Shown here: positions 1 to 64,000 of the stretch, piece after piece
How positions within the stretch are numbered: the stretch's first letter is position 1
Layout of the letters: each line of letters opens with the position of its first letter
Source: Balneolaceae bacterium
GTDB taxonomy: Bacteria; Bacteroidota; Rhodothermia; Balneolales; Balneolaceae
Assembly: GCA_034521495.1 (NCBI GenBank)
Contig: JAXHMK010000009.1
Coordinates: 427,001-491,000 of the forward strand
Direction: 5' to 3'
Length of the DNA stretch: 64,000 nt
The notes under the pieces: generated by a model
Told to the model about the DNA's origin: nothing
Databases searched by the model: none
Seen by the model: the letters and a program-made list of their open reading frames with translations, nothing else
Program-made: the position numbers and the translations under genes

Positions 1-1203
1 GTCGGTAACCACTTGCAGATCATCGGCGGTGATTATTTTATTGTCGAACTGTTGATAAAGTGCACCACCTACAATAGATCGCGCTGAGTACTCATTATTG
101 TGGTCTGGAAAATTTAAAATTTTAATCAGTCGGCGATTTTTTTTCTGTTTTAGAAACTCGATAACACCGTCTTCATATTCAGGAGCCAGTATAATTTCTG
201 TAAAAATAGAATCGATTGATGTAGCTGTTTCCATATCCAGAGGGCGGTTTGTAATTACAATTCCGCCAAATGGAGAAACGGTATCCGTAGCAAAAGCTCG
301 TTTATACGCTTCGTTTAAATTCGATTTTGTAGAAATTCCACAAGGCACTGTATGCTTGAATATTGCCACTGTGGGATCTTCATCTTTAAAATCGCCCATG
401 GTTCGCAGCGCACTGTCTATATCAAGATAGTTGTTGTAGCTAAGCTCTTTTCCATGGAAGCAATCGATGAACTGATCCTGCTTTCCATATACAGACGCTT
501 TTTGATGTGGATTTTCACCATACCGAAGTACGGCGTGTTTTGGCAGCGAAATGTTGAGCTGCTCCGGTAGTTCCTGATCGTCCAGATTGTTGAAATATTG
601 ACTGATAGCTGCATCATAATCAGCAGTATGCTCAAATGCTTTTCTTGCAAATCTCAAGCGGGAGGCATAACTAATTTTATTATCTGAATGTAACTCGTCC
701 TGGAATTCGATGTATTGAGAAGGATCCGTTAAAATACAGACATGAGCAAAGTTTTTAGCTGCAGCACGAACCATTGTGGGTCCGCCGATATCGATATTTT
801 CAGTTGCAGTAGCTGCATTTATATCCACATTTTTTACAACATCTTTGAACGGGTACAGATTTACAACCACAAGTTCAAAAGGTGAAATCTCCAGTTCTTC
901 AATTTCATCGATATCGGGCTGATAACTTGTTCGTGCCAGGATTCCGCCGTGAATTTTTGGATGCAGGGTTTTTACCCGGCCATCAAGGCATTCTGCGAAT
1001 CCTGTGATTTCGCTCACATCCGTTACAGGAATTTCTGCTTTACGAATTGCTTTGGCTGTTCCGCCCGTACTTACAATTTCTACACCGGCACTGTGAAGTA
1101 TTTCGGCCAGTTCGGTAATGCCTGTTTTATCTGATACGGAAAGTAAAGCACGTTTTATTTTGAGAGGATTTTGAGGTAGAGAAGAGAGAGGTTTAAGAGA
1201 CAC
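1..1203 (-). CDS. purH: Bifunctional AICAR formyltransferase/IMP cyclohydrolase PurH (C-terminus beyond window)
   Basis: PurH catalyses the last two steps of de novo IMP synthesis in the cytoplasm: formylation of AICAR with 10-formyl-THF, then ring closure. Reading the minus strand I see SVSDKTGI, STGGTA and KTLHPKIHGGIL in the N-terminal MGS-like cyclohydrolase domain, then RYGENPHQ and FKHTVPCG in the formyltransferase domain. About 401 of the usual ~510 residues lie in the window; the rest runs off the left edge. No ATG exists in frame before the conserved start, so I chose the GTG at 1203-1201, which follows the purN stop by 12 bp and gives a ~17-residue leader. No Shine-Dalgarno is visible. 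Co-transcribed with purN. The family is certain; the exact start is less so. Confidence 0.95.
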   Translation of the reverse strand, partial: MSLKPLSSLPQNPLKIKRALLSVSDKTGITELAEILHSAGVEIVSTGGTAKAIRKAEIPVTDVSEITGFAECLDGRVKTLHPKIHGGILARTSYQPDIDEIEELEISPFELVVVNLYPFKDVVKNVDINAATATENIDIGGPTMVRAAAKNFAHVCILTDPSQYIEFQDELHSDNKISYASRLRFARKAFEHTADYDAAISQYFNNLDDQELPEQLNISLPKHAVLRYGENPHQKASVYGKQDQFIDCFHGKELSYNNYLDIDSALRTMGDFKDEDPTVAIFKHTVPCGISTKSNLNEAYKRAFATDTVSPFGGIVITNRPLDMETATSIDSIFTEIILAPEYEDGVIEFLKQKKNRRLIKILNFPDHNNEYSARSIVGGALYQQFDNKIITADDLQVVTD

Positions 1204-1215
1204 TGTTCGGTTAAG

Positions 1216-1791
1216 TTATGATTGGTTGATTAATTTTTTTATGACTGATGGCAGCAGTTTATGTTCCGCTTTTAAAACTCGTTTTGCTAAAATTTCAGGT
1301 GTGTCGTTTGCATGAACCGGAACTTTTTTTTGGCTGATGATTGGACCTTTGTCGTACTCTTCATTTACAAAATGAACTGTACAACCGGTTTCTTTATCAC
1401 CGGATTCCAGCACGGCTTTGTGAACATTCAGCCCGTAAAAGCCTTTTCCTCCAAATTTTGGAAGAAGTGCCGGGTGAATGTTAATAATTTTGTTCTGAAA
1501 TTTTTTGATAACCGAATCCGGGATTTTTTTCAAAAAACCAGCGAGAACTATCAGGTCCGGGTTCCAGTCAGATAATTGTTTTTTAAGTTTAGAGGTAAAT
1601 GATTCATCATCTTTATCCTCAATGACACAAACTGGTATGTCGAAGTTTTCGGCACGTTCTATCGCTTTTATTCCAGACTTATTGACAATGAGTCCGACAA
1701 TTTTCGCACGTATTTCTCCCGAATCAATTTTATCAATGATAGCCTGCATATTTGTGCCCGATCCGGACGCAAAAATCACCAGTTTTTTCAC
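1216..1791 (-). CDS. purN: Phosphoribosylglycinamide formyltransferase PurN
   Basis: Transfers a formyl group from 10-formyl-THF to GAR, the third step of purine synthesis. The 191-residue protein is normal length. The N-terminus carries the phosphate-binding FASGSGTNMQAI motif. The catalytic triad of the family is visible as N104 and H106 in INIHPALLP, and D147 in EYDKGPII. It lies directly upstream of purH on the same strand with a 12-bp gap, so the two folate-dependent formyl transfer steps are likely one transcript. The downstream formyl-folate hydrolase purU lies far away at 59.1 kb. Confidence 0.96.
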   Translation of the reverse strand: MKKLVIFASGSGTNMQAIIDKIDSGEIRAKIVGLIVNKSGIKAIERAENFDIPVCVIEDKDDESFTSKLKKQLSDWNPDLIVLAGFLKKIPDSVIKKFQNKIINIHPALLPKFGGKGFYGLNVHKAVLESGDKETGCTVHFVNEEYDKGPIISQKKVPVHANDTPEILAKRVLKAEHKLLPSVIKKLINQS

Positions 1792-1877
1792 AAAATCGGT
1801 TAAATGTTCTATATAATTGCTGACGCGGTAAAGATAAAGAATATCAGGCGGATTATTAGGACCTATTTAAAGCTTTT

Positions 1878-2360
1878 TTATAATAATAACTGCCAATAAC
1901 CAACATCAATCCATTCATCAAATTTGTATCCAATTTCTTTGAGTTGTCCAACTTTTTTGAATCCAAATTTTTCGCACATGGCAATACTTGCAGGATTTGG
2001 CAAAGAGATTGCAGATATGACACAATGAAAGTTTCGTTCTTTTAATTTCTCAATCATTGCCCCTTTTAATGTTGAGCCGATTCCTTTTCCCAGATGACTT
2101 GAATCCAAATAAATGCTTGTTTCTACGGTGTATCTGTATGCTGCTTTTTCCTTCCACTTGTCGGCATATGTATAGCCAACGATTTGTTCCTTCTCTTGAT
2201 AAACGATCCATGGATAATCCTTTGTGATTTGCCGGATTTGGGCTTCTGTTTCTTTCACTGAAACAGGTTGCTCCCGGAATGTTGCATGAGATTCTTCAAC
2301 ATATTTGTTGTAAATATCACGGATTTGTTTAGCATCATTTAAGACTACATCTCTTATCAT
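1878..2360 (-). CDS. GNAT N-acetyltransferase, phosphinothricin acetyltransferase (YncA/MnaT) type
   Basis: A 160-residue single-domain GNAT protein. The acetyl-CoA-binding loop is visible as LGKGIGSTL near residue 92, followed by the family's SLPNPASIAMCEKFGFKKVG stretch, which is typical of the PAT/YncA branch (N-acetylation of methionine derivatives or phosphinothricin-like amines). N-terminal IRDVVLNDAKQIRDIYN matches the family start, so the ATG at 2360 is right. It stands alone, 86 bp from purN. The exact substrate cannot be read from sequence. Confidence 0.88.
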   Translation of the reverse strand: MIRDVVLNDAKQIRDIYNKYVEESHATFREQPVSVKETEAQIRQITKDYPWIVYQEKEQIVGYTYADKWKEKAAYRYTVETSIYLDSSHLGKGIGSTLKGAMIEKLKERNFHCVISAISLPNPASIAMCEKFGFKKVGQLKEIGYKFDEWIDVGYWQLLL

Positions 2361-2446
2361 TTAAACACCCCCTAAAGTGGTTTTTGGAACAAATGGTTGT
2401 TTATACTGTCTAAAGGTTAGGAATAATCAAGCAATTCAAAAACACA

Positions 2447-2647
2447 ATGAAGAAAACAATAGGATCTATATTTACAATCGGTGGTCTGATACCCACAATT
2501 TATACAGGAATCAGTTACATAAATAACAGTGAGAGTTTTGGATTTTTAGGCGCCGATGTAGTTGTAAGTAAAGGAGATCCAATTCCAGTTATCATTTCTG
2601 TATTTGTTTTGGTGTTAGGAGTTATTCTCATTGGAACGAAAAATTAA
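2447..2647 (+). CDS. Small two-helix membrane protein
   Basis: A 66-residue protein with two hydrophobic segments (about residues 6-24 and 46-63) separated by a short loop containing GADVVVSKGDPIP, ending in a short basic tail. I do not recognise a named family with certainty; similar small proteins of unknown function occur in Bacteroidota. It is followed 17 bp later by another tiny membrane protein on the same strand, so the two probably share a transcript. Confidence 0.6.
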   Translation: MKKTIGSIFTIGGLIPTIYTGISYINNSESFGFLGADVVVSKGDPIPVIISVFVLVLGVILIGTKN

Positions 2648-2664
2648 ATAAAAAAAAGTAAAGT

Positions 2665-2829
2665 ATGTTACGATGGAGCATAACATTTTTAATTGTCGCA
2701 ATTATCGCAGCTATTTTAGGATTTGGCGGAGTTGCCGGAGCTGCAGCAGGAGTCGCTGAGATACTTTTCTACATATTTTTAGTACTTTTTGTTGTGTCAT
2801 TAATTTTTGGCAGGAATACCAAAGTTTAA
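2665..2829 (+). CDS. DUF1328 (YtjA-like) small membrane protein
   Basis: A 54-residue ORF that starts [20 protein letters not shown] and continues with a glycine/alanine-rich helix, [13 protein letters not shown], then a second hydrophobic helix ending in FGRNTKV. This layout (LRW..., [11 protein letters not shown], second TM helix, short polar tail) is that of the DUF1328/YtjA family of tiny inner-membrane proteins of unknown function, sometimes stress-induced. It follows the two-helix protein at 2447. Confidence 0.75.
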
Positions 2830-2907
2830 CCTGGTCAACTACATCTACTGATAAACAATGACGTCAATTATATTGAGCCATCGGGTAGTGTGACAAAGAA
2901 TATGTAA

Positions 2908-3705
2908 ACTCAAAATCATTGGTTAAAAAGCCGAAACCAATACAAGAATGTCTTAGAGAATACTTTAGGTATTCCTTTTACCGAGAATAATTCAGTTGAA
3001 GTGTTGCTAAATGGTGATGAGATATTTCCCGCCATGCTGAATGCCATTGAGAAAGCTGAAAAACAGATTGATTATTTAATATTCGTTTATTGATCAGGAG
3101 ATGTGGCTGTTGAATTTGCCAAAGCTCTTTCTAAAAAAGCAGAGGAGGGTTTACAAGATCGTGTTGTTTTAGATAGTTATGGTGCCAGTTTTATGTCTGA
3201 CGAACTCTCCTCATTGATGAAAAATCATGGCGTTGTATTGAAGTGGTTCCGCCCCCTTGTTCGCTGGAAAATTTGGAAAACAGATAATCGAACTCATCGT
3301 AAGGTGTTAATTTGTGATAAGAAAGTGGCATTCACCGGTGGTGTAGGAATTGCAAAAGAGTGGGAAGGGAATGCAAGAGACCCGTCAGAATGGAGAGAAA
3401 CACATTTCAAGATAATGGGAGAGGGAGTAAGTGGTTTGCAAGCTGCCTTCATGGAAAACTGGATCGAAACAAATGGGTTTCTGCCCATTGATCCTGTATG
3501 GGAAGACGATCATATCGATCATCCTGACAATTATGGTAACTCTTTGATCCAGTGTCTGCGAACCTCAGCCTCTGTACGCTGGAGTGATATCATTATGCTT
3601 TACCAAACACTGATAAGAATCGCTCAGGAAAATATTTTGAAAAGCTCACAAAAATTGTCAAACAACAGATTTAAATTACCTTTCTATAACTATTCGTTAC
3701 TGTGA
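2908..3705 (+). pseudogene. Broken phospholipase D / cardiolipin synthase-like gene
   Basis: An open stretch from 2908 reads EVLLNGDEIFPAMLNAIEKA, typical of the start of the first PLD domain. It is interrupted by TGA at 3091-3093, where relatives have tryptophan (VYWSGD), so one base change TGG to TGA explains it. After the stop the frame continues with the first HKD motif (THRKVLICDKKVAFTGG) and GWSD-like residues, then ends at 3705 before the second HKD motif. The gene therefore lacks half of the active site as well as carrying a nonsense codon. Its 3' end overlaps the convergent AI-2E gene by 16 bp, suggesting a deletion junction near 3650-3700. An intact protein would make or cleave phospholipids. 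Confidence 0.85.
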
Positions 3706-4814
3706 ATATCTGCTGAATCAGATTCCTGTATGACCGGTTTAAATGAGCGTTTGCCTTCTCGAAAAACCTGGTAATTATTGAATGACCAGATTATCTGATT
3801 TACAGTAATTTTAATGATGGTGGCGATTGGAATGGCAACGAGCATTCCAAGGATTCCGGCTGTCTGAGCACCAATCATAATGATAAACAGGATAGCAACC
3901 GGATGCATATCGGCTGATTTTGAAAAGATAAGAGGCTGGAGAACAATATTGTCGAGCAATTGTGCAAACATCACAGCGAGAATACAAGGAATGACCAGCG
4001 AAAAATTGCCTGTTTCAATAATGGAGATAAGAATGGATATGAGATAACCCATTACCGGCCCAAAATAGGGAATGGTATTTGCCACCCCAATAATAATGCC
4101 AACGGTACCGGCATTATTCAATCCGGCAACCGACAATGCCAACCACGATGCTACCCCAACAAGTGTACACTGTAACAACACGCTTCTGAAATAGTGCCCA
4201 AGACGGGTTTCAATTTTATCAATTAGGCTGAGTGTGGTTTCAAAATATTTATTTGGAACCATTTTCATGAGATCACGGCGAATTTTTGCCCCGTCTTTAA
4301 GAAAGAAGAACGTGGCGAACGGTATGACCAGAAAAGCAGCAAAAAGGTTCGTAAAGATGGAGATAACATTACCTAATACATTAGAGAGCCGTCCAAAATT
4401 AAAAATATCTTCAATAAATCCGGTTACGTTTTCTTCAAAATAACCGCTTGGGATAAAATCAAAATAGGTTCTCAGATTCGTTTCAATCTGCTGAGCAATA
4501 ATGACTAAATTTTCACTCTGAAGCTGTCTTGTAAGAATAGCCATTCTATTAGCTACAATGGGTATAATACTGGTAGAAATCCAGATGATAATTAAGAAAA
4601 CGGTTGCCAGTGTTATTCCAATCGCAATTGTCCGGGTCATGCCGGCCGTTTGCATACGGTTGACTATAGGTTCGAGCAGGTAACTAAATAGAAGTGCGAT
4701 GATTGCATATACTGCCAGGCTACTGTAGTTATATAAAATCAACCCCACAACCAGTACTCCCGCTGCGAACAGGATCGATTTAACAACTTTTTCTACTGTT
4801 AGATTACTAAGCAT
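3690..4814 (-). CDS. AI-2E family transporter (PerM/DUF20)
   Basis: A 374-residue integral membrane protein with paired hydrophobic helices at both ends and a central soluble portion (about residues 90-150), the standard layout of PF01594. The family includes putative autoinducer-2 exporters and Na+/H+ antiporters, and real substrates are mostly unknown. The conserved C-terminal part contains PYFGPVMGYLIS and ADMHPVAILFIIMIG. The ATG at 4814 overlaps the end of recX by 8 bp, so translation may be coupled to recX. The C-terminal tail past residue 350 is polar and acidic. Confidence 0.92.
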   Translation of the reverse strand: MLSNLTVEKVVKSILFAAGVLVVGLILYNYSSLAVYAIIALLFSYLLEPIVNRMQTAGMTRTIAIGITLATVFLIIIWISTSIIPIVANRMAILTRQLQSENLVIIAQQIETNLRTYFDFIPSGYFEENVTGFIEDIFNFGRLSNVLGNVISIFTNLFAAFLVIPFATFFFLKDGAKIRRDLMKMVPNKYFETTLSLIDKIETRLGHYFRSVLLQCTLVGVASWLALSVAGLNNAGTVGIIIGVANTIPYFGPVMGYLISILISIIETGNFSLVIPCILAVMFAQLLDNIVLQPLIFSKSADMHPVAILFIIMIGAQTAGILGMLVAIPIATIIKITVNQIIWSFNNYQVFREGKRSFKPVIQESDSADIHSNE

Positions 4815-5505
4815 GGAGTTTATCCGTAATACGGGGTAAAGATTTCTTGATTACAGAACCAGAGAATCCGCGTCCTGCAAGATATCGATAAATTTTCTGT
4901 TTTTGTTTGTATTTGTCTTTCTCTCTCAAGAAATGACGCTTTCGTTTCATCACCAAATCTACACAAATCTGCTGTTGCTGTAAATTGTCGGTTTTTTGGG
5001 ACAGAACTTTATCGATAATTTTTCGGTCAATTCCTTTTCTGTAGAGGTGAGACTTAATTTTTTTTGGTCCCCATTGATTGAGTTCGGTTTTCTCTTCAAC
5101 AAACTTTGCGGCAAATGATTCATCATTCAAATATCCTTTATCTGCCAAATTTTGAACGACTTGTTCAATATCATTTTTACTATACCCTTTTTTTTCAACT
5201 TTCTGCCTGAGCTCAAATGAGGAATGATCCCGTCTTGATAAATACCGGAAACAGGCTTCACGAATAGCAACCAAATCTTCAGCATCTTTCAGCTGTCGAA
5301 ACAGAGAAGGCGTCAGTGAGACGCCTTCTTCAATCGAGAAATCATTTTTTGTTTTCCGGCTGATACCAATCAGGAACAGTTTATCATGAAAAAGAGAGTA
5401 TCTGTCCTGATTCTTTTTCTGAACGGTAATTTTTGTGACGGACAGCGGGAGCTTTTTCTCAATCTCTGATTGCGTATTTCCGGATGCCCGTTGAATTTTA
5501 TTCAT
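4807..5505 (-). CDS. recX: Regulatory protein RecX
   Basis: RecX binds RecA filaments and limits their growth. The helical repeats are visible: [22 protein letters not shown] and [16 protein letters not shown], followed by [16 protein letters not shown] longer ORF begins at 5559, but that start lies 60 bp inside recA and adds only a lysine/arginine run. The ATG at 5505 overlaps the recA stop by 8 bp, a common translational-coupling arrangement, and gives a 232-residue protein, so I prefer it. The N-terminal ~95 residues before the RecX core are longer than in many relatives. Order recA-recX-AI-2E exporter is one operon. Confidence 0.92.
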
Positions 5506-6559
5506 CCTGTTCAGCGGTTTCTTTTTCTTTCTCCTTCTCGTCTGCTTTTTCTTCTTCATCCTCAGAAGGCATCAATTTTTTGCGAACAGTTTTTTCAATA
5601 TTATTGCATAACTCTTCTTCCTCTTCAAGGAACTGCATGGCGGCATCAGTCCCCTGTCCAATTGGTTCACCATCGTATCGATACCAACTCCCTCGTTTTT
5701 CAATAATGTCATATTCAACGGCCAGGTCCAGAATTTCAGATGTACGGGAAATACCTTTGCCGTAAAGAATATTAAACTCAACCACTTTAAAAGGTGGAGC
5801 TACTTTGTTTTTGGCAATTTTTACCTTGGTTCGGTTCCCCATCACTTCATCACCTTTTTTGATGGAACCAATTCGCCGGATTTCAATTCGAACAGAGGAG
5901 TAGAATTTCAGGGCACGTCCGCCTGTTGTGGTTTCCGGATTTCCAAACATCACGCCAATTTTCTCCCGAACCTGATTTATAAATACACAAGCCGTGCGGG
6001 TTTTGCTAACCACGCCGGTAATTTTACGAAGGGCCTGGGACATCAATCGTGCCTGGAGACCCATGTGAGAATCACCCATTTCACCTTCCAATTCAGCACG
6101 TGGAACCAAGGCAGCAACAGAGTCAATCACAATCACATCCAGGGCACCTGAACGAATCAGGGTTTCAGTAATTTCAAGTGCCTGTTCACCACTATCGGGT
6201 TGTGAAATTAAAAGTTCATCCGTATTAATTCCCAGGTTTCGTGCATATTTTGGATCAAAGGCGTGCTCGGCATCAATAAATGCTGCATAACCACCCGCTT
6301 TTTGGGCTTCAGCTATCACCTGCAAGGCGAGGGTTGTTTTACCACTTGCTTCGGGACCGTAAATTTCTGTAACACGTCCCCTCGGTATTCCTTTTACACC
6401 CAGGGCATAATCCACCATAATGGAACCTGTAGAAATGGTAGGGACCTCGTTATCTGTCTGGTCTCCGAGGCGCATGACGGTTCCTTTTCCATGCTGTTTC
6501 TCAATTTGACCGATTGCAATGTCAATCGCTTTTTGTCTGTCGTTTTTGGATGATGCCAT
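5498..6559 (-). CDS. recA: Recombinase RecA
   Basis: RecA forms filaments on single-stranded DNA, drives strand exchange and triggers SOS. The protein has 353 residues. Walker A is GPEASGKTT at 68-76, Walker B is VIVID at 142-146, and loop L2 contains [16 protein letters not shown]. The C-terminal tail is strongly acidic and repetitive (lysine/glutamate), the usual autoregulatory tail. The upstream 200 bp are AT-rich. I could not identify a convincing LexA box there, so SOS control is unproven from this sequence. First gene of the recA-recX-exporter operon. Confidence 0.99.
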
Positions 6560-6757
6560 AATGTCTAATTTAATAGTTTAAAATTGTTTGATCACAAAAT
6601 ATCAACGGAAAGTGCCATCCTCATGTCACCCGGTTTCTATCTTTTATCTTTTGCACAAAATCTATCAGATATTATTGAATAACAAGCTGATTTGAATATA
6701 TGTGCATTATATGTATGAACCAAATTTTCGTGATCCCTTACAAAAAAAGTTTAAAAA

Positions 6758-6890
6758 GCCACCTTCAAGCGTGCGTTAGCTCCTTGAAGCGTGGCGGTCA
6801 CTCCTAATGAATTTGGGATGAGATACCTTAACCCAAAACGCTTCAAAGATCCCGGAAAAACACGGGGAACCCTTGAAGATTGCTCAAGAT
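6758..6890. repeat. RAYT-associated palindromic repeat, left copy (family A)
   Basis: Begins GCCACCTTCAAGCGT and folds as CCACCTTCAAG paired with CTTGAAGCGTGG across a ~13-base loop (6758-6797). A second half follows with AACGCTTCAAAG (about 6837) and CCCTTGAAG (about 6872). The same elements flank the transposase gene on its right side (7557-7680), and another copy sits at 58931-59023. This is the layout of REP/BIME elements mobilised by RAYT proteins. Confidence 0.8.
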
Positions 6891-6919
6891 TGCTTTTTAT
6901 TCATATAAAAACAAAAGGA

Positions 6920-7552
6920 ATGAAACTTGAAGAAAATTGTTACTATCACATTTATCACAGAGGAATCGTCAAAAAAAATGTTTTTCTTGGTGAAAGGGAT
7001 TACAAACACTTTTTGAATCGGTATCGTTATTATCTTTTATTAGCCGTTGATACATATGCTTTCTGCTTGTTAAAAAATCATATTCATCTTTTAATTAGAG
7101 TCAGATCTACAGACGAACAAAAATCAATATTTGAAAAGCTAAACATCAAAATGGCATCAGATTCTCTTCATGGACTCGGCTACAAACAATTTAAAGTCTA
7201 TTCCGCCTCTACGCAGTTCGGACATTTGTTCAATAGCTATACGAAGTACTTTAACAAAAGAGAAGAAAGATCAGGAGTTCTTTTTGATGGACGATTTAAA
7301 AGAATCAAGGTTAATAATGAAGAGTATTTAGCTCAACTAATATGTTATATTCATAGAAATCCAATTCATCATGGATTTACAAGTAATTTTACAACCTATG
7401 ACTATTCATCATACAATGAAATATTATCTAATCAGAGAACTCTTATTAGCAGGAATAAAGTATTGGATTTTCTTGGGGGTAGAGAAAACTTTATTGATGC
7501 ACATGAGGAGTTTAAGGAGAACTTAGAAAACAAGTATTTTTTGGAAGAGTGA
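6920..7552 (+). CDS. REP-associated tyrosine transposase (RAYT, Y1/HUH family)
   Basis: A 210-residue Y1 transposase related to IS200/IS605 TnpA. It starts with the family signature YYHIYHRG. The HUH metal-binding pair is H54 and H56 in KNHIHLLIRV, and the probable nucleophilic tyrosine is Y143 in ICYIHRNP. GVLFDGRFKRIKV is also typical. An in-frame start exists at 6791, but it would translate the left palindromic repeat, so I chose the ATG at 6920, preceded by AAAAGGA. The gene is bracketed by family A palindromes and has no tnpB or other partner, which fits a domesticated RAYT that nicks REP DNA rather than a free insertion sequence. Confidence 0.93.
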   Translation: MKLEENCYYHIYHRGIVKKNVFLGERDYKHFLNRYRYYLLLAVDTYAFCLLKNHIHLLIRVRSTDEQKSIFEKLNIKMASDSLHGLGYKQFKVYSASTQFGHLFNSYTKYFNKREERSGVLFDGRFKRIKVNNEEYLAQLICYIHRNPIHHGFTSNFTTYDYSSYNEILSNQRTLISRNKVLDFLGGRENFIDAHEEFKENLENKYFLEE

Positions 7553-7556
7553 TACA

Positions 7557-7680
7557 GCCACCTTCAAGCGTTCGTTAGCCCCTTTTAGCGTGGCGGATTT
7601 AAGGTGGCAAAGCGTATTGAAGCCAATTACCCACAACGCTTCAAGGACCTTCACTTTGTTACGGACGCTTGAAGGTTGTT
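7557..7680. repeat. RAYT-associated palindromic repeat, right copy (family A)
   Basis: Starts GCCACCTTCAAGCGT like the left copy and ends with ACGCTTGAAGG, giving an 11-bp perfect inverted repeat CCTTCAAGCGT/ACGCTTGAAGG about 107 bp apart. Internal AACGCTTCAAGGACC matches the family's second motif. The element reaches exactly to the stop codon of the neighbouring kynureninase-like gene at 7680. Confidence 0.8.
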
Positions 7681-8855
7681 TATAAACACCCAAAAAGCTC
7701 CCCAATCACTTTCTCACACTGCTCAGAAGTAGTATACGGAGCCGGGCCGATTCGTAAAATGTCATCTCTCGCATCCGTAAAAATATCTTTTTCAAGTAAC
7801 ATCGCTCTCAGTTTTCTGGCTTTATCTGATCGCAGTGCCAAAAATCCCCCCGATTCTTCTACCGGACGCTTATTTGCGTGCTCAATTCCAGATCCCTTAA
7901 AATTCTGCTCATCAAACAGTTCCCGAAGATAGGTTAATTGTGATGAGTATTGATTTCTGAGAACTTCCGAGTCGAGTCCCTGTTTTTTGAAAAATTCAGT
8001 GACCGCTGCCGCGCGGAATTGGGAGATGGGATCATAGGTAGCCGTGGCGAATTTCTGATCACCATCATCAAATTTTACAGGATGATCGTCTCTTGGATGA
8101 TCCAATTGTTCAAAGGCAGAAAACCATCCTGTAATGACAGGCCGCAGCTCACAATCCTCCGGATATCGCAAAAAACAGTTCGCCTCGCCCCACTGCAAAT
8201 ATTTGTATCCGCCGATGAGCAAGTACACATGCTGCATGTTTTTTTCTTTGAGTGAGAGTGGTACTACATTCGTACCGTGATAGTCATCAATCATAATGGG
8301 TACGCCAGACTCTTTTGCAGCCTGTGCAATTTCCGGAAGTTTTGTGTTGACTTCAGCTGTCTCAAAATAGACACGGGAGAGCATCACAGCGGCGGTTCTT
8401 TCGTCCAGGTTTTGGCGGACAGATTCCAACAGTTTTTCATCATCTTTGTGAGGCAGATACACGATCTCCAGTCCTTCCTCTTCCAGCCGCCGAAGCTGGC
8501 GATACATCGAATGAAATTCACCTGTAGTTGTGAGAATTTTTGGCTTGTTCTTCAGGTCCAGCGAAGAAAGCCACGAAACCAGCAGTACGTGTGTATTCTG
8601 TTCGCGGCAGTACTTCCCGGTTGGGTCATCATAATAATCCCGGAGATAGCCGCGCATGATCTCCGTTTTTTCGAAACCAAACTCCCACTTTTTATCCACC
8701 TGTTCGGCAACGACCCGCATGTACTCCTGAACCCCATCAAATGCTGCATCCGGCCACGCCTGGTGCGAGTGACCAGTAAACAGCAGCCGGTTGGCCACAT
8801 TAAAATGAGAATAGTGCGGCTGAAGTGATTTCGCTAAAATGTCAAATTGTTGCAT
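7680..8855 (-). CDS. Kynureninase-like PLP-dependent enzyme (aminotransferase class V superfamily)
   Basis: A 391-residue fold-type I PLP enzyme. The internal aldimine lysine is very likely K218 in GGYKYLQWG, and the cofactor-binding aspartates precede DYHGT at residues 190-193. The layout (LFTGHSHQAWP near the start, GGYKY.QWGEANCFLR, then GWFSAF and the ATATYDP segment) resembles kynureninase and related proteins rather than cysteine desulfurases. No other tryptophan or NAD genes are nearby, so calling it a true kynureninase would be a guess. Its upstream region carries a strong inverted repeat (8862-8943). Confidence 0.75.
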   Translation of the reverse strand: MQQFDILAKSLQPHYSHFNVANRLLFTGHSHQAWPDAAFDGVQEYMRVVAEQVDKKWEFGFEKTEIMRGYLRDYYDDPTGKYCREQNTHVLLVSWLSSLDLKNKPKILTTTGEFHSMYRQLRRLEEEGLEIVYLPHKDDEKLLESVRQNLDERTAAVMLSRVYFETAEVNTKLPEIAQAAKESGVPIMIDDYHGTNVVPLSLKEKNMQHVYLLIGGYKYLQWGEANCFLRYPEDCELRPVITGWFSAFEQLDHPRDDHPVKFDDGDQKFATATYDPISQFRAAAVTEFFKKQGLDSEVLRNQYSSQLTYLRELFDEQNFKGSGIEHANKRPVEESGGFLALRSDKARKLRAMLLEKDIFTDARDDILRIGPAPYTTSEQCEKVIGELFGCL

Positions 8856-8861
8856 AATCGT

Positions 8862-8943
8862 ACATCGGCTCGTACATCCTCCGAAGTCTCAACTATGTTT
8901 GAACTTCGTAGAGCTGGCTTAGCGTAGGAGGACTGAGCCGATA
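8862..8943. repeat. Long inverted repeat upstream of the kynureninase-like gene
   Basis: ATCGGCTCGTACATCCTCCG on the left pairs with CGTAGGAGGACTGAGCCGAT on the right with a few mismatches, and an inner CCGAAG.../...CTTCG stem extends it. It lies just upstream of the start at 8855. It looks like another dispersed palindromic element rather than a terminator, since no T-run follows. Only one copy is seen in this window. Confidence 0.55.
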
Positions 8944-9104
8944 CCATTGTTTTGAATTTCTAAATGATAAAGCTGAACCGTCAAAATGAGAAGAGTTGGG
9001 GAGAGGTGCCAGAAGGAATTGAAAATAATCTCTACTTATGTCATTTTTATAGAGTTTGAATAATATTTCGACATTTATAGTTTTAGCTCTTCGAATCACC
9101 TGCA

Positions 9105-9365
9105 CCCTTCACCGGTCTCCATCAAACCGAAATTAAAGAGATGCTGGGAGAGCCGGACAGCGTGAATGTTCTGACCAAAACTATGGAACACATCTGGGGT
9201 CCGCAGGAACGGTTGTGGTATAAGTTGAAGATGGGAGAGGAGCTCGTCACATGAATCTACAGAGACAGTGAAGGCAGAAAAGAGCTCTACTTTCTAAACG
9301 ACTCAACCAAAGTGGCCGGCGAGTTTTACTGGTATAATGATGAGAGCAAGAACCCGCAGTTTTAA
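9105..9365 (+). pseudogene. Decayed 3' fragment of an unknown protein (SmpA/OmlA-like repeat)
   Basis: One frame reads EIKEMLGEPDSVNV, then WGPQERLWYKLKMG, a TGA at 9252-9254, then IYRDSEGRKELYFLNDS and FYWYNDESKNPQF before TAA at 9363. The motif EIKEMLGEPD recalls the start of SmpA/OmlA-type proteins. The stop is where a tryptophan (TGG) would fit. No start codon or promoter is visible, so this is a remnant of a lost gene between the kynureninase-like and XRE genes. The function of the parent is unknown. Confidence 0.55.
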
Positions 9366-9444
9366 ATGCCACGGAAGCACAGAGAAACATAGTTTTTCCG
9401 TGTCTTTGTGGCAATCCTTTTCATCACAAATTGTCTTCTTCAAA

Positions 9445-9771
9445 TCAAACAGACTCCAAACTCCCCTCAAGCAATTTCCCAATCTCCTGTTTCGATACAC
9501 CTAATTTGAGCAAGGCTTTCATCATTAAGTCCAGCGTAATGCCGGAATCTCCGGCTTCCATTTTTGCAATTCTGGATTGGCTGGATCCAATCGCTGAAGC
9601 AAGCTGTTCTTGTGTCCACCCAATCTTTTTTCTTTGGGATTTGATCAGACCGCTAAGTTCCAAATGAATTTCAATGAATGCTTCCTCTTCAGGGGCGAGT
9701 TCTAAAAAATCTGCCGCAGATCCTATCTGAAATCCTTTTGCTTCCAGTTCTTTTCGTCTTTTTTCATCCAT
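9445..9771 (-). CDS. XRE-family helix-turn-helix regulator
   Basis: A 108-residue protein with an N-terminal acidic region and a C-terminal HTH_3 domain (about residues 42-95), seen as GWTQEQLASAIGSSQSRIAKMEAG. Proteins of this shape are often antitoxins of RelE/HigB-type pairs, but no toxin lies next to it on the same strand. It is divergent from the DUF433/DUF5615 pair that starts 44 bp away, so it may bind the shared promoter region. Orphan antitoxin or dedicated regulator are both possible. Confidence 0.8.
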   Translation of the reverse strand: MDEKRRKELEAKGFQIGSAADFLELAPEEEAFIEIHLELSGLIKSQRKKIGWTQEQLASAIGSSQSRIAKMEAGDSGITLDLMMKALLKLGVSKQEIGKLLEGSLESV

Positions 9772-9815
9772 AATGCTCTCATTTACTATCAGACTCTATT
9801 TGAGTATATTAAAAT

Positions 9816-10034
9816 ATGATCAAAAAGAGTTCAAATATCGTCGCGCGGAATAAAGAGATCTTGGGAGGAACTCCGGTTTTTAAAGATACACGGGTTCCTG
9901 TTAAAGCTCTTTGGGATTATCTGAAAGCCGGTGATACTGTTGAAGAATTTTTGGAAGACTTTCCTTCTGTAAAACGAGATCAAGTGATAGCACTTCTTGA
10001 ACGAGCTCAAAAAAGAGTCGTTCCCTCCAAATGA
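9816..10034 (+). CDS. DUF433 antitoxin-like protein
   Basis: A 72-residue DUF433 (VapB-like winged HTH) protein. The family signature is clear: GGTPVFKDTRVPV, then a helix with AGDTVEEFLEDFPSVKRDQV. Its stop codon overlaps the start of the downstream DUF5615 gene by 4 bp (ATGA). Such DUF433-DUF5615 pairs are widely annotated as toxin-antitoxin-like modules, with this protein as the presumed antitoxin and DNA-binding partner. Confidence 0.88.
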   Translation: MIKKSSNIVARNKEILGGTPVFKDTRVPVKALWDYLKAGDTVEEFLEDFPSVKRDQVIALLERAQKRVVPSK

Positions 10035-10360
10035 TTCGGATTCTGCTCGATGAATGCCTCCCTGTAAAATTGATGTATCGCTTCCAGGAGTATGAACAAA
10101 ATTTTGAGGTCTCAACCGTGACCGCAGAAAAATGGACGGGAATTAAGAATGGTATCTTACTCGATAAAGCACAAGAAACATTTGATGTGTTTGTGACAAT
10201 CGATCAAAATCTTTCCTACCAGCAAGATTTATCAAATTTTGATATTGCAATAGTTGCTATTCAAGCAAAATCGAATCGATATAAAGATCTGTTAAAATTC
10301 GTTGAGCCTGCTTCTAAAATTATTAAAAATACAGAGGCTAAAAAGTTTTATACGGTTTAA
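10031..10360 (+). CDS. DUF5615 PIN-like protein, presumed toxin
   Basis: A 109-residue protein that begins IRILLDECLPVKLMY, the usual start of the DUF5615/Mut7-C-like PIN fold, with an acidic residue pair in LLDE and a second acidic site in FVTIDQNLSYQQDL. These acidic positions match the predicted metal-binding centre of PIN-like RNases. Translationally coupled to the DUF433 gene. RNase toxin activity is inferred from the family and pairing, not shown. Confidence 0.82.
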   Translation: MIRILLDECLPVKLMYRFQEYEQNFEVSTVTAEKWTGIKNGILLDKAQETFDVFVTIDQNLSYQQDLSNFDIAIVAIQAKSNRYKDLLKFVEPASKIIKNTEAKKFYTV

Positions 10361-10393
10361 AATCCTAAATGCCGTGTCCCTGATGAAATCTCT

Positions 10394-10440
10394 GACTGAG
10401 ATTTTATCTGTCTCCTCTCAAGAGGAGAACATATTACTTC
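10394..10440. repeat. Half copy of CTCTCCTC-type hairpin (family D)
   Basis: Contains GTCTCCTCTCAAGAGGAGA, a near-perfect palindrome matching the ends of the longer elements at 11288-11443 and 31787-31935. It sits between the DUF5615 gene and the convergent mnmD. Confidence 0.6.
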
Positions 10441-10474
10441 TGCGACTCCGCGTCTCAGCGTTTTCTACTCAAAA

Positions 10475-11263
10475 TCACCCTTTCTCAAACCGTTCAGCTA
10501 ACCGTTCTTCATTCACGCGTTTAAAGCTTTCCAGTTTATCTTCATCAAGAGAAGCAACTGTCATCTCACGTTTTCCTAAGGCTCCTTGCGCTCTTGCGAT
10601 TTTCCATCCGGCAACGGCCATCACAGCTCGGGCGGCTGAGGCGGCGCAATAGGTGGACAGAATAGCGTCATCTTTAGAAATTGAAGCCAGTTTTTTAAAC
10701 ACACCTGGAGTCCAGAGTTCTTCGTTGACTTCAGGCGAGAATGCATCATGAAAAATAAAATCTATGTTATGATTTATGATTGGCGATTTCTCATGCTCCT
10801 CAAAAAGATCATCAAAAAAACCAAACCAAAGGTGCAGTGAAAGTTGATCTGTTAGTTGAAAACGATTCATGCCCGGGTAGATATCCTGCAGGACGGTTCT
10901 TAACATCGGCAGGGATTTTTGAAGACCGGGTTCATCACCAAATTCAAAATCTTCAGTGATATCCGCATCAATTGGGAAGGCCTCTACACTGTAGTACGCG
11001 ATTTCTGTTTCAACCTTGAATTCACGCAGATAGTCCAGAGTTAAAAGCAAGTTCAACCCCGTTCCGAATCCAACTTCAAAAATGTTTAGGGAATCCATGT
11101 TTTGGAAAGCATCCAAAAGGCCATTCGTCTCAAAAAAAACATGCCGGCTTTCGGCCACGGCTCCATTTGGATTGTGGTAAAGCTGATCAAATGTTGGAGA
11201 ATAGAGAGAGGTGGAGCCGTCTCCGGTTTTTTGGATGGTTGGTTTTGAGCTTTTTTCTGGCAT
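10475..11263 (-). CDS. mnmD: tRNA (5-methylaminomethyl-2-thiouridine) methyltransferase MnmD-like
   Basis: A 262-residue SAM-dependent methyltransferase of the MnmD (DUF752) type, which carries out the final methylation of mnm5s2U34 in tRNA. Visible motifs are FEVGFGTGLNLLL (SAM binding, about residues 62-74), FIFHDAFSPEVNEELWTP and LSTYCAASAARAVMAVAGW. In enterobacteria this domain is fused to the oxidase MnmC1. Here it stands alone, as in many Bacteroidota. The start at 11263 fits the family, with about 20 non-conserved residues before the core. Confidence 0.9.
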   Translation of the reverse strand: MPEKSSKPTIQKTGDGSTSLYSPTFDQLYHNPNGAVAESRHVFFETNGLLDAFQNMDSLNIFEVGFGTGLNLLLTLDYLREFKVETEIAYYSVEAFPIDADITEDFEFGDEPGLQKSLPMLRTVLQDIYPGMNRFQLTDQLSLHLWFGFFDDLFEEHEKSPIINHNIDFIFHDAFSPEVNEELWTPGVFKKLASISKDDAILSTYCAASAARAVMAVAGWKIARAQGALGKREMTVASLDEDKLESFKRVNEERLAERFEKG

Positions 11264-11287
11264 GTTTTAGAAAAATTTAGGATTTAA

Positions 11288-11443
11288 AACTCTCCTCTTG
11301 AGAGGGGAAAGTGAAATGAGCGTGTAGCGAATGAACTCGGGGTGTGTTCGTCAAGTAGTTAGCTGAAGCCTTGCTAAACACACCTCTGATAGCTCCGCTG
11401 AACGCTTCACTATCTGTCTCCTCTCGAGAGGAGAGTATTCACC
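11288..11443. repeat. Long hairpin element, CTCTCCTC type (family D)
   Basis: Left end ACTCTCCTCTTGAGAGG and right end CTCCTCTCGAGAGGAGAGT are each palindromic, and the ~155-bp unit pairs end to end (GGTGTGTTC... with ...AACACACC inside). The same architecture recurs at 31787-31935, and in a C-rich version at 34259-34405 and 42188-42322. Lies between the YCII gene and mnmD. Confidence 0.7.
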
Positions 11444-11735
11444 TTACCGGATTTGCCGCATCTTTGCCCACAACCGTCATCCAGGGACGGACTTCCCAGC
11501 TTTCAACGATTCCATTCTTAACATACGGATCATTGTTGGCGAACTCTTCTGCGGATTTCGGCGACTCATCTTCGAATAAAAGATAAGCCTGATCGGAAGG
11601 ATCTTGAAGTGCACCGCCAAGAATCAGTTTTCCATTTTCACTGGAATTCCAAGCTATTTTAAGATGCTCATCGCGGAATTCGCCTCGTCGTTCGAGATAG
11701 TCTGGGGCTAAGTTGTAGATTAACAGGTAATGCAT
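11439..11735 (-). CDS. YCII-related protein
   Basis: A 98-residue protein beginning HYLLIYNLAPDYLERRGEFR and containing GGALQDPSDQAYLLFE and EEFANNDPYVKNGIV, the pattern of the YCII/YciI fold (ferredoxin-like dimer, putative active-site His and Asp). Function in this branch is unknown; some relatives act in aromatic catabolism. The stop overlaps the end of the family D hairpin. Confidence 0.88.
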   Translation of the reverse strand: MHYLLIYNLAPDYLERRGEFRDEHLKIAWNSSENGKLILGGALQDPSDQAYLLFEDESPKSAEEFANNDPYVKNGIVESWEVRPWMTVVGKDAANPVR

Positions 11736-11886
11736 ATAATTCTTCTTTTGTATTGGGTTGATTGATCTGGCTATTAGCTGTCAGTTTATAATTATTGCTG
11801 AGGAGAAATAGCAAATCTCTATTATTCCGCAGACTTGAATCAATGATAACAATTTGAAGCTTTGTTGTCTGTAAAAATCGTTTTTA

Positions 11887-13011
11887 TCACGGAATAAATT
11901 TTACCTGGAGTACGAGCACGAGAATGGATTCACCAAGATTCATCGGACCGGATTCACCAAAGGAGTAATTCAGATGAATTCTGGAGATCTCTTTTTGATC
12001 ATCGCGGATAAACCGGGTGATTCCAAACGTGTATTGGTTTGAATACAATTTTGTAGCACTGACAAGTGATTGATCGGGCTCCTCATTCATTTCATCATAC
12101 CGGCCTAAAACATGCCAGTTTTGAGTGATTCGATAGCCCGTTTCCAGGTAAAATCCCGACAATTTGTATTGATGTTCTGGATCTGCAGCAATTCCCCAAT
12201 TATCATCTTTAGCTTTGAAATGGATGAGTTCCGCTTGTGCAAAGAATCGTGGAATGAGGAGGTCATCCAAAGAAGCACGCAGGGACCAGGAAGTTCGGTT
12301 AATATCTAAAGGTTCCGAACCGTTTTGAATTAGATTTCGCTGTTGATTTGTTGAGATATGCCCTCCCAATTCCAAGCCCTTCGCCACTTCAACATCAATT
12401 CTGCCGCCGTATAAACCGCTGCCAAAATCACGCTCAGAAAAAGAGGATCCGGCTTGCTGAAATCGCCCTAACCCGTTGCTGATCTGCACACCGTACCAGA
12501 GTTTTCCAACCTGTCCGTATGCCATCAAACCAATATCCCGAAAAGCGTTATATCCCATCAAAGAGGAAGATTTCGTGGTGATAGAAGGACGCTCAAAAAA
12601 GGGTAATTTGGATGAAAATCGTCGCGAGGTATCGTACGATTGGCCCGGCATCATTATTTGACCGGCGCGAACTGTGAAAGTTTTTGAGATTTCTGCATCC
12701 ACATAAAAATCAAGCAGGGATGGAGTTTCAGTTGCCAGTTCAACCCAGGAGCTTATACTAAATGTCTCGTTTAGTGAGCCTTTAGCTGTCAGACGCGCAC
12801 GCCGAATTCTAAATCCGGCAGTTTCCTGTCTTTGAACATTCAGCACGGGGAGGTTGCCCATTGAAGTATACAGAACATCTTGTTTTTGATAGATGTACCA
12901 GGTTTGCAGGTATCCGCCAACATCAAGTTTTGACTGGGAGTGAACGTTGCCAGGTGGGAAAAGCAGAAAAAAAACGATAAGAGAAAATAAAGTGGATACA
13001 GGGGGTTTCAT
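11887..13011 (-). CDS. Outer-membrane porin, phosphate-selective porin O/P-like
   Basis: A 374-residue exported beta-barrel protein. A signal peptide is clear (hydrophobic residues 8-20, cleavage near VHSQS). The mature part starts LDVGGYLQTWYIYQKQD and alternates aromatic and polar residues in amphipathic strands, with RRARLTAKGSL and LGRYDEMNEEPDQS typical of OprO/OprP-like porins in Bacteroidota. It ends in a C-terminal strand LVLQVKFIP. Substrate cannot be told from sequence. Stand-alone gene, divergent from the M20 amidohydrolase. Confidence 0.8.
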   Translation of the reverse strand: MKPPVSTLFSLIVFFLLFPPGNVHSQSKLDVGGYLQTWYIYQKQDVLYTSMGNLPVLNVQRQETAGFRIRRARLTAKGSLNETFSISSWVELATETPSLLDFYVDAEISKTFTVRAGQIMMPGQSYDTSRRFSSKLPFFERPSITTKSSSLMGYNAFRDIGLMAYGQVGKLWYGVQISNGLGRFQQAGSSFSERDFGSGLYGGRIDVEVAKGLELGGHISTNQQRNLIQNGSEPLDINRTSWSLRASLDDLLIPRFFAQAELIHFKAKDDNWGIAADPEHQYKLSGFYLETGYRITQNWHVLGRYDEMNEEPDQSLVSATKLYSNQYTFGITRFIRDDQKEISRIHLNYSFGESGPMNLGESILVLVLQVKFIP

Positions 13012-13178
13012 TTGATTGTTGATATAGCCGAAGGTTTTTTCTCGTTTACTCTCTGATGCTCAACATTCTGTAAGCTATCTATATCAGATGAAGAATACGT
13101 TAAGTTGTCTTTTTATTATATTGGGTAGTCAATTCACGACAAAGAAAAGATTCAAAACATTTTAGTTTAAGCATCTGT

Positions 13179-14370
13179 ATGACAACTGATTTACAAAACA
13201 CAATACAAAAAAAAGCGGACGAATATTTTGAGTATATGGTTCAAATCCGGAGGCATCTCCACAAAAATCCGGAGGTAAGTTTTAAAGAGTTTGATACGAC
13301 TGATTACGTTCTCCATGAACTCAAAAAAATGAAGATTGAAACTCAGCGTCCGATGGAGACCGGTTGCTTAGGGATTATAAGGGGGGATGATTCAGATCGT
13401 GTGATTGCTCTGAGAACAGATATAGATGCACTGCCGATGGATGAGGTGGGTGAGGCGAAGTCTGAGTTTATTTCTGAGCGACCCGGTGCCGCCCATTGCT
13501 GCGGCCATGACGGACATACTGCTAATCTTCTCGGCACAGCAAAAATTTTAACGGATTTGAAAGATCAGATTGACGGAACTATTGTTTTGATATTTCAGCC
13601 GGGAGAAGAGAAACTGCCGGGCGGAGGGCGAAAACTGACCGAGACGGGAGCTTTGCAGAAATTGGGAGTTCAGGAAGTGTACGGACTTCATACAAATCCA
13701 AATTATATGCCGGGTCAGGTGGCCGTAAAACCGGGTCCGCTCATGGCTTGTACGGTTGAATTTGATGTGACCATTCATGGAAAAGGCGGACATGCCGCGG
13801 CGCCTCATACGGCAGTGGACCCAATTGTGTTGGCGTCTCAAATTATTACACAGTTTCAAACCATTGTGAGTCGCTCAATGGATCCAACCGAACCAGCAGT
13901 GATTACCGTTGGAAAAATTGAAGCGGGTTCGGCGTTTAATGTGATTCCTGAAAATGCCAGGATGCTGGGAACTGTTCGGGCCTTCTCTATGGAAACTGCC
14001 CGATTCATCAAAAATAGGATGGAGGAGGTTATTAAAGGAGCAACGGATGGAGCCGGTGCTACTTATACATTTGAATTTGTTGAAGGATATCCGGCTGTAA
14101 TTAATGATGAAGCAGTGTACGGAAAATGTAGTTTCAGCCGCAAAAAGCATATTAGGCGATGAGAATGTAATCAACCTGAAAAAACCGGTGATGGCGGGCG
14201 AGGATTTTGCTTTTTACCAGCAGGAATTTCCCGGCACGTTTTTCTTTTTGGGAACCGGGAGTGATGAAGCCGATTCAAAATGGAGCTGGCATCATCCAAG
14301 ATATAATATCGATGAACGGGCGTTCAAAACCGGTGCGGCTCTGATGGCTGGTCTGGCGTTGGGAGCTTAA
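13179..14370 (+). pseudogene. M20 family amidohydrolase with a +1 frameshift
   Basis: M20D metallo-amidohydrolases cleave N-acyl amino acids (hippuricase, IAA-amino acid hydrolase, acetyl-diaminopimelate deacetylase). The first frame (13179-14162) carries HCCGHDGHT, FQPGEEKLPGGG and GKGGHAAAPH; the second (through 14370) carries VMAGEDFAFYQQ and the terminal HHPRYNIDERAF. Removing one extra T at about 14118 (GCAGTG-T-ACGGAA) joins them into one ~396-residue protein with all metal ligands. So the gene is complete except for one inserted base: either a recent mutation or an assembly error. First gene of a run continuing with the cupin 2 bp downstream. Confidence 0.88.
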
Positions 14371-14372
14371 GA

Positions 14373-14864
14373 ATGTCAAACCTGGCATTTGATAATGTTT
14401 CCGGTGATCTGTTTCAGTTGTCTGAACAGATGATTAAGGATGGATTGAAGGCATCCCGAGAAAGTGAACGCCTTCGGATTATCCTGCCCATTCACCGGAC
14501 ACAGGATGCCAGAGTTCAGCGGATGATCAATTTTCTGCAGCCGGGAACCTATATTCGTCCTCATAAACATCCGCTTGAACATGCTACAGAATCATTGGTT
14601 TTGATTGAGGGAAGCATTCGGTTTTATACATTTGATGAGAATGGAACTGTACTGACCAAAATTGAAATAAATGGCGAACCATTTCCCGGGGTGATCGATA
14701 TTGAATCAAAGGTCTGGCATTCGTTTATTGTTTTGGAAGAGAACACGATTTTATTTGAATGCAAAAAAGGTCCTTATGATGCAGAGAATGATAAAATCTT
14801 TGCAGAATGGTCACCCGAAGAAGGAAATAATGATGTGGAGAAGTGGATGGAAAGATTTGAATAA
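14373..14864 (+). CDS. WbuC-type cupin-fold metalloprotein
   Basis: A 163-residue cupin with the metal-binding PHKHP and a matching VWHSF histidine later, and the family's RERLRIILPIHRTQDARVQ-like start (here ESERLRIILPIHRTQ). WbuC proteins are found near nucleotide-sugar and O-antigen genes, but their reaction is not settled. It begins 2 bp after the M20 gene stop and is followed after 9 bp by a Gfo/Idh oxidoreductase, so it is part of an operon. Confidence 0.82.
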   Translation: MSNLAFDNVSGDLFQLSEQMIKDGLKASRESERLRIILPIHRTQDARVQRMINFLQPGTYIRPHKHPLEHATESLVLIEGSIRFYTFDENGTVLTKIEINGEPFPGVIDIESKVWHSFIVLEENTILFECKKGPYDAENDKIFAEWSPEEGNNDVEKWMERFE

Positions 14865-14873
14865 AATCATAAA

Positions 14874-15935
14874 ATGAGACAAAACATGAGTAATCTACCT
14901 AAAAAATTAGGAATAGGAATTGTTGGACTGGGGGTGATCTCTTATCAACACGCTCGGTCAACTTTGAATACAGAAAATGCGGAATTGATCGCCGCAAGCA
15001 GCCGGACGGAAGAGAACAGGGAAAATTTTTCCAAAGAGTTTGATGTACGGCTGTATGCTGATTATGATGAGATGCTAAAGCAGGATGATATTGATGCGAT
15101 AAGCATCTGTACGCCAAGTGGAACTCATCTCGATTTTGGAATCAAAGCGGCAGAGGCGGGTAAGCATGTCATCGTTGATAAACCTATTGAAGTTTCGGTG
15201 GACCGCGGGCAGAGGTTGATTGAAAGTTGTGAGAATAATGGTGTGAAACTCGCGGTCATTTATCAAAACCGGTACTCTGATGCCGTTTTGAAATTGAAAG
15301 ATGCGGTCGATTCAGGTAAAATTGGGAAACCGGTGATGGCCCGCGGAACGGTAAAATGGTTTCGCTCTCAGGATTATTATTCCGATTCCGGTTGGCGCGG
15401 AACTCTGGATCTGGATGGCGGTGGCGCGTTGATCAATCAATCCATCCACACCATAGATCTTTTGATCTGGATACTTGGCGATCTGAAATGTGTGTTTGGT
15501 TTGAAGGATACGTTGACTCACGAAGGAATTGAGGCAGAAGACAATTTGGTGGCTACACTGCAGTTTGTCAACGGAATGCTCGGACAGTTTGAGGCATCCA
15601 CATCTATTGTACCACCGCAGCCCCGAACCATAGAGATTAACGGTTCGAAAGGAACGGCGATATTAAAGGGGGATGAATTTCAGTTGATTTCTAATGATGG
15701 TGAGACCTCCGATGATTTTAGCCAGCAAACAGATGACACCTTTTTTGTGAAGCAATACAGAAAAATTGTTAATGCTATTTTGAAGGGAGATCAACCGCCT
15801 GTCTCGGGACCGGAAGCGTTGAAATCATTAGCGGCAGTGGAAGCGATCTATGATTCTTGCAGACAGCACACTGCAGTAAACCCTTCGAAATACATATCTG
15901 AGGATTACCAGTTTTCAAAAAACCTTTATTCGTAG
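14874..15935 (+). CDS. Gfo/Idh/MocA family NAD(P)-dependent oxidoreductase
   Basis: A 353-residue dehydrogenase with the N-terminal Rossmann motif GIGIVGLGVISYQHA, the DAISICTPSGTH segment and the catalytic-type motif HVIVDKPIEVS (Lys-Pro). The GGGALINQSIHTIDLLIW stretch is the usual substrate-domain histidine region. An alternative ATG lies at 14886 (MSNLPKKLG), which may be the real start. Relatives oxidise sugars, inositols or amino sugars. The partner cupin and the TAT-type Gfo/Idh at 16978 suggest a sugar-derivative pathway; the exact substrate is unknown. Confidence 0.9.
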   Translation: MRQNMSNLPKKLGIGIVGLGVISYQHARSTLNTENAELIAASSRTEENRENFSKEFDVRLYADYDEMLKQDDIDAISICTPSGTHLDFGIKAAEAGKHVIVDKPIEVSVDRGQRLIESCENNGVKLAVIYQNRYSDAVLKLKDAVDSGKIGKPVMARGTVKWFRSQDYYSDSGWRGTLDLDGGGALINQSIHTIDLLIWILGDLKCVFGLKDTLTHEGIEAEDNLVATLQFVNGMLGQFEASTSIVPPQPRTIEINGSKGTAILKGDEFQLISNDGETSDDFSQQTDDTFFVKQYRKIVNAILKGDQPPVSGPEALKSLAAVEAIYDSCRQHTAVNPSKYISEDYQFSKNLYS

Positions 15936-15939
15936 TTCC

Positions 15940-16866
15940 ATGTCTGAGACGCTCACTCTGTACAGAAACGGTTTTTATGCAATGGCAACCCGTTTTTATG
16001 TTCTGATTCCGGGGTTGCAGGATGGAACCGGTGATGAACTGTTTCAGAAGATAAAAGATGAAGTAAACCGCATTGAATCACGGTTAAGCCGATTTATTGA
16101 GAAGAGTGAAATTTCGAAAATAAATCGTGATGCTTTCCATGCGGATGTGAAGACTGATGATGAATGTTTTGAGATTTTAACAGCGTGTAAATACGGATGG
16201 GAGATGACCGACGGTGCGTTTGACATTACTCTTCGTCCTCTAATGGATTATTGGAAAAATGAAGAAGAACAATCAGAAAAAAATCTGCAAACCATAAAAG
16301 AATCGGTGGGTATGCAGCATGTTGAGCTGGATGAAGAAGATCAAACCGTACGGTTTAAAACAGAAAAAACCGAACTGGATCTTGGAGGCTTTGGCAAAGG
16401 TTATGCCCTTGAAAAAGTGAAACAGATGATTGAAAGTTCGGCCGTAGAAAATGCGTTTATCAGTTTTGGGGAGAGTTCGGTGTTGGCGATGGGAGAACAT
16501 CCGGCCGGAGGGGCCTGGAAAATCGGGATTAATAATTATAAAAATCCGGGGAATTCGATTCATGAATTTGAGGTGAGCAACGGATCGGTATCTACATCGA
16601 GCAATTTTTATCTGAATGATGATGGAGAACTGCAGAATCATCAGCATGTCATCAACCCAAAAACCGGCAAGCCGCACGAACAATTTACGGCAGCAAGTGT
16701 TTCTGCGAGCTCACCAATTTTAGCAGAAATATTATCAACAGCCTGTTTGTTATTGCCGGATGAAAAAATCCGTGAACTGATCGAAAAATATGATGATATT
16801 GAAATAGTGAAGGTTGATTATGAACCGGAAGAACCGGATGTAGTTTTATTTAAACCTGATATTTAA
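15940..16866 (+). CDS. apbE: FAD:protein FMN transferase ApbE
   Basis: ApbE attaches FMN covalently to threonine or serine in exported or membrane flavoproteins such as NqrB/C and RnfG-type subunits. The 308-residue protein has the Mg- and FAD-binding features LDLGGFGKGYALEKV and HQHVINPKTGKPHEQ, and the early segment RIESRLSRFIEKSEISKIN. It has no clear signal peptide. It starts 4 bp after the Gfo/Idh gene, so it belongs to that operon. No obvious FMN-acceptor protein with a flavinylation motif is encoded nearby, which is unusual. Confidence 0.92.
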   Translation: MSETLTLYRNGFYAMATRFYVLIPGLQDGTGDELFQKIKDEVNRIESRLSRFIEKSEISKINRDAFHADVKTDDECFEILTACKYGWEMTDGAFDITLRPLMDYWKNEEEQSEKNLQTIKESVGMQHVELDEEDQTVRFKTEKTELDLGGFGKGYALEKVKQMIESSAVENAFISFGESSVLAMGEHPAGGAWKIGINNYKNPGNSIHEFEVSNGSVSTSSNFYLNDDGELQNHQHVINPKTGKPHEQFTAASVSASSPILAEILSTACLLLPDEKIRELIEKYDDIEIVKVDYEPEEPDVVLFKPDI

Positions 16867-16943
16867 GTCATTGCGAGTAAAGCGAAGCAATCTCCGTAAG
16901 TCGTAAGAAGATTGCCACGGTCGCTCCGCTTCCTCGCAATGAC
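16867..16943. repeat. Palindromic intergenic repeat GTCATTGCGAG/CTCGCAATGAC
   Basis: Left end GTCATTGCGAGTAAAGCG, middle GAAGCAATCT and AGATTGCCACGG, right end CGCTTCCTCGCAATGAC. The whole 77 bp folds on itself. This element type is widely scattered in bacterial genomes. It separates apbE from the next oxidoreductase gene and may act in mRNA end formation. Confidence 0.85.
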
Positions 16944-16977
16944 AAAAACAAGTACAAATCCATAACAGACAGATCAC

Positions 16978-18258
16978 ATGAGTATCAACAGAAAACAATT
17001 CCTCGAAATGACGGCGGCGCTTGCCGGTTCATCTGTAATGACCACCACAATGCCCTGGTTTTCCATTTTTAACAATCCAGCTCCAACGGGAATGGGAGCA
17101 TCCGACAGAGTCCGCCTTGGAGTGATTGGAGTGGGCTCACGGGGAACAGGGTTGGTCCAAAATCTACAGGAACTCGAGAAAACAATGAATCTCGAAATTG
17201 CGGCTGTCTGTGATAATTATGAGCCACACTACGAACGGGCTATCGAACTGACCGGCGGAAATGCAGAAGCGTTTTATGATTATCGAAAAATGATTGATGA
17301 GGTAGAATTGGATGGTGTTGTGATTGCCACTCCGCTTTATGAGCATGCCCAGATGACGATCGATGCGATGCAGGCAGGTTTGCATGTGTATTGCGAAAAA
17401 GCGATGGCGCGACATCTTGAAGATGTAAAAAGGATGTATGATACACATATTGAAGAGGATAAAATTCTGTTGATCGGCCACCAGCGCTTGTTCAATCCCG
17501 TGTATCTGCAATCGATGGAAAAAATTAAGCGTGGGGATTTAGGTCCTCTGGTGATGATGCGCGGTTGGTGGACCCGAAATACGGACTGGGTGTTTTATGA
17601 AAATACAGGCGGGCGCGGAACGGAATTAGACCGCCGGCTCAACTGGCGTTTTTATGAGGATCTGTCTGCCGGAATGATCTCTGAACTCGGCTCTCATCAT
17701 TTCCAGGTTGCGAATTGGGTGTTGGGATCTCCGCCGGAATCGGTGATGGGAAGCGGCAGCATCAACTTTTTTGATGATGGCCGGGAAGTGTATGACAATT
17801 TTGGGTTGATCTTCAGATACCCGGACAACATCCATTTTGTATATGATTGCATCACGAGCAATAAGCATAATGGAGTACAGGTTCAGGTAATGGGAAATGA
17901 TGGTACGTTAGAACTGGAATCGAACATGCAGTACCAGGAAAATCCGCCTGAACCGCCCGCTATGCAAAAATTAGTAGAATGCATCGAGCAGAATAAAAAT
18001 GAGGCAATTCCGATTGGCGGTGCAACGTGGGTTCTCAACTCACCTGTTCGAATGGGCGGTGAATACATCACACCTGACTATGAAATGAATGATACACTTC
18101 TCTACCTGGAGGGATTTGTGAACTTCATCAGGAAAGGAAGTGCCCCTGAAAAACTGACCAAAGAAGGATACAATGCATCCGTTTGGACTTTGCTTGCCGA
18201 ACAGGCCACCAAAACCGGAGAACGTGTTACAGCACCTGAAGAATATATTTTGAGTTGA
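16978..18258 (+). CDS. Exported-type Gfo/Idh/MocA oxidoreductase
   Basis: A 426-residue secretory version of the Gfo/Idh family. The N-terminus resembles a Tat signal (INRKQFLEMTAALAG, with RK in place of the twin arginines) before a hydrophobic stretch and the processed protein. The Rossmann motif RLGVIGVGSRGTG starts near residue 44, followed by GVVIATPLYEHA and the lysine motif HVYCEKAMARH. Such periplasmic members act on glycans or amino sugars in Bacteroidota. Separated from apbE by a 111-bp gap containing the repeat. Confidence 0.88.
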   Translation: MSINRKQFLEMTAALAGSSVMTTTMPWFSIFNNPAPTGMGASDRVRLGVIGVGSRGTGLVQNLQELEKTMNLEIAAVCDNYEPHYERAIELTGGNAEAFYDYRKMIDEVELDGVVIATPLYEHAQMTIDAMQAGLHVYCEKAMARHLEDVKRMYDTHIEEDKILLIGHQRLFNPVYLQSMEKIKRGDLGPLVMMRGWWTRNTDWVFYENTGGRGTELDRRLNWRFYEDLSAGMISELGSHHFQVANWVLGSPPESVMGSGSINFFDDGREVYDNFGLIFRYPDNIHFVYDCITSNKHNGVQVQVMGNDGTLELESNMQYQENPPEPPAMQKLVECIEQNKNEAIPIGGATWVLNSPVRMGGEYITPDYEMNDTLLYLEGFVNFIRKGSAPEKLTKEGYNASVWTLLAEQATKTGERVTAPEEYILS

Positions 18259-18667
18259 GAAAATTTCCCCCTTTGAAGGGGGAAAGTGAGTCCGATCCGA
18301 TTTATCGGAATCGGAAGAACTCGGGGGATGTACACCACACGCCCAAAAATGACGGACTCCCCAATTGTAAAGAAGCGGAGCTTCTGGCGTTGTATTCCAA
18401 AGGAGGACCTTTGGAATGAGTAAAGTTACAAACTTGAACCAGCTTTATTGGAACTGAAGGGGAGGAGAGCTGAACGTGGAGAGAGGCAGAAATAAAAAAA
18501 GCGCCCGGAACACATCTGATCATCCTTCCTGTCCGAAAGAAATTCACAAAAAGGCCGCGGACTATTATTTCGACCTATCAACAATCACACCGTAGTGTTT
18601 TTGTCAAGTGTGTTCAATTGTAATTAGCACAATTCCGGTGCTATTGTCAATACCTAAACTCAATTAC
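18259..18667. other. Intergenic region with family C hairpin
   Basis: Starts with TTCCCCCTTTGAAGGGGGAA (18267-18286), a perfect palindrome of the CCCC/GGGG family also seen at 34259-34405 and 42188-42322, followed by related GC-rich inverted segments up to about 18480. The rest is AT-rich without a convincing gene. Short ORFs here are translations of the repeats. Confidence 0.55.
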
Positions 18668-18699
18668 TTTCCCACAACTTTTCCACAAAGTTATCCACA
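18668..18699 (+). promoter_or_regulatory. Cluster of three DnaA-box-like 9-mers
   Basis: TTTCCCACA (18668), TTTTCCACA (18679) and TTATCCACA (18691) occur in one direction at spacings of 11 and 12 bp. The last is a perfect DnaA box (TTATNCACA), the second has one mismatch and the first two. The region around is AT-rich and intergenic. No dnaA, dnaN, parAB or gidA is near, so calling it an origin is not supported; a DnaA-binding or titration site is possible, and so is chance. Confidence 0.35.
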
Positions 18700-18851
18700 T
18701 TTTGAGTCTCAAACTCCAAATCCTAAACACCAAATTCCAAACATCTTTAACTATAACCGAATGCATCTAACTGTTTGAGATTTGGAATTTGAAATTTGGT
18801 ATTTTTTCGAATCACAAAAGTATTTCTGAAATCTTGAATAACGAATTATTG

Positions 18852-19958
18852 ATGAATACAGTTGTACCTGAATTCTCCTTTTGGGAACGCGAAGAATGGC
18901 TCAAATCACCCGATCTGTTTATTGTTGGAGCGGGAATTGTTGGCGCATCGACAGCACTCTTCTACAAAGAGAAATATCCGGATCACGATGTGGTGGTGGC
19001 TGACCGCGGGTTTGCACCGTACGGTGCCAGTACACGAAATGCTGGCTTTGCTTGCATCGGTTCCATTTCCGAACATCTGGCTGATATCAAAAGAGCGGGG
19101 GAGGAGACGGTTTTTAATCGTATTGAACGACGATGGAATGGATTACAACTTCTCAGGCAAACCATCGGTGATGAAAATATGGATTACATCCACACCGGTG
19201 GCTATGAGATTTTTACTGACCAGGAGAAGTTTGAGAAATCAAGAGACCAGATCGGTCGAATGAATCAAATCCTGGAAGATCGACTGGGATTGACGGAAGT
19301 GTATTCATCAACCGAATACCGGGGATACCCGGCGATCAAAAACAGGGTGGAGGGAGCTATCAACAGTGGAAGAATGATGAGGCATCTGCATGAAAAGCTT
19401 TCAAAAGCGGGTGTACGTCTTTGGTGGAACTGCCCGGTTACCTCCGTGAAATCAAATCGAGCGGTGCTGAATGATTCGATTGAAATCACCCCTAATAAAA
19501 TGGTACTTGCTGTCAATGGATTTATTTCGAACCTGGTGGATATTCCAGTGAAACCGGCAAGAGGATTTATATTCATCACAAAACCGATCAAAGATTTTAA
19601 ATGGAAAGGTATCTTCCACTACAACGAAGGTTACGTTTATTTTAGAGATCTGGGAGATCGATTACTGTTGGGAGGTGGTAGAGATCGGGCAATTATTGAA
19701 GAAACCACGGATCAATTCGGTACCAATCAAACCATAAAAAATTATCTTATCGATTTTGCTGAAAATGTGATTAACGTGCCGCCTGATTTCGAGATTGATA
19801 TGGAATGGAGCGGAATTATGGGAATGACCGAAAATAAGGAGCCGATCATCAAAGAAGTTGAGCCAAATGTTTGGGCGGCGGCTGGCCTTAGCGGAATGGG
19901 CATTGCCATCGGGATGCAGGTGGCGAAGGATGTTGTATTACAAATGAGTATCGAGTAG
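18852..19958 (+). CDS. FAD-dependent amino-acid-type oxidoreductase (DadA/DAO family)
   Basis: A flavoprotein of about 368 residues. The ADP-binding motif is DLFIVGAGIVGASTAL and the C-terminal FAD-contact segment is AAAGLSGMGIAIGMQVA. GASTRNAGFACIGS and PVKPARGFIF are also typical of the D-amino-acid/glycine oxidase superfamily. A longer frame begins with TTG at 18789 but crosses an inverted repeat, so I chose the ATG at 18852. It ends at a strong hairpin (19954-20009) opposite the convergent UPF0182 gene. Substrate not determinable. Confidence 0.85.
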   Translation: MNTVVPEFSFWEREEWLKSPDLFIVGAGIVGASTALFYKEKYPDHDVVVADRGFAPYGASTRNAGFACIGSISEHLADIKRAGEETVFNRIERRWNGLQLLRQTIGDENMDYIHTGGYEIFTDQEKFEKSRDQIGRMNQILEDRLGLTEVYSSTEYRGYPAIKNRVEGAINSGRMMRHLHEKLSKAGVRLWWNCPVTSVKSNRAVLNDSIEITPNKMVLAVNGFISNLVDIPVKPARGFIFITKPIKDFKWKGIFHYNEGYVYFRDLGDRLLLGGGRDRAIIEETTDQFGTNQTIKNYLIDFAENVINVPPDFEIDMEWSGIMGMTENKEPIIKEVEPNVWAAAGLSGMGIAIGMQVAKDVVLQMSIE

Positions 19959-20009
19959 CAAGTATTGAGTATTAAGATCTGAAACTAAATATACTCAATA
20001 CTCGCTACT
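19954..20009. terminator. Hairpin between convergent genes
   Basis: Left arm AGTAGCAAGTATTGAGTAT (19954-19972) and right arm ATACTCAATACTCGCTACT (19991-20009) pair over 19 bp with one mismatch around an 18-base loop. It lies at the 3' ends of the DadA-like and UPF0182 genes. No long T-run is present, so it could be a dispersed repeat serving as a transcript end rather than a classic terminator. Confidence 0.55.
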
Positions 20010-20018
20010 TAATACTTA

Positions 20019-22748
20019 CTACTCGTTATTAATCAATTCATCCAACTCATTTAACAACTCACCATATCTTGAGTAATCACCATCTTCAAGGGCAGTTCTC
20101 AGATCAGCCCAAATGGATCGGATTTCATCCAATTGTTCAGCGATTTGAGGATCTACAACAAGACTATCTCCGGGAGCTTGAGCAGCAATTTGTCGCTGTG
20201 CCAATTCGGTAGCTGTTTCTGGTACGATAAAATCGGCTTCGTCTCCAAACAGATCAAAAATAGCTTGTTCAATGGTCGGTTGCATCGCTATATCATCACC
20301 GATAGCCACAATCACTCGTTGAAGCTGCGGGATATCCACTCCTTCAGCTAAAAGGAAAACCGGTTCAACATAGAGGAATGAATTTTCTATAGGTATCACC
20401 ATCAGATTTCCGCGAATCACACGAGAACCTCTCTGATCCCACAATGCAATTTGCCGTGAAATTTCCGGGTCCTGGTCAATTCGGGCTTCAATTTGAGCCG
20501 GCCCGTAAATAAGCCGCTCTTTTGGAAGTTTATAAACAATCAGATCGCCGTAGTTTGCAGCATCTGATTTAGCAGCCATCCAGGAGATCATATTATCCCT
20601 GTTTTCAGGAGTGAGCGGACTGATGAGCATAAACTCCAGTTTTGGGTCGTCTGGAAGCCGGGCTAACACATAATAAGGTTCCATAATTAATTGCTGACCG
20701 CCGTATTTTTCATTGGGACGGGTCCAGAGATCCTCCTGGTTGTAAAACACTTGCGGTGTGGTCATGTGGTATCGCGAAAAGGTTTTTATCTGAATTTCAA
20801 ACAGATCCTGTGGATACCGGAAATGGTTTTCCATACCGTCTGGCAATTCATCTAAGGATTTGAAAACATTTGGAAAAAGAGAATCATACACTTCTAAGAC
20901 CGGATCTTCCTCATCAATTACATAATAATCTACGGAACCCTCGTATGCATCCACTACAATTTTTACTGAATTCCGGATGTAGTTATATCGTCCCTCGTAT
21001 TGTTCGGAGTAGGGGAAATAGGATGAAGTTGTATAAGCATCCTGGATCCAGTAGAGTTTACCGTTGTTGAGAACAAGATACGGATCGCTGTCGAGCTGCA
21101 AGAAAGGTGTAATTTTGTTGATCCGCTCCTGCACACTTCGCCAGGTTTGAAGGCGGCTTTCATCCTGGATGTAATCCGATAGAAGGATATTCATATCACT
21201 CAATTCCCAGGCGAAAAGAAGTTTTCTGAAAAAGTTATTAAACGGAATTCCACCTGTACCGTCGTAATGGATATATACATTTTCATCACCCTCGGGATAG
21301 TGAAGCTCTTCCACGCCACTGTTTACGATGTAATATCCCGAACTGTTTTCTCCATAATAGATAGCGGGTTTGTCAACGCGAAGATCGTCACTTTCATAAA
21401 CCGGTGGCAGATTTCGTACCGACAGAATGGGTTCGCCCTGGCTGTTGGTTTCGGTCACGGGGCTCATCACCATTCCGTAACCGTGCGTGTATTGCATATG
21501 GCGGTTTACCCATGTATCCGATTGGCTGGGCAGATCTCTTGCAATTTCACGCGCCGAGAGCATCATCTGTTTAACATCGCCATCTACCGTGTAACGGTCA
21601 TTGTCAACATTATAAAACTCGTAATAAGATCGAATCTCCTGGAGCTGTTTGTAGGTGCCAATCAGAAGGCGTGGATCCCAGAGACGGATATTATTAACGG
21701 CATCCTGGTTGTTGCGAATGTCGGTAATGCCAAGTGTGTCATCTGCTTCATATTCAACCTCTTCAACATTGTCGAGATTATAGGCAAGCCGGGTCATTTC
21801 AATATTATTTTCGAGGTAGGGAGTTTCCAGCTCCAGTTCATTTGGCTCTACACTGAACTGTTGTACCACAGATGGAATCAACACTCTACCCAGGACCAGT
21901 ACGGCAACAAAGAGTGCGATTATTCCCGGAATATATTTTGTCAGCTTGATCCAGTGATTCAAAAAGAAAATGAGTGATAGTAAAAGTGAAAGAATAAAAA
22001 GAATCCAGATGGAGGGGAGCTGAATCATCACATCGGTATAACCGGCGCCGAACACTATTCCGTCTGATTTGAAGAGGAGTTCGTATCGATCTAAAAAGAA
22101 ACCCCAAGAAAGCAGTAAGAGCCATATTCCGGCGTTAATCGTGATGTGATTCAATACCTGGTCACGCGCATCAAAACGGTTAAATGATTGAACTCTGAAC
22201 AATCCTGTAAAAACATAGGCCAGAACAAGTATGGCCAGTGTTAAAAATACGATAGAAACCAGTGACCCTTGCAGGACATTTAAAAAGGGAAGGTCGAACA
22301 TATAGAATCCAATATCGTTGCCAAATAGTGGATCAACTTCCCCGAATTCAATTCCACTGATAAACCGTAGTGATTCGTCCCAGCGAATATAGAAACTGAA
22401 TGCAAACATCATAGCAATAACAAGGGCCGCCATTGTAAAAAACTGGCGCATTCGTTTATAAGCTTCATCACTCGAGAAGTTTATATTGACTCCCTGGAGA
22501 GGTGTCCCTGCGAGACTTACGTTACGTAATTGCTTGGCGAGATATCGGAAATTGAAGGTAAAGTAAATGGCGGCGATCAGGAAAGCTCCCAGCGTAAGAA
22601 TAACCTGAGTCCCGCGGAGCGTCCAAAAAATTTGGGAATAACCAAGTTCCTCAAGCCACATCCACTCAAAAATCCAGGTTGATGATATGGATAAAAGTAC
22701 CAGGGGAATTGCTATAATCAGAAAAAGACGAATAAATCTTGGAGACAT
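20019..22748 (-). CDS. UPF0182 family membrane protein
   Basis: A 909-residue protein with about seven hydrophobic helices in the first 300 residues and a large soluble C-terminal part, as in UPF0182 (COG1615) proteins. Landmarks are WMWLEELGYSQIFWTLRG near the start, YTHGYGMVMSPVTETNSQG in the middle and an acidic tail ending ELLNELDELINNE. The full family length is present. The function of the family is unknown. Single-gene unit. Confidence 0.93.
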   Translation of the reverse strand: MSPRFIRLFLIIAIPLVLLSISSTWIFEWMWLEELGYSQIFWTLRGTQVILTLGAFLIAAIYFTFNFRYLAKQLRNVSLAGTPLQGVNINFSSDEAYKRMRQFFTMAALVIAMMFAFSFYIRWDESLRFISGIEFGEVDPLFGNDIGFYMFDLPFLNVLQGSLVSIVFLTLAILVLAYVFTGLFRVQSFNRFDARDQVLNHITINAGIWLLLLSWGFFLDRYELLFKSDGIVFGAGYTDVMIQLPSIWILFILSLLLSLIFFLNHWIKLTKYIPGIIALFVAVLVLGRVLIPSVVQQFSVEPNELELETPYLENNIEMTRLAYNLDNVEEVEYEADDTLGITDIRNNQDAVNNIRLWDPRLLIGTYKQLQEIRSYYEFYNVDNDRYTVDGDVKQMMLSAREIARDLPSQSDTWVNRHMQYTHGYGMVMSPVTETNSQGEPILSVRNLPPVYESDDLRVDKPAIYYGENSSGYYIVNSGVEELHYPEGDENVYIHYDGTGGIPFNNFFRKLLFAWELSDMNILLSDYIQDESRLQTWRSVQERINKITPFLQLDSDPYLVLNNGKLYWIQDAYTTSSYFPYSEQYEGRYNYIRNSVKIVVDAYEGSVDYYVIDEEDPVLEVYDSLFPNVFKSLDELPDGMENHFRYPQDLFEIQIKTFSRYHMTTPQVFYNQEDLWTRPNEKYGGQQLIMEPYYVLARLPDDPKLEFMLISPLTPENRDNMISWMAAKSDAANYGDLIVYKLPKERLIYGPAQIEARIDQDPEISRQIALWDQRGSRVIRGNLMVIPIENSFLYVEPVFLLAEGVDIPQLQRVIVAIGDDIAMQPTIEQAIFDLFGDEADFIVPETATELAQRQIAAQAPGDSLVVDPQIAEQLDEIRSIWADLRTALEDGDYSRYGELLNELDELINNE

Positions 22749-22896
22749 ATACTATTAGCTCATTTCTAAATTTAGATCAGTATAACAAGATAAGGATTGA
22801 AACCCATATTCACGATTGAAATAAAAAACACACACAAATTTCACTTGATTCCTCAAGAATCAATTTTATTTCCTAAATACATTTGGTTCTGAACAG

Positions 22897-23184
22897 TTAG
22901 ATAATTCCTGCAGGATGTCTGCGCTTGTCATCTACATTATAAGCATGCCAGCCAATTGCAATCAAAAAGAATACAGGAATGAGTAAGCCAATACCAGCGG
23001 TTGCAAAACCTAAGATCAACGCAGTCCAAATTAAAAACGGGCTTATGATCATCAGGCCTGCTCCGGTTCGGTATTGCCCTTTGTAGATATGCCCCAAACC
23101 CGGAATGATGCTTGAAATAGCGGCAATCAGATTACGAGATTTAATCAGACCACTTTCTGGATATGTATTATGTTTTGTTTCCAT
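22897..23184 (-). CDS. Small membrane protein with glycine-rich loop
   Basis: A 95-residue protein with two hydrophobic helices (about residues 40-58 and 60-78) after a polar N-terminus containing SSIIPGLGHIYKGQYRTG. The GLGH.Y.G motif is typical of small TM2-like membrane proteins in many bacteria. A longer frame starts at 23220, but the ATG at 23184 has a strong ribosome-binding site (GGGAGG six bases upstream), so I use it. It ends in a short positively charged tail. Function unknown. Confidence 0.72.
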   Translation of the reverse strand: METKHNTYPESGLIKSRNLIAAISSIIPGLGHIYKGQYRTGAGLMIISPFLIWTALILGFATAGIGLLIPVFFLIAIGWHAYNVDDKRRHPAGII

Positions 23185-23261
23185 GGGAACCTCCCTTTTG
23201 CTCCTATGTATAATGTACAATTATTCGGTTAAGAAGCTGTGAATTTTTATTATTACCAACC

Positions 23262-23426
23262 ATGAGTTCAAATAAAACAAAAGAATGCCCCGGTTGTGCA
23301 ATGGAAGTTGATAAGAGCGCGGAGGTTTGTCCCATCTGTGGTTATGAATTTCCAAAGCAGCCGTTATCGTTTAAAATTGGCGTTTGGATTCTCATATTTC
23401 TGCTTTTGTTCTGGTATTTTTTCTAA
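23262..23426 (+). CDS. Zinc-ribbon small membrane protein
   Basis: A 54-residue ORF with two CxxC pairs, ECPGCAMEV and VCPICGYEF, forming a zinc ribbon, followed by one hydrophobic C-terminal helix (IGVWILIFLLLFWYFF). Such zinc-ribbon/TM proteins are common but functionally undefined. Divergent from the small membrane protein gene at 22897-23184. Too short for most gene callers, but the cysteine spacing supports it. Confidence 0.72.
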   Translation: MSSNKTKECPGCAMEVDKSAEVCPICGYEFPKQPLSFKIGVWILIFLLLFWYFF

Positions 23427-23705
23427 GCCCATCTGACGAAAATGCACTGTATAACAAGTATCAACTGATGGTAGCGCTTCGTGTTAAGTCACTGTAAATT
23501 ATTCATTTTAAGTCATAGAATCCGTATTTTATAAGTCTGTCAGTAGATCTTTAAGCATGTGTAAAATACTTTCAACGTTGAACACAGCGTAGATCTATTC
23601 AGATTCTTGCTGGTTTTCAGTGTTTTTTTAAAAAATCTGAAAGTTGATTGATGACGACTGACAGATGTTAAATATGAATAAAAAGATTACTACAGACACT
23701 ACAAA

Positions 23706-24917
23706 ATGACCTACCTGGCATTTGTCAGAAAGGAGAGGCGATTGCTCTCTTTTGCAGTTTCATTTACATTTTTTTCAAGTTTCGGGCAAACTTTCTTGAT
23801 CTCTCTGTTTGTCCCATATTTCCTTACCGCATTTGAGTTGAGCAATGCAACATTTGGCTCGCTATATTCTGTTGCAACATTAACCAGTGCAGTTGCTCTA
23901 CCGTGGCTGGGCCAATGGATTGATCGTATTCCACTTCGGCAATATAGCATGTATGTGGCGATCGGTTTATTGATTGCCAGCCTTGTGATGGCTGTATCCT
24001 GGCATATATCTATGCTATTTGTCGGGTTGATTTTGCTACGACTTGCAGGACAGGGATTGAGTGGACATACCGCTCAAACTACTATGGCCCGATACAACGA
24101 TCAGCTGCGCGGGAAAGCACTCAGTATTTCCGGAATAGGATATCCACTGGGTGAGGCAGTTCTCCCGTCAATAATTGCAGGTATGCTTGTTCTTTTTCAC
24201 TGGAGAACCACGTGGGCCATAATTGCATTCGTGATTGCTGTTTTCTTTATCCCGGTTCTCTGGTTTCTAATCCGCAGAGAGAGAACAGCTGTTGATGAAG
24301 AAATTATAGATGAAGAGAAACCATCGGCAAGCGAGCAATACAAATTACTGGCAAAAGATGTGAGAACCTGGTATGTGGTACCGGCTATTCTGAACCCCCC
24401 TTTTTGGGCCACCGGTTTATTTCTGTACCAGGTTTCTGCAGCCGACCAATTGGGATGGTCAGCCGGACTTATCGCTTCGGCATTTGTTGCTTTTGCTGCA
24501 ACAAGAATTGCAACGGGACTGTTTTCCGGTCCTATTATCGACCGGTTCTCGGCAAAAACGATTTTTCCTTTTCTGTTAATTCCAATGATTATCGGTTTGG
24601 TCATCGGTTTCCTTTTCTCCGGTGGATGGGCTGCATTTGTATATCTCGGTCTCATTGGAGCCACGATGGGTTTTTCGAGCACAATTAAATCAGCACTTTG
24701 GGCAGAGATGTACGGCACAAAAGTGATTGGAACAGTGCAAAGTGCATTTGCCTCTCTGATGGTTTTCAGTACCGCCTTAAGTCCATTCCTGGTCGGATGG
24801 CTGCTGGATCAGTCAGTATCCATGAATTCAATCTTTATGATCGCTATTGTGACCAGTATACTTGCCGGAATTCTCTCCTTAAAAATTATGCCTGTTTTTT
24901 CCGAAAGGGATGTTTAG
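23706..24917 (+). CDS. MFS transporter
   Basis: A 403-residue major facilitator protein with 12 predicted helices in two halves, split by a charged central loop (about residues 195-215, RRERTAVDEEIIDEEK). The early segment LYSVATLTSAVALPWLGQWIDRIPLRQ matches the conserved loop between helices 2 and 3 (G.W.DR). Substrate class is not evident. Stands alone, about 200 bp before msrA. Confidence 0.88.
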   Translation: MTYLAFVRKERRLLSFAVSFTFFSSFGQTFLISLFVPYFLTAFELSNATFGSLYSVATLTSAVALPWLGQWIDRIPLRQYSMYVAIGLLIASLVMAVSWHISMLFVGLILLRLAGQGLSGHTAQTTMARYNDQLRGKALSISGIGYPLGEAVLPSIIAGMLVLFHWRTTWAIIAFVIAVFFIPVLWFLIRRERTAVDEEIIDEEKPSASEQYKLLAKDVRTWYVVPAILNPPFWATGLFLYQVSAADQLGWSAGLIASAFVAFAATRIATGLFSGPIIDRFSAKTIFPFLLIPMIIGLVIGFLFSGGWAAFVYLGLIGATMGFSSTIKSALWAEMYGTKVIGTVQSAFASLMVFSTALSPFLVGWLLDQSVSMNSIFMIAIVTSILAGILSLKIMPVFSERDV

Positions 24918-25128
24918 AGTATTGGCCACTAAATCACAAAAACAGGAAAAATTTAGTGATTTTAATGTTATGGTGGCTATCTGATTGACTGTAAATGTTG
25001 AAAAATTCTGAGGCATGTGGGGAGAAAAGTGTAAACAATTTGTAACAAAGAGAGTGTTTTGTTTTTGATGGCACGTTTTTACTTAAATATGCGTTGCCAT
25101 CATATAACATGAACTTAGGTTGTTTTCT

Positions 25129-25743
25129 ATGAATACTTTTATAATCCTAACTACACTTCTTTTTGCCATGACAGATGCTGACAATAATGCTGCGAATGAT
25201 ACCGAAACGGCTGTATTTGGAGCCGGATGCTTTTGGTGTGTAGAAGCTATTTATGAACGTGTGAGTGGAGTGAAATCTGTTGAATCGGGGTATGCGGGAG
25301 GTCACGTTGAAGATCCCACCTATCGGCAGGTAACCTCTGGAACAACCGGACACGCAGAAGTTGCGCGTTTAGAATTCGACCCTGAAGTAATTACTTACAA
25401 AGAGCTACTTGAGGTTTTCTGGCACACTCACAATCCCACCACGAAAAATCGGCAGGGCGCGGATGTCGGTCCACAGTATCGTTCAGTAATTTTCTATATG
25501 GATGAAGAGCAAAAACAGATTGCTGAAGAATCGCTCAAAAAAACCGATGCATCTGATCTGTGGAAAGATCCGATAGTAACGGAAATTGAACCGTTATCAA
25601 ATTACAGTGTTGCAGAAAATTATCATCAGAACTATTACGAGAATAATCCCAACGCTGGTTACTGTTCAATCGTAATTGCTCCGAAAATCGCCAAATTCAA
25701 GAAAGATTTTCCACACTTGCTGAGTGATAAAAAAGCTTCGTGA
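25129..25743 (+). CDS. msrA: Peptide methionine-S-oxide reductase MsrA
   Basis: MsrA reduces methionine-S-sulfoxide in proteins. The catalytic motif GAGCFWCVEA is clear, followed by SGYAGG and HAEVARLEFDP and the YHQNYYENN segment near the C-terminus. The protein is about 204 residues. It carries a hydrophobic N-terminal leader (MNTFIILTTLLFAM), so it is probably exported or anchored. A TTG start at 25120 is possible; I chose the ATG at 25129. Confidence 0.95.
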   Translation: MNTFIILTTLLFAMTDADNNAANDTETAVFGAGCFWCVEAIYERVSGVKSVESGYAGGHVEDPTYRQVTSGTTGHAEVARLEFDPEVITYKELLEVFWHTHNPTTKNRQGADVGPQYRSVIFYMDEEQKQIAEESLKKTDASDLWKDPIVTEIEPLSNYSVAENYHQNYYENNPNAGYCSIVIAPKIAKFKKDFPHLLSDKKAS

Positions 25744-25841
25744 TTGGATATCAATATATACTATTTTAAATGATAACAATCGTTATAAATAGTTGTTTAT
25801 TTTAAATCTTACATAAATCATAAAAAAATAAAATCAGGATT

Positions 25842-26387
25842 ATGAAATCACTTACTACTCTATTTTTAAGTTTCTTATTAATTGGTTTGATTAGTCTGCC
25901 TGCAAATGCACAGGAACGAGGCGGAGACGAGGCCAGGGTTAGTCCTAATGCCGAAGTAAGCCAAACCATTGGAACGACTGAGGTGCTCGTTACATATGGC
26001 AGACCGGGAGTTCGAGATCGCGATATTTTTGGAGGACTTGTAGCCTACGGACAAGTCTGGAGAACCGGTGCCAACGAATCAACCGCTATTGTTTTTTCTG
26101 ATGATGTAATGATTGAAGGCGAAGAGGTTCCGGCCGGAACGTATTCACTCTACACCATTCCAGGTGAGGATGAGTGGACCATTATCATAAACGAGACTCT
26201 GTCTTGGGGAACACAGTATGACGAAACTGCGGATTATGCGCGGGTTACCGTTGAGCCGGAAGAATCCTATTATGTAGAACAATTTATGATCTACTTTGAA
26301 GATGTAACCGAAAACAGCGGCGAACTCGTTCTTCACTGGGATAATACCAAAGTTCCGGTAACGATAACTGCGGCCGGAGGAATGTAA
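25842..26387 (+). CDS. DUF2911 domain protein, exported
   Basis: A 181-residue protein with a signal peptide (residues 1-23, cleavage near ANAQE) and the DUF2911 core: YGRPGVRDRDIFGGLV, VWRTGANEST, PAGTYSLYTIPGEDEWTIIIN and a later LVLHWDNTKVPV. Family function is unknown; members are abundant in Bacteroidota and Balneolota. It ends at a bidirectional terminator shared with the convergent gene. Confidence 0.92.
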   Translation: MKSLTTLFLSFLLIGLISLPANAQERGGDEARVSPNAEVSQTIGTTEVLVTYGRPGVRDRDIFGGLVAYGQVWRTGANESTAIVFSDDVMIEGEEVPAGTYSLYTIPGEDEWTIIINETLSWGTQYDETADYARVTVEPEESYYVEQFMIYFEDVTENSGELVLHWDNTKVPVTITAAGGM

Positions 26388-26408
26388 TTCCGAATTATTA
26401 TAAGCGAA

Positions 26409-26443
26409 GAAAGGCACAGGTTTTTAGCTTGTGCCTTTTTTAT
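26409..26443. terminator. Rho-independent terminator, probably bidirectional
   Basis: AAGGCACAGG pairs with CTTGTGCCTT around a short AT loop, followed on the plus strand by a T-run (26430s). It lies between the ends of the DUF2911 gene and the convergent frameshifted gene. Confidence 0.8.
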
Positions 26444-26447
26444 TGGA

Positions 26448-27300
26448 TCAAAAATTAAAAACAAAATCAATGTAGGGAATTCCAAACCCAATATCGGTTC
26501 CAAGGCCGGGCCTGAAGAAGGCGAGATCGAAACTCATCTTTTCACCCATAAAGCGGAGTCCGTAGGAAAGTACAAGTTCATCTCCGGCTTCAGGAAAAAC
26601 AAAGTTTTCGGTAACGAAAGATAATGCGTTGAATGAGCCTGTAATCTCCGCCAAAATAGAGAGCATACGTGCCAATCTCTTCTTCAATTGAAAATGTTGT
26701 AACTCCACCAGTAAGATTTCCCCTGTGGAAATCGTGAGTGTAGTTTGCATAACCGATGATAAGCGCATCTTTAAACGTATTTGCAGATGCAACACCCAGC
26801 CCGCCTCCAATAAAATGACCATCAGCCACTTCAAATCCGGCTTTTCCTGTAAAAAAGTAAAGCTGATTCGATATGCTCACACTCGGCAGCATGCTAAATC
26901 CGCCTGTAAAGGCGATGTTATCGCTTACAGCATACGCTACATTATTAAAGAACACATAGATGTTCTGGTAGTATCCGCTGTTTTTTTGGAGAGGTTGAGC
27001 GGTAGGTGAGAAGAATAAACGGCTGTAATTCGGATTCGCAAACCACTGGTTTCCCTTTCTTGTTAAATCCAACTCCCGAATTTCGCGTATCCTTGAGAGC
27101 TCGATAAACGTTCTTCCATTCTCTTCTTGAAGTTCAACCTCGTCTTTAGATACGGATATGATTGACCCCTTAATGATTGATCCGTTTCGAAGTTCAACCT
27201 CAACTGTTTTTGATGAATCCACCTCTACACCCGAGGGTGAGATTTGTGCGAGACAGATCATCGGAAATAGCAGAAAAAATAAAAGTGTGGCAGCTTTCAT
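26448..27300 (-). pseudogene. Exported beta-rich protein with a +1 frameshift
   Basis: Starts with a signal peptide (MKAATLLFFLLFPMICLAQ) and a segment VEVELRNGSIIKGSIISVSKDEVELQEENG resembling an LSm-like beta fold. It continues with alternating hydrophobic/polar strands typical of an outer-membrane barrel, such as GKAGFEVADGHFIGGGLGVA. Dropping one extra base at about 26634 joins the frames and extends the protein to about 283 residues, with a C-terminal strand ending YIDFVFNF that is typical of a barrel end. No known family was recognised. It is convergent with DUF2911. Confidence 0.75.
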
Positions 27301-27833
27301 AAATCGTTTTGTTAAAAGAGATTTAGAAAAGTTAATCTGAAAATTACCTAAAAATATAATGGTAGAGAATTGACCTTGAAAATATTTACAGAACCAATGA
27401 TATATGACTGACCTAAAATAAAAACGGGACGCTCATGCCAAACCCATACTATTCAGGCACGCGCGTCCCAATTTTAACATGTACAACGGGCAGCTTGCCC
27501 GTTACTCTAAATCTTTATAAATATGATATTTCTCGAGCCATTGACATCTTTTTAAAGAGCTTCAAATTATGAGTTGATAACACGTCATTTAACAGATGAA
27601 AGAAATACCATGTTTACGCTTTTCTAAGGTTGCCGGAGAAGCTCTCCGGCGCACAATTTATAGCGGACAGTTTACTCAACGAAGCTTTATGCAAAGTTGA
27701 GTCTGCCTGTTATTTGTAAATTCAGTTCTACAAAAATACGCCAAAAAGGATTGTCTTTTCTCCGTTCTTCCGCCTATCCTCAGACCTGCTAAAAAGTACA
27801 GTCCGTTGTGCCGGACAAGCTGTCCGGCGTACA
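27301..27833. other. 533-bp intergenic region holding three palindromic repeats
   Basis: No gene is supported. It contains AACGGGCAGCTTGCCCGTT (27485-27503), GCCGGAGAAGCTCTCCGGC (27632-27650) and GCCGGACAAGCTGTCCGGC (27810-27828), all members of the family B palindromes. The last ends a few bases after the TonB receptor stop and may serve as its transcript end. Confidence 0.7.
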
Positions 27834-30305
27834 TTAAAATCTCACTTTCACATTCGCCAGGATATTCCGTCCGGCCTGGGGATAGAAGTAGTTAAAGAAC
27901 CGTTCCTCGCCACCCGAAATCCATCCGAATGTGTAGCCGTTGGATACATACTCCTCATTTAAAATATTGTTAATTTGAAGAGAAGCCGTCACATTTTGAA
28001 CGATCGAGAGATCATTCAGTGAGTAGGAAAATCTCAGGTCGTTTACGAGATAAGGATCTATGGAACGAGCTTTGTTTTGCGTATTGTCTAAGTATTGACG
28101 AGACACATATTTGAGTGTCCATTCCGCAGTAAAACTCCCCGGTTTATAAGTCAGGATAGAGTTTGCAATGGTTGATGGGGAGAACGCGATATCCACATCG
28201 GTATAGGTTTCAGACTGCTGTCCTCCCTGGTCAAAATCATCCAAAAATCGTTGATACTCATCAATTTTATTTTGGCTGAAGGTAGCATTGCCACTCCATT
28301 CGAGATCTGTGAGAAGTCGGGCACCAACTTCCAGTTCAATTCCGGCACGGTAACTGTCTGGAACATTTTCGCGGATGTAACCGCCCACGTCATTCACAGC
28401 ACCTGTCAGGATCAACTGGTCTTTATAGTCCATATAGTAGAGATTTACTCCGGTACTAAATCGCTCAAATGTTGCGTCGTATCCCAACTCATAATCAAAC
28501 AACCGTTCGGGGTCGGGTCGGCTTTCCTGGCTGGATTCTACATACTCGTCACGAGTCGGTTCTTTTCCTCCCACACTCAAGGATGCAAACAGACGATGTC
28601 CGCCGGCCGGCCGATAAACAAATCCGAATTTTGGATTCAGAAAGTCGATTCGATCCGTTTGAGTTACGTCCTCAACATCACCGGTCTGATCGTCAATTCT
28701 CAACCCGAGAAATTCATAACTGACCGTTCGGTATTGCAGATCGGCATAAGCGTTGAATGTGGGAGTTAAATAGTAACTGAACTTACTGTATACATTAAAG
28801 TCGGTTTTGAAACCATTGTTGTCATAATATTTGTCACCGAGATCACTGTCTCCGGCAAAGCGGGCCCAGATCACTTCGCCAAAATGATCGCCATCGTATT
28901 CGTTGTACCCTCCTCCGATGGTTAGAGTCCAGTCTTTCGGCCGTTTCCATTCCGTTGAAAAAACGCCTCCATAGAAGTGATTGTCGAGCCAGCGTCTCCG
29001 GACCAAATCGGAGGATGAGATAGTTTCACCACCAATTTCTATGGGAGAGATATCGTAGGTACTCAAATCATCACTCCGCCGAAATTCCTCGAAATATCCT
29101 CGTCCGCGCGTATAGTGCAGCGAGGCATTTGCATTCCAGATATCTGAGAATCGGTAGGAGTAATGAAGCTGATAGTGATCTTGTTGATAGTTATCGGTTT
29201 GATCATCATACGTAAACTGGTTGAATTGACGATTTCCCAGGTTTTCTCTCCAGTGTTCGGCTTCCTCCTCACCCAAAAACAGGTTGTTGATATATGATTC
29301 AAGCTGCTGGGGATTGTTTTCCAGGATCGGTTCGGGAACGCCATTCCATGCCTGGTAGGTGATCTCTTTCCCGGAAAAAACATCCGCTTTTAACAAACTA
29401 TTTTTCCCGTGATGTGATCCCGAGAGGTAAAACGATCTTAAATCAGATCGCGCCCGGTCGATATATCCGTCTGAATCAATTTTAGAAAGCCGGCCTTCAA
29501 ACTGCCAGCCGTTATCCATCAACCCGGAGCCGAGCTGGACGTTCGCTTTTCGGGTTCCGTATGAGCCGATTCCGGTAGTAATTTGGCCATAGGCGCTGGA
29601 TCGCATCAGTGCTGTCTGAAGGTTCATCGTCGCGCCAAATGCTCCGGCTCCCTGCGTGGATGTTCCTACTCCCCGTTGAATCTGGATGTTCTGGGTTGAG
29701 GACGCCAGATCCGGCATATTCACCCAAAATACACCGTGCGATTCTGCATCATTCAGTGGAATACCGTTAATAGTTACGTTGATTCGTCCGGGATCAACAC
29801 CACGAATTCGAATACCGGTGTAGCCAATTCCCGCTCCGGCATCTGAGGTTGCTACCACCGATGGTGCAGATTGAACCAGCATGGGAATATCCTGTCCCAG
29901 GTTCTGATCCTCAATCTCTTCACGGTTGATATTGCTGTATGCAATCGGTGTTGATTCATCCACCCGAAGTGCATTTACAAAAACTTCGCCACTCATAATC
30001 ACACGTTCATCGAGAGCAACTTCGATGAATTCACCGGGATCTGTGATGCTTACGGTTTGAGTTTCGTATCCGACGAAACTGATGGTAATTTCGCTGACAT
30101 CAGTGGTGAGTTCTAATTGAAAAGAACCATCAGGCTCAGTAGAGGTGCCGTTGGCCGTTTGGTTTTCTAAAACCGTGGCACCTTCAAGCGGTTCGCCAGA
30201 TGAGCTATCCGTTACACGGCCTTCGATAGTTTGAGAGTAGAGTTGAAATGGAATCGCAGCCAATAGAATCACTGCGAAAAAGAAAGAATTGAATTGTTTG
30301 AGCAT
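27834..30305 (-). CDS. TonB-dependent receptor, probably for thiamine or a thiamine derivative
   Basis: An 823-residue outer-membrane receptor. A signal peptide (residues 1-25) is followed by a CarboxypepD_reg-like domain (about 26-95, IEGRVTDSSSGEPLEGATVL), a plug domain with IRIRGVDPGRINVTINGIPL, and a large beta-barrel ending in an aromatic strand (ILANVKVRF). Its 5' leader carries a TPP riboswitch, so expression should fall when thiamine pyrophosphate is plentiful, pointing to uptake of thiamine or a precursor. The ATG has a good ribosome-binding site (GGAGG, with four bases before the ATG). Energised by TonB-ExbBD encoded elsewhere. Confidence 0.92.
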   Translation of the reverse strand: MLKQFNSFFFAVILLAAIPFQLYSQTIEGRVTDSSSGEPLEGATVLENQTANGTSTEPDGSFQLELTTDVSEITISFVGYETQTVSITDPGEFIEVALDERVIMSGEVFVNALRVDESTPIAYSNINREEIEDQNLGQDIPMLVQSAPSVVATSDAGAGIGYTGIRIRGVDPGRINVTINGIPLNDAESHGVFWVNMPDLASSTQNIQIQRGVGTSTQGAGAFGATMNLQTALMRSSAYGQITTGIGSYGTRKANVQLGSGLMDNGWQFEGRLSKIDSDGYIDRARSDLRSFYLSGSHHGKNSLLKADVFSGKEITYQAWNGVPEPILENNPQQLESYINNLFLGEEEAEHWRENLGNRQFNQFTYDDQTDNYQQDHYQLHYSYRFSDIWNANASLHYTRGRGYFEEFRRSDDLSTYDISPIEIGGETISSSDLVRRRWLDNHFYGGVFSTEWKRPKDWTLTIGGGYNEYDGDHFGEVIWARFAGDSDLGDKYYDNNGFKTDFNVYSKFSYYLTPTFNAYADLQYRTVSYEFLGLRIDDQTGDVEDVTQTDRIDFLNPKFGFVYRPAGGHRLFASLSVGGKEPTRDEYVESSQESRPDPERLFDYELGYDATFERFSTGVNLYYMDYKDQLILTGAVNDVGGYIRENVPDSYRAGIELEVGARLLTDLEWSGNATFSQNKIDEYQRFLDDFDQGGQQSETYTDVDIAFSPSTIANSILTYKPGSFTAEWTLKYVSRQYLDNTQNKARSIDPYLVNDLRFSYSLNDLSIVQNVTASLQINNILNEEYVSNGYTFGWISGGEERFFNYFYPQAGRNILANVKVRF

Positions 30306-30337
30306 TACGCCTCCGTCAATTTTATAATTGAAGGAGG

Positions 30338-30460
30338 GGGTTGCATGCTGCTTTTAAACGCATGCGTGCAGATCGGTTTCCCTACGCCGGTATGATCCGG
30401 TTCAGGTTCTCAGGGTATGATCTCAGTCCCGGCATTTCTACCGGGACACCCCCAACCTTT
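30338..30460 (-). promoter_or_regulatory. TPP riboswitch (THI element) in the TonB receptor leader
   Basis: Read on the minus strand, the leader contains GGGGTGTCCCGG, then GGGACTGAGATCATACCC and the highly conserved CTGAGAACCTGAACCGGATC..CGTAGGGAAACC core (split here by position: core about 30375-30457). Downstream lies a GCATGC.../...GCATGC hairpin and then CCCCCTCC at 30338-30345, which can pair with the GGAGG Shine-Dalgarno sequence of the receptor gene. The expression platform therefore looks translational (ribosome-site masking), though attenuation is not excluded. Confidence 0.93.
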
Positions 30461-30525
30461 TTGATTGGTTAAGCTTTAAAAATAGGCACGAAACTCGTAT
30501 GCTTCAAATAAAAAGAAAAAAAAGA

Positions 30526-31770
30526 ATGTATCTGATCAAATCCACCTTCCCTGTTCTATTTTTATCCTTTCTGTTTTTAGTGTCCTGTGATGAAATCGAG
30601 GTAGATCAGACATCAGAAGAATTTTTGCAAGAGCACATCACCTGGCTGGCTGATGAAGAAAGAGGCGGTCGGCTTGCAGGTACTATTGATGAGGCAGAAG
30701 CAGCCAATTACATTTCCGATCATTTTTTACAATACGGACTTGAACCGGCGGGCAATCGGGGAACCTACATCCAGCAGTTTACACTGGAGGGACCGATGGT
30801 TCAGGCGATGGACCTTGAAAACCGGGTGTCGAGAAATGTTGTTGGCATGATTGAAGGAGAGGAGTTTCCGGGCAGATACATCATTATAGGTGCTCACTAC
30901 GACGGGCAGGGAATGGGCGGTGCCATCTCTATGAACATGAATGCAGAACCGGCGCTACACTACTCTGCGGATGATAATGCATCTGGCACAGCCGGGCTAT
31001 TTTATTTAGCCAGAGAGTTTGCCAGGGAACGTCCGCAAAGCAGCATTTTGATGATCGCTTTCTCAGGTGAAGAACTCGGTTTAATCGGCTCAAAACATTT
31101 TGTGGATGAGATGGATATCGCCCCCGATTCTGTATTGGCAATGATTAACCTGGATATGATCGGCCGGTTGAATAACAAAGAGTTGAATATTTTTGGTACC
31201 GGCACATCTTCAAAGTGGGAAGAGGTTTTGCTATCTGTAGAAAACGATTCACTTGAGATTACAACCAGTGCAGGAGGAATGGGAGCCAGCGATCACGCCT
31301 CCTTTTATCAGGCAGATATTCCGGTATTGCATTATTACACCGGTACTCACAATCAATATCACAGAGAAACGGATACTGCTGATTTGATTAATTACACCGG
31401 TTTGGTTCGCGTGCTGGAGCATGTAGAAAATGTAACACGATCTCTGGATTCCATGCCAACGGCTGAAATGGATTTCCTGGAATCAACCGATCAACGAAGT
31501 GTAACTCGCATGCGGGATGGAGTGACCCTCGGTGTAATGCCCGATTATACCTACTCCGAAGGCGGATTTCGGATAGATGAAGTTCGGCCAGATGGAACCG
31601 CAGGGGAAGCCGGATTCCAAGACGGAGATATTATCATTGGAATGGATGGACAAGAGATTGGGGATATTTATGATTACATGGAAGTTCTGAATACGCTTGA
31701 GAGTGGGGATACGATTTCAATAAAAATTCTTCGGAATGAACAAAAAATGGAATTAGAAGTTACTTTTTAG
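30526..31770 (+). CDS. M28 family metallopeptidase with C-terminal PDZ domain, lipoprotein
   Basis: An exported zinc aminopeptidase-like protein. The N-terminus is a lipoprotein signal with lipobox FLVSC (Cys at about residue 20). Zinc ligands of the M28 fold appear in order: H in GAHYDGQG, D in ADDNASGTAGL, E in GEELGLIGS, D in NLDMIGRL and H in YHRETDTAD. A PDZ domain follows (about residues 330-414, AGFQDGDIIIGMDG). An upstream ATG at 30499 is also in frame but gives a basic extension, so I chose 30526. Divergent from the riboswitch-controlled receptor. Confidence 0.9.
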   Translation: MYLIKSTFPVLFLSFLFLVSCDEIEVDQTSEEFLQEHITWLADEERGGRLAGTIDEAEAANYISDHFLQYGLEPAGNRGTYIQQFTLEGPMVQAMDLENRVSRNVVGMIEGEEFPGRYIIIGAHYDGQGMGGAISMNMNAEPALHYSADDNASGTAGLFYLAREFARERPQSSILMIAFSGEELGLIGSKHFVDEMDIAPDSVLAMINLDMIGRLNNKELNIFGTGTSSKWEEVLLSVENDSLEITTSAGGMGASDHASFYQADIPVLHYYTGTHNQYHRETDTADLINYTGLVRVLEHVENVTRSLDSMPTAEMDFLESTDQRSVTRMRDGVTLGVMPDYTYSEGGFRIDEVRPDGTAGEAGFQDGDIIIGMDGQEIGDIYDYMEVLNTLESGDTISIKILRNEQKMELEVTF

Positions 31771-31786
31771 AGTATTCTTTTTGAAG

Positions 31787-31935
31787 GGAAAAACTCTCCT
31801 CTTGAGAGGAGACAGATGACAGAGCGTATTAGCGATGTCATCAGAGATGTGTCTAACGCGACGCAAACCCTGAGCTTATCATGACTGCTTATGCTGTCAT
31901 GATTTCGCTTTTCCCTCCAAAGAGGGGAGTTTCAT
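31787..31935. repeat. Long hairpin element, CTCTCCTC type (family D)
   Basis: Left AACTCTCCTCTTGAGAGGAG and right CCCTCCAAAGAGGGGAG bracket about 149 bp that pair end to end. Related to the element at 11288. It fills the gap between the M28 peptidase gene and the TPR lipoprotein gene. Confidence 0.65.
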
Positions 31936-32047
31936 TGCTCTTTGGAGCTATTTATAATCGCGTATAATTTGATGAGTGATCTCGTGCTAATCAAAGCAGG
32001 ACACTTTTAAACAACCGCAAAACAATCAAGCCTGTAAAATTTCATAT

Positions 32048-33004
32048 ATGAAGGATCATAATAATAGTTATCTCTTTTTGGTAATACTCCTCCCGCTCAT
32101 GTTTTCCTGTAAGGAAAGGAGTCTTGATCTGCCACCACTTCCAGGGGGTGTTCAGGCGATTTCATTATTGGGGGATACTCTTGAAACACGGGAACTATCG
32201 CAAGAAGTGTACAATGAACAAAATCCAAAATTGGTGGATGCAGTCGCTGATTATCGGGAAGATCCCGACGATGCCGATAATATTATTTGGCTGGGACGGC
32301 GAACAGCGTACGTTGGGGAGTATCGCGAAGCTGTTCGGATGTTCACCGAAGGAATTTATAAATTTCCGCAGGATCCAAGAATGTATCGTCACCGCGGACA
32401 CCGCTACATCACGTTGCGCCAGTTTGATCCCGCCATCAAGGATTTTGAATACGCCAAAGCGATGATGGAGGGTATGGAAGACCAGGCAGAACCCGATGGC
32501 CTGCCGAATGAGTTAAATGAGCCACAAAGCACGCTGAAGTCGAATGTGTATTATCACAAAGGATTGGCTCACTACCTGAAAGGCGAGTTTGAAGATGCAA
32601 TTACTGAGTATGAAAACGGGCTGCAATTAGAGCTCACGGATGATATGAGAATTGCACTGCTCTATTGGTACTATATGGCGCTAAAAAGATCTGGTAATGA
32701 TCTGAAAGCCGGAGAAATTATCGAACCTGTTAATGCGGAGATTGATCTTATTGAAAATGAGGCGTATCTGAATCTGCTTCTTGTTTTTAAAGGAGTTTTT
32801 GATCCCAATCGGTTGATGGAAGTCTCCGACGATGCTTTGGAAAATGCAACGCTCGCATACGGAATCGGCAACTGGCACTATATCAACGGACGAGAGGAAA
32901 GGGCAATCTCTATCTGGGAAAATGTCTATCAAACGGATGAATGGCCGGCATTTGGGTACATAGCTTCCGAAGCTGAGTTAGCCCGACTTTTCGAAAATTT
33001 GTGA
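32048..33004 (+). CDS. TPR-repeat lipoprotein
   Basis: A 318-residue protein with a lipobox LMFSC near residue 21 and several tetratricopeptide units, for example AVRMFTEGIYKFPQDPRMYR and AIKDFEYAKAMMEG, then DAITEYENGLQLELTDDMRI. It probably acts as a periplasmic or outer-membrane scaffold for protein interactions. No partner is obvious. Separated from the peptidoglycan-binding gene by about 200 bp. Confidence 0.85.
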   Translation: MKDHNNSYLFLVILLPLMFSCKERSLDLPPLPGGVQAISLLGDTLETRELSQEVYNEQNPKLVDAVADYREDPDDADNIIWLGRRTAYVGEYREAVRMFTEGIYKFPQDPRMYRHRGHRYITLRQFDPAIKDFEYAKAMMEGMEDQAEPDGLPNELNEPQSTLKSNVYYHKGLAHYLKGEFEDAITEYENGLQLELTDDMRIALLYWYYMALKRSGNDLKAGEIIEPVNAEIDLIENEAYLNLLLVFKGVFDPNRLMEVSDDALENATLAYGIGNWHYINGREERAISIWENVYQTDEWPAFGYIASEAELARLFENL

Positions 33005-33209
33005 CATAGACGTTAAAATTCCCGGTTTCTATACTGAACTGTTAAACGGGTATTCCAAACAGATTTTTAAAAAATTCGTTACAAAAGAACCTTTTGATCA
33101 TCATCCTATTACAGAGGAGTGAAAACCTGGCAGTAAAGTTCAAAAGTTAAAAACCAGTAGTGAACTTTTGATTATTAAAAACAATGAACCCTTAACCAAA
33201 AATGTGATT

Positions 33210-34157
33210 ATGGCAGTTTACAGAAGAGGATCAACCGGCGATGAAGTAAAACGAATCCAGCGAAAGCTTCAGGAAGAAAATCACTATCATGGCCCGATTG
33301 ACGGAATATTTGGCGGAGGGACGGAGAGTGCGGTAAAAGCTTTTCAGCGGGCTGAGGAATTATCAGTTGATGGAGTGGTTGGGCCGAACACCTGGAAAGA
33401 ACTGTTTGATGAAGATGAGGTTCAGCCACCGGCAATTTTAAATGAGGAGCTGTCCTACAGGTGTCTGGCGTTAACCGGCTCTTTTGAAACGGGCAAGCCG
33501 CCGCCGGACTGTTTTGCAGGAATTACAGGTGATTTTGACGGTCAGGCGATCAGCTTTGGTGCACTTCAGTGGAATATCGGGCAAAAAAGTTTGCAGCCGC
33601 TTTTATTAAAAATGGATGAGCAACATCCGGATATAATGGAGGAAATTTTTGCCGACTATTGTGGTGAGCTTCGGGAAATTCTAAAAGCCCGGCAAGAGCA
33701 ACAGATGGATTGGGCAAGGTCTTTACAGGATCCCAATCGATTTGTATTAAGAGAACCCTGGCGCGGCCTGTTTAAAAGCCTGGGGCGAAATAAAAAGTTT
33801 CAGGATATGCAGGTAGAATCTGCTGACAGATTATACGATGCTGCCATAGATCTTGCCGAAGATTATGGTTTAAAATCTGAACGGGCGGTGGCGCTGATGT
33901 TTGATATTAAAGTGCAGAATGGAAGTATCTACGAATATGTAAAAGAACAGATACTTCGCGATTTTGATCAACTACCCGAGAATGCCGGTGAGGAAGAGCA
34001 CCTTGTGGTCGTGGCGAATCGCAGGGCGGAAGCATCAAATCCTCGTTGGGTAGAGGATGTTCGAACCCGTAAACTGACCATCGCCAGGGGTGAGGGCACT
34101 GTTCACGGCATGCACTACAATCTTGAGGAAGATTATGGAATTCGAATAGAGAACTGA
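33210..34157 (+). CDS. Peptidoglycan-binding protein with lysozyme/chitosanase-like catalytic domain
   Basis: A 315-residue protein whose N-terminus is a PG_binding_1 domain: YRRGSTGDEVKRIQRKL, then DGIFGGGTESAVKAFQ and DGVVGPNTWKEL. The rest carries ALTGSFETGKPPPDC and GITGDFDGQAISFGALQWN, whose Glu and Asp resemble the acid/base pair of the lysozyme superfamily (GH46-like). Hence it may cut glycan strands. No signal peptide is visible, so export is unclear. A longer frame from 33168 (TTG) adds 14 residues; I chose the ATG at 33210. Confidence 0.7.
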   Translation: MAVYRRGSTGDEVKRIQRKLQEENHYHGPIDGIFGGGTESAVKAFQRAEELSVDGVVGPNTWKELFDEDEVQPPAILNEELSYRCLALTGSFETGKPPPDCFAGITGDFDGQAISFGALQWNIGQKSLQPLLLKMDEQHPDIMEEIFADYCGELREILKARQEQQMDWARSLQDPNRFVLREPWRGLFKSLGRNKKFQDMQVESADRLYDAAIDLAEDYGLKSERAVALMFDIKVQNGSIYEYVKEQILRDFDQLPENAGEEEHLVVVANRRAEASNPRWVEDVRTRKLTIARGEGTVHGMHYNLEEDYGIRIEN

Positions 34158-34606
34158 ATTTAACCGATTCTATATTCAAATTAGAAATATTGATTTAACA
34201 AGAAGGCCGGTACTCTGTTTAATTTCTAAATGGTTTAATTCCCCGACCCCGTGGATCGCAAAAGATTAAAGTCCCCCTTCGAAGGGGGAAAGCGAGCGGA
34301 GTGAGCAAGGGGGATGATGTTCTACGTTTTGTATTGTCCAGACCTTGGTTCTGAGGTACAGGAGTTCATCCCCCATTGCCCCCTTCGAAGGGGGACACTT
34401 CACAATAAGTGCATAGATTGTTAAAATAATTTGGATTATAAATTGATTTGATTCTCGTGAATAGAAATTTGATCATCTACAGGAACTATCCAATGTTAAT
34501 GTTATTAGAGGAAGAAAGAGATCATCAAACACAGATTAATAGCGTATTGTTCTGAGTTAATGATGCCAGTTTTCTTATCTTATCTTTAGAATTTTTTGAG
34601 GTAGTA
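34158..34606. other. 449-bp intergenic region with long family C hairpin
   Basis: Between 34259 and 34405, GTCCCCCTTCGAAGGGGGA occurs at the left and CCCCCTTCGAAGGGGGAC at the right, with AGGGGGATGATGTTCTACG and the matching CATCCCCCATTG inside, so the ~145 bp fold into one long hairpin. The remaining sequence is AT-rich and shows no gene. The downstream lipoprotein probably starts transcription here. Confidence 0.7.
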
Positions 34607-35311
34607 ATGTTTATGAAAAAATACTTTTTGACTGTTTTAATATTCCCATTTCTGCTAATGGTTGGCTGTAATTCTTATACATGGGAAGATGCTCAGCAAA
34701 CAGATACTTACGAGGCTTACAAGGCATATATTGAAGAAAACCCACAGGGCGAGTTTGTTGATGAAGCCCGGGAACTTGCAGAACTGCGCTATTGGGATTC
34801 GATCAAGAAGGATTCAACAGCGACTTCTTTTCAAACCTATTTGAACCGGTTTCCAAACGGTCAGTTTCAATCCGAAGCAGAAGAAAAACTCAATCAATTA
34901 GCCAGGGCAAATCTTTCCTCCGAGGGGCGGGTAACCGGCTCAAATGTTATTATTCGAAGCGACCATACAACCGAATCGTCATCTGTGGGGGTTGTAGCCA
35001 GGGAGGGTACAGTGGTAAATATTCTTGATTTTTATAGTTCAGGAAACAGTAAAGAAGCAATTTTGAGTAGTGATGTACGTGTTCTTGAAAATGGACGTCA
35101 GATTAATTTATCGTCTGGCAAAGCCATAAATATACTTTCTGATCGTATGGATTCTGTCCGGGTGTCCGTTTCTACAGCTCAATACGGCAAAATAGAAGTT
35201 ACTGTCAGTAAAGAAAATATAGAACCGATGAGCGGAGAAAAATGGTATAAAATTACCACTCGCGATGATATTTCAGGATGGATTTATGGTAAGTTTATTG
35301 AGGAATTGTAG
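34607..35311 (+). CDS. Lipoprotein with C-terminal SH3-like domain
   Basis: A 234-residue protein with a lipobox LMVGC near residue 21, two helical segments rich in Glu/Ala (TPR- or YbgF-like), and a bacterial SH3 domain at the end (SNVIIRSDHTTESSSVGVV ... KWYKITTRDDISGWIYGKF). SH3b domains often bind peptidoglycan, so an envelope role is likely. A second possible ATG at 34613 (MKKYF) is equally good. Confidence 0.75.
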   Translation: MFMKKYFLTVLIFPFLLMVGCNSYTWEDAQQTDTYEAYKAYIEENPQGEFVDEARELAELRYWDSIKKDSTATSFQTYLNRFPNGQFQSEAEEKLNQLARANLSSEGRVTGSNVIIRSDHTTESSSVGVVAREGTVVNILDFYSSGNSKEAILSSDVRVLENGRQINLSSGKAINILSDRMDSVRVSVSTAQYGKIEVTVSKENIEPMSGEKWYKITTRDDISGWIYGKFIEEL

Positions 35312-35394
35312 AGTTTTATGAAATACTTAGTTCCCCGAATGGGAATTGCTTTGCAGGCTCGTAGTGATCAAATTTGCTACATATTTCAACAGCC

Positions 35395-35534
35395 TCATAG
35401 AAGGCTTTGCAAAACTCTGACCGTCATCCTGAACTCGATTCAGGATCTCCAGATACTGGGTATAAAGATGAATGGAGAATCTGAATTGAGTTCAGATTGA
35501 CCGATAACCACGGTTTTGCAAAGCCTTCTCATAT
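35395..35534. repeat. Nested palindromic element (family G) upstream of the VanY-like gene
   Basis: Outer arms AGAAGGCTTTGCAAAAC (about 35399) and GTTTTGCAAAGCCTTCT (about 35513) are perfect inverses. Inside lies a second repeat, GTCATCCTGAACTCGATTCA ... GAATTGAGTTCAGATTGAC, of a type also found at 60335-60478. It resembles a short non-autonomous mobile element. Confidence 0.65.
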
Positions 35535-35586
35535 CGCTTTCAAATCCTATAAATACACTAAAAACCAACATATTTATATACATATT

Positions 35587-36360
35587 ATGAGAGTATTCTT
35601 TTTTCTTTTTTCAATTCTATTAATCAGTTGCAGTGCAGAACAGTCTCCTTCCAATGATGAGCAAAACTCTGTTTCTGATAAGTCACAAGCCACAGCAAAT
35701 GATTCACTTCAAGTAGATGTTTCAACTGATTTTGTGACTGGTCAGTTTGATTTTAAAACTCATGAGGATTTCGTGAAAGTTGATCCCCAGGATGCCAATA
35801 AAGAGGTGTACCTGCATGAAGAAACTTATGAAGCTTTTCAGGCAATGGCTGATAGTGCTAAAAAGGATGGAATCTCACTTATCATTGTGTCGGGAACCCG
35901 AAATTTTGGGTATCAAAAAGCAATCTGGGATCGAAAATGGAATAACTCCTCTGCTGGTACCGACCTGGAAAAAGCTGAAGAAATCCTTGAATACAGCTCC
36001 ATGCCGATGACTTCTCGCCATCATTGGGGAACAGATATCGATCTGAACAACCTGAACAACAGTTATTTTGATGAAGGGCAGGGAAAGAAAGAGTATGAGT
36101 GGTTAAAATCACATGCCAACGATTTCGGGTTTTATCAAACCTATACCGATAAAAGCCGGAATGGGCGAACCGGATACAACGAAGAAAAATGGCACTGGTC
36201 CTACATGCCGCTTGCGTCCCAATATCTGATGTACTACAACCGGCATATCACCAACGAAGATATTACCGGATTTGAGGGATCGGATTTAGCTACTGAGATC
36301 GATATGGTGAAAAACTACGTAAATGGGGTATCTGTTGATGTGCTGAATTATTCAGAGTAG
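35587..36360 (+). CDS. D-alanyl-D-alanine carboxypeptidase, VanY family, lipoprotein
   Basis: A 257-residue exported peptidase of the VanY/peptidase M15 family, which trims the terminal D-Ala of peptidoglycan stem peptides. A lipobox LLISC lies near residue 12. Zinc ligands appear in SRHHWGTDIDL (His/Asp) and the C-terminal EKWHWSYMP (His). The frame continues upstream to 35497, but that adds 30 residues overlapping the repeat and spoils the signal sequence, so I chose the ATG at 35587. Confidence 0.88.
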   Translation: MRVFFFLFSILLISCSAEQSPSNDEQNSVSDKSQATANDSLQVDVSTDFVTGQFDFKTHEDFVKVDPQDANKEVYLHEETYEAFQAMADSAKKDGISLIIVSGTRNFGYQKAIWDRKWNNSSAGTDLEKAEEILEYSSMPMTSRHHWGTDIDLNNLNNSYFDEGQGKKEYEWLKSHANDFGFYQTYTDKSRNGRTGYNEEKWHWSYMPLASQYLMYYNRHITNEDITGFEGSDLATEIDMVKNYVNGVSVDVLNYSE

Positions 36361-36479
36361 TCTTGCATGAAATGTGATTTAGAAAGTCATTTCATGTTAC
36401 TGTGGGTAGATAGAGAGTCAATATTTTTTTGACGTTTTTTTCGTTACTTTCGTATTGAACATCCTCTAATTTATGTGCT

Positions 36480-36656
36480 ATGGATTTGACGATAAACAAG
36501 AAAAGAATTTTTAAAGCCCTGGAGGACCTTCCAGAAGACGCAACAATTGAAGATGCACAATATCGATTACATGTGCTTGAGCAAGTCAGTAAGTCGCTTG
36601 CCAATACCGGAGAAAAAATTCCTCAGGAAGAGATTGAAAAAGAGTTTTTTATGTGA
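36480..36656 (+). CDS. Small antitoxin-like protein of a RelE/ParE-type pair
   Basis: A 58-residue acidic protein (starts MDLTINKKRIFKALEDLPED, ends with EIEKEFFM) in the position of an antitoxin directly upstream of a RelE/ParE-like reading frame; its TGA overlaps a GTG start. Antitoxins of this size with the pattern LPEDATIEDAQYRLHVLEQV occur with type II toxins. Function inferred from context. Confidence 0.65.
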   Translation: MDLTINKKRIFKALEDLPEDATIEDAQYRLHVLEQVSKSLANTGEKIPQEEIEKEFFM

Positions 36657-36935
36657 AAGCGAGAAAAAATCTGCAAAGATTCCGGGAGTCACTATAAACA
36701 ATTTAGTAAAACAGCAGCCAAAGAAGTTATCGAAGGCATTATTCATGCAACTCGTAGATTAGAAAACTTTCCCAAATCCGGACGAGTGATTCCCGAAATT
36801 TCAGATACAGATTTTCGGGAGGTAATATGGAACGATTGGCGAATAATTTATATGATGCCTGAGGAAAACGAAGAGTTTATTGAGCTATTTCAAAGAATTG
36901 AAGGTATTCGTATTGAAAATTGGGTTTCAAGATAA
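36653..36935 (+). pseudogene. RelE/ParE-family toxin with +1 frameshift
   Basis: Starting at GTG 36653 the frame reads KARKNLQRFRE and then stops. Skipping one base near 36690 continues as YYKQFSKTAAKEVIEGII, then RRLENFPKSGRVIPEIS, DFREVIWNDWRIIY and a final QRIEGIRIENWVSR, a well-conserved RelE/ParE body. Thus the toxin is interrupted by one extra base (real mutation or sequence error). An intact antitoxin beside a dead toxin would be a relic; the reverse would need correction of the sequence. Confidence 0.75.
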
Positions 36936-36976
36936 GTGATTTAGTAAAGTCGAATATTGAGTGTGAATTGCGACTT

Positions 36977-39900
36977 TTAAACCGTCTCCACTTCGTCCAA
37001 TTTCACTCCAACCAGCCGGCTCACACCCGTTTCCGGCATTGTTACCCCGTACATCATCTCAGCTTTGGCCATAGTTTTTTTATTATGGGTGATGATGATA
37101 AATTGTGTATCCTCGCTGAACTTTTTAATCATGGCTGAAAAACGTTCAATGTTGGCATCGTCTAATGGGGCATCAACCTCATCAAGTACACAGAAGGGGG
37201 AAGGTTTTACCAGGTAGATCGCAAACAGCAAGGCGATTGCTGTCAGTGTTTTTTCGCCCCCGGAGAGTTGGTTAATGCTGGAGGGGCGTTTTCCACGGGG
37301 ATTTGCCCGAATTTCAATCTTCGCTTCAAGCGGATCTTCGGCGTCTTCATCAATCACAAGGTCACAAAAATCGTCTTCGTTGAAGAGTGTGCTGAATACA
37401 TTTTTGAAATTTTTTCGAACCCTTTCAAATGTTTCATTGAACCGTTCTGTAGCCGTTTCATTGATCTCCGAGATTGTCTCCCGCATCTCTTCTTCTGCAT
37501 CCCTCAAATCTGTTATCTGTTCCTCATGAAATTCAAGCCGTTCTTTCTCTTCACGGAACTCTTCAATAGCCAGCGGATTTACCTCTCCGATTCTGTTCAA
37601 TTTCTGGCGGATTGTACTCACCCGCGATTTTGCTTCCTCGGGTTCCATTTCAGCGGGAAGCTCCTCCGTCAGCTGATCCATTAAAATTTCATAGGTCTCC
37701 CAGATGTGATCTGACAATCCCTCGGCCTTCATTTCAAACTTTTCTTTGGCCATCGTTAAATGGTGGACCAGCTCAAGATTGACCTCTTTTCGCTTCCGAA
37801 GCTCTTTCAATTCTTTCTCTATTTCATTTATTTTTCCGCGCTGCTTACTGCTTTCTTCTTCGGCAGTTGAGAGTTTATCGTCTGCTTCTTTTTTCTGAGT
37901 TTTGGCCTTTTTAAGCTGCTCTTCGGTTTTGGTAATTTTTTGGCGATAATTCGCAATCTTCTCCCTGCTCTGTTTTAGCAACTCACTTCGACTCTGCTGC
38001 CGGCTCTTCATGTTTTCGATACCCGATTTTGCCCGCTCAATATCTCTCTCCAGGTTGTCCGTTTTATTTGAGAGATCCTGGTGCTTTAGTTGAGCATCGT
38101 TATACCGATTTTGAGCTATGGCCCGTTCCTCTTCCAGATTCTGAAGCGTTTCCTTCTTTTCTTTCTGCTGTTTATCCAGCTCTGTTATTTTCTTTTGCAG
38201 CTCCTTCTGTTTTGGCTGAAGATTTTCGAGCTCTTCAATGGCCATATCACGATTTCCGGCCAGTTTATCTTTCCGGTTTTTCAGGTCGTTAATATTCTTT
38301 TCGTATACCTGGATACTGGATTGATACCGGCTTACCTGTTGATCGAGTTCCCGGTTCGTCTTTTGCAGCTCGCGAATAGATTGCCGAATAGAATCAAGAT
38401 CAATTCGCTTCAGGTCGCGATTGATCTCATCCAGTGAATCCTCCTTCCCTGCAAGACTCGCTTCAAGATCGTACTCTTTTTTATTTAGCTTATTCAGTTT
38501 GTCTTCCAGGCCCAATCGAATACCGGCCTGCTTATTCTTGCTTCCGCTTTTTAGAATTTTGTTTGATGTGATCAGATCTCCACTTGGTGTAACTGCCGAG
38601 CTCCCTGATTTTTTTAGTAAGTTTGCTCCTTCCTGAATTGTATCGGCTATAAAAACTGTGCCTAAGAATAGTTGAGCAACCGAGCTGTATTCATCATCAA
38701 ACCAAACATGCTCAACGATGGAACCGGCTTCAACGGGATAGGAGTTTTTTAACTCAGCCAGCGGAATAAAAGTCGCCCGGCCTTTGTCATTTTTTTTCAG
38801 AATTTCAGAAGCGCGAATTGCGTCGTCAAGTGATTCAGTAACAATAAAATTGATGGCATCTCCCAAAGCTGTTTCAAGAGCGGGGGCATACTCCTCAGCG
38901 GTTTGAAGCAGTTCCCCAACCGGTTTAAGCAAACTGAATTCATTACCGTGATTTTCAATCAAATAGCTTACCGAAGCCGGCATTGCTTCACTGGATTCAG
39001 CGATACTCTGAAGAAGTGAAATTTCAGATGAAACAGCATCCTTCTTGCTTTTCAGGGCACGAATCTGTTCACGTAACCCTTCTCTTTTTTCCTCTAATTC
39101 ATCTTTATTCTGCGAGGACTCCAACAGCTTTTGTTCTTCCTCATCTACCTGGCGATTGATTTTTTCTGATTGCTTTCGGGAATCCTCAAGTTTCGACTTT
39201 GCAGACTTTATTTCCTTCTTAATTCTCGCGATATCTTCATCAATCCGGTCCTGATCATCTTCGCTGTTTTCCAGTTTTGATTCCAGTTTAATTCGGTTTG
39301 ATTGAAGATTTGTCAACTTTTGATTTACGTCACTAATCTCAATTTCCAGTTCATACAGCTCATGCCGAACCTTGGTATATTTTTGCTGAATGTCGGAAAA
39401 TTTTTCTTTTGAATTGGCTAATGCCTTTTCTGATTTTTCTTTTTCCTGAGAGAGTTTTTCAAGCTTGGTTTTATTACTCTCTTTCAGTTCAATAAGCTCT
39501 TTGATATCTACCTGGCTTTGCTCGATATCAGACTCATACTGATCTATAACTCCTTCTTCATTACTAATCTTTTCATTTGTAATTTGAAGGTCGGTTTGCA
39601 ATTCGCGAATGGTTGAACTTAACTGGCTAACCCTTCTCTTGGCTTCAGACTCATTTCGTTCTTTCTCCAAGAGCCTGGTTCGAGCTCGCTCTTCATCAGA
39701 TTCAAGTTCCTGTAAGCGCTCAGCAATTTTACTTTTTTCCTTTTCCGCATTTTCAATTTTTGTTTGAAGCGGATCAAGTTCTTCCTGGATGGATTTGAAC
39801 TCGTGAAGGGTGTAAGCCTTGTCGAGATGTTCAAGTTCTATTTTCAGTTTTTTAGCTTGTTCGGCTTTCTCAGCTTGTTTCTCAAGAGACCGTGCTTTCT

Positions 39901-40498
39901 TTCGAATCTCAATCAAAATATCTTCCAGCCGTGTGAGATCTTTCATTGTGTCATCCAGCTTGCGCAGAGTTTGTTTTCGCTTCTCTTTGTAGCGAGTTAC
40001 TCCGGCAGCTTCTTCAAATAGCCGTCGTCGATCGTTATTACGATCATTCAGAATCTCCTCAACCATTTTAAGCTCAATTACGGAATAGGCATCAGAGCTC
40101 ATGCCGGTATCCATAAAAAGCTCCATAATATCTTTGAGCCTGCAGGCCGTATTGTTAATCAAATATTCACTGTCTCCCGATCGGTAAAGACGCCTGGTGA
40201 TAGTTAGTTCACTGTATTCAACAGGAAGAATTCCTTTATTATTGACAAATGTGAGTGAGACATCCGCCATTCCCAGGGCTTTCTTTTTGGCGGTACCATT
40301 GAAGATGACATTGCTCATGGAGCTGGAGCGAAGAAGAGTAGGGCGCTGTTCACCAAGAACCCACCGAAGAGCGTCAACAATGTTAGATTTTCCACAACCA
40401 TTCGGCCCAACAATGGCAGTGATCCCGTTATCAAACTTTACATGCGTTTTATAGGCAAAACTTTTAAAGCCGTGTAATTCTAATTCGGATATATACAT
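36977..40498 (-). CDS. smc: Chromosome segregation ATPase SMC
   Basis: A 1173-residue SMC protein, full length. The N-terminal Walker A is GPNGCGKSNIVDALRW, the two long coiled coils (about residues 170-490 and 660-1000) surround the hinge (about 505-640, rich in Gly), and the C-terminal head has the signature LSGGEKTLTAIALL and Walker B CVLDEVDAPLDDANI. It condenses and segregates chromosomes with ScpAB, which are not in this window. A short spacer with GGTTTC-type inverted repeats separates it from frr. Confidence 0.97.
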   Translation of the reverse strand: MYISELELHGFKSFAYKTHVKFDNGITAIVGPNGCGKSNIVDALRWVLGEQRPTLLRSSSMSNVIFNGTAKKKALGMADVSLTFVNNKGILPVEYSELTITRRLYRSGDSEYLINNTACRLKDIMELFMDTGMSSDAYSVIELKMVEEILNDRNNDRRRLFEEAAGVTRYKEKRKQTLRKLDDTMKDLTRLEDILIEIRKKARSLEKQAEKAEQAKKLKIELEHLDKAYTLHEFKSIQEELDPLQTKIENAEKEKSKIAERLQELESDEERARTRLLEKERNESEAKRRVSQLSSTIRELQTDLQITNEKISNEEGVIDQYESDIEQSQVDIKELIELKESNKTKLEKLSQEKEKSEKALANSKEKFSDIQQKYTKVRHELYELEIEISDVNQKLTNLQSNRIKLESKLENSEDDQDRIDEDIARIKKEIKSAKSKLEDSRKQSEKINRQVDEEEQKLLESSQNKDELEEKREGLREQIRALKSKKDAVSSEISLLQSIAESSEAMPASVSYLIENHGNEFSLLKPVGELLQTAEEYAPALETALGDAINFIVTESLDDAIRASEILKKNDKGRATFIPLAELKNSYPVEAGSIVEHVWFDDEYSSVAQLFLGTVFIADTIQEGANLLKKSGSSAVTPSGDLITSNKILKSGSKNKQAGIRLGLEDKLNKLNKKEYDLEASLAGKEDSLDEINRDLKRIDLDSIRQSIRELQKTNRELDQQVSRYQSSIQVYEKNINDLKNRKDKLAGNRDMAIEELENLQPKQKELQKKITELDKQQKEKKETLQNLEEERAIAQNRYNDAQLKHQDLSNKTDNLERDIERAKSGIENMKSRQQSRSELLKQSREKIANYRQKITKTEEQLKKAKTQKKEADDKLSTAEEESSKQRGKINEIEKELKELRKRKEVNLELVHHLTMAKEKFEMKAEGLSDHIWETYEILMDQLTEELPAEMEPEEAKSRVSTIRQKLNRIGEVNPLAIEEFREEKERLEFHEEQITDLRDAEEEMRETISEINETATERFNETFERVRKNFKNVFSTLFNEDDFCDLVIDEDAEDPLEAKIEIRANPRGKRPSSINQLSGGEKTLTAIALLFAIYLVKPSPFCVLDEVDAPLDDANIERFSAMIKKFSEDTQFIIITHNKKTMAKAEMMYGVTMPETGVSRLVGVKLDEVETV

Positions 40499-40504
40499 GG
40501 CAGG

Positions 40505-40708
40505 TTACAGGTTGCAAGTTTCAGGTTTCATGTGAATGTGAGAGTTGAAAAATTGAACTTGAACCCTTTTTGTTATATTTGTTTTTGATCAATTTAGAGA
40601 TAGTTGAGATTCCAAAAATAATCTAACCTGAAGATACAACTTTGAATATTGATCTATTGAAAGATTAAAACCTGAAACATGTAACTCGAAACCAGAAACC
40701 TGTTACAC
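40505..40708. repeat. GGTTTC-type inverted repeat between smc and frr
   Basis: Left ACAGGTTGCAAGTTTCAGGT (about 40508) and right sequence ACCTGAAACATGTAACTCG...AAACCTGTTAC (40669-40707) are inverse with several mismatches. AT-rich sequence lies between. No gene is seen; likely a dispersed repeat and partial terminator for frr. Confidence 0.5.
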
Positions 40709-41272
40709 CGTCATAATTTCTTTTTCTTTTACTTCCAGCATCTTGTCTACTTTTTCTGTGTGGGCATCTGTAATAGACTGGATCTTCTCTTCAGCCTCGA
40801 ACTTGCTGTCTTCAGGAAGGGATTCCTCCTTAACGGAATTTTTTATTTCATCATTAGCATTTCGCCGAATATTTCGAATACTAATTCGGGCATCTTCAGC
40901 AACTTCACTGGCACGTTTTACCAGGTCTTTACGGCGCTCCTCAGAAAGCATTGGCAGTGGAATTCGAATGATGGTACCATCATTATTTGGATTTAACCCG
41001 AGCCCGGCCGACATGATCGCCTTTTCAATATCTTCCATTGCAGATTTATCATAGGGCTGAACGGTTAACATGCGAGCCTCAGGGGCTGAGACAGTGGCCA
41101 GTTGATTCAGGGGTGTTTGCGATCCATAGTAATCGACTTTTACACCATCCAACAGAGAAGGTGTTGCTTTTCCGGCCCGAATATGAGAGAACTCTTTTTT
41201 ACAGAATTTCACAGCTTCGTCCATGCTTTCGTCGGCAGTATCAATAATTAGTTGCAGTTCTTCAGGTATCAT
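40703..41272 (-). CDS. frr: Ribosome recycling factor
   Basis: Releases ribosomes from mRNA after termination together with EF-G. A 189-residue protein with the conserved start (LDGVKVDYYGSQTPLNQLA) and the central PYDKSAMEDIEKAIMSAGLGLNPNNDG, and RNIRRNANDEIK in the second helical domain. Slightly longer than the common 185. It lies downstream of pyrH with a 162-bp gap, in the conserved order rpsB-tsf-pyrH-frr. Confidence 0.97.
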   Translation of the reverse strand: MIPEELQLIIDTADESMDEAVKFCKKEFSHIRAGKATPSLLDGVKVDYYGSQTPLNQLATVSAPEARMLTVQPYDKSAMEDIEKAIMSAGLGLNPNNDGTIIRIPLPMLSEERRKDLVKRASEVAEDARISIRNIRRNANDEIKNSVKEESLPEDSKFEAEEKIQSITDAHTEKVDKMLEVKEKEIMTV

Positions 41273-41434
41273 AATTCAGAGATTTGATCGTTTGTCTGAG
41301 ATTTTCAATCAGATGAAAGCTTGATTTCCATCTGGTGTGCTCCAAAAAATGGCTTTTACTTCTTGATAATAAAAACCATTAAAATTTTTTGTCAATCTAA
41401 AGATAGCGAATGACAATCAACCAATTTAAAAAAA

Positions 41435-42160
41435 CTACGATTTATCCCAAACAACGGTTGTACCGACTGATTCACTTTGAGTGACAACTTTTAACAGGTT
41501 GTTGGGGGTATTCATGTTGAAAACAATGATAGGCGTTTTGTTTTCACGGCAAAGAGTAAAGGCTGTCAGATCCATCACATCAAGCCGACGGTTTAAAACT
41601 TCATCTCCTTCAATGACATCAAATTTTTTGGCATCCTTATTTTTTTCGGGATCTGAATCGTAAATGCCATCAACCCGTGTTCCTTTAAGAATTACATCTG
41701 CTTCAATTTCAATAGCACGAAGAGAGGCAGCTGTGTCGGTCGTGAAATAGGGATTTCCGGTACCTGCACCAAAAATAATCACGCGCCCCTTTTCGAGATG
41801 ACGGATAGCACGCCGGCGAATATACGGCTCGGCAATCTCTTCCATCCGGATGGCACTCATCAGCCGGGTATGAACACCTTTACGTTCAAGTGCGTCTTGA
41901 AGTGCCATACTGTTGATCATGGTGGCAAGCATTCCCATGTAATCGCCCTGAACGCGATCCATTCCTTCGGTGGCTCCCTTTACACCTCGGAAGATATTTC
42001 CTCCGCCAATAACAACGGAAACCTCAAATTCTTTCTCCTGAACTGCTTTAATTTCATCAGCATAAGCGGTAAGAATATCGGCGTCTATACCATGTCCCTG
42101 CTCACCTAAAAGTGCTTCGCCGCTGAGTTTTAATAGAATGCGTTTGTATGGTTTAGCCAA
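41435..42160 (-). CDS. pyrH: UMP kinase PyrH
   Basis: Phosphorylates UMP to UDP. The 241-residue protein shows [14 protein letters not shown] at the start, [24 protein letters not shown] and FNMNTPNNL. Hexameric bacterial-type enzyme regulated by GTP/UTP in relatives. Part of the translation operon. Confidence 0.97.
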
Positions 42161-42187
42161 AATATTTTGGTTTAGATGTTTTGAGAT

Positions 42188-42322
42188 ATTAATAGGTTCC
42201 CCTTTGAAAGGGGGCAGAGGGGGATGATTGCAAAAATATATTTGAGTGGTGAACGAAAAATCAAAACTCAGGTCATCCTCCTGCTCATTTTATTCGCTCT
42301 CCCCTTTCGAAGGGGAAGTCCA
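42188..42322. repeat. Long hairpin element, CCCC/GGGG type (family C)
   Basis: CCCCTTTGAAAGGGG at the left (about 42200) and CCCCTTTCGAAGGGG at the right (about 42301), with GGGGGATGATTG and matching CATCCTCC inside. It lies between tsf and pyrH just after the tsf terminator. Confidence 0.7.
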
Positions 42323-42335
42323 GAAATATAAGCCA

Positions 42336-42368
42336 AAAAAAAAGCTACCGGGAAGGTAGCTTTTTTAA
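42336..42368 (-). terminator. Terminator after tsf
   Basis: GCTACC (42344-42349) and GGTAGC (42355-42360) form a stem with a five-base loop; A-rich and T-rich tracts lie on both sides, so it should work on both strands. It sits 10 bp beyond the tsf stop and may reduce read-through into pyrH. Confidence 0.8.
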
Positions 42369-42377
42369 ATAAGAAAA

Positions 42378-43208
42378 TTAAGCTTCGCCAAGCTGTAACC
42401 TGTAAAAGGACTTGACGAGTGGAGCGTCATTTTGTTCAAGGTACTCTTTAACAGAAATCCCGTTATCTTTTACGAACTTCTGTTCGAGTAAAACACGCTC
42501 TTCATAGAAACGCCGGAGTTTGCCTTGTGAGGCTTTTTCAGCGATTTCGACTGGTTTTCCTTCATTAATCAACTGCTCTTTGGCAATTTCGAGTTCTTTT
42601 TCCACGATGGATGTATCCACTCCGTCTCTTACAACGGCAAGCGGATTCATTGCGGCAATCTGCATCGCAACGTCTTTGGCTACATCGGCATCATCAATAG
42701 AACTTTCAAACTCTACTATTACGCCCAACTGATTGCCGGGATGGATATATTTTACAAGATCACCGGAAGATTCAATGAACAATACCCGGCTGATCTCAAT
42801 CTTCTCTCCAATTTTACCAACCATCTCATCGAGATGCTTCTCGATTGTTAATCCATCAATCTCTTTTTGCAGCAGTTCTTTGATTGAACCAATCTCATGT
42901 TCAAAAGCCACATCCAGGAAGGATTCTCCATTTTCCTGGAAATCGTCATTTCGGGCAACAAAGTCAGTTTCGCAGTTCAGTTCAATTGCGGCTGCTTTGG
43001 AGTGATCGTCACTTATTTTAATAAGAATAAGCCCTTGATTGGCTTCACGGTCGGCCCGTTTTTCAGATACTTGTTGGCCTTTTTTTCGAAGGATTTCAAC
43101 AGCTCGGTCGAAATCTCCATCGGCTTCTGTCAGGGCTTTTTTACAGTCCATCATGCCGGCCCCGGTGGCCTCACGTAATTTCTTTACATCTTTTGCACTA
43201 ATACTCAT
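42378..43208 (-). CDS. tsf: Elongation factor Ts
   Basis: Nucleotide exchange factor for EF-Tu. A 276-residue protein with the classic start VKKLREATGAGMMDCKKAL, TDFVARND, and the C-terminal VSVKEYLEQNDA-like segment. Follows rpsB by 27 bp in the same operon. Confidence 0.97.
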   Translation of the reverse strand: MSISAKDVKKLREATGAGMMDCKKALTEADGDFDRAVEILRKKGQQVSEKRADREANQGLILIKISDDHSKAAAIELNCETDFVARNDDFQENGESFLDVAFEHEIGSIKELLQKEIDGLTIEKHLDEMVGKIGEKIEISRVLFIESSGDLVKYIHPGNQLGVIVEFESSIDDADVAKDVAMQIAAMNPLAVVRDGVDTSIVEKELEIAKEQLINEGKPVEIAEKASQGKLRRFYEERVLLEQKFVKDNGISVKEYLEQNDAPLVKSFYRLQLGEA

Positions 43209-43235
43209 GACTGAATAATTTCTACTATTTTAATT

Positions 43236-44357
43236 TCAGGATTTATTTTTATCGGAATCTTCTTTTTCTTCTTCATCGGCATCATCGTCTTTGGCAGATT
43301 CTTCTTCTTTGCCTTTAGATTCTTTTGCTTCAGATTTTGACTCTTCAGCCGAGTCCTCATCCTTATCTGATGAATCGTCGTCATCTCCATCACTTTTGTC
43401 GTCGGAAGATTTATCTTTTTTACCTTTAGATTTTTTAGCATCAGTTTTTGACTCTTCAGCTGATTCCTCTTCCTCATCTGCAGAATCGTCACCATCTTCA
43501 TCCTGATCGGGATCAGATTTTGAGGAATCCTTGTCCCCGGATTTCTTTCTGCGTCGTTTTCTGCGTCGTACTTTAACTGGTCCGCCATCGGAATCATCAT
43601 CGTCGGAACCTGAATCTTTTTTCGCTTCTTTTGCGGCTTCTTCCATGAGTTCTTCTTCTTTCATGGCTTCACGCTCAGCGTTTCCTTCAATAATTGCATC
43701 TGCAATAAGCGAAGTTACAAGCTGAATGGTTCGTGCAGAATCATCGTTGGCGGGAATAATGTAATCCGGAATGTCAGGATCACTGTTTGTATCAACCATT
43801 GCAACAATCGGTATGTTTAGCTTTACAGCTTCGTTCATTGCAATACTTTCCTTAATAGTGTCCACTACAAAAATAGCACCCGGCAGGCGATTCATATTTG
43901 CGATTCCGCCCAGTGTTTGTTCAAGTTTTTCCCGTTCCCGTTCGAGCATGAGCCCCTCTTTCTTAGTGAGCTCGTCGATCGTACCGTCTGTTTTCATTTT
44001 TTCAATCTCTTCCATTCTTGAGATGCTCTTTCGAACGGTACTAAAGTTCGTAAGCATTCCTCCCAACCAACGATGCGTCACAAAAGGCATTCCGCAACGG
44101 ATCGCCTCCGTTTTAATAATCTCTTGTGCTTGTTTTTTGGTGCCTGTAAATAGAATGGTTTTACCGGACCGGGCAAGTTTGGTTACCTCATCGAGTGCTT
44201 CCTGGAGGTATTTTTCTGTTTTCTTGAGGTCAATGATGTGGATTCCATTTCGAGGCATGAAGATGAACTCTTTCATTTTTGGATTCCACCGGCGGGTGAG
44301 GTGACCGAAATGGGCACCAGATTTCAATAGTTCTTGTACAGATGAAGCTTTAGGCAT
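43236..44357 (-). CDS. rpsB: 30S ribosomal protein S2 with a long acidic C-terminal extension
   Basis: The first about 225 residues are a normal S2 (HFGHLTRRWNPKMKEFI, FTGTKKQAQEII, FVTHRWLGGMLTNF, NSDPDIPDYIIPAND). After this comes a short basic segment (RRRKRRRKKSGDK) and about 120 residues of repetitive acidic/lysine/serine sequence, in which a unit like DEDSAEESKSEAKESKGK occurs about twice. Total 373 residues versus 240-260 usually. The tail is predicted disordered. Its role is unknown; it may interact with RNA or chaperones. Leader of rpsB-tsf. Confidence 0.96.
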   Translation of the reverse strand: MPKASSVQELLKSGAHFGHLTRRWNPKMKEFIFMPRNGIHIIDLKKTEKYLQEALDEVTKLARSGKTILFTGTKKQAQEIIKTEAIRCGMPFVTHRWLGGMLTNFSTVRKSISRMEEIEKMKTDGTIDELTKKEGLMLEREREKLEQTLGGIANMNRLPGAIFVVDTIKESIAMNEAVKLNIPIVAMVDTNSDPDIPDYIIPANDDSARTIQLVTSLIADAIIEGNAEREAMKEEELMEEAAKEAKKDSGSDDDDSDGGPVKVRRRKRRRKKSGDKDSSKSDPDQDEDGDDSADEEEESAEESKTDAKKSKGKKDKSSDDKSDGDDDDSSDKDEDSAEESKSEAKESKGKEEESAKDDDADEEEKEDSDKNKS

Positions 44358-44457
44358 TGTTTAAGTATGTTAGTTTGAGTTAGTCCTCTACACAGGTCGA
44401 CCCTGCTCGCCAATCCCGACAAAATTTTTTTATCGGAACACCCGACGCCAGGTAACT

Positions 44458-44548
44458 GTGTATGTGTGATTAAATGTACGCCGGACAGCTTGTCCGGCAA
44501 TTTGTTTAAGTTGACGTTGTCGGACAAGCTGCCCGACGTACAACTCAA
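44458..44548. repeat. Two family B palindromes between rpsI and rpsB
   Basis: GTACGCCGGACAGCTTGTCC at 44477-44496 and TTGTCGGACAAGCTGCCCGA at 44517-44536 are members of the CCGGACAGCTTGTCCGG family and face each other. They fill the 198-bp space between rpsI and rpsB and could act as mRNA processing or stabilising sites. Confidence 0.75.
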
Positions 44549-44555
44549 AAAATGT

Positions 44556-44942
44556 TTACCGCTTAGAAAACTGAAATTTCTTTCGAGCTTTAGGCTGGCC
44601 GTATTTCTTACGTTCAACCATTCTGTCGTCTCGGGTGAGAAGACCGTGCTCTTTAAGAATTCCGTGTTTGTCTTCGTTCAGATCGTCAATTGCACGAGCA
44701 AGTGCCAGGGAAACTGCACCGGCTTGTCCGGTTACTCCCCCACCGCGCACAGTTACTTTAATGTCGTAATTGCCATCAAGCTCAGTAAGTTCGAGCGGGA
44801 ACTTGGCAACATTAAATCGTGCTTTTGTACTAAAGTAGTCTTCAATGGGCTTGTCATTTACTACAAAAGTTCCGCTTCCCTCGTTAATGTACAAGCGTGC
44901 TGTTGACGTCTTTCTTCGGCCAATGTAATTTTCTTGTGCCAT
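44556..44942 (-). CDS. rpsI: 30S ribosomal protein S9
   Basis: A 128-residue protein with GRRKTSTARLYI at the start, VRGGGVTGQAGAVSLALARAI in the middle, and the usual C-terminal KKYGQPKARKKFQFSKR that contacts the P-site tRNA. Nine bp downstream of rplM, as usual. Confidence 0.98.
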   Translation of the reverse strand: MAQENYIGRRKTSTARLYINEGSGTFVVNDKPIEDYFSTKARFNVAKFPLELTELDGNYDIKVTVRGGGVTGQAGAVSLALARAIDDLNEDKHGILKEHGLLTRDDRMVERKKYGQPKARKKFQFSKR

Positions 44943-44951
44943 GTTGGGCTA

Positions 44952-45395
44952 TTAAATTTCTTTGATTTCTGGTTGCTGAGCAGTGTGTGGGTGAACCGGG
45001 CCTGCATAAACTCGTAGATTTGTTAAAAGTTTTCGTCCGAGTTTATTTTTAGGAAGCATACCTCGTACCGCTTTCGTTACCAGGCTGGTTGGATCTTTTT
45101 CCAACATATCTTCAGCCGTTGTGAATTTCTCTCCTCCGGGATAATCGGTGTGTTTGAAATAAACTTTTTGAGACAACTTGTTTCCGGTCAATACAGCTTT
45201 TTCTGCATTGATTACGATAACATTGTCACCCGCATCCATGTGGGGAGTAAATTCCGGTTTATTTTTTCCACGTAAAATGGAAGCCACTTCACTGCTTACT
45301 CGTCCAAGTGGTTTGTCTTCGGCATCTACCAGTACCCATTTTTTTTCAATGGTATCCGGTTTTGCGTTGTATGTTTTATTACTGATCGTGTTCAC
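44952..45395 (-). CDS. rplM: 50S ribosomal protein L13
   Basis: A 147-residue protein with KKWVLVDAEDKPLGRVSSEV, NVIVINAEKAVLTGNK, the KPEFTPHMDAGD motif and GMLPKNKLGRKLLTNLRVY. First gene of the rplM-rpsI-rpsB-tsf-pyrH-frr series. The promoter is proposed upstream at 45433-45464. Confidence 0.98.
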   Translation of the reverse strand: MNTISNKTYNAKPDTIEKKWVLVDAEDKPLGRVSSEVASILRGKNKPEFTPHMDAGDNVIVINAEKAVLTGNKLSQKVYFKHTDYPGGEKFTTAEDMLEKDPTSLVTKAVRGMLPKNKLGRKLLTNLRVYAGPVHPHTAQQPEIKEI

Positions 45396-45432
45396 GATAT
45401 TCTCTTTAATTTTTGCAAATTTGGAAAGTCGA

Positions 45433-45464
45433 TAAAGATAAAAGGAATTCTTTTTTATTGCAAT
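45433..45464 (-). promoter_or_regulatory. Candidate Bacteroidota-type promoter of the ribosomal protein operon
   Basis: On the minus strand, ATTG (45464-45461) is followed after 20 bases by TATCTTTA (45440-45433), close to the -33 TTTG and -7 TAnnTTTG boxes used by the primary sigma factor of Bacteroidota. The distance to the rplM start (45395) leaves a short leader. Confidence 0.5.
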
Positions 45465-45877
45465 GTTTTTAGTTTAAAAATACAGTTTTCTATTGACACT
45501 CAACTTAATATCCAATAGAGTGATTGGATTTTCGCGGAATTCAAAAAATCGAATATAGATCAACAAGAATACTTATTGCAGAAGCATGCCTTCGGCATAG
45601 TTGGAGTGATTAATTCATGCGCACTCGTACCGTTTTCTTATGAATCATTTGGGTTGTAATTTATTTTGTCAAAATTGCCATACTTATTCCACTTTTCAAA
45701 AGGAAAACTCACTCAGGATCGGTTTTCTCTTTTCTGGAGGCATGAATAAACGACTGCCAAAATTTCTTGATTTAAAGAGGCTTTCTCTATGCATATTTAT
45801 TAGACAGTTCTTCCAAAAACGAATCTCTGACTGAGGCGAAGGTTATTGATTATTTTAAATCCAGTTGATATAGATAT
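45465..45877. other. Intergenic region without a supported gene
   Basis: AT-rich sequence upstream of rplM and the SWIM protein. A short ORF at 45640-45834 has no recognisable features or start signal. I see no RNA gene or strong hairpin. Possibly promoter regions for both genes and old debris. Confidence 0.5.
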
Positions 45878-47668
45878 ATGAGTAAAGAAAATGAAAAATG
45901 GATGCTTCAAGATTTTGAAAAATGGGTGGATTCAACCATCACATCAAGGGGGCAAAGTTATTATAAATATGGTTCTGTAACGGATCTTGAGCAGATTAAA
46001 AAAAATGTATGGATTGCCGAAGTTGAAGGAAGCCATCTTTATACTGTGGATGTTCAGATAAATGACGATTTTGAGATCTGTCTGGCTTCTTGTAACTGCC
46101 CGTATGATCATGGCCCCATTTGTAAACATATTGTAGCGGTTTTGTTCGATCTGCGAAATCAGTTTTTTGAATCGGATGAGTATGGCAAGATCAAACCGGA
46201 ACAATCACTCTCTACAATAGATACCGGTCAAACGGTTGAACAGGAACTTGACGCTTTGATGTCACAAATTTCTCAGGACGATCTCCGGGCATATCTAAAA
46301 GAAATTCTGTTGAAAGACCGAAATTTACGCTCACGATTCAAGATGCGATTCTCTTCGCTGAAGGAAGCTGAAACCTCCGATGATTACAAAGAGATAATCC
46401 GGGATTTACTGGCTCCCTTTGAACAGCATCAATACGATGATTATTACTACGATTATGATGATCAGGGATATGGAGATATGTGGGTTGATACACAGGAAAA
46501 TTATGATATCCTGGTTGATCTGTTAGAGAAAGCAAAACAGTACCTGGAATCCGGAGATCTGGAAATGGCAATATCCATCTGCAAAGCCATGATCGAAGAA
46601 GCAGAAGCATCGATGGACTATATATACGATTCGGATGGAAGTATCTGGGGGTTGGTTGACTCTGCATTTGAGACACTTTTTTGGATTGCCGAGTCGGGTG
46701 CGAATAAACAGGTTAAGAATGACCTGTTTGAATATGGCATTTCAAATGCACGAAAGCAGAGCAGCGGCCGTGGAGACCGGTTCAATAATTTTCTTGATTT
46801 GGCGATCGCTATGGCAAGCCATTCTGATCAAAACAAGCGTATCGAACGATTATTACTTGATTGTATTCAGTCAAATCATCAGGTCAATACATTCTCCGGC
46901 AGCGGTAACTACAGGAAAGAGCGGTTGATTTCAAAATTGATAGAACTGTATCAAACACTGGGTGAAAATGAAAAGATAAACAAACTCCTCGAACAACATA
47001 AAGATCTGCCTGGAATCAGAACGAAACTGATTGAGCAAGCCTGGGAAGATGAAGACCTCGAAACTGTAAAAACACTGGCCAGGGAAGGGAAGCAAACATC
47101 CAAGTATTCTGGTTTCTCAAATAACCAGTGGACTCAATGGTTACTGAAAGCAGCAGAGGCAGAAAACGACATCAAGAAACAGCGTAAATATGCCAAAGAA
47201 CTCCTGTTTTCTACTAAAAATATCGATTGGTACAAACGGCTAAAAACATTGTATAAGAAAGAGGAGTGGGAGAAAACGCATCAATCCATACTCAAAAAAA
47301 TAAGAGGAAATCAGAATACTACGTGGTTTGCTCCATCCATTATTCCTGCTATCTATATTGAGGAAAAACAGTGGAAAAAGCTCCTCGATTTTGTGCGGAA
47401 ATATTCAAGGTTGGAAACAATCAGAGAATACGACCACTGGCTGAAGAAGCACTATTATGAAGAGTTGATGGAACTGTACCGGGAGGCCATCTTACAGTAT
47501 ATGGAGAATCACACCGGGCGAAAATACTATCGGACAACTTGCGGATATTTTGACCGAATGAAAGGTTTGGGAGGAGTTGAAGAGGCATATGAGTTGGCAG
47601 ATATTTTGAAACGGCAGTACTCCAATCGACCCGCGATGCTCGAGGAGTTTAAGAATGCGGGGTATTAA
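45878..47668 (+). CDS. SWIM zinc-finger protein
   Basis: A 596-residue protein with a SWIM zinc finger: C72 and C74 (SCNCPYDH) and C82 and H84 (ICKHIVA), a CxC-x7-CxH arrangement that binds zinc and probably nucleic acid or protein. The long C-terminal part is helical and rich in charged residues, TPR-like, including a tyrosine/aspartate-rich stretch near residue 190 (YDDYYYDYDDQGYG). In some bacteria SWIM proteins sit with Snf2 helicases, but none is here. It precedes hsdR by 124 bp on the same strand; whether it belongs to the restriction locus is unknown. Confidence 0.85.
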   Translation: MSKENEKWMLQDFEKWVDSTITSRGQSYYKYGSVTDLEQIKKNVWIAEVEGSHLYTVDVQINDDFEICLASCNCPYDHGPICKHIVAVLFDLRNQFFESDEYGKIKPEQSLSTIDTGQTVEQELDALMSQISQDDLRAYLKEILLKDRNLRSRFKMRFSSLKEAETSDDYKEIIRDLLAPFEQHQYDDYYYDYDDQGYGDMWVDTQENYDILVDLLEKAKQYLESGDLEMAISICKAMIEEAEASMDYIYDSDGSIWGLVDSAFETLFWIAESGANKQVKNDLFEYGISNARKQSSGRGDRFNNFLDLAIAMASHSDQNKRIERLLLDCIQSNHQVNTFSGSGNYRKERLISKLIELYQTLGENEKINKLLEQHKDLPGIRTKLIEQAWEDEDLETVKTLAREGKQTSKYSGFSNNQWTQWLLKAAEAENDIKKQRKYAKELLFSTKNIDWYKRLKTLYKKEEWEKTHQSILKKIRGNQNTTWFAPSIIPAIYIEEKQWKKLLDFVRKYSRLETIREYDHWLKKHYYEELMELYREAILQYMENHTGRKYYRTTCGYFDRMKGLGGVEEAYELADILKRQYSNRPAMLEEFKNAGY

Positions 47669-47792
47669 GTTCAATAATAGATCTGCCGGTGAATAGGTAG
47701 TTCATCGATTTGTTGGCAGAAGGGGGTTAATATTCCACTTTTCCTAACTTCTTGTATATTAAAGCCTCAAAGAACTACTTGAAGGGTACGCT

Positions 47793-50161
47793 ATGAATCG
47801 ATCGGAGCTTTCGGAAACTGACATTCGAACCAAATACATTACACCTGCATTGATGGATGCCGGTTGGGATCTGCATAAACAGATTCGCGAGGAGAAGTAT
47901 TTTACTGATGGCCGGATTCGGGTTCGGGGATCGGTTGCGTCAAGAGAAACAGGAAAGAAGGCCGATTATATTCTCTATTACAAAAGAGGAATTCCACTCG
48001 CTGTCATTGAGGCCAAAGATCACAATCATTCTATTGGTGCCGGAATGCAGCAGGCTTTGGATTATGGCGATATTCTGGATATACCGTTTGTTTACAGCTC
48101 CAATGGATCGGGCTTTTTAGAACATGACCGCACAAAGACGGAAGGTTCCATTGAGACTGAATTGACAATGGAGCAGTTTCCTTCTCCAAAAGAGTTGTGG
48201 CAACGCTATTGTAACTATAAAGGATTCGACAATAAGCAGGAGAAACTGGTTAAGCAGCCCTATCACTTTGAGCAAGATGGCCGAACTCTTCGCTATTACC
48301 AGGAAATAGCTGTGAACCGAACAGTGGAGGCGATTGCGAAAGGCCAGGATCGAATTTTATTGGTCATGGCAACTGGTACCGGCAAAACATTGACAGCCTT
48401 CCAAATCATATGGAGAATCTGGAAAGCCGGTGAGAACAAACGAATTCTTTACCTGGCTGACCGAAATATCCTGGTGGATGATCCCATCCGTAAATACTTT
48501 GGTTCGCTGAAAGATGTGGTTCATAAAATTCAGCGGGGAAAGGTTAGCAAGGCTCATCAAATCTATTTTGCATTGTATCAGGCAGTGACCGGAAATGAAG
48601 ATTATTCGGATGTCTTCAAAGAGTACTCCAGGGATTTCTTTGATCTGATTATTATTGATGAGTGTCACCGCGGGAGTGCAGCAGCCGATTCAGCCTGGCG
48701 CAGAGTGTTGGAATATTTTGACAGCGCTACTCACATCGGTTTAACTGCTACTCCGAAAGAAACGAATACGGTTTCCAACATCCACTATTTTGGTGAGCCG
48801 ATCTATACCTACTCTCTGAAACAAGGAATTGAAGATGGATTTCTTGCACCTTACAAAGTGGTGCGGTTTACCATTGATAAAGACGCTGAAGGCTGGCGGC
48901 CGGAGGATGGATTTGTCGATAAGTATGGTAACATCGTACCGGATCGTGAATACAACCAAAAAGATTATGACCGAGAATTGATTCTTGAAAAACGAACGGA
49001 GTTGGTTGCCCGAAAAGTCACGGAATTCCTCAAAGAGACCGACCGATATGCCAAAACCATTGTTTTCTGTATTGATATTGATCATGCGGAACGAATGAGG
49101 CAGGCACTGGTCAACCTGAATGCAGACCTGGTGAACAAGGATAGCCGATACGTGATGCGAATTACGGGTGATGAAAAAGCGGGAAAGATGGAGCTGGATA
49201 ACTTTATGGATGAAGAAGAAAGCTATCCGGTTATTGCCACGACATCAAAACTGCTGACCACCGGCGTAGATATTCCCACCTGTAAGTTCATCGTTCTGGA
49301 TGCGAATATTGGTTCCATGACGGAATTCAAGCAGATTATTGGAAGGGGAACCCGCATCAGTGAAGATTACGGGAAGATGTATTTCACCATCATGGATTTC
49401 CGAAATGTAACCCGCCACTTTGCCGATCCGGACTTTGATGGAGAACCGGTACAAGCATCAGAATTTGGTCCCAATGATTCTCCCGTTCCGCCACAAGAAG
49501 AGGAAGAGCCGCTCGGTAATTATCCCGATTCTCCTGAAATACATGAAGATGGATATGAATGGGAAGACGATGGTGGTGAAATAACCGATGGCGATGTTCG
49601 CAGATTCTATGTAGACAATGTAGAAGTAAAACTCCTGAATCAACGGGTTCAGTATTATGATGATGACGGGAAGTTGGTCACGGAATCTCTGAAAGATTAT
49701 TCCCGCAAGAAAATTAATGAGAAATATGGCTCTCTGGATGAATTTCTCCGCAAGTGGAAGGACTCCGAGAAGAAGCAAGCCATCGTCGAAGAACTGGAAG
49801 AAACCGGAGTTGTATTTTCAGAACTCAAGAAAGAGGTAGATAAAGACCTCGATCCGTTTGATCTGATTTGCCATGTAGCCTTTGAACAACCTCCCCTTAC
49901 CCGACAAGAACGGGCAAATAATGTGAAGAAGCGAAACTATTTTGGAAAATATTCGGGAACTGCTAAAGAATGTACTGGAAGCTCTGCTTGGATAAGTACG
50001 AAGATGAAGGCCTCGAAAACCTGGAAGATATGAATATTCTTCGCTTAGATCCTTTCAATAATATGGGTACACCGATGGAGATTATTCAGGAATTTGGCGG
50101 AAAAGATGAATACCTGAAAGCGATTCATGAGATTGAGGATGAGCTTTATAAATCAGCATAA
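47793..50161 (+). pseudogene. hsdR: Type I restriction endonuclease subunit R (HsdR, EcoAI-like) with C-terminal frameshifts
   Basis: HsdR cuts and translocates unmethylated DNA using ATP. The N-terminal nuclease domain has D58 and the E73-A-K75 pair (VIEAKDHN); Walker A is ATGTGKT at 193-199, the helicase DEAD box is DECH at 289-292, and the second RecA domain carries the usual TTSKLLTTGVDIPTC. The main frame stays open to 50033 (746 residues). Homology continues in another frame to 50161 (LDKYEDEGLENLEDMNILR...). Removing an extra T near 49971 and an extra G near 49990 restores the expected VLEALLDKYEDEG. As written, the C-terminal region that binds the methylase is lost. Confidence 0.88.
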
Positions 50162-51235
50162 TGAAACTTAATAATGAAAAAGTATCCAGACTAAGAGATA
50201 AGATTAAAGACTCTTTCGGATTCGTCCTAATCATAAAACCATATATATAGATGTAGGTGGAAACATTGGTAGATTTAATTAGAACAGCATCAAATTGATA
50301 CATGGACGACGAGGATCAGGTAAATCCTTTCTATTAATTCAGTTTGGCAAAAATGATGATTGCTGTAAGCCAAGGTTCGATTCCTATACAAGATGGTATT
50401 GATGCTGATGAAAAGTTACAAAGCTATCAGATAGTCTAATAAGGATTGTATTAGACGTATTGAATCATGCCAAGTAGCAAATTCCAAACTACAATTCTGG
50501 ATTTCAGATTACGATTTAAATAAAGCAATAGACGAATTAAGGACTACTTAACCTGACTGACGATAGCATAGTGTTAAAAAAAACGATGAGTATGTCAAAG
50601 AAGTTCTGCAGATGATAGATCTGGAAATGTAAATTTTTCAGGAGGGACTAATTCAATCAAAGGGAGGAAATGAATATATAGAAGACTAAAGATAGTATTA
50701 CTTGCAAGACGACTTCTGATTTTAGAAATGTATTGACATGCAGCTGTTATCAGCATTTTTACTAAGTCATGAGCAGTGATGGCGTCGCAGTAGCTGAGAA
50801 GCTTGCTAATTTGCTAGGTACGGCGTCGAAGCTTGTCTCAGAAGAAATTAGATGCACAAGTGTGGATGGTTATAGGTTACCTGGAGGTGCAAATACGAAT
50901 GAGCAGTCTAAAAGAAGCAATTTCTAATACGTAATGCTCTTATAGGCCTTATTACTCCACGCAGGCTTGAAGTCATTAGCTATGTTTTGTCTGTCAGTCA
51001 AGCTATGGTCAGCAAGACGGGGGACTTGCCGAAGCGACAATTATCAGACGTTCAATGCTTCAGTTAATTACAGAATTGAGCCAGTTCCTTAACCGTGAAG
51101 AAGAGAAACCACAGTTATGCTGTCAAGATTGATTGATGAGCCTTATAACGTCGTCAAATTCAATGGTTCGTAAAATGTTTCACTCCCGAACCCCTAAATC
51201 TGTCCATTATCCGACACGGATCGGATATCCATTCA
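50161..51235 (+). pseudogene. Decayed P-loop ATPase gene between hsdR and hsdM
   Basis: No ORF longer than 60 codons survives, but coding segments are readable in alternating frames. The ATG at 50161 overlaps the hsdR stop (TAATG). A Walker A motif, GRRGSGKS, is encoded at 50304-50327 after IDVGGNIGRF. Later fragments read WISDYDLNKAIDEL, RSGNVNFSGGTNSIKG, VDGYRLPGGANTNEQ, NALIGLITPRRLEVISYVLS and RLIDEPYNVVKF. The pattern is a single ATPase of about 350 residues with many small indels. Accessory ATPases inside type I loci are known; this one is broken or badly assembled. Confidence 0.6.
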
Positions 51236-51244
51236 AGACAATTT

Positions 51245-52618
51245 ATGCGCAGAAGAGGTGCCGGAGTTGACGGCGATGCGCAGCGGATCTCTCAACTTGG
51301 ATGGATGCTGTTTCTGAAGGTTTTTGATGATTACGAAACCGAGCAGGAGCTCATGACCGATGACTATGAGTCTCCCATCCCAGAAAAGTACCGGTACCGC
51401 AACTGGGCGCATGATGAAGAGGGAATCACCGGGGATGCCCTGCTGGAGTTCATCGATGAGCTGTTCAAGGAGATGAAGGAGATGGAGCTGGACGAGAAGA
51501 GTCCCCGGCTGGCCTTTGTGGTGAAATCCATTTTTGAGGATTCCTACAACTACATGAAATCGGGGACGCTGCTCCGGCAGGTGGTGAACAAGCTGAATGA
51601 GATCAACTTCAACAAGAAGGACGACCGCCATCAGTTCAACGATCTGTACGAGAAGATCCTGAAGGACCTGCAAAGTGCGGGCAATGCCGGGGAGTATTAC
51701 ACGCCCCGTGCGGTCACCAAATTCATGACGCAGATGATCGATCCCAGGATCGGGGAAACGGTGTTTGATCCGGCGTGCGGAACGGGTGGATTCCTGGTGG
51801 ATGCCATCGAGCATATGAAGGAGCAGTCGTCATCCATTGAGGATCTGAAAGCCTTTCAGGAGAATATTCAGGGCGTGGAGAAAAAGCCGATGCCGCACAT
51901 GCTCTGCACCACCAACCTGATCTTGCACGGCATTGATGTGCCGAAGGTCCGGCGGGATAACACCCTCAACAAGCCGTACAACGAGTACAAAGCCAAAGAC
52001 CGCGTGGATGTGGTGCTGACCAATCCTCCCTTTGGCGGACAGGAAGAAGACGGCATCGAAAAGAACTTTCCGGCACAGTTTCAGACGCGGGAAACGGCCG
52101 ACCTGTTTTTGGTGCTCATCATGCGCCTGCTGAAAGAAGATGGCCGGTGCGCCCTGGTACTTCCCGACGGATTTCTGTTTGGGGAAGGCGTGAAAACCCG
52201 CATCAAGGAAAAACTGCTGAAGGAGAATAACCTGCATACCATCGTGCGCCTGCCCAAAGGCGTGTTTGCGCCCTACACCAGCATCAACACCAATTTGCTG
52301 TTTTTTGAGAAAGGCGGCTCCACCGATGAGGTGTGGTATTTTGAACACCGCTATCCCGAAGGCTACAAGAGCTACTCCAAAACCAAACCCATCCGCATTG
52401 AGGAGTTTGATGTAGAAAAGAGTGGTGGGAATGACCGCAAAGAAACCGATCAGGCCTGGAAGGTAACCACCGAAGAAATCGAGAAGCGGAATTACAACCT
52501 CGATATAAAGAACCCGAACTCCGAGGAAAATCAGAGTTACGATGTAGAGGCTTTGCTGGCCAAGCGGAATAGTCTGAATGAAGAGATTCAGAAATCTGAG
52601 TCGTTCGTTGCTGAATGA
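51245..52618 (+). CDS. hsdM: Type I restriction-modification DNA methyltransferase HsdM (N-terminus short)
   Basis: The N6-adenine methylase subunit. SAM-binding motif I is DPACGTGGF starting at residue 175, catalytic motif IV is NPPFGG at about 260. The N-terminal helical domain contains AGVDGDAQRISQLGWMLFLKVFDD, which normally follows about 20-25 residues that are absent or unreadable here (upstream sequence is disturbed). The 457-residue ORF is otherwise intact. Base composition is clearly more GC-rich than the decayed region upstream, a sign of separate origin of the segments. Binds HsdS and HsdR. Confidence 0.9.
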   Translation: MRRRGAGVDGDAQRISQLGWMLFLKVFDDYETEQELMTDDYESPIPEKYRYRNWAHDEEGITGDALLEFIDELFKEMKEMELDEKSPRLAFVVKSIFEDSYNYMKSGTLLRQVVNKLNEINFNKKDDRHQFNDLYEKILKDLQSAGNAGEYYTPRAVTKFMTQMIDPRIGETVFDPACGTGGFLVDAIEHMKEQSSSIEDLKAFQENIQGVEKKPMPHMLCTTNLILHGIDVPKVRRDNTLNKPYNEYKAKDRVDVVLTNPPFGGQEEDGIEKNFPAQFQTRETADLFLVLIMRLLKEDGRCALVLPDGFLFGEGVKTRIKEKLLKENNLHTIVRLPKGVFAPYTSINTNLLFFEKGGSTDEVWYFEHRYPEGYKSYSKTKPIRIEEFDVEKSGGNDRKETDQAWKVTTEEIEKRNYNLDIKNPNSEENQSYDVEALLAKRNSLNEEIQKSESFVAE

Positions 52619-52654
52619 GCTGAAGGAGACCTTAGCGTAAAACACCTCTCCCAA

Positions 52655-52674
52655 CCCTCTCCTCGAGGAGAGGG
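52655..52674. repeat. CCCTCTCC/GGAGAGGG palindrome (family E)
   Basis: CCCTCTCCTCGAGGAGAGGG is a perfect 20-bp palindrome between hsdM and the DUF559 gene. Related palindromes lie at 53209-53228 and 53288-53307 inside and after the DUF559 ORF and at 60103-60155. Confidence 0.85.
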
Positions 52675-52738
52675 CAGAAGTGCTCTTGTGAGCACTTCGC
52701 TTTTGGTTAACAGTAATTTAATGGTTTTAAATCTATCT

Positions 52739-53371
52739 ATGGCAGATGATCAAAAACATAGCGCTCCCCTCTCCCGTGGAAGAAGGGCCGGAGGTGAGGA
52801 CGAAAAGGGCAAGAAATCGCCAAAACTCCCTCTCCACGCCGGTGCGGAGCCGCATCAGTTTAAGTACGCCCGTCAGTTACGCCGAGACATGACCAAAGCA
52901 GAAAAAGTTCTCTGGGAACATCTGCGTGCTCGGCGTTTTTTAAATATGAAGTTTAGAAGGCAGCATCCGATTTTGGAATTTATAGCAGACTTTTATTGCC
53001 ACAAATTAAAACTGATTGTGGAAGTGGATGGCGAGTATCACGAAGAAGATGATGCAACATATTACGATAGCGAGCGGACGAAAGAGCTGAAACGATACGG
53101 GTATTCTGTAGTTCGTTTTTCGAATGAGCGAATTTTAAAAAATATAGATGAGGTTTTAGTGGAACTGAAGGAGTTAGTTACTCGACTCAGAAAAACCTCT
53201 CCCCAAATCCCTCTCCAGCAGGAGAGGGGCTTTCGTGGGCAATCAATAGATTCTGCTGAAATTCATATTACAAGCCAGAAATCCACACCCTCTCCTCGAG
53301 GAGAGGGCCGGGAGAGGTGGAAAACAGAGGAGACAAAACATGAACCTAACCGACCTACTGGACGAATTTAA
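52739..53371 (+). CDS. DUF559 (Vsr-like) endonuclease domain protein
   Basis: The core (starting FKYARQLRRDMTKAEKVLWE at about 52858) is a DUF559/MTES-1575 PD-(D/E)xK fold: LEFIADFYCHKLKLIVEVDG supplies the D..E-V-D acidic residues, followed by ERTKELKRYGYSVVRF. Related to the Vsr mismatch endonuclease. Start is uncertain (GTG 52688, ATG 52721 or 52739), because the first ~40 codons and the last ~45 codons are translations of family E palindromes and flanking DNA, so real length is probably near 110-130 residues. Genes like this often sit between hsdM and hsdS; its role there is unknown. Confidence 0.7.
   Translation: MADDQKHSAPLSRGRRAGGEDEKGKKSPKLPLHAGAEPHQFKYARQLRRDMTKAEKVLWEHLRARRFLNMKFRRQHPILEFIADFYCHKLKLIVEVDGEYHEEDDATYYDSERTKELKRYGYSVVRFSNERILKNIDEVLVELKELVTRLRKTSPQIPLQQERGFRGQSIDSAEIHITSQKSTPSPRGEGRERWKTEETKHEPNRPTGRI
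53209..53307. repeat. Two family E palindromes at the 3' end of the DUF559 gene
   Basis: CCCTCTCCAGCAGGAGAGGG (53209-53228) and CCCTCTCCTCGAGGAGAGGG (53288-53307) lie about 60 bp apart, read through by the DUF559 frame. Together with the copy at 52655 they bracket this gene. Confidence 0.75.
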
Positions 53372-55009
53372 CGTCGTCATAGACACCGCCGAAGGGCTGA
53401 CCGAACTCCGCTCCCTCATCCTGGGACTGGCCGTTCGCGGAAAACTGGTTCCCCAAGATCCCAATGATGAACCGGCTTCGGAGTTGTTGAAGAAGATTGA
53501 GGCAGAGAAAGAACGGCTTTACGAAGAAGGTGAAATTAGGAAACCTAAAGAAAGCCAAAGTTATTAGATGAATGTGATTTCGAAGACTATGCCAAATAAT
53601 TGGCTTTGGACATTAATTTCACATCCATAGTTGATGTGATATCCACTTCCGGGCACAAAGTTATAAAGAGGATTTCGAGGATGAATGCCAGTTTATCCAG
53701 ATGAACTGATTTGGGGCAGTCATTTATCGGGAGTTATTGCTGATAATGAAAGTAAATTATATTAAGATTACCTCGGGATTTAGTGATCTTTGGTGATCAC
53801 ACCTGTGAAGTAAAATATAGTTGATTTTAGATTTTATAGCAGGTGCAGATGGCATAAAGATATCTTCGTCCTATTTTAATCAATGCTAAATTTTTTTATT
53901 GGTTTATATATCAGGCTCCATTAAGAGACAGAGGTTATGGGCGTCATTATAAAGTTTTAAAAAGAACTTGAAGTCATTCCACTCCCTCCACTCGCCGAAC
54001 AACACCGCATTGTTCAAAAAATAGAATCCCTGTTTGCGGAAGTGGATGAGCTGGAAGCAAAGCTAAACCGGCAAACCAAACTGGATGAGAAGCTGCAGTT
54101 GGCCGTCAATGCCGAAGTGCAACAAGCCCCGGATGCCGAAGCCTCCAAATCCGCCTGGAGCTTCATCACCTCCAACTTCGACACCCTCTACCACACCCCG
54201 GAGGCTATCGACAACCTCAAAAAGAACATCCTGAACGAGGCCGTCCGCGGAAGGCTCGTCCCCCAAAACCCCAACAACGAACCCGCAGCTGAACTCCTCA
54301 AAAAGATCGAAGCTGAGAAACAGCGGTTGTATGATGAGGGAGAAATTCGGAAGCCGAAGGATCTGCCGCCGGTTAAAGAAGATGAGATTCCGTTTGAGAT
54401 ACCGGAGAGTTGGGAGTGGTGTAAGATTGGTCAGATAAATGTAGCTTCAAGTTAAAGACGGAGTACATATAATCCAAAGGATTATGTAAATGATGGAGTA
54501 CCTTTTTTGCGATCTAAAGATATTGGAGATAGGAAGGTGGATTTTGATAACTCGAATATGTATCATAAGAGAAGATACTGAGAAGTTCAAAAGATACATC
54601 GGAATGCCAAAAGCTGGAGATATACTGATAGCATGTATTGGAAGGGTACGATAGGAAGTACTGTGGAGAATGATCTGTGAATAATACTTAAAGACGATAT
54701 TCTGTTCAAAATTGATAGTGTTATACTATTGAATCGATATTCTGATCTATCTAAATAAGTTCTGAAATTTTCTACAATCCAGATTATGGAGTAGAGTGCT
54801 ACAGGATCAGCATATAATGCATTGACAATAACCAAAATTAAAAACTCAGTTTTCCACTACCTCCACTCGAAGAACAACACCGCATTGTCCAGCGCATCGA
54901 AGAGCTCTTTGCCATCTGCGACCGCTTCAAAGCCCAACTGCAGCAGCGCCAAGCGGTGAATGAACGGTTGGTGAAGGGGTTGGTGGGTGAGGTTTTGGAG
55001 GGGAGTTAG
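53340..55009 (+). pseudogene. hsdS: Type I restriction specificity subunit HsdS with both target-recognition domains frame-disrupted
   Basis: HsdS recognises the split DNA target. Conserved region 1 is open (TAEGLTELRSLILGLAVRGK, KKIEAEKERLYEEGEIRKPK) and ends in a stop at 53567. The first recognition domain (about 53568-53970) is readable only in pieces, e.g. LVIFGDHTCEVKY and GADGIKI and RDRGYGRHYK. The central conserved region 54000-54455 is open (PLAEQHRIVQKIESLFAEVDELEAKL, NEAVRGRLVPQNPNNEP). The second recognition domain (54456-54840) again needs frame changes (YNPKDYVNDGVPFLRSKDIG). The last part, LPPLEEQHRIVQRIEELFA, is open to TAG at 55007. The ATG at 53340 has GAGGAG upstream. Confidence 0.85.
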
Positions 55010-55038
55010 AATGGATAAAAGTTATATAAATCACACAT

Positions 55039-55055
55039 GTTCGCAAATTGCGAAC
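55039..55055. promoter_or_regulatory. Candidate operator of higBA
   Basis: GTTCGCAA-A-TTGCGAAC is a perfect inverted repeat of 8 bp arms centred 28 bp before the higB start. HigA antitoxins bind such palindromes and repress their own operon in relatives. Confidence 0.65.
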
Positions 55056-55082
55056 TTTTTTGTAGCTTAGTGCCGTTATGAT

Positions 55083-55427
55083 ATGAGAGTACATCTGATT
55101 AAAGAAAAAACAGTACTGGATTATGCGACAAAACATGCTACATCAGCTGGTGCGTTTGAACGGTGGGTTGAAATAATAAAAAAGGCTGATGTAAACAAGC
55201 CACAAGATTTTGTAAACCTGCTTGGTCGGAAAAATGTAGATATACTGGGTAAGAATAGCGATCGTATCTGTTTTGATGTAGGCGGAAATGATTATAGGAT
55301 CATTTGCTCCTATTACTTTAATGATACCATTGAAACGGTAACATTATTTGTAAAATGGATTGGTACTCACGCGGAGTATGATGCGTTAAACAATCAAGAT
55401 AAACAGTATACAGTTGAAAAGTTTTAA
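55083..55427 (+). CDS. higB: HigB-family mRNA interferase toxin
   Basis: A 114-residue HigB_toxin (PF09907) protein starting RVHLIKEKTVLDYATKHATS and containing NRICFDVGGNDYRIICSYYF-like residues (here DRICFDVGGNDYRIICSY) and FVKWIGTHAEYDAL. These RelE-fold RNases cleave mRNA on the ribosome. Toxin precedes antitoxin, as is usual for hig loci; the gap to higA is 18 bp. Confidence 0.93.
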   Translation: MRVHLIKEKTVLDYATKHATSAGAFERWVEIIKKADVNKPQDFVNLLGRKNVDILGKNSDRICFDVGGNDYRIICSYYFNDTIETVTLFVKWIGTHAEYDALNNQDKQYTVEKF

Positions 55428-55445
55428 AGGGTTAAGGGGAAAACA

Positions 55446-55934
55446 ATGAAATACAAAGTGATTAAAAGTGACGATCAGTATCTTGAATACGCTGATCGAC
55501 TTGAGGAATTGGTGAGTAATGGCTTGGATAGTCAAGATGCAATTGATGAATATGAGTTACTCTACTTGTTGATTCGAGACTGGGATGATAAGCACAATTC
55601 AGTGCCAGAAATGGACCCTGTAGAGTTTATTAAATCGTTGATGGAAGATAAAGGTTTGAAGCAAACAGATTTAGTTGAAGTAGCGGGCGTAGGTAAAAGC
55701 ACGATCTCAGAGATTCTCAATTACAAAAAGAGGATGTCGAAAAAGGTGATTCGAAATCTCGCCAACCACTTCAAGATTCAGCAAGAAGCCTTAAACAAAT
55801 CATACCGGCTTGAAGGTGAGGGCATGACCTATGATTATGAGAGTAATTTTAGCTCTATAAACGTAGGAAAAGAAGAGGGCACAGCGAAGACTATGAGTAG
55901 ATCGACAAAAGGATTACCAATAAAAACATCTTGA
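55446..55934 (+). CDS. higA: HigA-family antitoxin
   Basis: A 162-residue HTH antitoxin. The XRE domain (about residues 62-112) reads DPVEFIKSLMEDKGLKQTDL and GVGKSTISEILNYKKRMSKK. The N-terminal region (EYELLYLLIRDWDDKH) is the HigA toxin-binding type. A C-terminal tail of about 40 residues past NKSYRL is unusual and low in conservation; it could be an old frame extension. Forms a pair with higB and probably represses via the palindrome at 55039. Confidence 0.88.
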   Translation: MKYKVIKSDDQYLEYADRLEELVSNGLDSQDAIDEYELLYLLIRDWDDKHNSVPEMDPVEFIKSLMEDKGLKQTDLVEVAGVGKSTISEILNYKKRMSKKVIRNLANHFKIQQEALNKSYRLEGEGMTYDYESNFSSINVGKEEGTAKTMSRSTKGLPIKTS

Positions 55935-56199
55935 CCAAAAAAATCAGATTGTCCGGCTACCTTACTGCTAAGAATAAAGAAATAAATTAAATTCTGTTTA
56001 CACTCGTTTAGATCACTCTCTTTCGATGATCAATCCAAAACAGATGTATGAAGAGTTCTTGCGAAGTCGGGAAAAAGCATAATCATCACTCACCAATCAA
56101 GTTCATTGAGCTTATTTATAAAGAAACTGAATCAAAAAACCCTTATTTTTAAAGACTCAAAAGAAATTTTAAACCTGTTGAAAATCAACTGAGGAATTT

Positions 56200-58911
56200 A
56201 TGACATCCAAGAATCCACTATCGCAAACGAAAGTAGCATTTAATACAGGATCGGGGGAGGCTCACCTTTATAGTCTCAAAAAACTGGAAGAGCTTGGCTA
56301 CGGCAACATCAGTAAACTGCCATTTACGATTAAGATTTTGTTGGAAGCTGTACTTCGGGAGTACGATGGCTTTGCAATTACAGAAGACGACATTAAGCTG
56401 TTGGCAAATTTTAATGCCAAGAATCCGGAAGGAGAGATTCCCTTCAAACCATCAAGAGTAGTTTTACAGGATTTTACCGGGGTTCCGGCTGTAGTTGATC
56501 TCGCCGCACTCCGATCTGCCATGAAACGAATGGGTGGAAGTCCAACATCCATTAACCCCCAGGTTCCTGTGGATTTAGTGATTGATCACTCCGTTCAGGT
56601 AGATATGTTTGGCCGCGATGCTGCCTTAATGTTTAACGTGGAAAAAGAGATGGAGCGTAACAACGAACGCTACCAATTTCTGAAGTGGGGTAAAGAAGCG
56701 TTTGATAATTTCCGTGTGGTTCCTCCGGGACGCGGAATTGTTCACCAGGTGAATCTTGAATACCTGGCGAAAGGAGTGTTTACGCGTGAGGAAGAGGATG
56801 GATCTACCGTTGCTTACCCGGATACACTGGTAGGTACTGATTCTCACACTACGATGATTAACGGCCTTGGAATTCTTGGCTGGGGTGTTGGCGGTATTGA
56901 AGCGGAAGCGGCGATGCTTGGACAGCCGATCTCCATGCTGGTGCCCAAAGTTGTAGGAATGAAACTGACGGGTGCTCTTCGCGAAGGAGTTACTGCAACA
57001 GACTTAACGTTGACAGTTACAGAGATGCTCCGTAAACACGGCGTGGTAGGTAAATTTGTAGAATTTTACGGCGATGGAATCAGTAATATGAGCTTGCCTG
57101 ATCGGGCAACAATTGCAAACATGTCGCCGGAATACGGTGCTACGATGGGTTTCTTTCCGGTTGACGAAGAGTCTTTGCGATATATGAAACGTACAGGCCG
57201 GGATGAAGAACTTGTGGATTTAGTTGAACATTATACGAAGGCACAGGGACTTTTCAGAACGGATGATACGGCTGATCCTGATTTTTCCTCAACTCTGGAA
57301 CTGGATCTAAGTACAGTTGAAACTTCGCTTGCAGGACCAAAATTGCCTCACGACAGGATTATTCTCAGTAATATGAAGAATACTTTTGAAAAGTCGTTGA
57401 CCAGTGATGATCCAACAATGGGTTTTAGCCTTACGCAGGAAAAACTGGCAAATAAAGGGATCTATAAGAATGGCCAGGAGATCGAGATGAAACATGGTGA
57501 CGTGGTGATTGCTGCGATCACAAGTTGTACAAATACATCGAATCCAAGTGTGATGCTGGGTGCGGGTATTGTAGCTAAAAAAGCATATGAACGAGGATTG
57601 AAAGTTCCTGAGTATGTAAAAACCTCTCTGGCCCCCGGATCTCGTGTGGTAACTGAGTATCTGAAAGAAGCGGGTCTTACTGAGTATATGGACAATCTCG
57701 GTTTTAACCTCGTTGGATATGGCTGCACCACATGTATAGGGAATTCGGGACCTCTTCCTGAACCGGTAGAAGCAGCTGTGAAGGAAGGAGATCTGATTGT
57801 GGCCGGTGTTCTTTCCGGAAATCGTAACTTCGAGGGAAGAATTCACCCATACGTGAAAGCAAATTATCTGGCATCACCACCGTTGGTTGTGGCTTATGCT
57901 TTGGCGGGAACGGTCCATATTGATCTTTCTAATGAGCCGATCGGAAAAGATAAAGACGGCAACGATGTATATTTGAAAGAGATCTGGCCTACAACGGAAG
58001 AGATTGCTGAACACCTGGACAGTGCTATTCGTCCGGAGCTGTTTGAGAAGATGTACAGCGATATTTTTGAATCTGAAACCTGGGAGAAAATTCCAGTGAA
58101 AGGCGGTGAACTGTTCGAGTGGGATGATAAATCCACTTATATCCAGGAACCCCCCTTCTTTATTGGAATGGGTGAAGAACCTGAACCTATTGAGCCTATA
58201 AAAGGTGCCAGAGTGTTGGTTAAAGTGGGCGATTCTATTACAACAGACCATATATCTCCGGCCGGAAATATCAAAGAAGATTCTCCCGCCGGAAAGTATT
58301 TGAAAGAGCATGGGGTTGAGGAAAAAGACTTTAACTCTTACGGCTCACGTCGTGGCAATGACCGTGTAATGACCCGCGGTACATTTGCAAATGTACGTTT
58401 CAAAAACCAACTGGCCCCCGGAAAAGAGGGTGGCTTCACGAAATACCATCCGACAGGTGAGATCACGACGATCTTTGATGCTTCTTTGAAATATAAAGAA
58501 TCAGATACGCCGTTGGTTGCATTGGCCGGTACTCAGTATGGAACAGGCTCATCACGAGACTGGGCTGCCAAAGGTACTGATCTCTTAGGAGTAGAATGTG
58601 TCATTGCTGTTTCTTATGAGCGAATTCACCGTTCAAATCTGATCCAGATGGGCGTACTTCCCCTTCAATTCAAAGAGGGCGACTCTGCCGACAGCCTTGG
58701 GTTGGATGGCACTGAAACATTTGATATCCATGTAGATGATGACGTGAAAGCAGGTGACGAAATTAAAGTTACCGCAACTAAAGAAGACGGTACGGAGATT
58801 GAGTTTACGACCGATTGCCGAATCGATACTCCTGTTGAAGTAGATTACTACCGAAACGGTGGAATTCTGCACAAAGTTCTCCGGGATTACGTGGAAGAGG
58901 ATAAGAAATAG
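56200..58911 (+). CDS. acnA: Aconitate hydratase A
   Basis: Interconverts citrate and isocitrate in the TCA cycle. A 903-residue AcnA/IRP-type enzyme, full length. The 4Fe-4S cluster cysteines are C443 (in [10 protein letters not shown]), C509 and C512 (in [10 protein letters not shown]). [26 protein letters not shown] and the C-terminal [11 protein letters not shown] are typical. Upstream TGAGGAATTT may serve as ribosome-binding site. It ends before a repeat (58931) and a terminator (59047). Confidence 0.98.
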
Positions 58912-58930
58912 AGGGGTTAGATTTAGAAGA

Positions 58931-59023
58931 ACCTTCAAGCGTCTGCAACAAAGTGGAACTCCTTGAAGCGTTCTGATTCTTATAAATTCATGACCTTGAA
59001 GGACCTGCAGACGCTTCAAGGTC
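58931..59023. repeat. Remote copy of the RAYT-associated repeat (family A)
   Basis: ACCTTCAAGCGTCTGCA at the left, CTCCTTGAAGCGTTCTG in the middle, and ACCTTGAAGGACCTGCAGAC then GCTTCAAGGT at the right. The core CCTTCAAGCGT and CCTTGAAGCGT words match those beside the RAYT gene at 6.8-7.7 kb, 51 kb away, so this is likely a mobilised copy of the same element. Confidence 0.75.
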
Positions 59024-59046
59024 ATTTAAGACTAATATTCTAATAT

Positions 59047-59075
59047 ACCGGGAAATGCTATCCCGGTTTTTTTTT
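59047..59075 (+). terminator. Rho-independent terminator after acnA
   Basis: ACCGGGA and TCCCGGT form a perfect stem around a short loop and are followed by nine T. It lies 13 bp before the purU start, so acnA and purU are separate transcripts or partly read through. Confidence 0.9.
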
Positions 59076-59087
59076 GTTAGGAAAAAA

Positions 59088-59924
59088 ATGCCAAATCAAA
59101 TTGTTCTTATCGATTGTCCGGATGCAAAAGGACTGGTGTATAACATCACAAAGGTGATTTATGATCTGGGTTTAAACATCATTAGTAACCACGAGTATGT
59201 AGATTCTAAATCCGGGTATTTTTTTATGAGAACTGTTCTGGAGGGAAGTTATCCTGAGGAACCGTTTAGTAAGAAATTAAACGAGGTTTTACCTGATGAT
59301 GCGAATATTCGTCTCTCAGCCATTCGAAAAAAATCGGTCGTAATTCTGGCAACGAAAGAAACCCACTGTCTGGGGGATCTGCTCCTTAGAAATGCTGATA
59401 ATGAACTTCCCTGCGATGTGAAAGCGGTTATCAGTAACCACAATCATTTAAGGGGTCTGACTGAATCCTTCAATATTCCTTACCACCATATCTCAGCCGA
59501 GGATTGTTCGCGGGAAGAACATGAACAAAAAATCTTAGCATCTCTTGATGATTATAAGCCCGAATATCTTGTGCTCGCTAAATATATGAGGATTTTTACG
59601 CCGGAGTTTATCAAACATTATCCCTATCGAATTATCAATATTCATCACTCATTTTTACCGGCCTTTATTGGGGCCTCTCCCTATCAGCAGGCGTTTGAAA
59701 GAGGAGTAAAAATCATTGGAAGCACGTCTCATTTTGTTACTGAAAATTTGGACGAAGGGCCGATTATTGTCCAGGATGTCATTCCCGTCAATCACACTTT
59801 TACAGCTGAAGGAATGGCCCAGGCCGGACGCGATATCGAAAAAAATGTATTGGCGAAATCGCTCAAATTAGTTCTCGAAAACCGAGTGTTTATCTTCAAG
59901 GATAAGACGATTGTTTTTGAATGA
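59088..59924 (+). CDS. purU: Formyltetrahydrofolate deformylase PurU
   Basis: Hydrolyses 10-formyl-THF to formate and THF, balancing the one-carbon pool used by purN and purH. An N-terminal ACT domain (about residues 1-80, IVLIDCPDAKGLVYNITKVI) is followed by a formyl-transferase domain with the catalytic Asn and His in INIHHSFLP and Asp in LDEGPII. A longer frame starts at 59055, inside the acnA terminator, so I chose the ATG at 59088, giving 278 residues. Its stop overlaps a small ORF (ATGA). Confidence 0.95.
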   Translation: MPNQIVLIDCPDAKGLVYNITKVIYDLGLNIISNHEYVDSKSGYFFMRTVLEGSYPEEPFSKKLNEVLPDDANIRLSAIRKKSVVILATKETHCLGDLLLRNADNELPCDVKAVISNHNHLRGLTESFNIPYHHISAEDCSREEHEQKILASLDDYKPEYLVLAKYMRIFTPEFIKHYPYRIINIHHSFLPAFIGASPYQQAFERGVKIIGSTSHFVTENLDEGPIIVQDVIPVNHTFTAEGMAQAGRDIEKNVLAKSLKLVLENRVFIFKDKTIVFE

Positions 59925-60013
59925 GTCATTCTGATTTCGAATCGTTGGGACAGAATATCCAAACGACAATAGAAGAGCTCCTGAACCAGACGCTTGCGCT
60001 ATCAAAGAATTAG
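59921..60013 (+). CDS. Very small ORF coupled to purU (uncertain)
   Basis: A 30-residue frame starting MSHSDFESLGQNIQ and ending ALSKN overlaps the purU stop by 4 bp. It has the composition of a real helical protein and might be the start of a lost gene. No homologue is recognised; it could be spurious. Confidence 0.25.
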   Translation: MSHSDFESLGQNIQTTIEELLNQTLALSKN

Positions 60014-60522
60014 CAATTACTCTTGATGTGGCTAAAGCCACGTATCTGTTTAGCGGCCTGACAAACAAAAAAAGTCAATCTCTTGGCACAGACCGTTGTT
60101 TCTCCCTCTCCCCTTCGCCCCTCTCCCGCGGCGGGAGAGGGGTTGGGGTGAGGGCGATACGATAAATGTAGCAGGGTTCAGCCTGGAACTGTACAAAGCC
60201 ATTTTAACTTTAAAAGCTCATCTTCCGTCAGCTAAAGCAGACGGTAATTGATTGGTCTCAATCAAATTTAAAGGTTATATCTTTTAAATTTAGTATGAGC
60301 TTTTTTACTATTTCGACCTGTTGCTTGAATCCATTAGAGGCTGTCCAAAAAGAATGTTCTTTAAGCATATAAACTCATTTTTGTCATGCCGGACCCCGAT
60401 CCGGTATCTCCAAACTTAGTTAAAGAGTGGAGATTCTGAATCGAGTTCAGAATGACATCTTTTTTGGATAGCCTCAAAATAGAACGCAAAATCGTGTGGC
60501 TTTAGCCGCATTCTCTCAAAGT
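60014..60522. other. Intergenic region packed with palindromic repeats
   Basis: Contains GTGGCTAAAGCCAC (60030s) and its inverse-oriented relative GTGGCTTTAGCCGC (60496), a family E palindrome (CCCTCTCCCGCGGCGGGAG-like, 60103-60155) and a family G element (60335-60478). No gene is supported. The type III PKS operon ends on the right side and purU on the left, so transcripts converge here. Confidence 0.7.
60335..60478. repeat. Nested palindromic element (family G)
   Basis: Outer arms GAGGCTGTCCAAAAAGA and TCTTTTTTGGATAGCCTC are near-perfect inverses. Inside lies GTCATGCCGGACCCCGATCC ... GAATCGAGTTCAGAATGACA, the same kind of inner repeat as at 35425, but with different outer arms. Confidence 0.65.
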
Positions 60523-61683
60523 TCAAACCCACCAGCTCCCCAGTCCTCTCATCGTGAAAATATTGGCTAAATGACTGTTTAATCTTGTGTTGAGTACAAC
60601 TTTAAGTATCGTTTTGTAAAATAAATTAGAGGTTTTTTTCCGCCCGAGATGCATATTAATTTCTGCTCTCCTGGCAACCTGTTTGGCAATTTTCTTCCTT
60701 TGTTTTGAGTAATTAGAAAAGAGTGCAGTTTGTTTCGATGAATCGTTCAAAGCTTTTTGAAGTGTAGAAACCGCATCGTCCGCATCCAACCAGCCGAGGT
60801 TCATACCCTGTCCGCCAATAGGACTCACAACATGAGCTGCATCCCCCGCAAGCATAACATTATTTTGATGATATGTTTCTGCTGAGTACTGCTGAACGCC
60901 AAAGCTGCTCATCATAAAATTCTCAGACTCATAAAGCGAGTGTTGAATTCTTTGTTTGATGAGTAATCTCAGTTGTGCCGGGGTAGGCTCATCAATGTAA
61001 TCATCCGTTTTTACCACCCATCGCCGTTGATGATTCGGAAGAGGAAACGACTCAATCAAACCATTCTGATGAAGATAAACGGCAGCATCAGAGCCGAATT
61101 CGGTGTTATCCTCAAAATCTCCCATGATGTAACAATCCGGGTAGGCTTCGCCTATGAATCTGATGCCCAAAGAACTTCGAACAGAGCTGTTTTTCCCATC
61201 ACAGCCGATGAGTAACCGGGATTTCAGAGAGCTTTGGATTCCATTTCGATTGAATAAAACTTCAACAGATTCTTCTTTTTGATTGATCTGATCAACTCTC
61301 GCTCCGCGAATCAAAACATTTTCGTCGAACTTTTGAACCCAATCTTCCAGAATGGCTTCCGTTTTCCATTGGGGGATAGCTAAAATAAAGGAGAAGGGTG
61401 GGGGACAGGTTTCAAACGAAATCTCCCCGAGTTTTTCAGAATTCCAGTATGCAATTCCCTTTTTAATTTTTAGACCCTCGTCCAAAAAAGAATCAACAAT
61501 TCCAGCTTTCTCAAATAGTTCGAGAGAAACCGGGTGAATGCCCAGAGATTTGGAGTGTTTATCAATCTCAGTCCTTTTTTCAAGAACTTTGCAAGAGATG
61601 TCATGCTGAATCAATCGCCCGGCCAGGTACAATCCAACCGGACCGCCGCCCACAATGATAATATCTGTTTCGGGTTTACTCAT
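60523..61683 (-). CDS. FAD-dependent monooxygenase of the type III PKS operon
   Basis: A 386-residue group A flavin hydroxylase. The N-terminal dinucleotide motif is DIIIVGGGPVGLYLAG, followed by a typical DG motif region (LIGCDGKNSSVRSSLG) and the GD motif GDAAHVVSPIGGQGMNLG. Related to UbiH/PHBH-like aromatic hydroxylases. It starts 3 bp after the methyltransferase stop. In streptomycete srsABC the third enzyme hydroxylates the alkylresorcinol ring to a hydroquinone. Here an equivalent ring hydroxylation is a reasonable inference. Confidence 0.9.
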   Translation of the reverse strand: MSKPETDIIIVGGGPVGLYLAGRLIQHDISCKVLEKRTEIDKHSKSLGIHPVSLELFEKAGIVDSFLDEGLKIKKGIAYWNSEKLGEISFETCPPPFSFILAIPQWKTEAILEDWVQKFDENVLIRGARVDQINQKEESVEVLFNRNGIQSSLKSRLLIGCDGKNSSVRSSLGIRFIGEAYPDCYIMGDFEDNTEFGSDAAVYLHQNGLIESFPLPNHQRRWVVKTDDYIDEPTPAQLRLLIKQRIQHSLYESENFMMSSFGVQQYSAETYHQNNVMLAGDAAHVVSPIGGQGMNLGWLDADDAVSTLQKALNDSSKQTALFSNYSKQRKKIAKQVARRAEINMHLGRKKTSNLFYKTILKVVLNTRLNSHLANIFTMRGLGSWWV

Positions 61684-61686
61684 ATT

Positions 61687-62385
61687 TTAAGAGCGCTCGT
61701 AGAGTGCCAATAACCGGAACGGAAACTGACGATGAACTTGCCAACTTTTGGGCAGTGCCCGTTTTAGCTCCTCTTTTTTAAAGCTTCGTTTAATAGATGT
61801 GAGCCCATCTTCCACGATAAAACTGTTTCGAAAAAATGGAGTGGCAACTACTTTGAATGAGGCATACCCAAAATCACTTCTTTCGATATCATTAAAGATC
61901 ACTTTTTTTGAGACAAGTTTTTGGGCGTCCTCACATACGGTCTTGAGCTCAGGTTCCTTCAAATGATGCATTAGGTGGTTCGATATAACGATATCAAACG
62001 ATCTGTTTTCCCGGGCCAGATCATCCGAGGTGGCATTTATAAACGAGATATTTTCAGGCCATTTTTGATCAGAAAGATATTCAAGAGCCCGTCCATCCGG
62101 CTCAATTCCTGTGATCTGAAGTTTAATTCCATCATTCTTGGCAAGCCGGTCAATCATTTTGATAATATCCCCGCCGCCACATCCAATATCTAACAATGAA
62201 TATTTTTTTGAGGAATCACTGAGAACTGGCCGAATGTGGTTTCTGTAGATATGCTGCCAACCAGAAATCAGGCGATTAATAGTTGAAAACTGTTGATAGG
62301 TGTTAAACAAAAGCACTTTATTACAATTCGGCTGATCCATTTTTTCCCTGAGATGCTCCTTCCGTTCTTTCAGAAAAAAAGACAT
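61687..62385 (-). CDS. SAM-dependent methyltransferase of the type III PKS operon
   Basis: A 232-residue class I methyltransferase. SAM motif I is LLDIGCGGGDIIKMI, followed by ITGIEPDGRALEYL and FDIVISNHLMHHL (motif post-I and catalytic loop). It starts 3 bp after the PKS stop and ends 3 bp before the monooxygenase start, so all three are one transcript. By analogy with srsB, O-methylation of a phenolic ring is likely. The substrate is unproven. Confidence 0.88.
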   Translation of the reverse strand: MSFFLKERKEHLREKMDQPNCNKVLLFNTYQQFSTINRLISGWQHIYRNHIRPVLSDSSKKYSLLDIGCGGGDIIKMIDRLAKNDGIKLQITGIEPDGRALEYLSDQKWPENISFINATSDDLARENRSFDIVISNHLMHHLKEPELKTVCEDAQKLVSKKVIFNDIERSDFGYASFKVVATPFFRNSFIVEDGLTSIKRSFKKEELKRALPKSWQVHRQFPFRLLALYERS

Positions 62386-62388
62386 GGT

Positions 62389-63489
62389 TCAGGGAGTTAT
62401 TTTTGTAAGAAGGGCTGATTCGAGTGTTAAACCCGGCCCAAAAGCCATCGCCAGAGTTTTCTCCTCTTTTTTTTCTGAGTTTTTGTTCATCAACTCTTTA
62501 AGCACAAACAAGATCGTTGCACTGCTCATATTTCCAAAATTGGATAATACACTTCTTGATGATCCCATTTTCCCTTTGGGTACAGATGTTGAAGATTCCA
62601 GTTTATCAAGAATGGCCCTGCCACCGGGATGTATTGCCCACTGATCAATTTTATTATGAGTGATCTGAAATTGATTCATCACATCAAGAAGAAAATCGTC
62701 CATTCCTTCTTTGAGAAGATCTGGAATGTAGCTCGATAAAATCATATTGAAGCCGTTATCTCCAATCGACCAGGCCATGTCATCCTCTCCTTTTTTGTTG
62801 ATGGAAGAGGCAAAACCATCAAGTCTGAAATGAGAATCTTCTGGTGTTCTGCGGCTGATAATTGCACCGCCGCCGCCGTCAGAAAAAACGGTGGATGAGA
62901 GCAGATTATCCATTTTTGAATTTGCCTGGAAATGGATTGAACAGAGCTCAACTGAAACAATGAGAACAGTAGCATCCTTATCGGCTGAACAAAACTGCTG
63001 AGCCATTTTTAAAGCCGGAATCGAAGCATAACATCCCATAAACCCCAAGTGATAGCGCTGGATGGATGGATCTAATCCAAGAGATTGGATAATATCGAAA
63101 TCGGGACCAGGGGCATAAAAACCAGTGCAGGAAACGGTGATAATATGTGTAATATCCTGTGTTTTAAATGAGGAGTTTTTTAGAAGTTTTTTGGCCACTT
63201 CAACAAAGAGTTTTCGGCCCTGTTTAATGTAGAGATCATTCCGGCTTTTGGTTCCGGGCGTAGCTCCCTGTCCGTTGAAAAAGAGTGCGGGCGTATCTCT
63301 GTTGCTAAAGTCATCAATGACGGAGTATCGGGTATCAATTCCGGAATTGGCATAGAGGTGGTGGATGATTCGTTTTTCCCGTTCTGTTGTACCCACTACA
63401 TCTTTCATAATCTCCCGGAGTTTTTCTTGTTTGAAAGAATGCCTCGGAACGGCGGTTTCTATTTGATGGATATACACGGAATTTTTCAT
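62389..63489 (-). CDS. Type III polyketide synthase (chalcone/stilbene synthase-like)
   Basis: Condenses malonyl units onto a starter acyl chain without an acyl carrier protein. The 366-residue protein has all three catalytic residues: C153 in GFMGCYASIPAL, H287 in WAIHPGGRAIL and N320 in NFGNMSSAT. TVSCTGFYAPGPDFDI and FGPGLTLESALL are also typical. Such enzymes in bacteria often take long fatty acyl starters and make alkylresorcinols or alkylpyrones. First gene of a three-gene operon with tight 3-bp spacing. A leader of about 200 bp separates it from the tandem repeats. Confidence 0.95.
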   Translation of the reverse strand: MKNSVYIHQIETAVPRHSFKQEKLREIMKDVVGTTEREKRIIHHLYANSGIDTRYSVIDDFSNRDTPALFFNGQGATPGTKSRNDLYIKQGRKLFVEVAKKLLKNSSFKTQDITHIITVSCTGFYAPGPDFDIIQSLGLDPSIQRYHLGFMGCYASIPALKMAQQFCSADKDATVLIVSVELCSIHFQANSKMDNLLSSTVFSDGGGGAIISRRTPEDSHFRLDGFASSINKKGEDDMAWSIGDNGFNMILSSYIPDLLKEGMDDFLLDVMNQFQITHNKIDQWAIHPGGRAILDKLESSTSVPKGKMGSSRSVLSNFGNMSSATILFVLKELMNKNSEKKEEKTLAMAFGPGLTLESALLTKITP

Positions 63490-63571
63490 AGAGTTAACTT
63501 TAAGCGGTCATTTGAATCTATGTACTAAAACTATTAATCTGAAACAAGCGAGCTTCGTTCAATAAATGTAC

Positions 63572-63590
63572 ACCGGACAGCTTGTCTGGC
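63572..63590. repeat. Family B palindrome
   Basis: ACCGGACAGCTTGTCTGGC, one mismatch from the family consensus, upstream of the PKS gene. Confidence 0.65.
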
Positions 63591-63684
63591 TCCACAGATT
63601 ATGGTTCCCGGAATAAACGATAAGAGAGATATCATCCGATTATGAGCCCCAAAACGCTTATTTGGAAAAATAGTATGAGTATTT

Positions 63685-64000
63685 CAGTAACGGGCAAGCT
63701 GCCCGTTGTACTTGTACGCCGGACAGCCTGTCCGGCACGACAATTGTTGTTATGTTACAGAACGGCAGGTTGTGTGTTTGAACGCTATTCATACATCCTG
63801 TTCCACACTTCCCACTGGAGTTGCGTTGGTCAGTAACGGGCAAGCTGCCCGTTGTACTTGTACGCCGGACAGCTTGTCCGGCACCACAATCTGTTCTTAT
63901 GATACAGAACGGGAGGTTGTGTGTTTGAACGCTATTCAGGCATCCTGTTCCACACTTCCCACTGGAGTTGCGTTGGTCAGTAACGGGCTGGCTTAACTTC
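63685..64000. repeat. 146-bp tandem repeat with family B palindromes
   Basis: Copy 1 starts at 63685 and copy 2 at 63831, with a third beginning at 63978 and leaving the window. Each starts CAGTAACGGGCAAGCTGCCC, contains a GCCGGACAGC.TGTCCGGC palindrome (63718-63736; 63864-63882), then TACAGAACGG and TTGAACGCTATTC and ends TGGAGTTGCGTTGGT. Copies 1 and 2 differ at a few positions. Short ORFs through this array are translations of the repeat. Confidence 0.85.

Follow-up and report, generated by a model that had tools for sequence, protein, structure and literature searches.

Frame breaks in the recognition domains of a Balneolaceae hsdS gene are most likely assembly errors clustered in variable DNA

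Why should the gene for a Type I specificity subunit be frame-broken in both of its target-recognition domains (TRDs) and open in the conserved regions around them? Such an hsdS gene lies in the window analysed here, 64,000 nucleotides of a Balneolaceae bacterium whose 4.57 Mb genome is assembled in 22 contigs with a completeness of 97.4%. The locus is of Type I, with helicase and nuclease-type domains in HsdR and an N6-adenine methylase as HsdM. An earlier note on this DNA had offered two explanations, namely that the recognition domains vary between strains and so retained assembly errors, or that some process changes these domains. Our analysis favors the former in outline. We are confident that the reading frame of hsdS is broken by mistakes in the assembled sequence, most of them small insertions and deletions (indels), and we regard the broken pattern as most likely an assembly artefact and not a real biological feature.

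Over the hsdS span examined (53340-55009) we counted, for each block, the minimum number of lesions needed for read-through, a lesion being a frame change or an in-frame stop. The two TRDs together require 11 lesions and the conserved regions, 821 bp in total, require none (p ~0.001), so that within the gene the contrast described in the earlier note is borne out. Lesion counts in the broken blocks are about equal to those of random sequence of matching composition. For the two short conserved regions an absence of lesions is not unusual, since 17 of 200 and 142 of 200 random sequences also have none, while for the central conserved region it is unusual, being matched by just 2 of 200. That the broken blocks would encode recognition domains rests on homology. 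The peptides GDHTCEVKY and YNPKDYVNDGVPFL, which had been put forward as marks of genuine recognition domains, are indeed present in frame within hsdS. The pieced-together TRD2 matches Pfam Methylase_S above the cut-off (8.8e-8), and the read-through TRD1 falls below it (6.4e-4, 20.4 bits against a cut-off of 22). TRD2 contains in-frame stops that bring no lasting frame change, a point against the error explanation. As assembled the hsdS gene is unreadable, and a genome search with PF01420 missed it altogether. Distant homologues of TRD2 are open in other genomes, and neither domain has a close homologue: the best matches reach 35-38% identity (35% for TRD2) among 395 genomes of the phylum for TRD2 and 92 genomes of the family for TRD1.

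Table. Coordinates in the window of the accessory island, of the Type I genes and of the blocks of hsdS.
Feature	Position	Strand	Observations
Whole accessory island	45473..56101	.	SWIM-domain gene, Type I restriction-modification genes and HigB/HTH pair
hsdR, restriction subunit	47793..50161	+	Pfam ResIII, EcoEI_R_C, HSDR_N; open save for a frame break near the 3' end
Slot between hsdR and hsdM	50162..51226	+	at least 12 lesions over 1065 bp, close to random-sequence level
hsdM, modification subunit	51172..52640	+	Pfam N6_Mtase 1.9e-75, HsdM_N; central 1371 bp open
DUF559 gene between hsdM and hsdS	52739..53371	+	Pfam DUF559 1.2e-38; open, 0 lesions in 630 bp
hsdS N-terminal conserved region	53340..53549	+	open, 0 lesions in 210 bp
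hsdS TRD1	53550..53976	+	frame-broken, at least 6 lesions in 427 bp
hsdS central conserved region	53977..54430	+	open, 0 lesions in 454 bp
hsdS TRD2	54431..54849	+	frame-broken, at least 5 lesions in 419 bp
hsdS C-terminal conserved region	54850..55009	+	open, 0 lesions in 157 bp

For comparison we used the four closest full-length Type I loci of relatives (L051-L054) among 15 loci, leaving out L035, L039, L045 and L047 as repeats, since they are the same alignments as L054, L052, L051 and L053. HsdM is 84-94% identical to that of these four relatives, and their hsdS genes are open, with 546-569 aa. At the nucleotide level the hsdS conserved regions are 74-88% (N-terminal), 80-90% (central) and 81-92% (C-terminal) identical to theirs, with no frame-changing gap against any of the four and no indel found in our genome only (the central region being compared in three of them for the latter). 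Synonymous-codon differences exceed the others in 11 of the 12 conserved-region comparisons, the exception being 13 to 14. The TRDs and slot genes of the relatives, by contrast with these regions, do not align with the window at the DNA level.

Contrary to what had been claimed, the damage is not limited to the recognition domains. The slot between hsdR and hsdM, with its dozen or more lesions, is probably a broken gene containing an ATP-binding-loop-like stretch; its read-through gives only weak ATPase matches (0.038-0.042), and of 395 genomes searched a single one apart from our own has a match to it, likewise weak. In the four relatives the corresponding slots (L051:4285-5406, L052:4189-5271, L053:4283-5401, L054:4469-5431) hold open genes of 320-373 aa without DNA-level alignment to ours, and the position resembles a cargo slot within the Type I operon. 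Measured against the same relatives, hsdR has two 1-nt extra bases of its own (about 49.97-49.99 kb) as well as a 3-nt insertion that keeps the frame, near 49.5 kb, and the indels specific to our hsdM are confined to its two ends, at about 51.2 and 52.6 kb. All the extra bases at the hsdR 3' end and at both hsdM ends lie within about 200 bp of unalignable blocks. From hsdR to hsdS the minimum number of lesions is 23 in 1911 bp of unalignable blocks versus 1 in the remaining 5188 bp, a comparison in which the blocks were picked after the damage had been seen and hsdM was taken without its two ends, so that its p of 1e-12 is descriptive. Two blocks absent from the relatives at this place, the DUF559 gene and the HigB/HTH pair, are nevertheless open here; variable between species but open, they indicate that not all variable blocks are damaged. 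A 32-nt inverted repeat (94%), a CTCTCC-type element at 52643-52674 and 53288-53319, frames the DUF559 gene, and a DUF559-like gene stands at the same place in L054 and in none of L051-L053. Gene and repeat together may form a small mobile unit.

We read the whole island as accessory because its two flanks are only 67 bp apart in a relative, G015 (L113), where the insertion spot is empty, and enclose a different insert of 3.3 kb in G011 (L114). By our own reading of the sequence the flanks carry ribosomal-protein genes on one side and an aconitase gene, of 903 aa, on the other. This core DNA is clean. A 3.7-kb stretch with the 903-aa gene has a match in 88 of 89 family genomes, our own included (at most three candidates being scored per genome). 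Together with the DNA upstream of it, the gene can be aligned to G015 for 2.8 kb free of gaps; against G011 BLAST gives two 1-base gaps, both of which a three-way alignment places in noncoding DNA. Counting indels found in a single genome, and omitting a nested fifth block, we obtained 5 here, 3 in G015 and 3 in G011 over about 11.9 kb of coding core, and 7, 3 and 11 respectively over 998 nt of noncoding core near the window; the indel density of the island on contig C19 described below would predict about 20 there. The rRNA genes match their Rfam models at full length (SSU 1530.6, LSU 2756.3 and 5S 85.2 bits; compared with the Rfam models only, the alignments being seen in part). Core DNA, coding and noncoding, thus shows no excess of indels specific to this genome, and the errors are local.

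Is the window's hsdS alone in this genome? A search with Methylase_S found two further places, one on contig C4 and one on C19. In each of them stops interrupt the match and an open hsdM precedes it, although the end of the C4 hsdM seems broken too. On C19 the hsdS has 3 lesions in 541 bp of TRD1, 5 in 544 bp of TRD2 and none in the 241 bp of its central conserved region. The contrast is less clean on C4, where the initial 475 bp of hsdS need 6 lesions, the final 585 bp need 2 and a 229-bp stretch that holds conserved sequence needs 1. All three hsdS loci found in the genome are therefore broken. A further N6 methylase (hsdM-like) gene, at C7:97903-98907, is in four pieces, adjacent pieces lying in different frames by their coordinates. 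Some further leads were dropped. Near an integrase gene on C4 (L090 12120-19530, C4:512-519.5 kb) a 7.4-kb stretch lacks any ORF as long as 100 aa and contains diverged repeats about 2.6 kb apart and an element of about 120 bp that recurs in other family genomes; it was rejected as evidence of errors, its counterpart in G015 having only one ORF of at least 120 aa. A genome-wide rate from gaps in ORF coverage (35 sequences of the genome, with L027, L090 and L020 flagged) was abandoned, as the rRNA operon lies in L020 and repetitive DNA in L090. A frame HMM based on codon usage, taken as a first look only, found few breaks since it scored AT-rich accessory genes as noncoding, though it called one near the end of the C4 hsdM; a version with a "damaged coding" state merged intact neighboring genes and was set aside.

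Neutral decay produces more substitutions than indels. Because the TRDs have no close homologue, we compared gaps with substitutions in another island, at C19:110-116 kb (L027 10198-15536). This is a defence-type island that has no hsdS and is broken here, with a DUF4007 gene, a gene of the 1076-aa type and a PAPS-reductase-like gene; its counterpart in G234 (L104) has three open genes, encoding DUF4007, a protein of 1076 aa that matches no Pfam family and a PAPS-reductase-like protein of 395 aa. Such gene sets are known from phosphorothioation-type defence, to which this island may belong. The C19 block has matches longer than 1 kb in 3 of 88 other family genomes (at most three candidates scored per genome). 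In a second genome, G420 (L105), the island of this type also looks broken: its alignment to L104 (68% identity) opens 81 gaps over 4.4 kb, and it has one ORF of 120 aa or more.

Aligned to L104 by BLAST at 73% identity, the C19 island has 131 gaps in 5.4 kb (24/kb), versus 4.6, 4.6 and 8.5 gaps/kb in hsdR controls of 71-77% identity. A second aligner gives 112 gaps in 5.3 kb (about 21/kb) versus 2-6/kb in controls (hsdR 6, 5 and 14 gaps in about 2.4 kb, hsdM 8 and 8 in 1.4 kb); the gap density thus exceeds that of the hsdR controls roughly 3.5- to 10-fold. Mismatch rates at the first, second and third codon positions are 0.099/0.045/0.491 in the 395-aa gene, 0.189/0.107/0.504 in the 1076-aa gene and 0.159/0.105/0.431 in the DUF4007 gene, with 0.135-0.180/0.057-0.103/0.489-0.567 in the hsdR controls. 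Relative to the third position, the first two are at control level in the 395-aa gene and slightly raised in the other two. Stop codons occupy 8 of 1667 aligned codons on C19, versus 0, 0 and 1 in the hsdR controls. Part of the differences on C19 may therefore stem from wrongly substituted bases, from gaps set in the wrong place or from relaxed constraint, but the substitutions fall far short of what decay with this many indels would be expected to bring. Of the 112 gaps, 38 can be clearly placed; 26 of these are extra bases and 12 are missing ones, 24 are single-base, and they lie mostly outside long homopolymers. Small indels at such density, with substitutions not raised to a similar degree, argue for sequence errors rather than decay. 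This signature was found on the C19 island alone.

Could the gene nevertheless be truly lost, or actively changed? Decay of the specificity gene together with other defence genes of the strain would fit with all three of the hsdS loci found being broken, and with the slight rise of first- and second-position mismatches in two of the three C19 genes; moreover, loss of the specificity subunit is a known route by which restriction-modification systems decay. We nevertheless consider real pseudogenes very improbable, given conserved regions of the same gene with no lesions and mostly synonymous differences, and the several-fold gap excess on C19 at codon-position profiles near the controls. We find still less credible the second explanation of the earlier note, that shuffling, phase variation or retroelement-driven diversification is aimed at the recognition domains. 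The edges of the damage do lie near the TRD borders, and Type I systems with duplicated hsdS genes and inverted repeats are known, as a passage of PMC7394358 describes. Here, however, genes other than hsdS are damaged as well, and the search for alternative cassettes and recombinases that the earlier note proposed, which we made genome-wide, yielded nothing to support such a process. The genome has no second hsdS copy similar at the DNA level (just a 24-base match at E 0.5). Some inverting Type I loci encode a recombinase of their own; here tyrosine recombinases (PF00589), the sole recombinase class searched, are absent from the window's contig, their five matches being on C2, C4, C7, C10 and C17, and the single reverse-transcriptase match in the genome is on C17. 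The stretch 44-64 kb contains 19 inverted-repeat pairs, and in none of them is a conserved region of hsdS matched with DNA outside the gene; one weak pair, of 27 nt at 74%, lies inside hsdS.

Granted that the breaks are errors, why are they where they are? One possibility is that a frame correction against protein references mended the conserved genes only and left novel genes and gene ends broken. The indels of this genome at gene ends, and the open state of members of such common families as DUF559 and HigB, would accord with this, and a reference-based correction tool is described in an excerpt of PMC12007338. Such a step would, though, predict errors in intergenic DNA and rRNA, whereas the noncoding core has 7 indels against 3 and 11 in the two other genomes, with about 20 expected, and the rRNA genes match their models at full length. 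With noncoding core DNA clean, mending of protein genes alone by reference therefore fails to explain the pattern, and we hold it unlikely; as this evidence covers core DNA only, a local version may have acted inside islands. AT-rich DNA missed by the polishing reads is, to our judgment, slightly less probable again as the cause. The broken blocks have 33-37% GC and most open blocks of the island 41-55%, but the HigB/HTH pair is open at 37% GC, and in a 720-kb sample 32 ORFs with 150 aa or more, together 22 kb and counted as ORFs rather than confirmed genes, are open at 37% GC or less. AT-richness may nonetheless contribute to the errors.

Since the broken blocks are among those that cannot be aligned between species, the errors are best explained by low or mixed read support in DNA that varies between strains, which we consider likely to be their cause. 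Under this explanation the Type I backbone (hsdR, hsdM and the conserved regions of hsdS) would be common to the sampled cells, covered by many reads and hence correct, whereas the TRDs and the slot between hsdR and hsdM would be exchanged between strains, so that each version would be covered by few reads and keep the errors of raw long reads. A few errors would also reach into the conserved sequence adjoining the variable blocks, over roughly its last 200 bp. The read depth, the long-read technology and the variation within the sampled population are all inferred, the last because variation is seen between species. A precedent is reported in part of PMC8302730: strain-separated long-read contigs had less depth and were not polished, which probably left them with indel frameshifts and reduced their completeness, indels being named as a primary source of the frameshifts; likewise, an excerpt of PMC12007338 describes indels that fragment genes in long-read assemblies. 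Taken with the damage to the C4 and C19 hsdS genes, the C7 methylase gene and the C19 island, the predominance of indels on C19 and the clean core, this upholds in outline the earlier suggestion of errors left in strain-variable parts. The near-control level of substitutions would fit too few reads somewhat better than an averaging of unrelated alleles.

What does this imply for the use of such assemblies? In this assembly it would be wrong to tally the broken hsdS and other defence genes as pseudogenes; nor is the problem exposed by the completeness score of 97%. It is conceivable, though we put it at slightly less than an even chance, that the error clusters record a polymorphism of the population, in which cells of one species share the Type I backbones and differ in the TRDs and slot gene, and that such clusters could reveal hypervariable domains in published assemblies without reads. 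If this were true, the error pattern would also mark the domains that vary between strains.

The locus may finally be set beside known systems. As in other Type I systems with exchangeable recognition domains, the genes follow the order hsdR, hsdM, hsdS, and the conserved regions are shared between relatives while the TRDs cannot be aligned; what differs is that hsdS is unreadable as assembled and that the operon also contains a variable slot and the gene of the DUF559 family. With phase-variable Type I loci carrying duplicated hsdS genes, as far as a passage of PMC7394358 describes them, it has in common the variation of TRDs between conserved regions, but here there is no duplicate hsdS in the genome, no repeat in 44-64 kb joining hsdS to outside DNA and no tyrosine recombinase on the contig. 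A further likeness is to long-read assemblies with indel errors, in which, according to the excerpts of PMC12007338 and PMC8302730, genes are broken by small indels, tied in the strain-separated contigs of the latter to lower depth and to lack of polishing. In contrast to what those excerpts describe, the errors here are clustered in the variable blocks of an otherwise clean assembly, down to the level of single protein domains.
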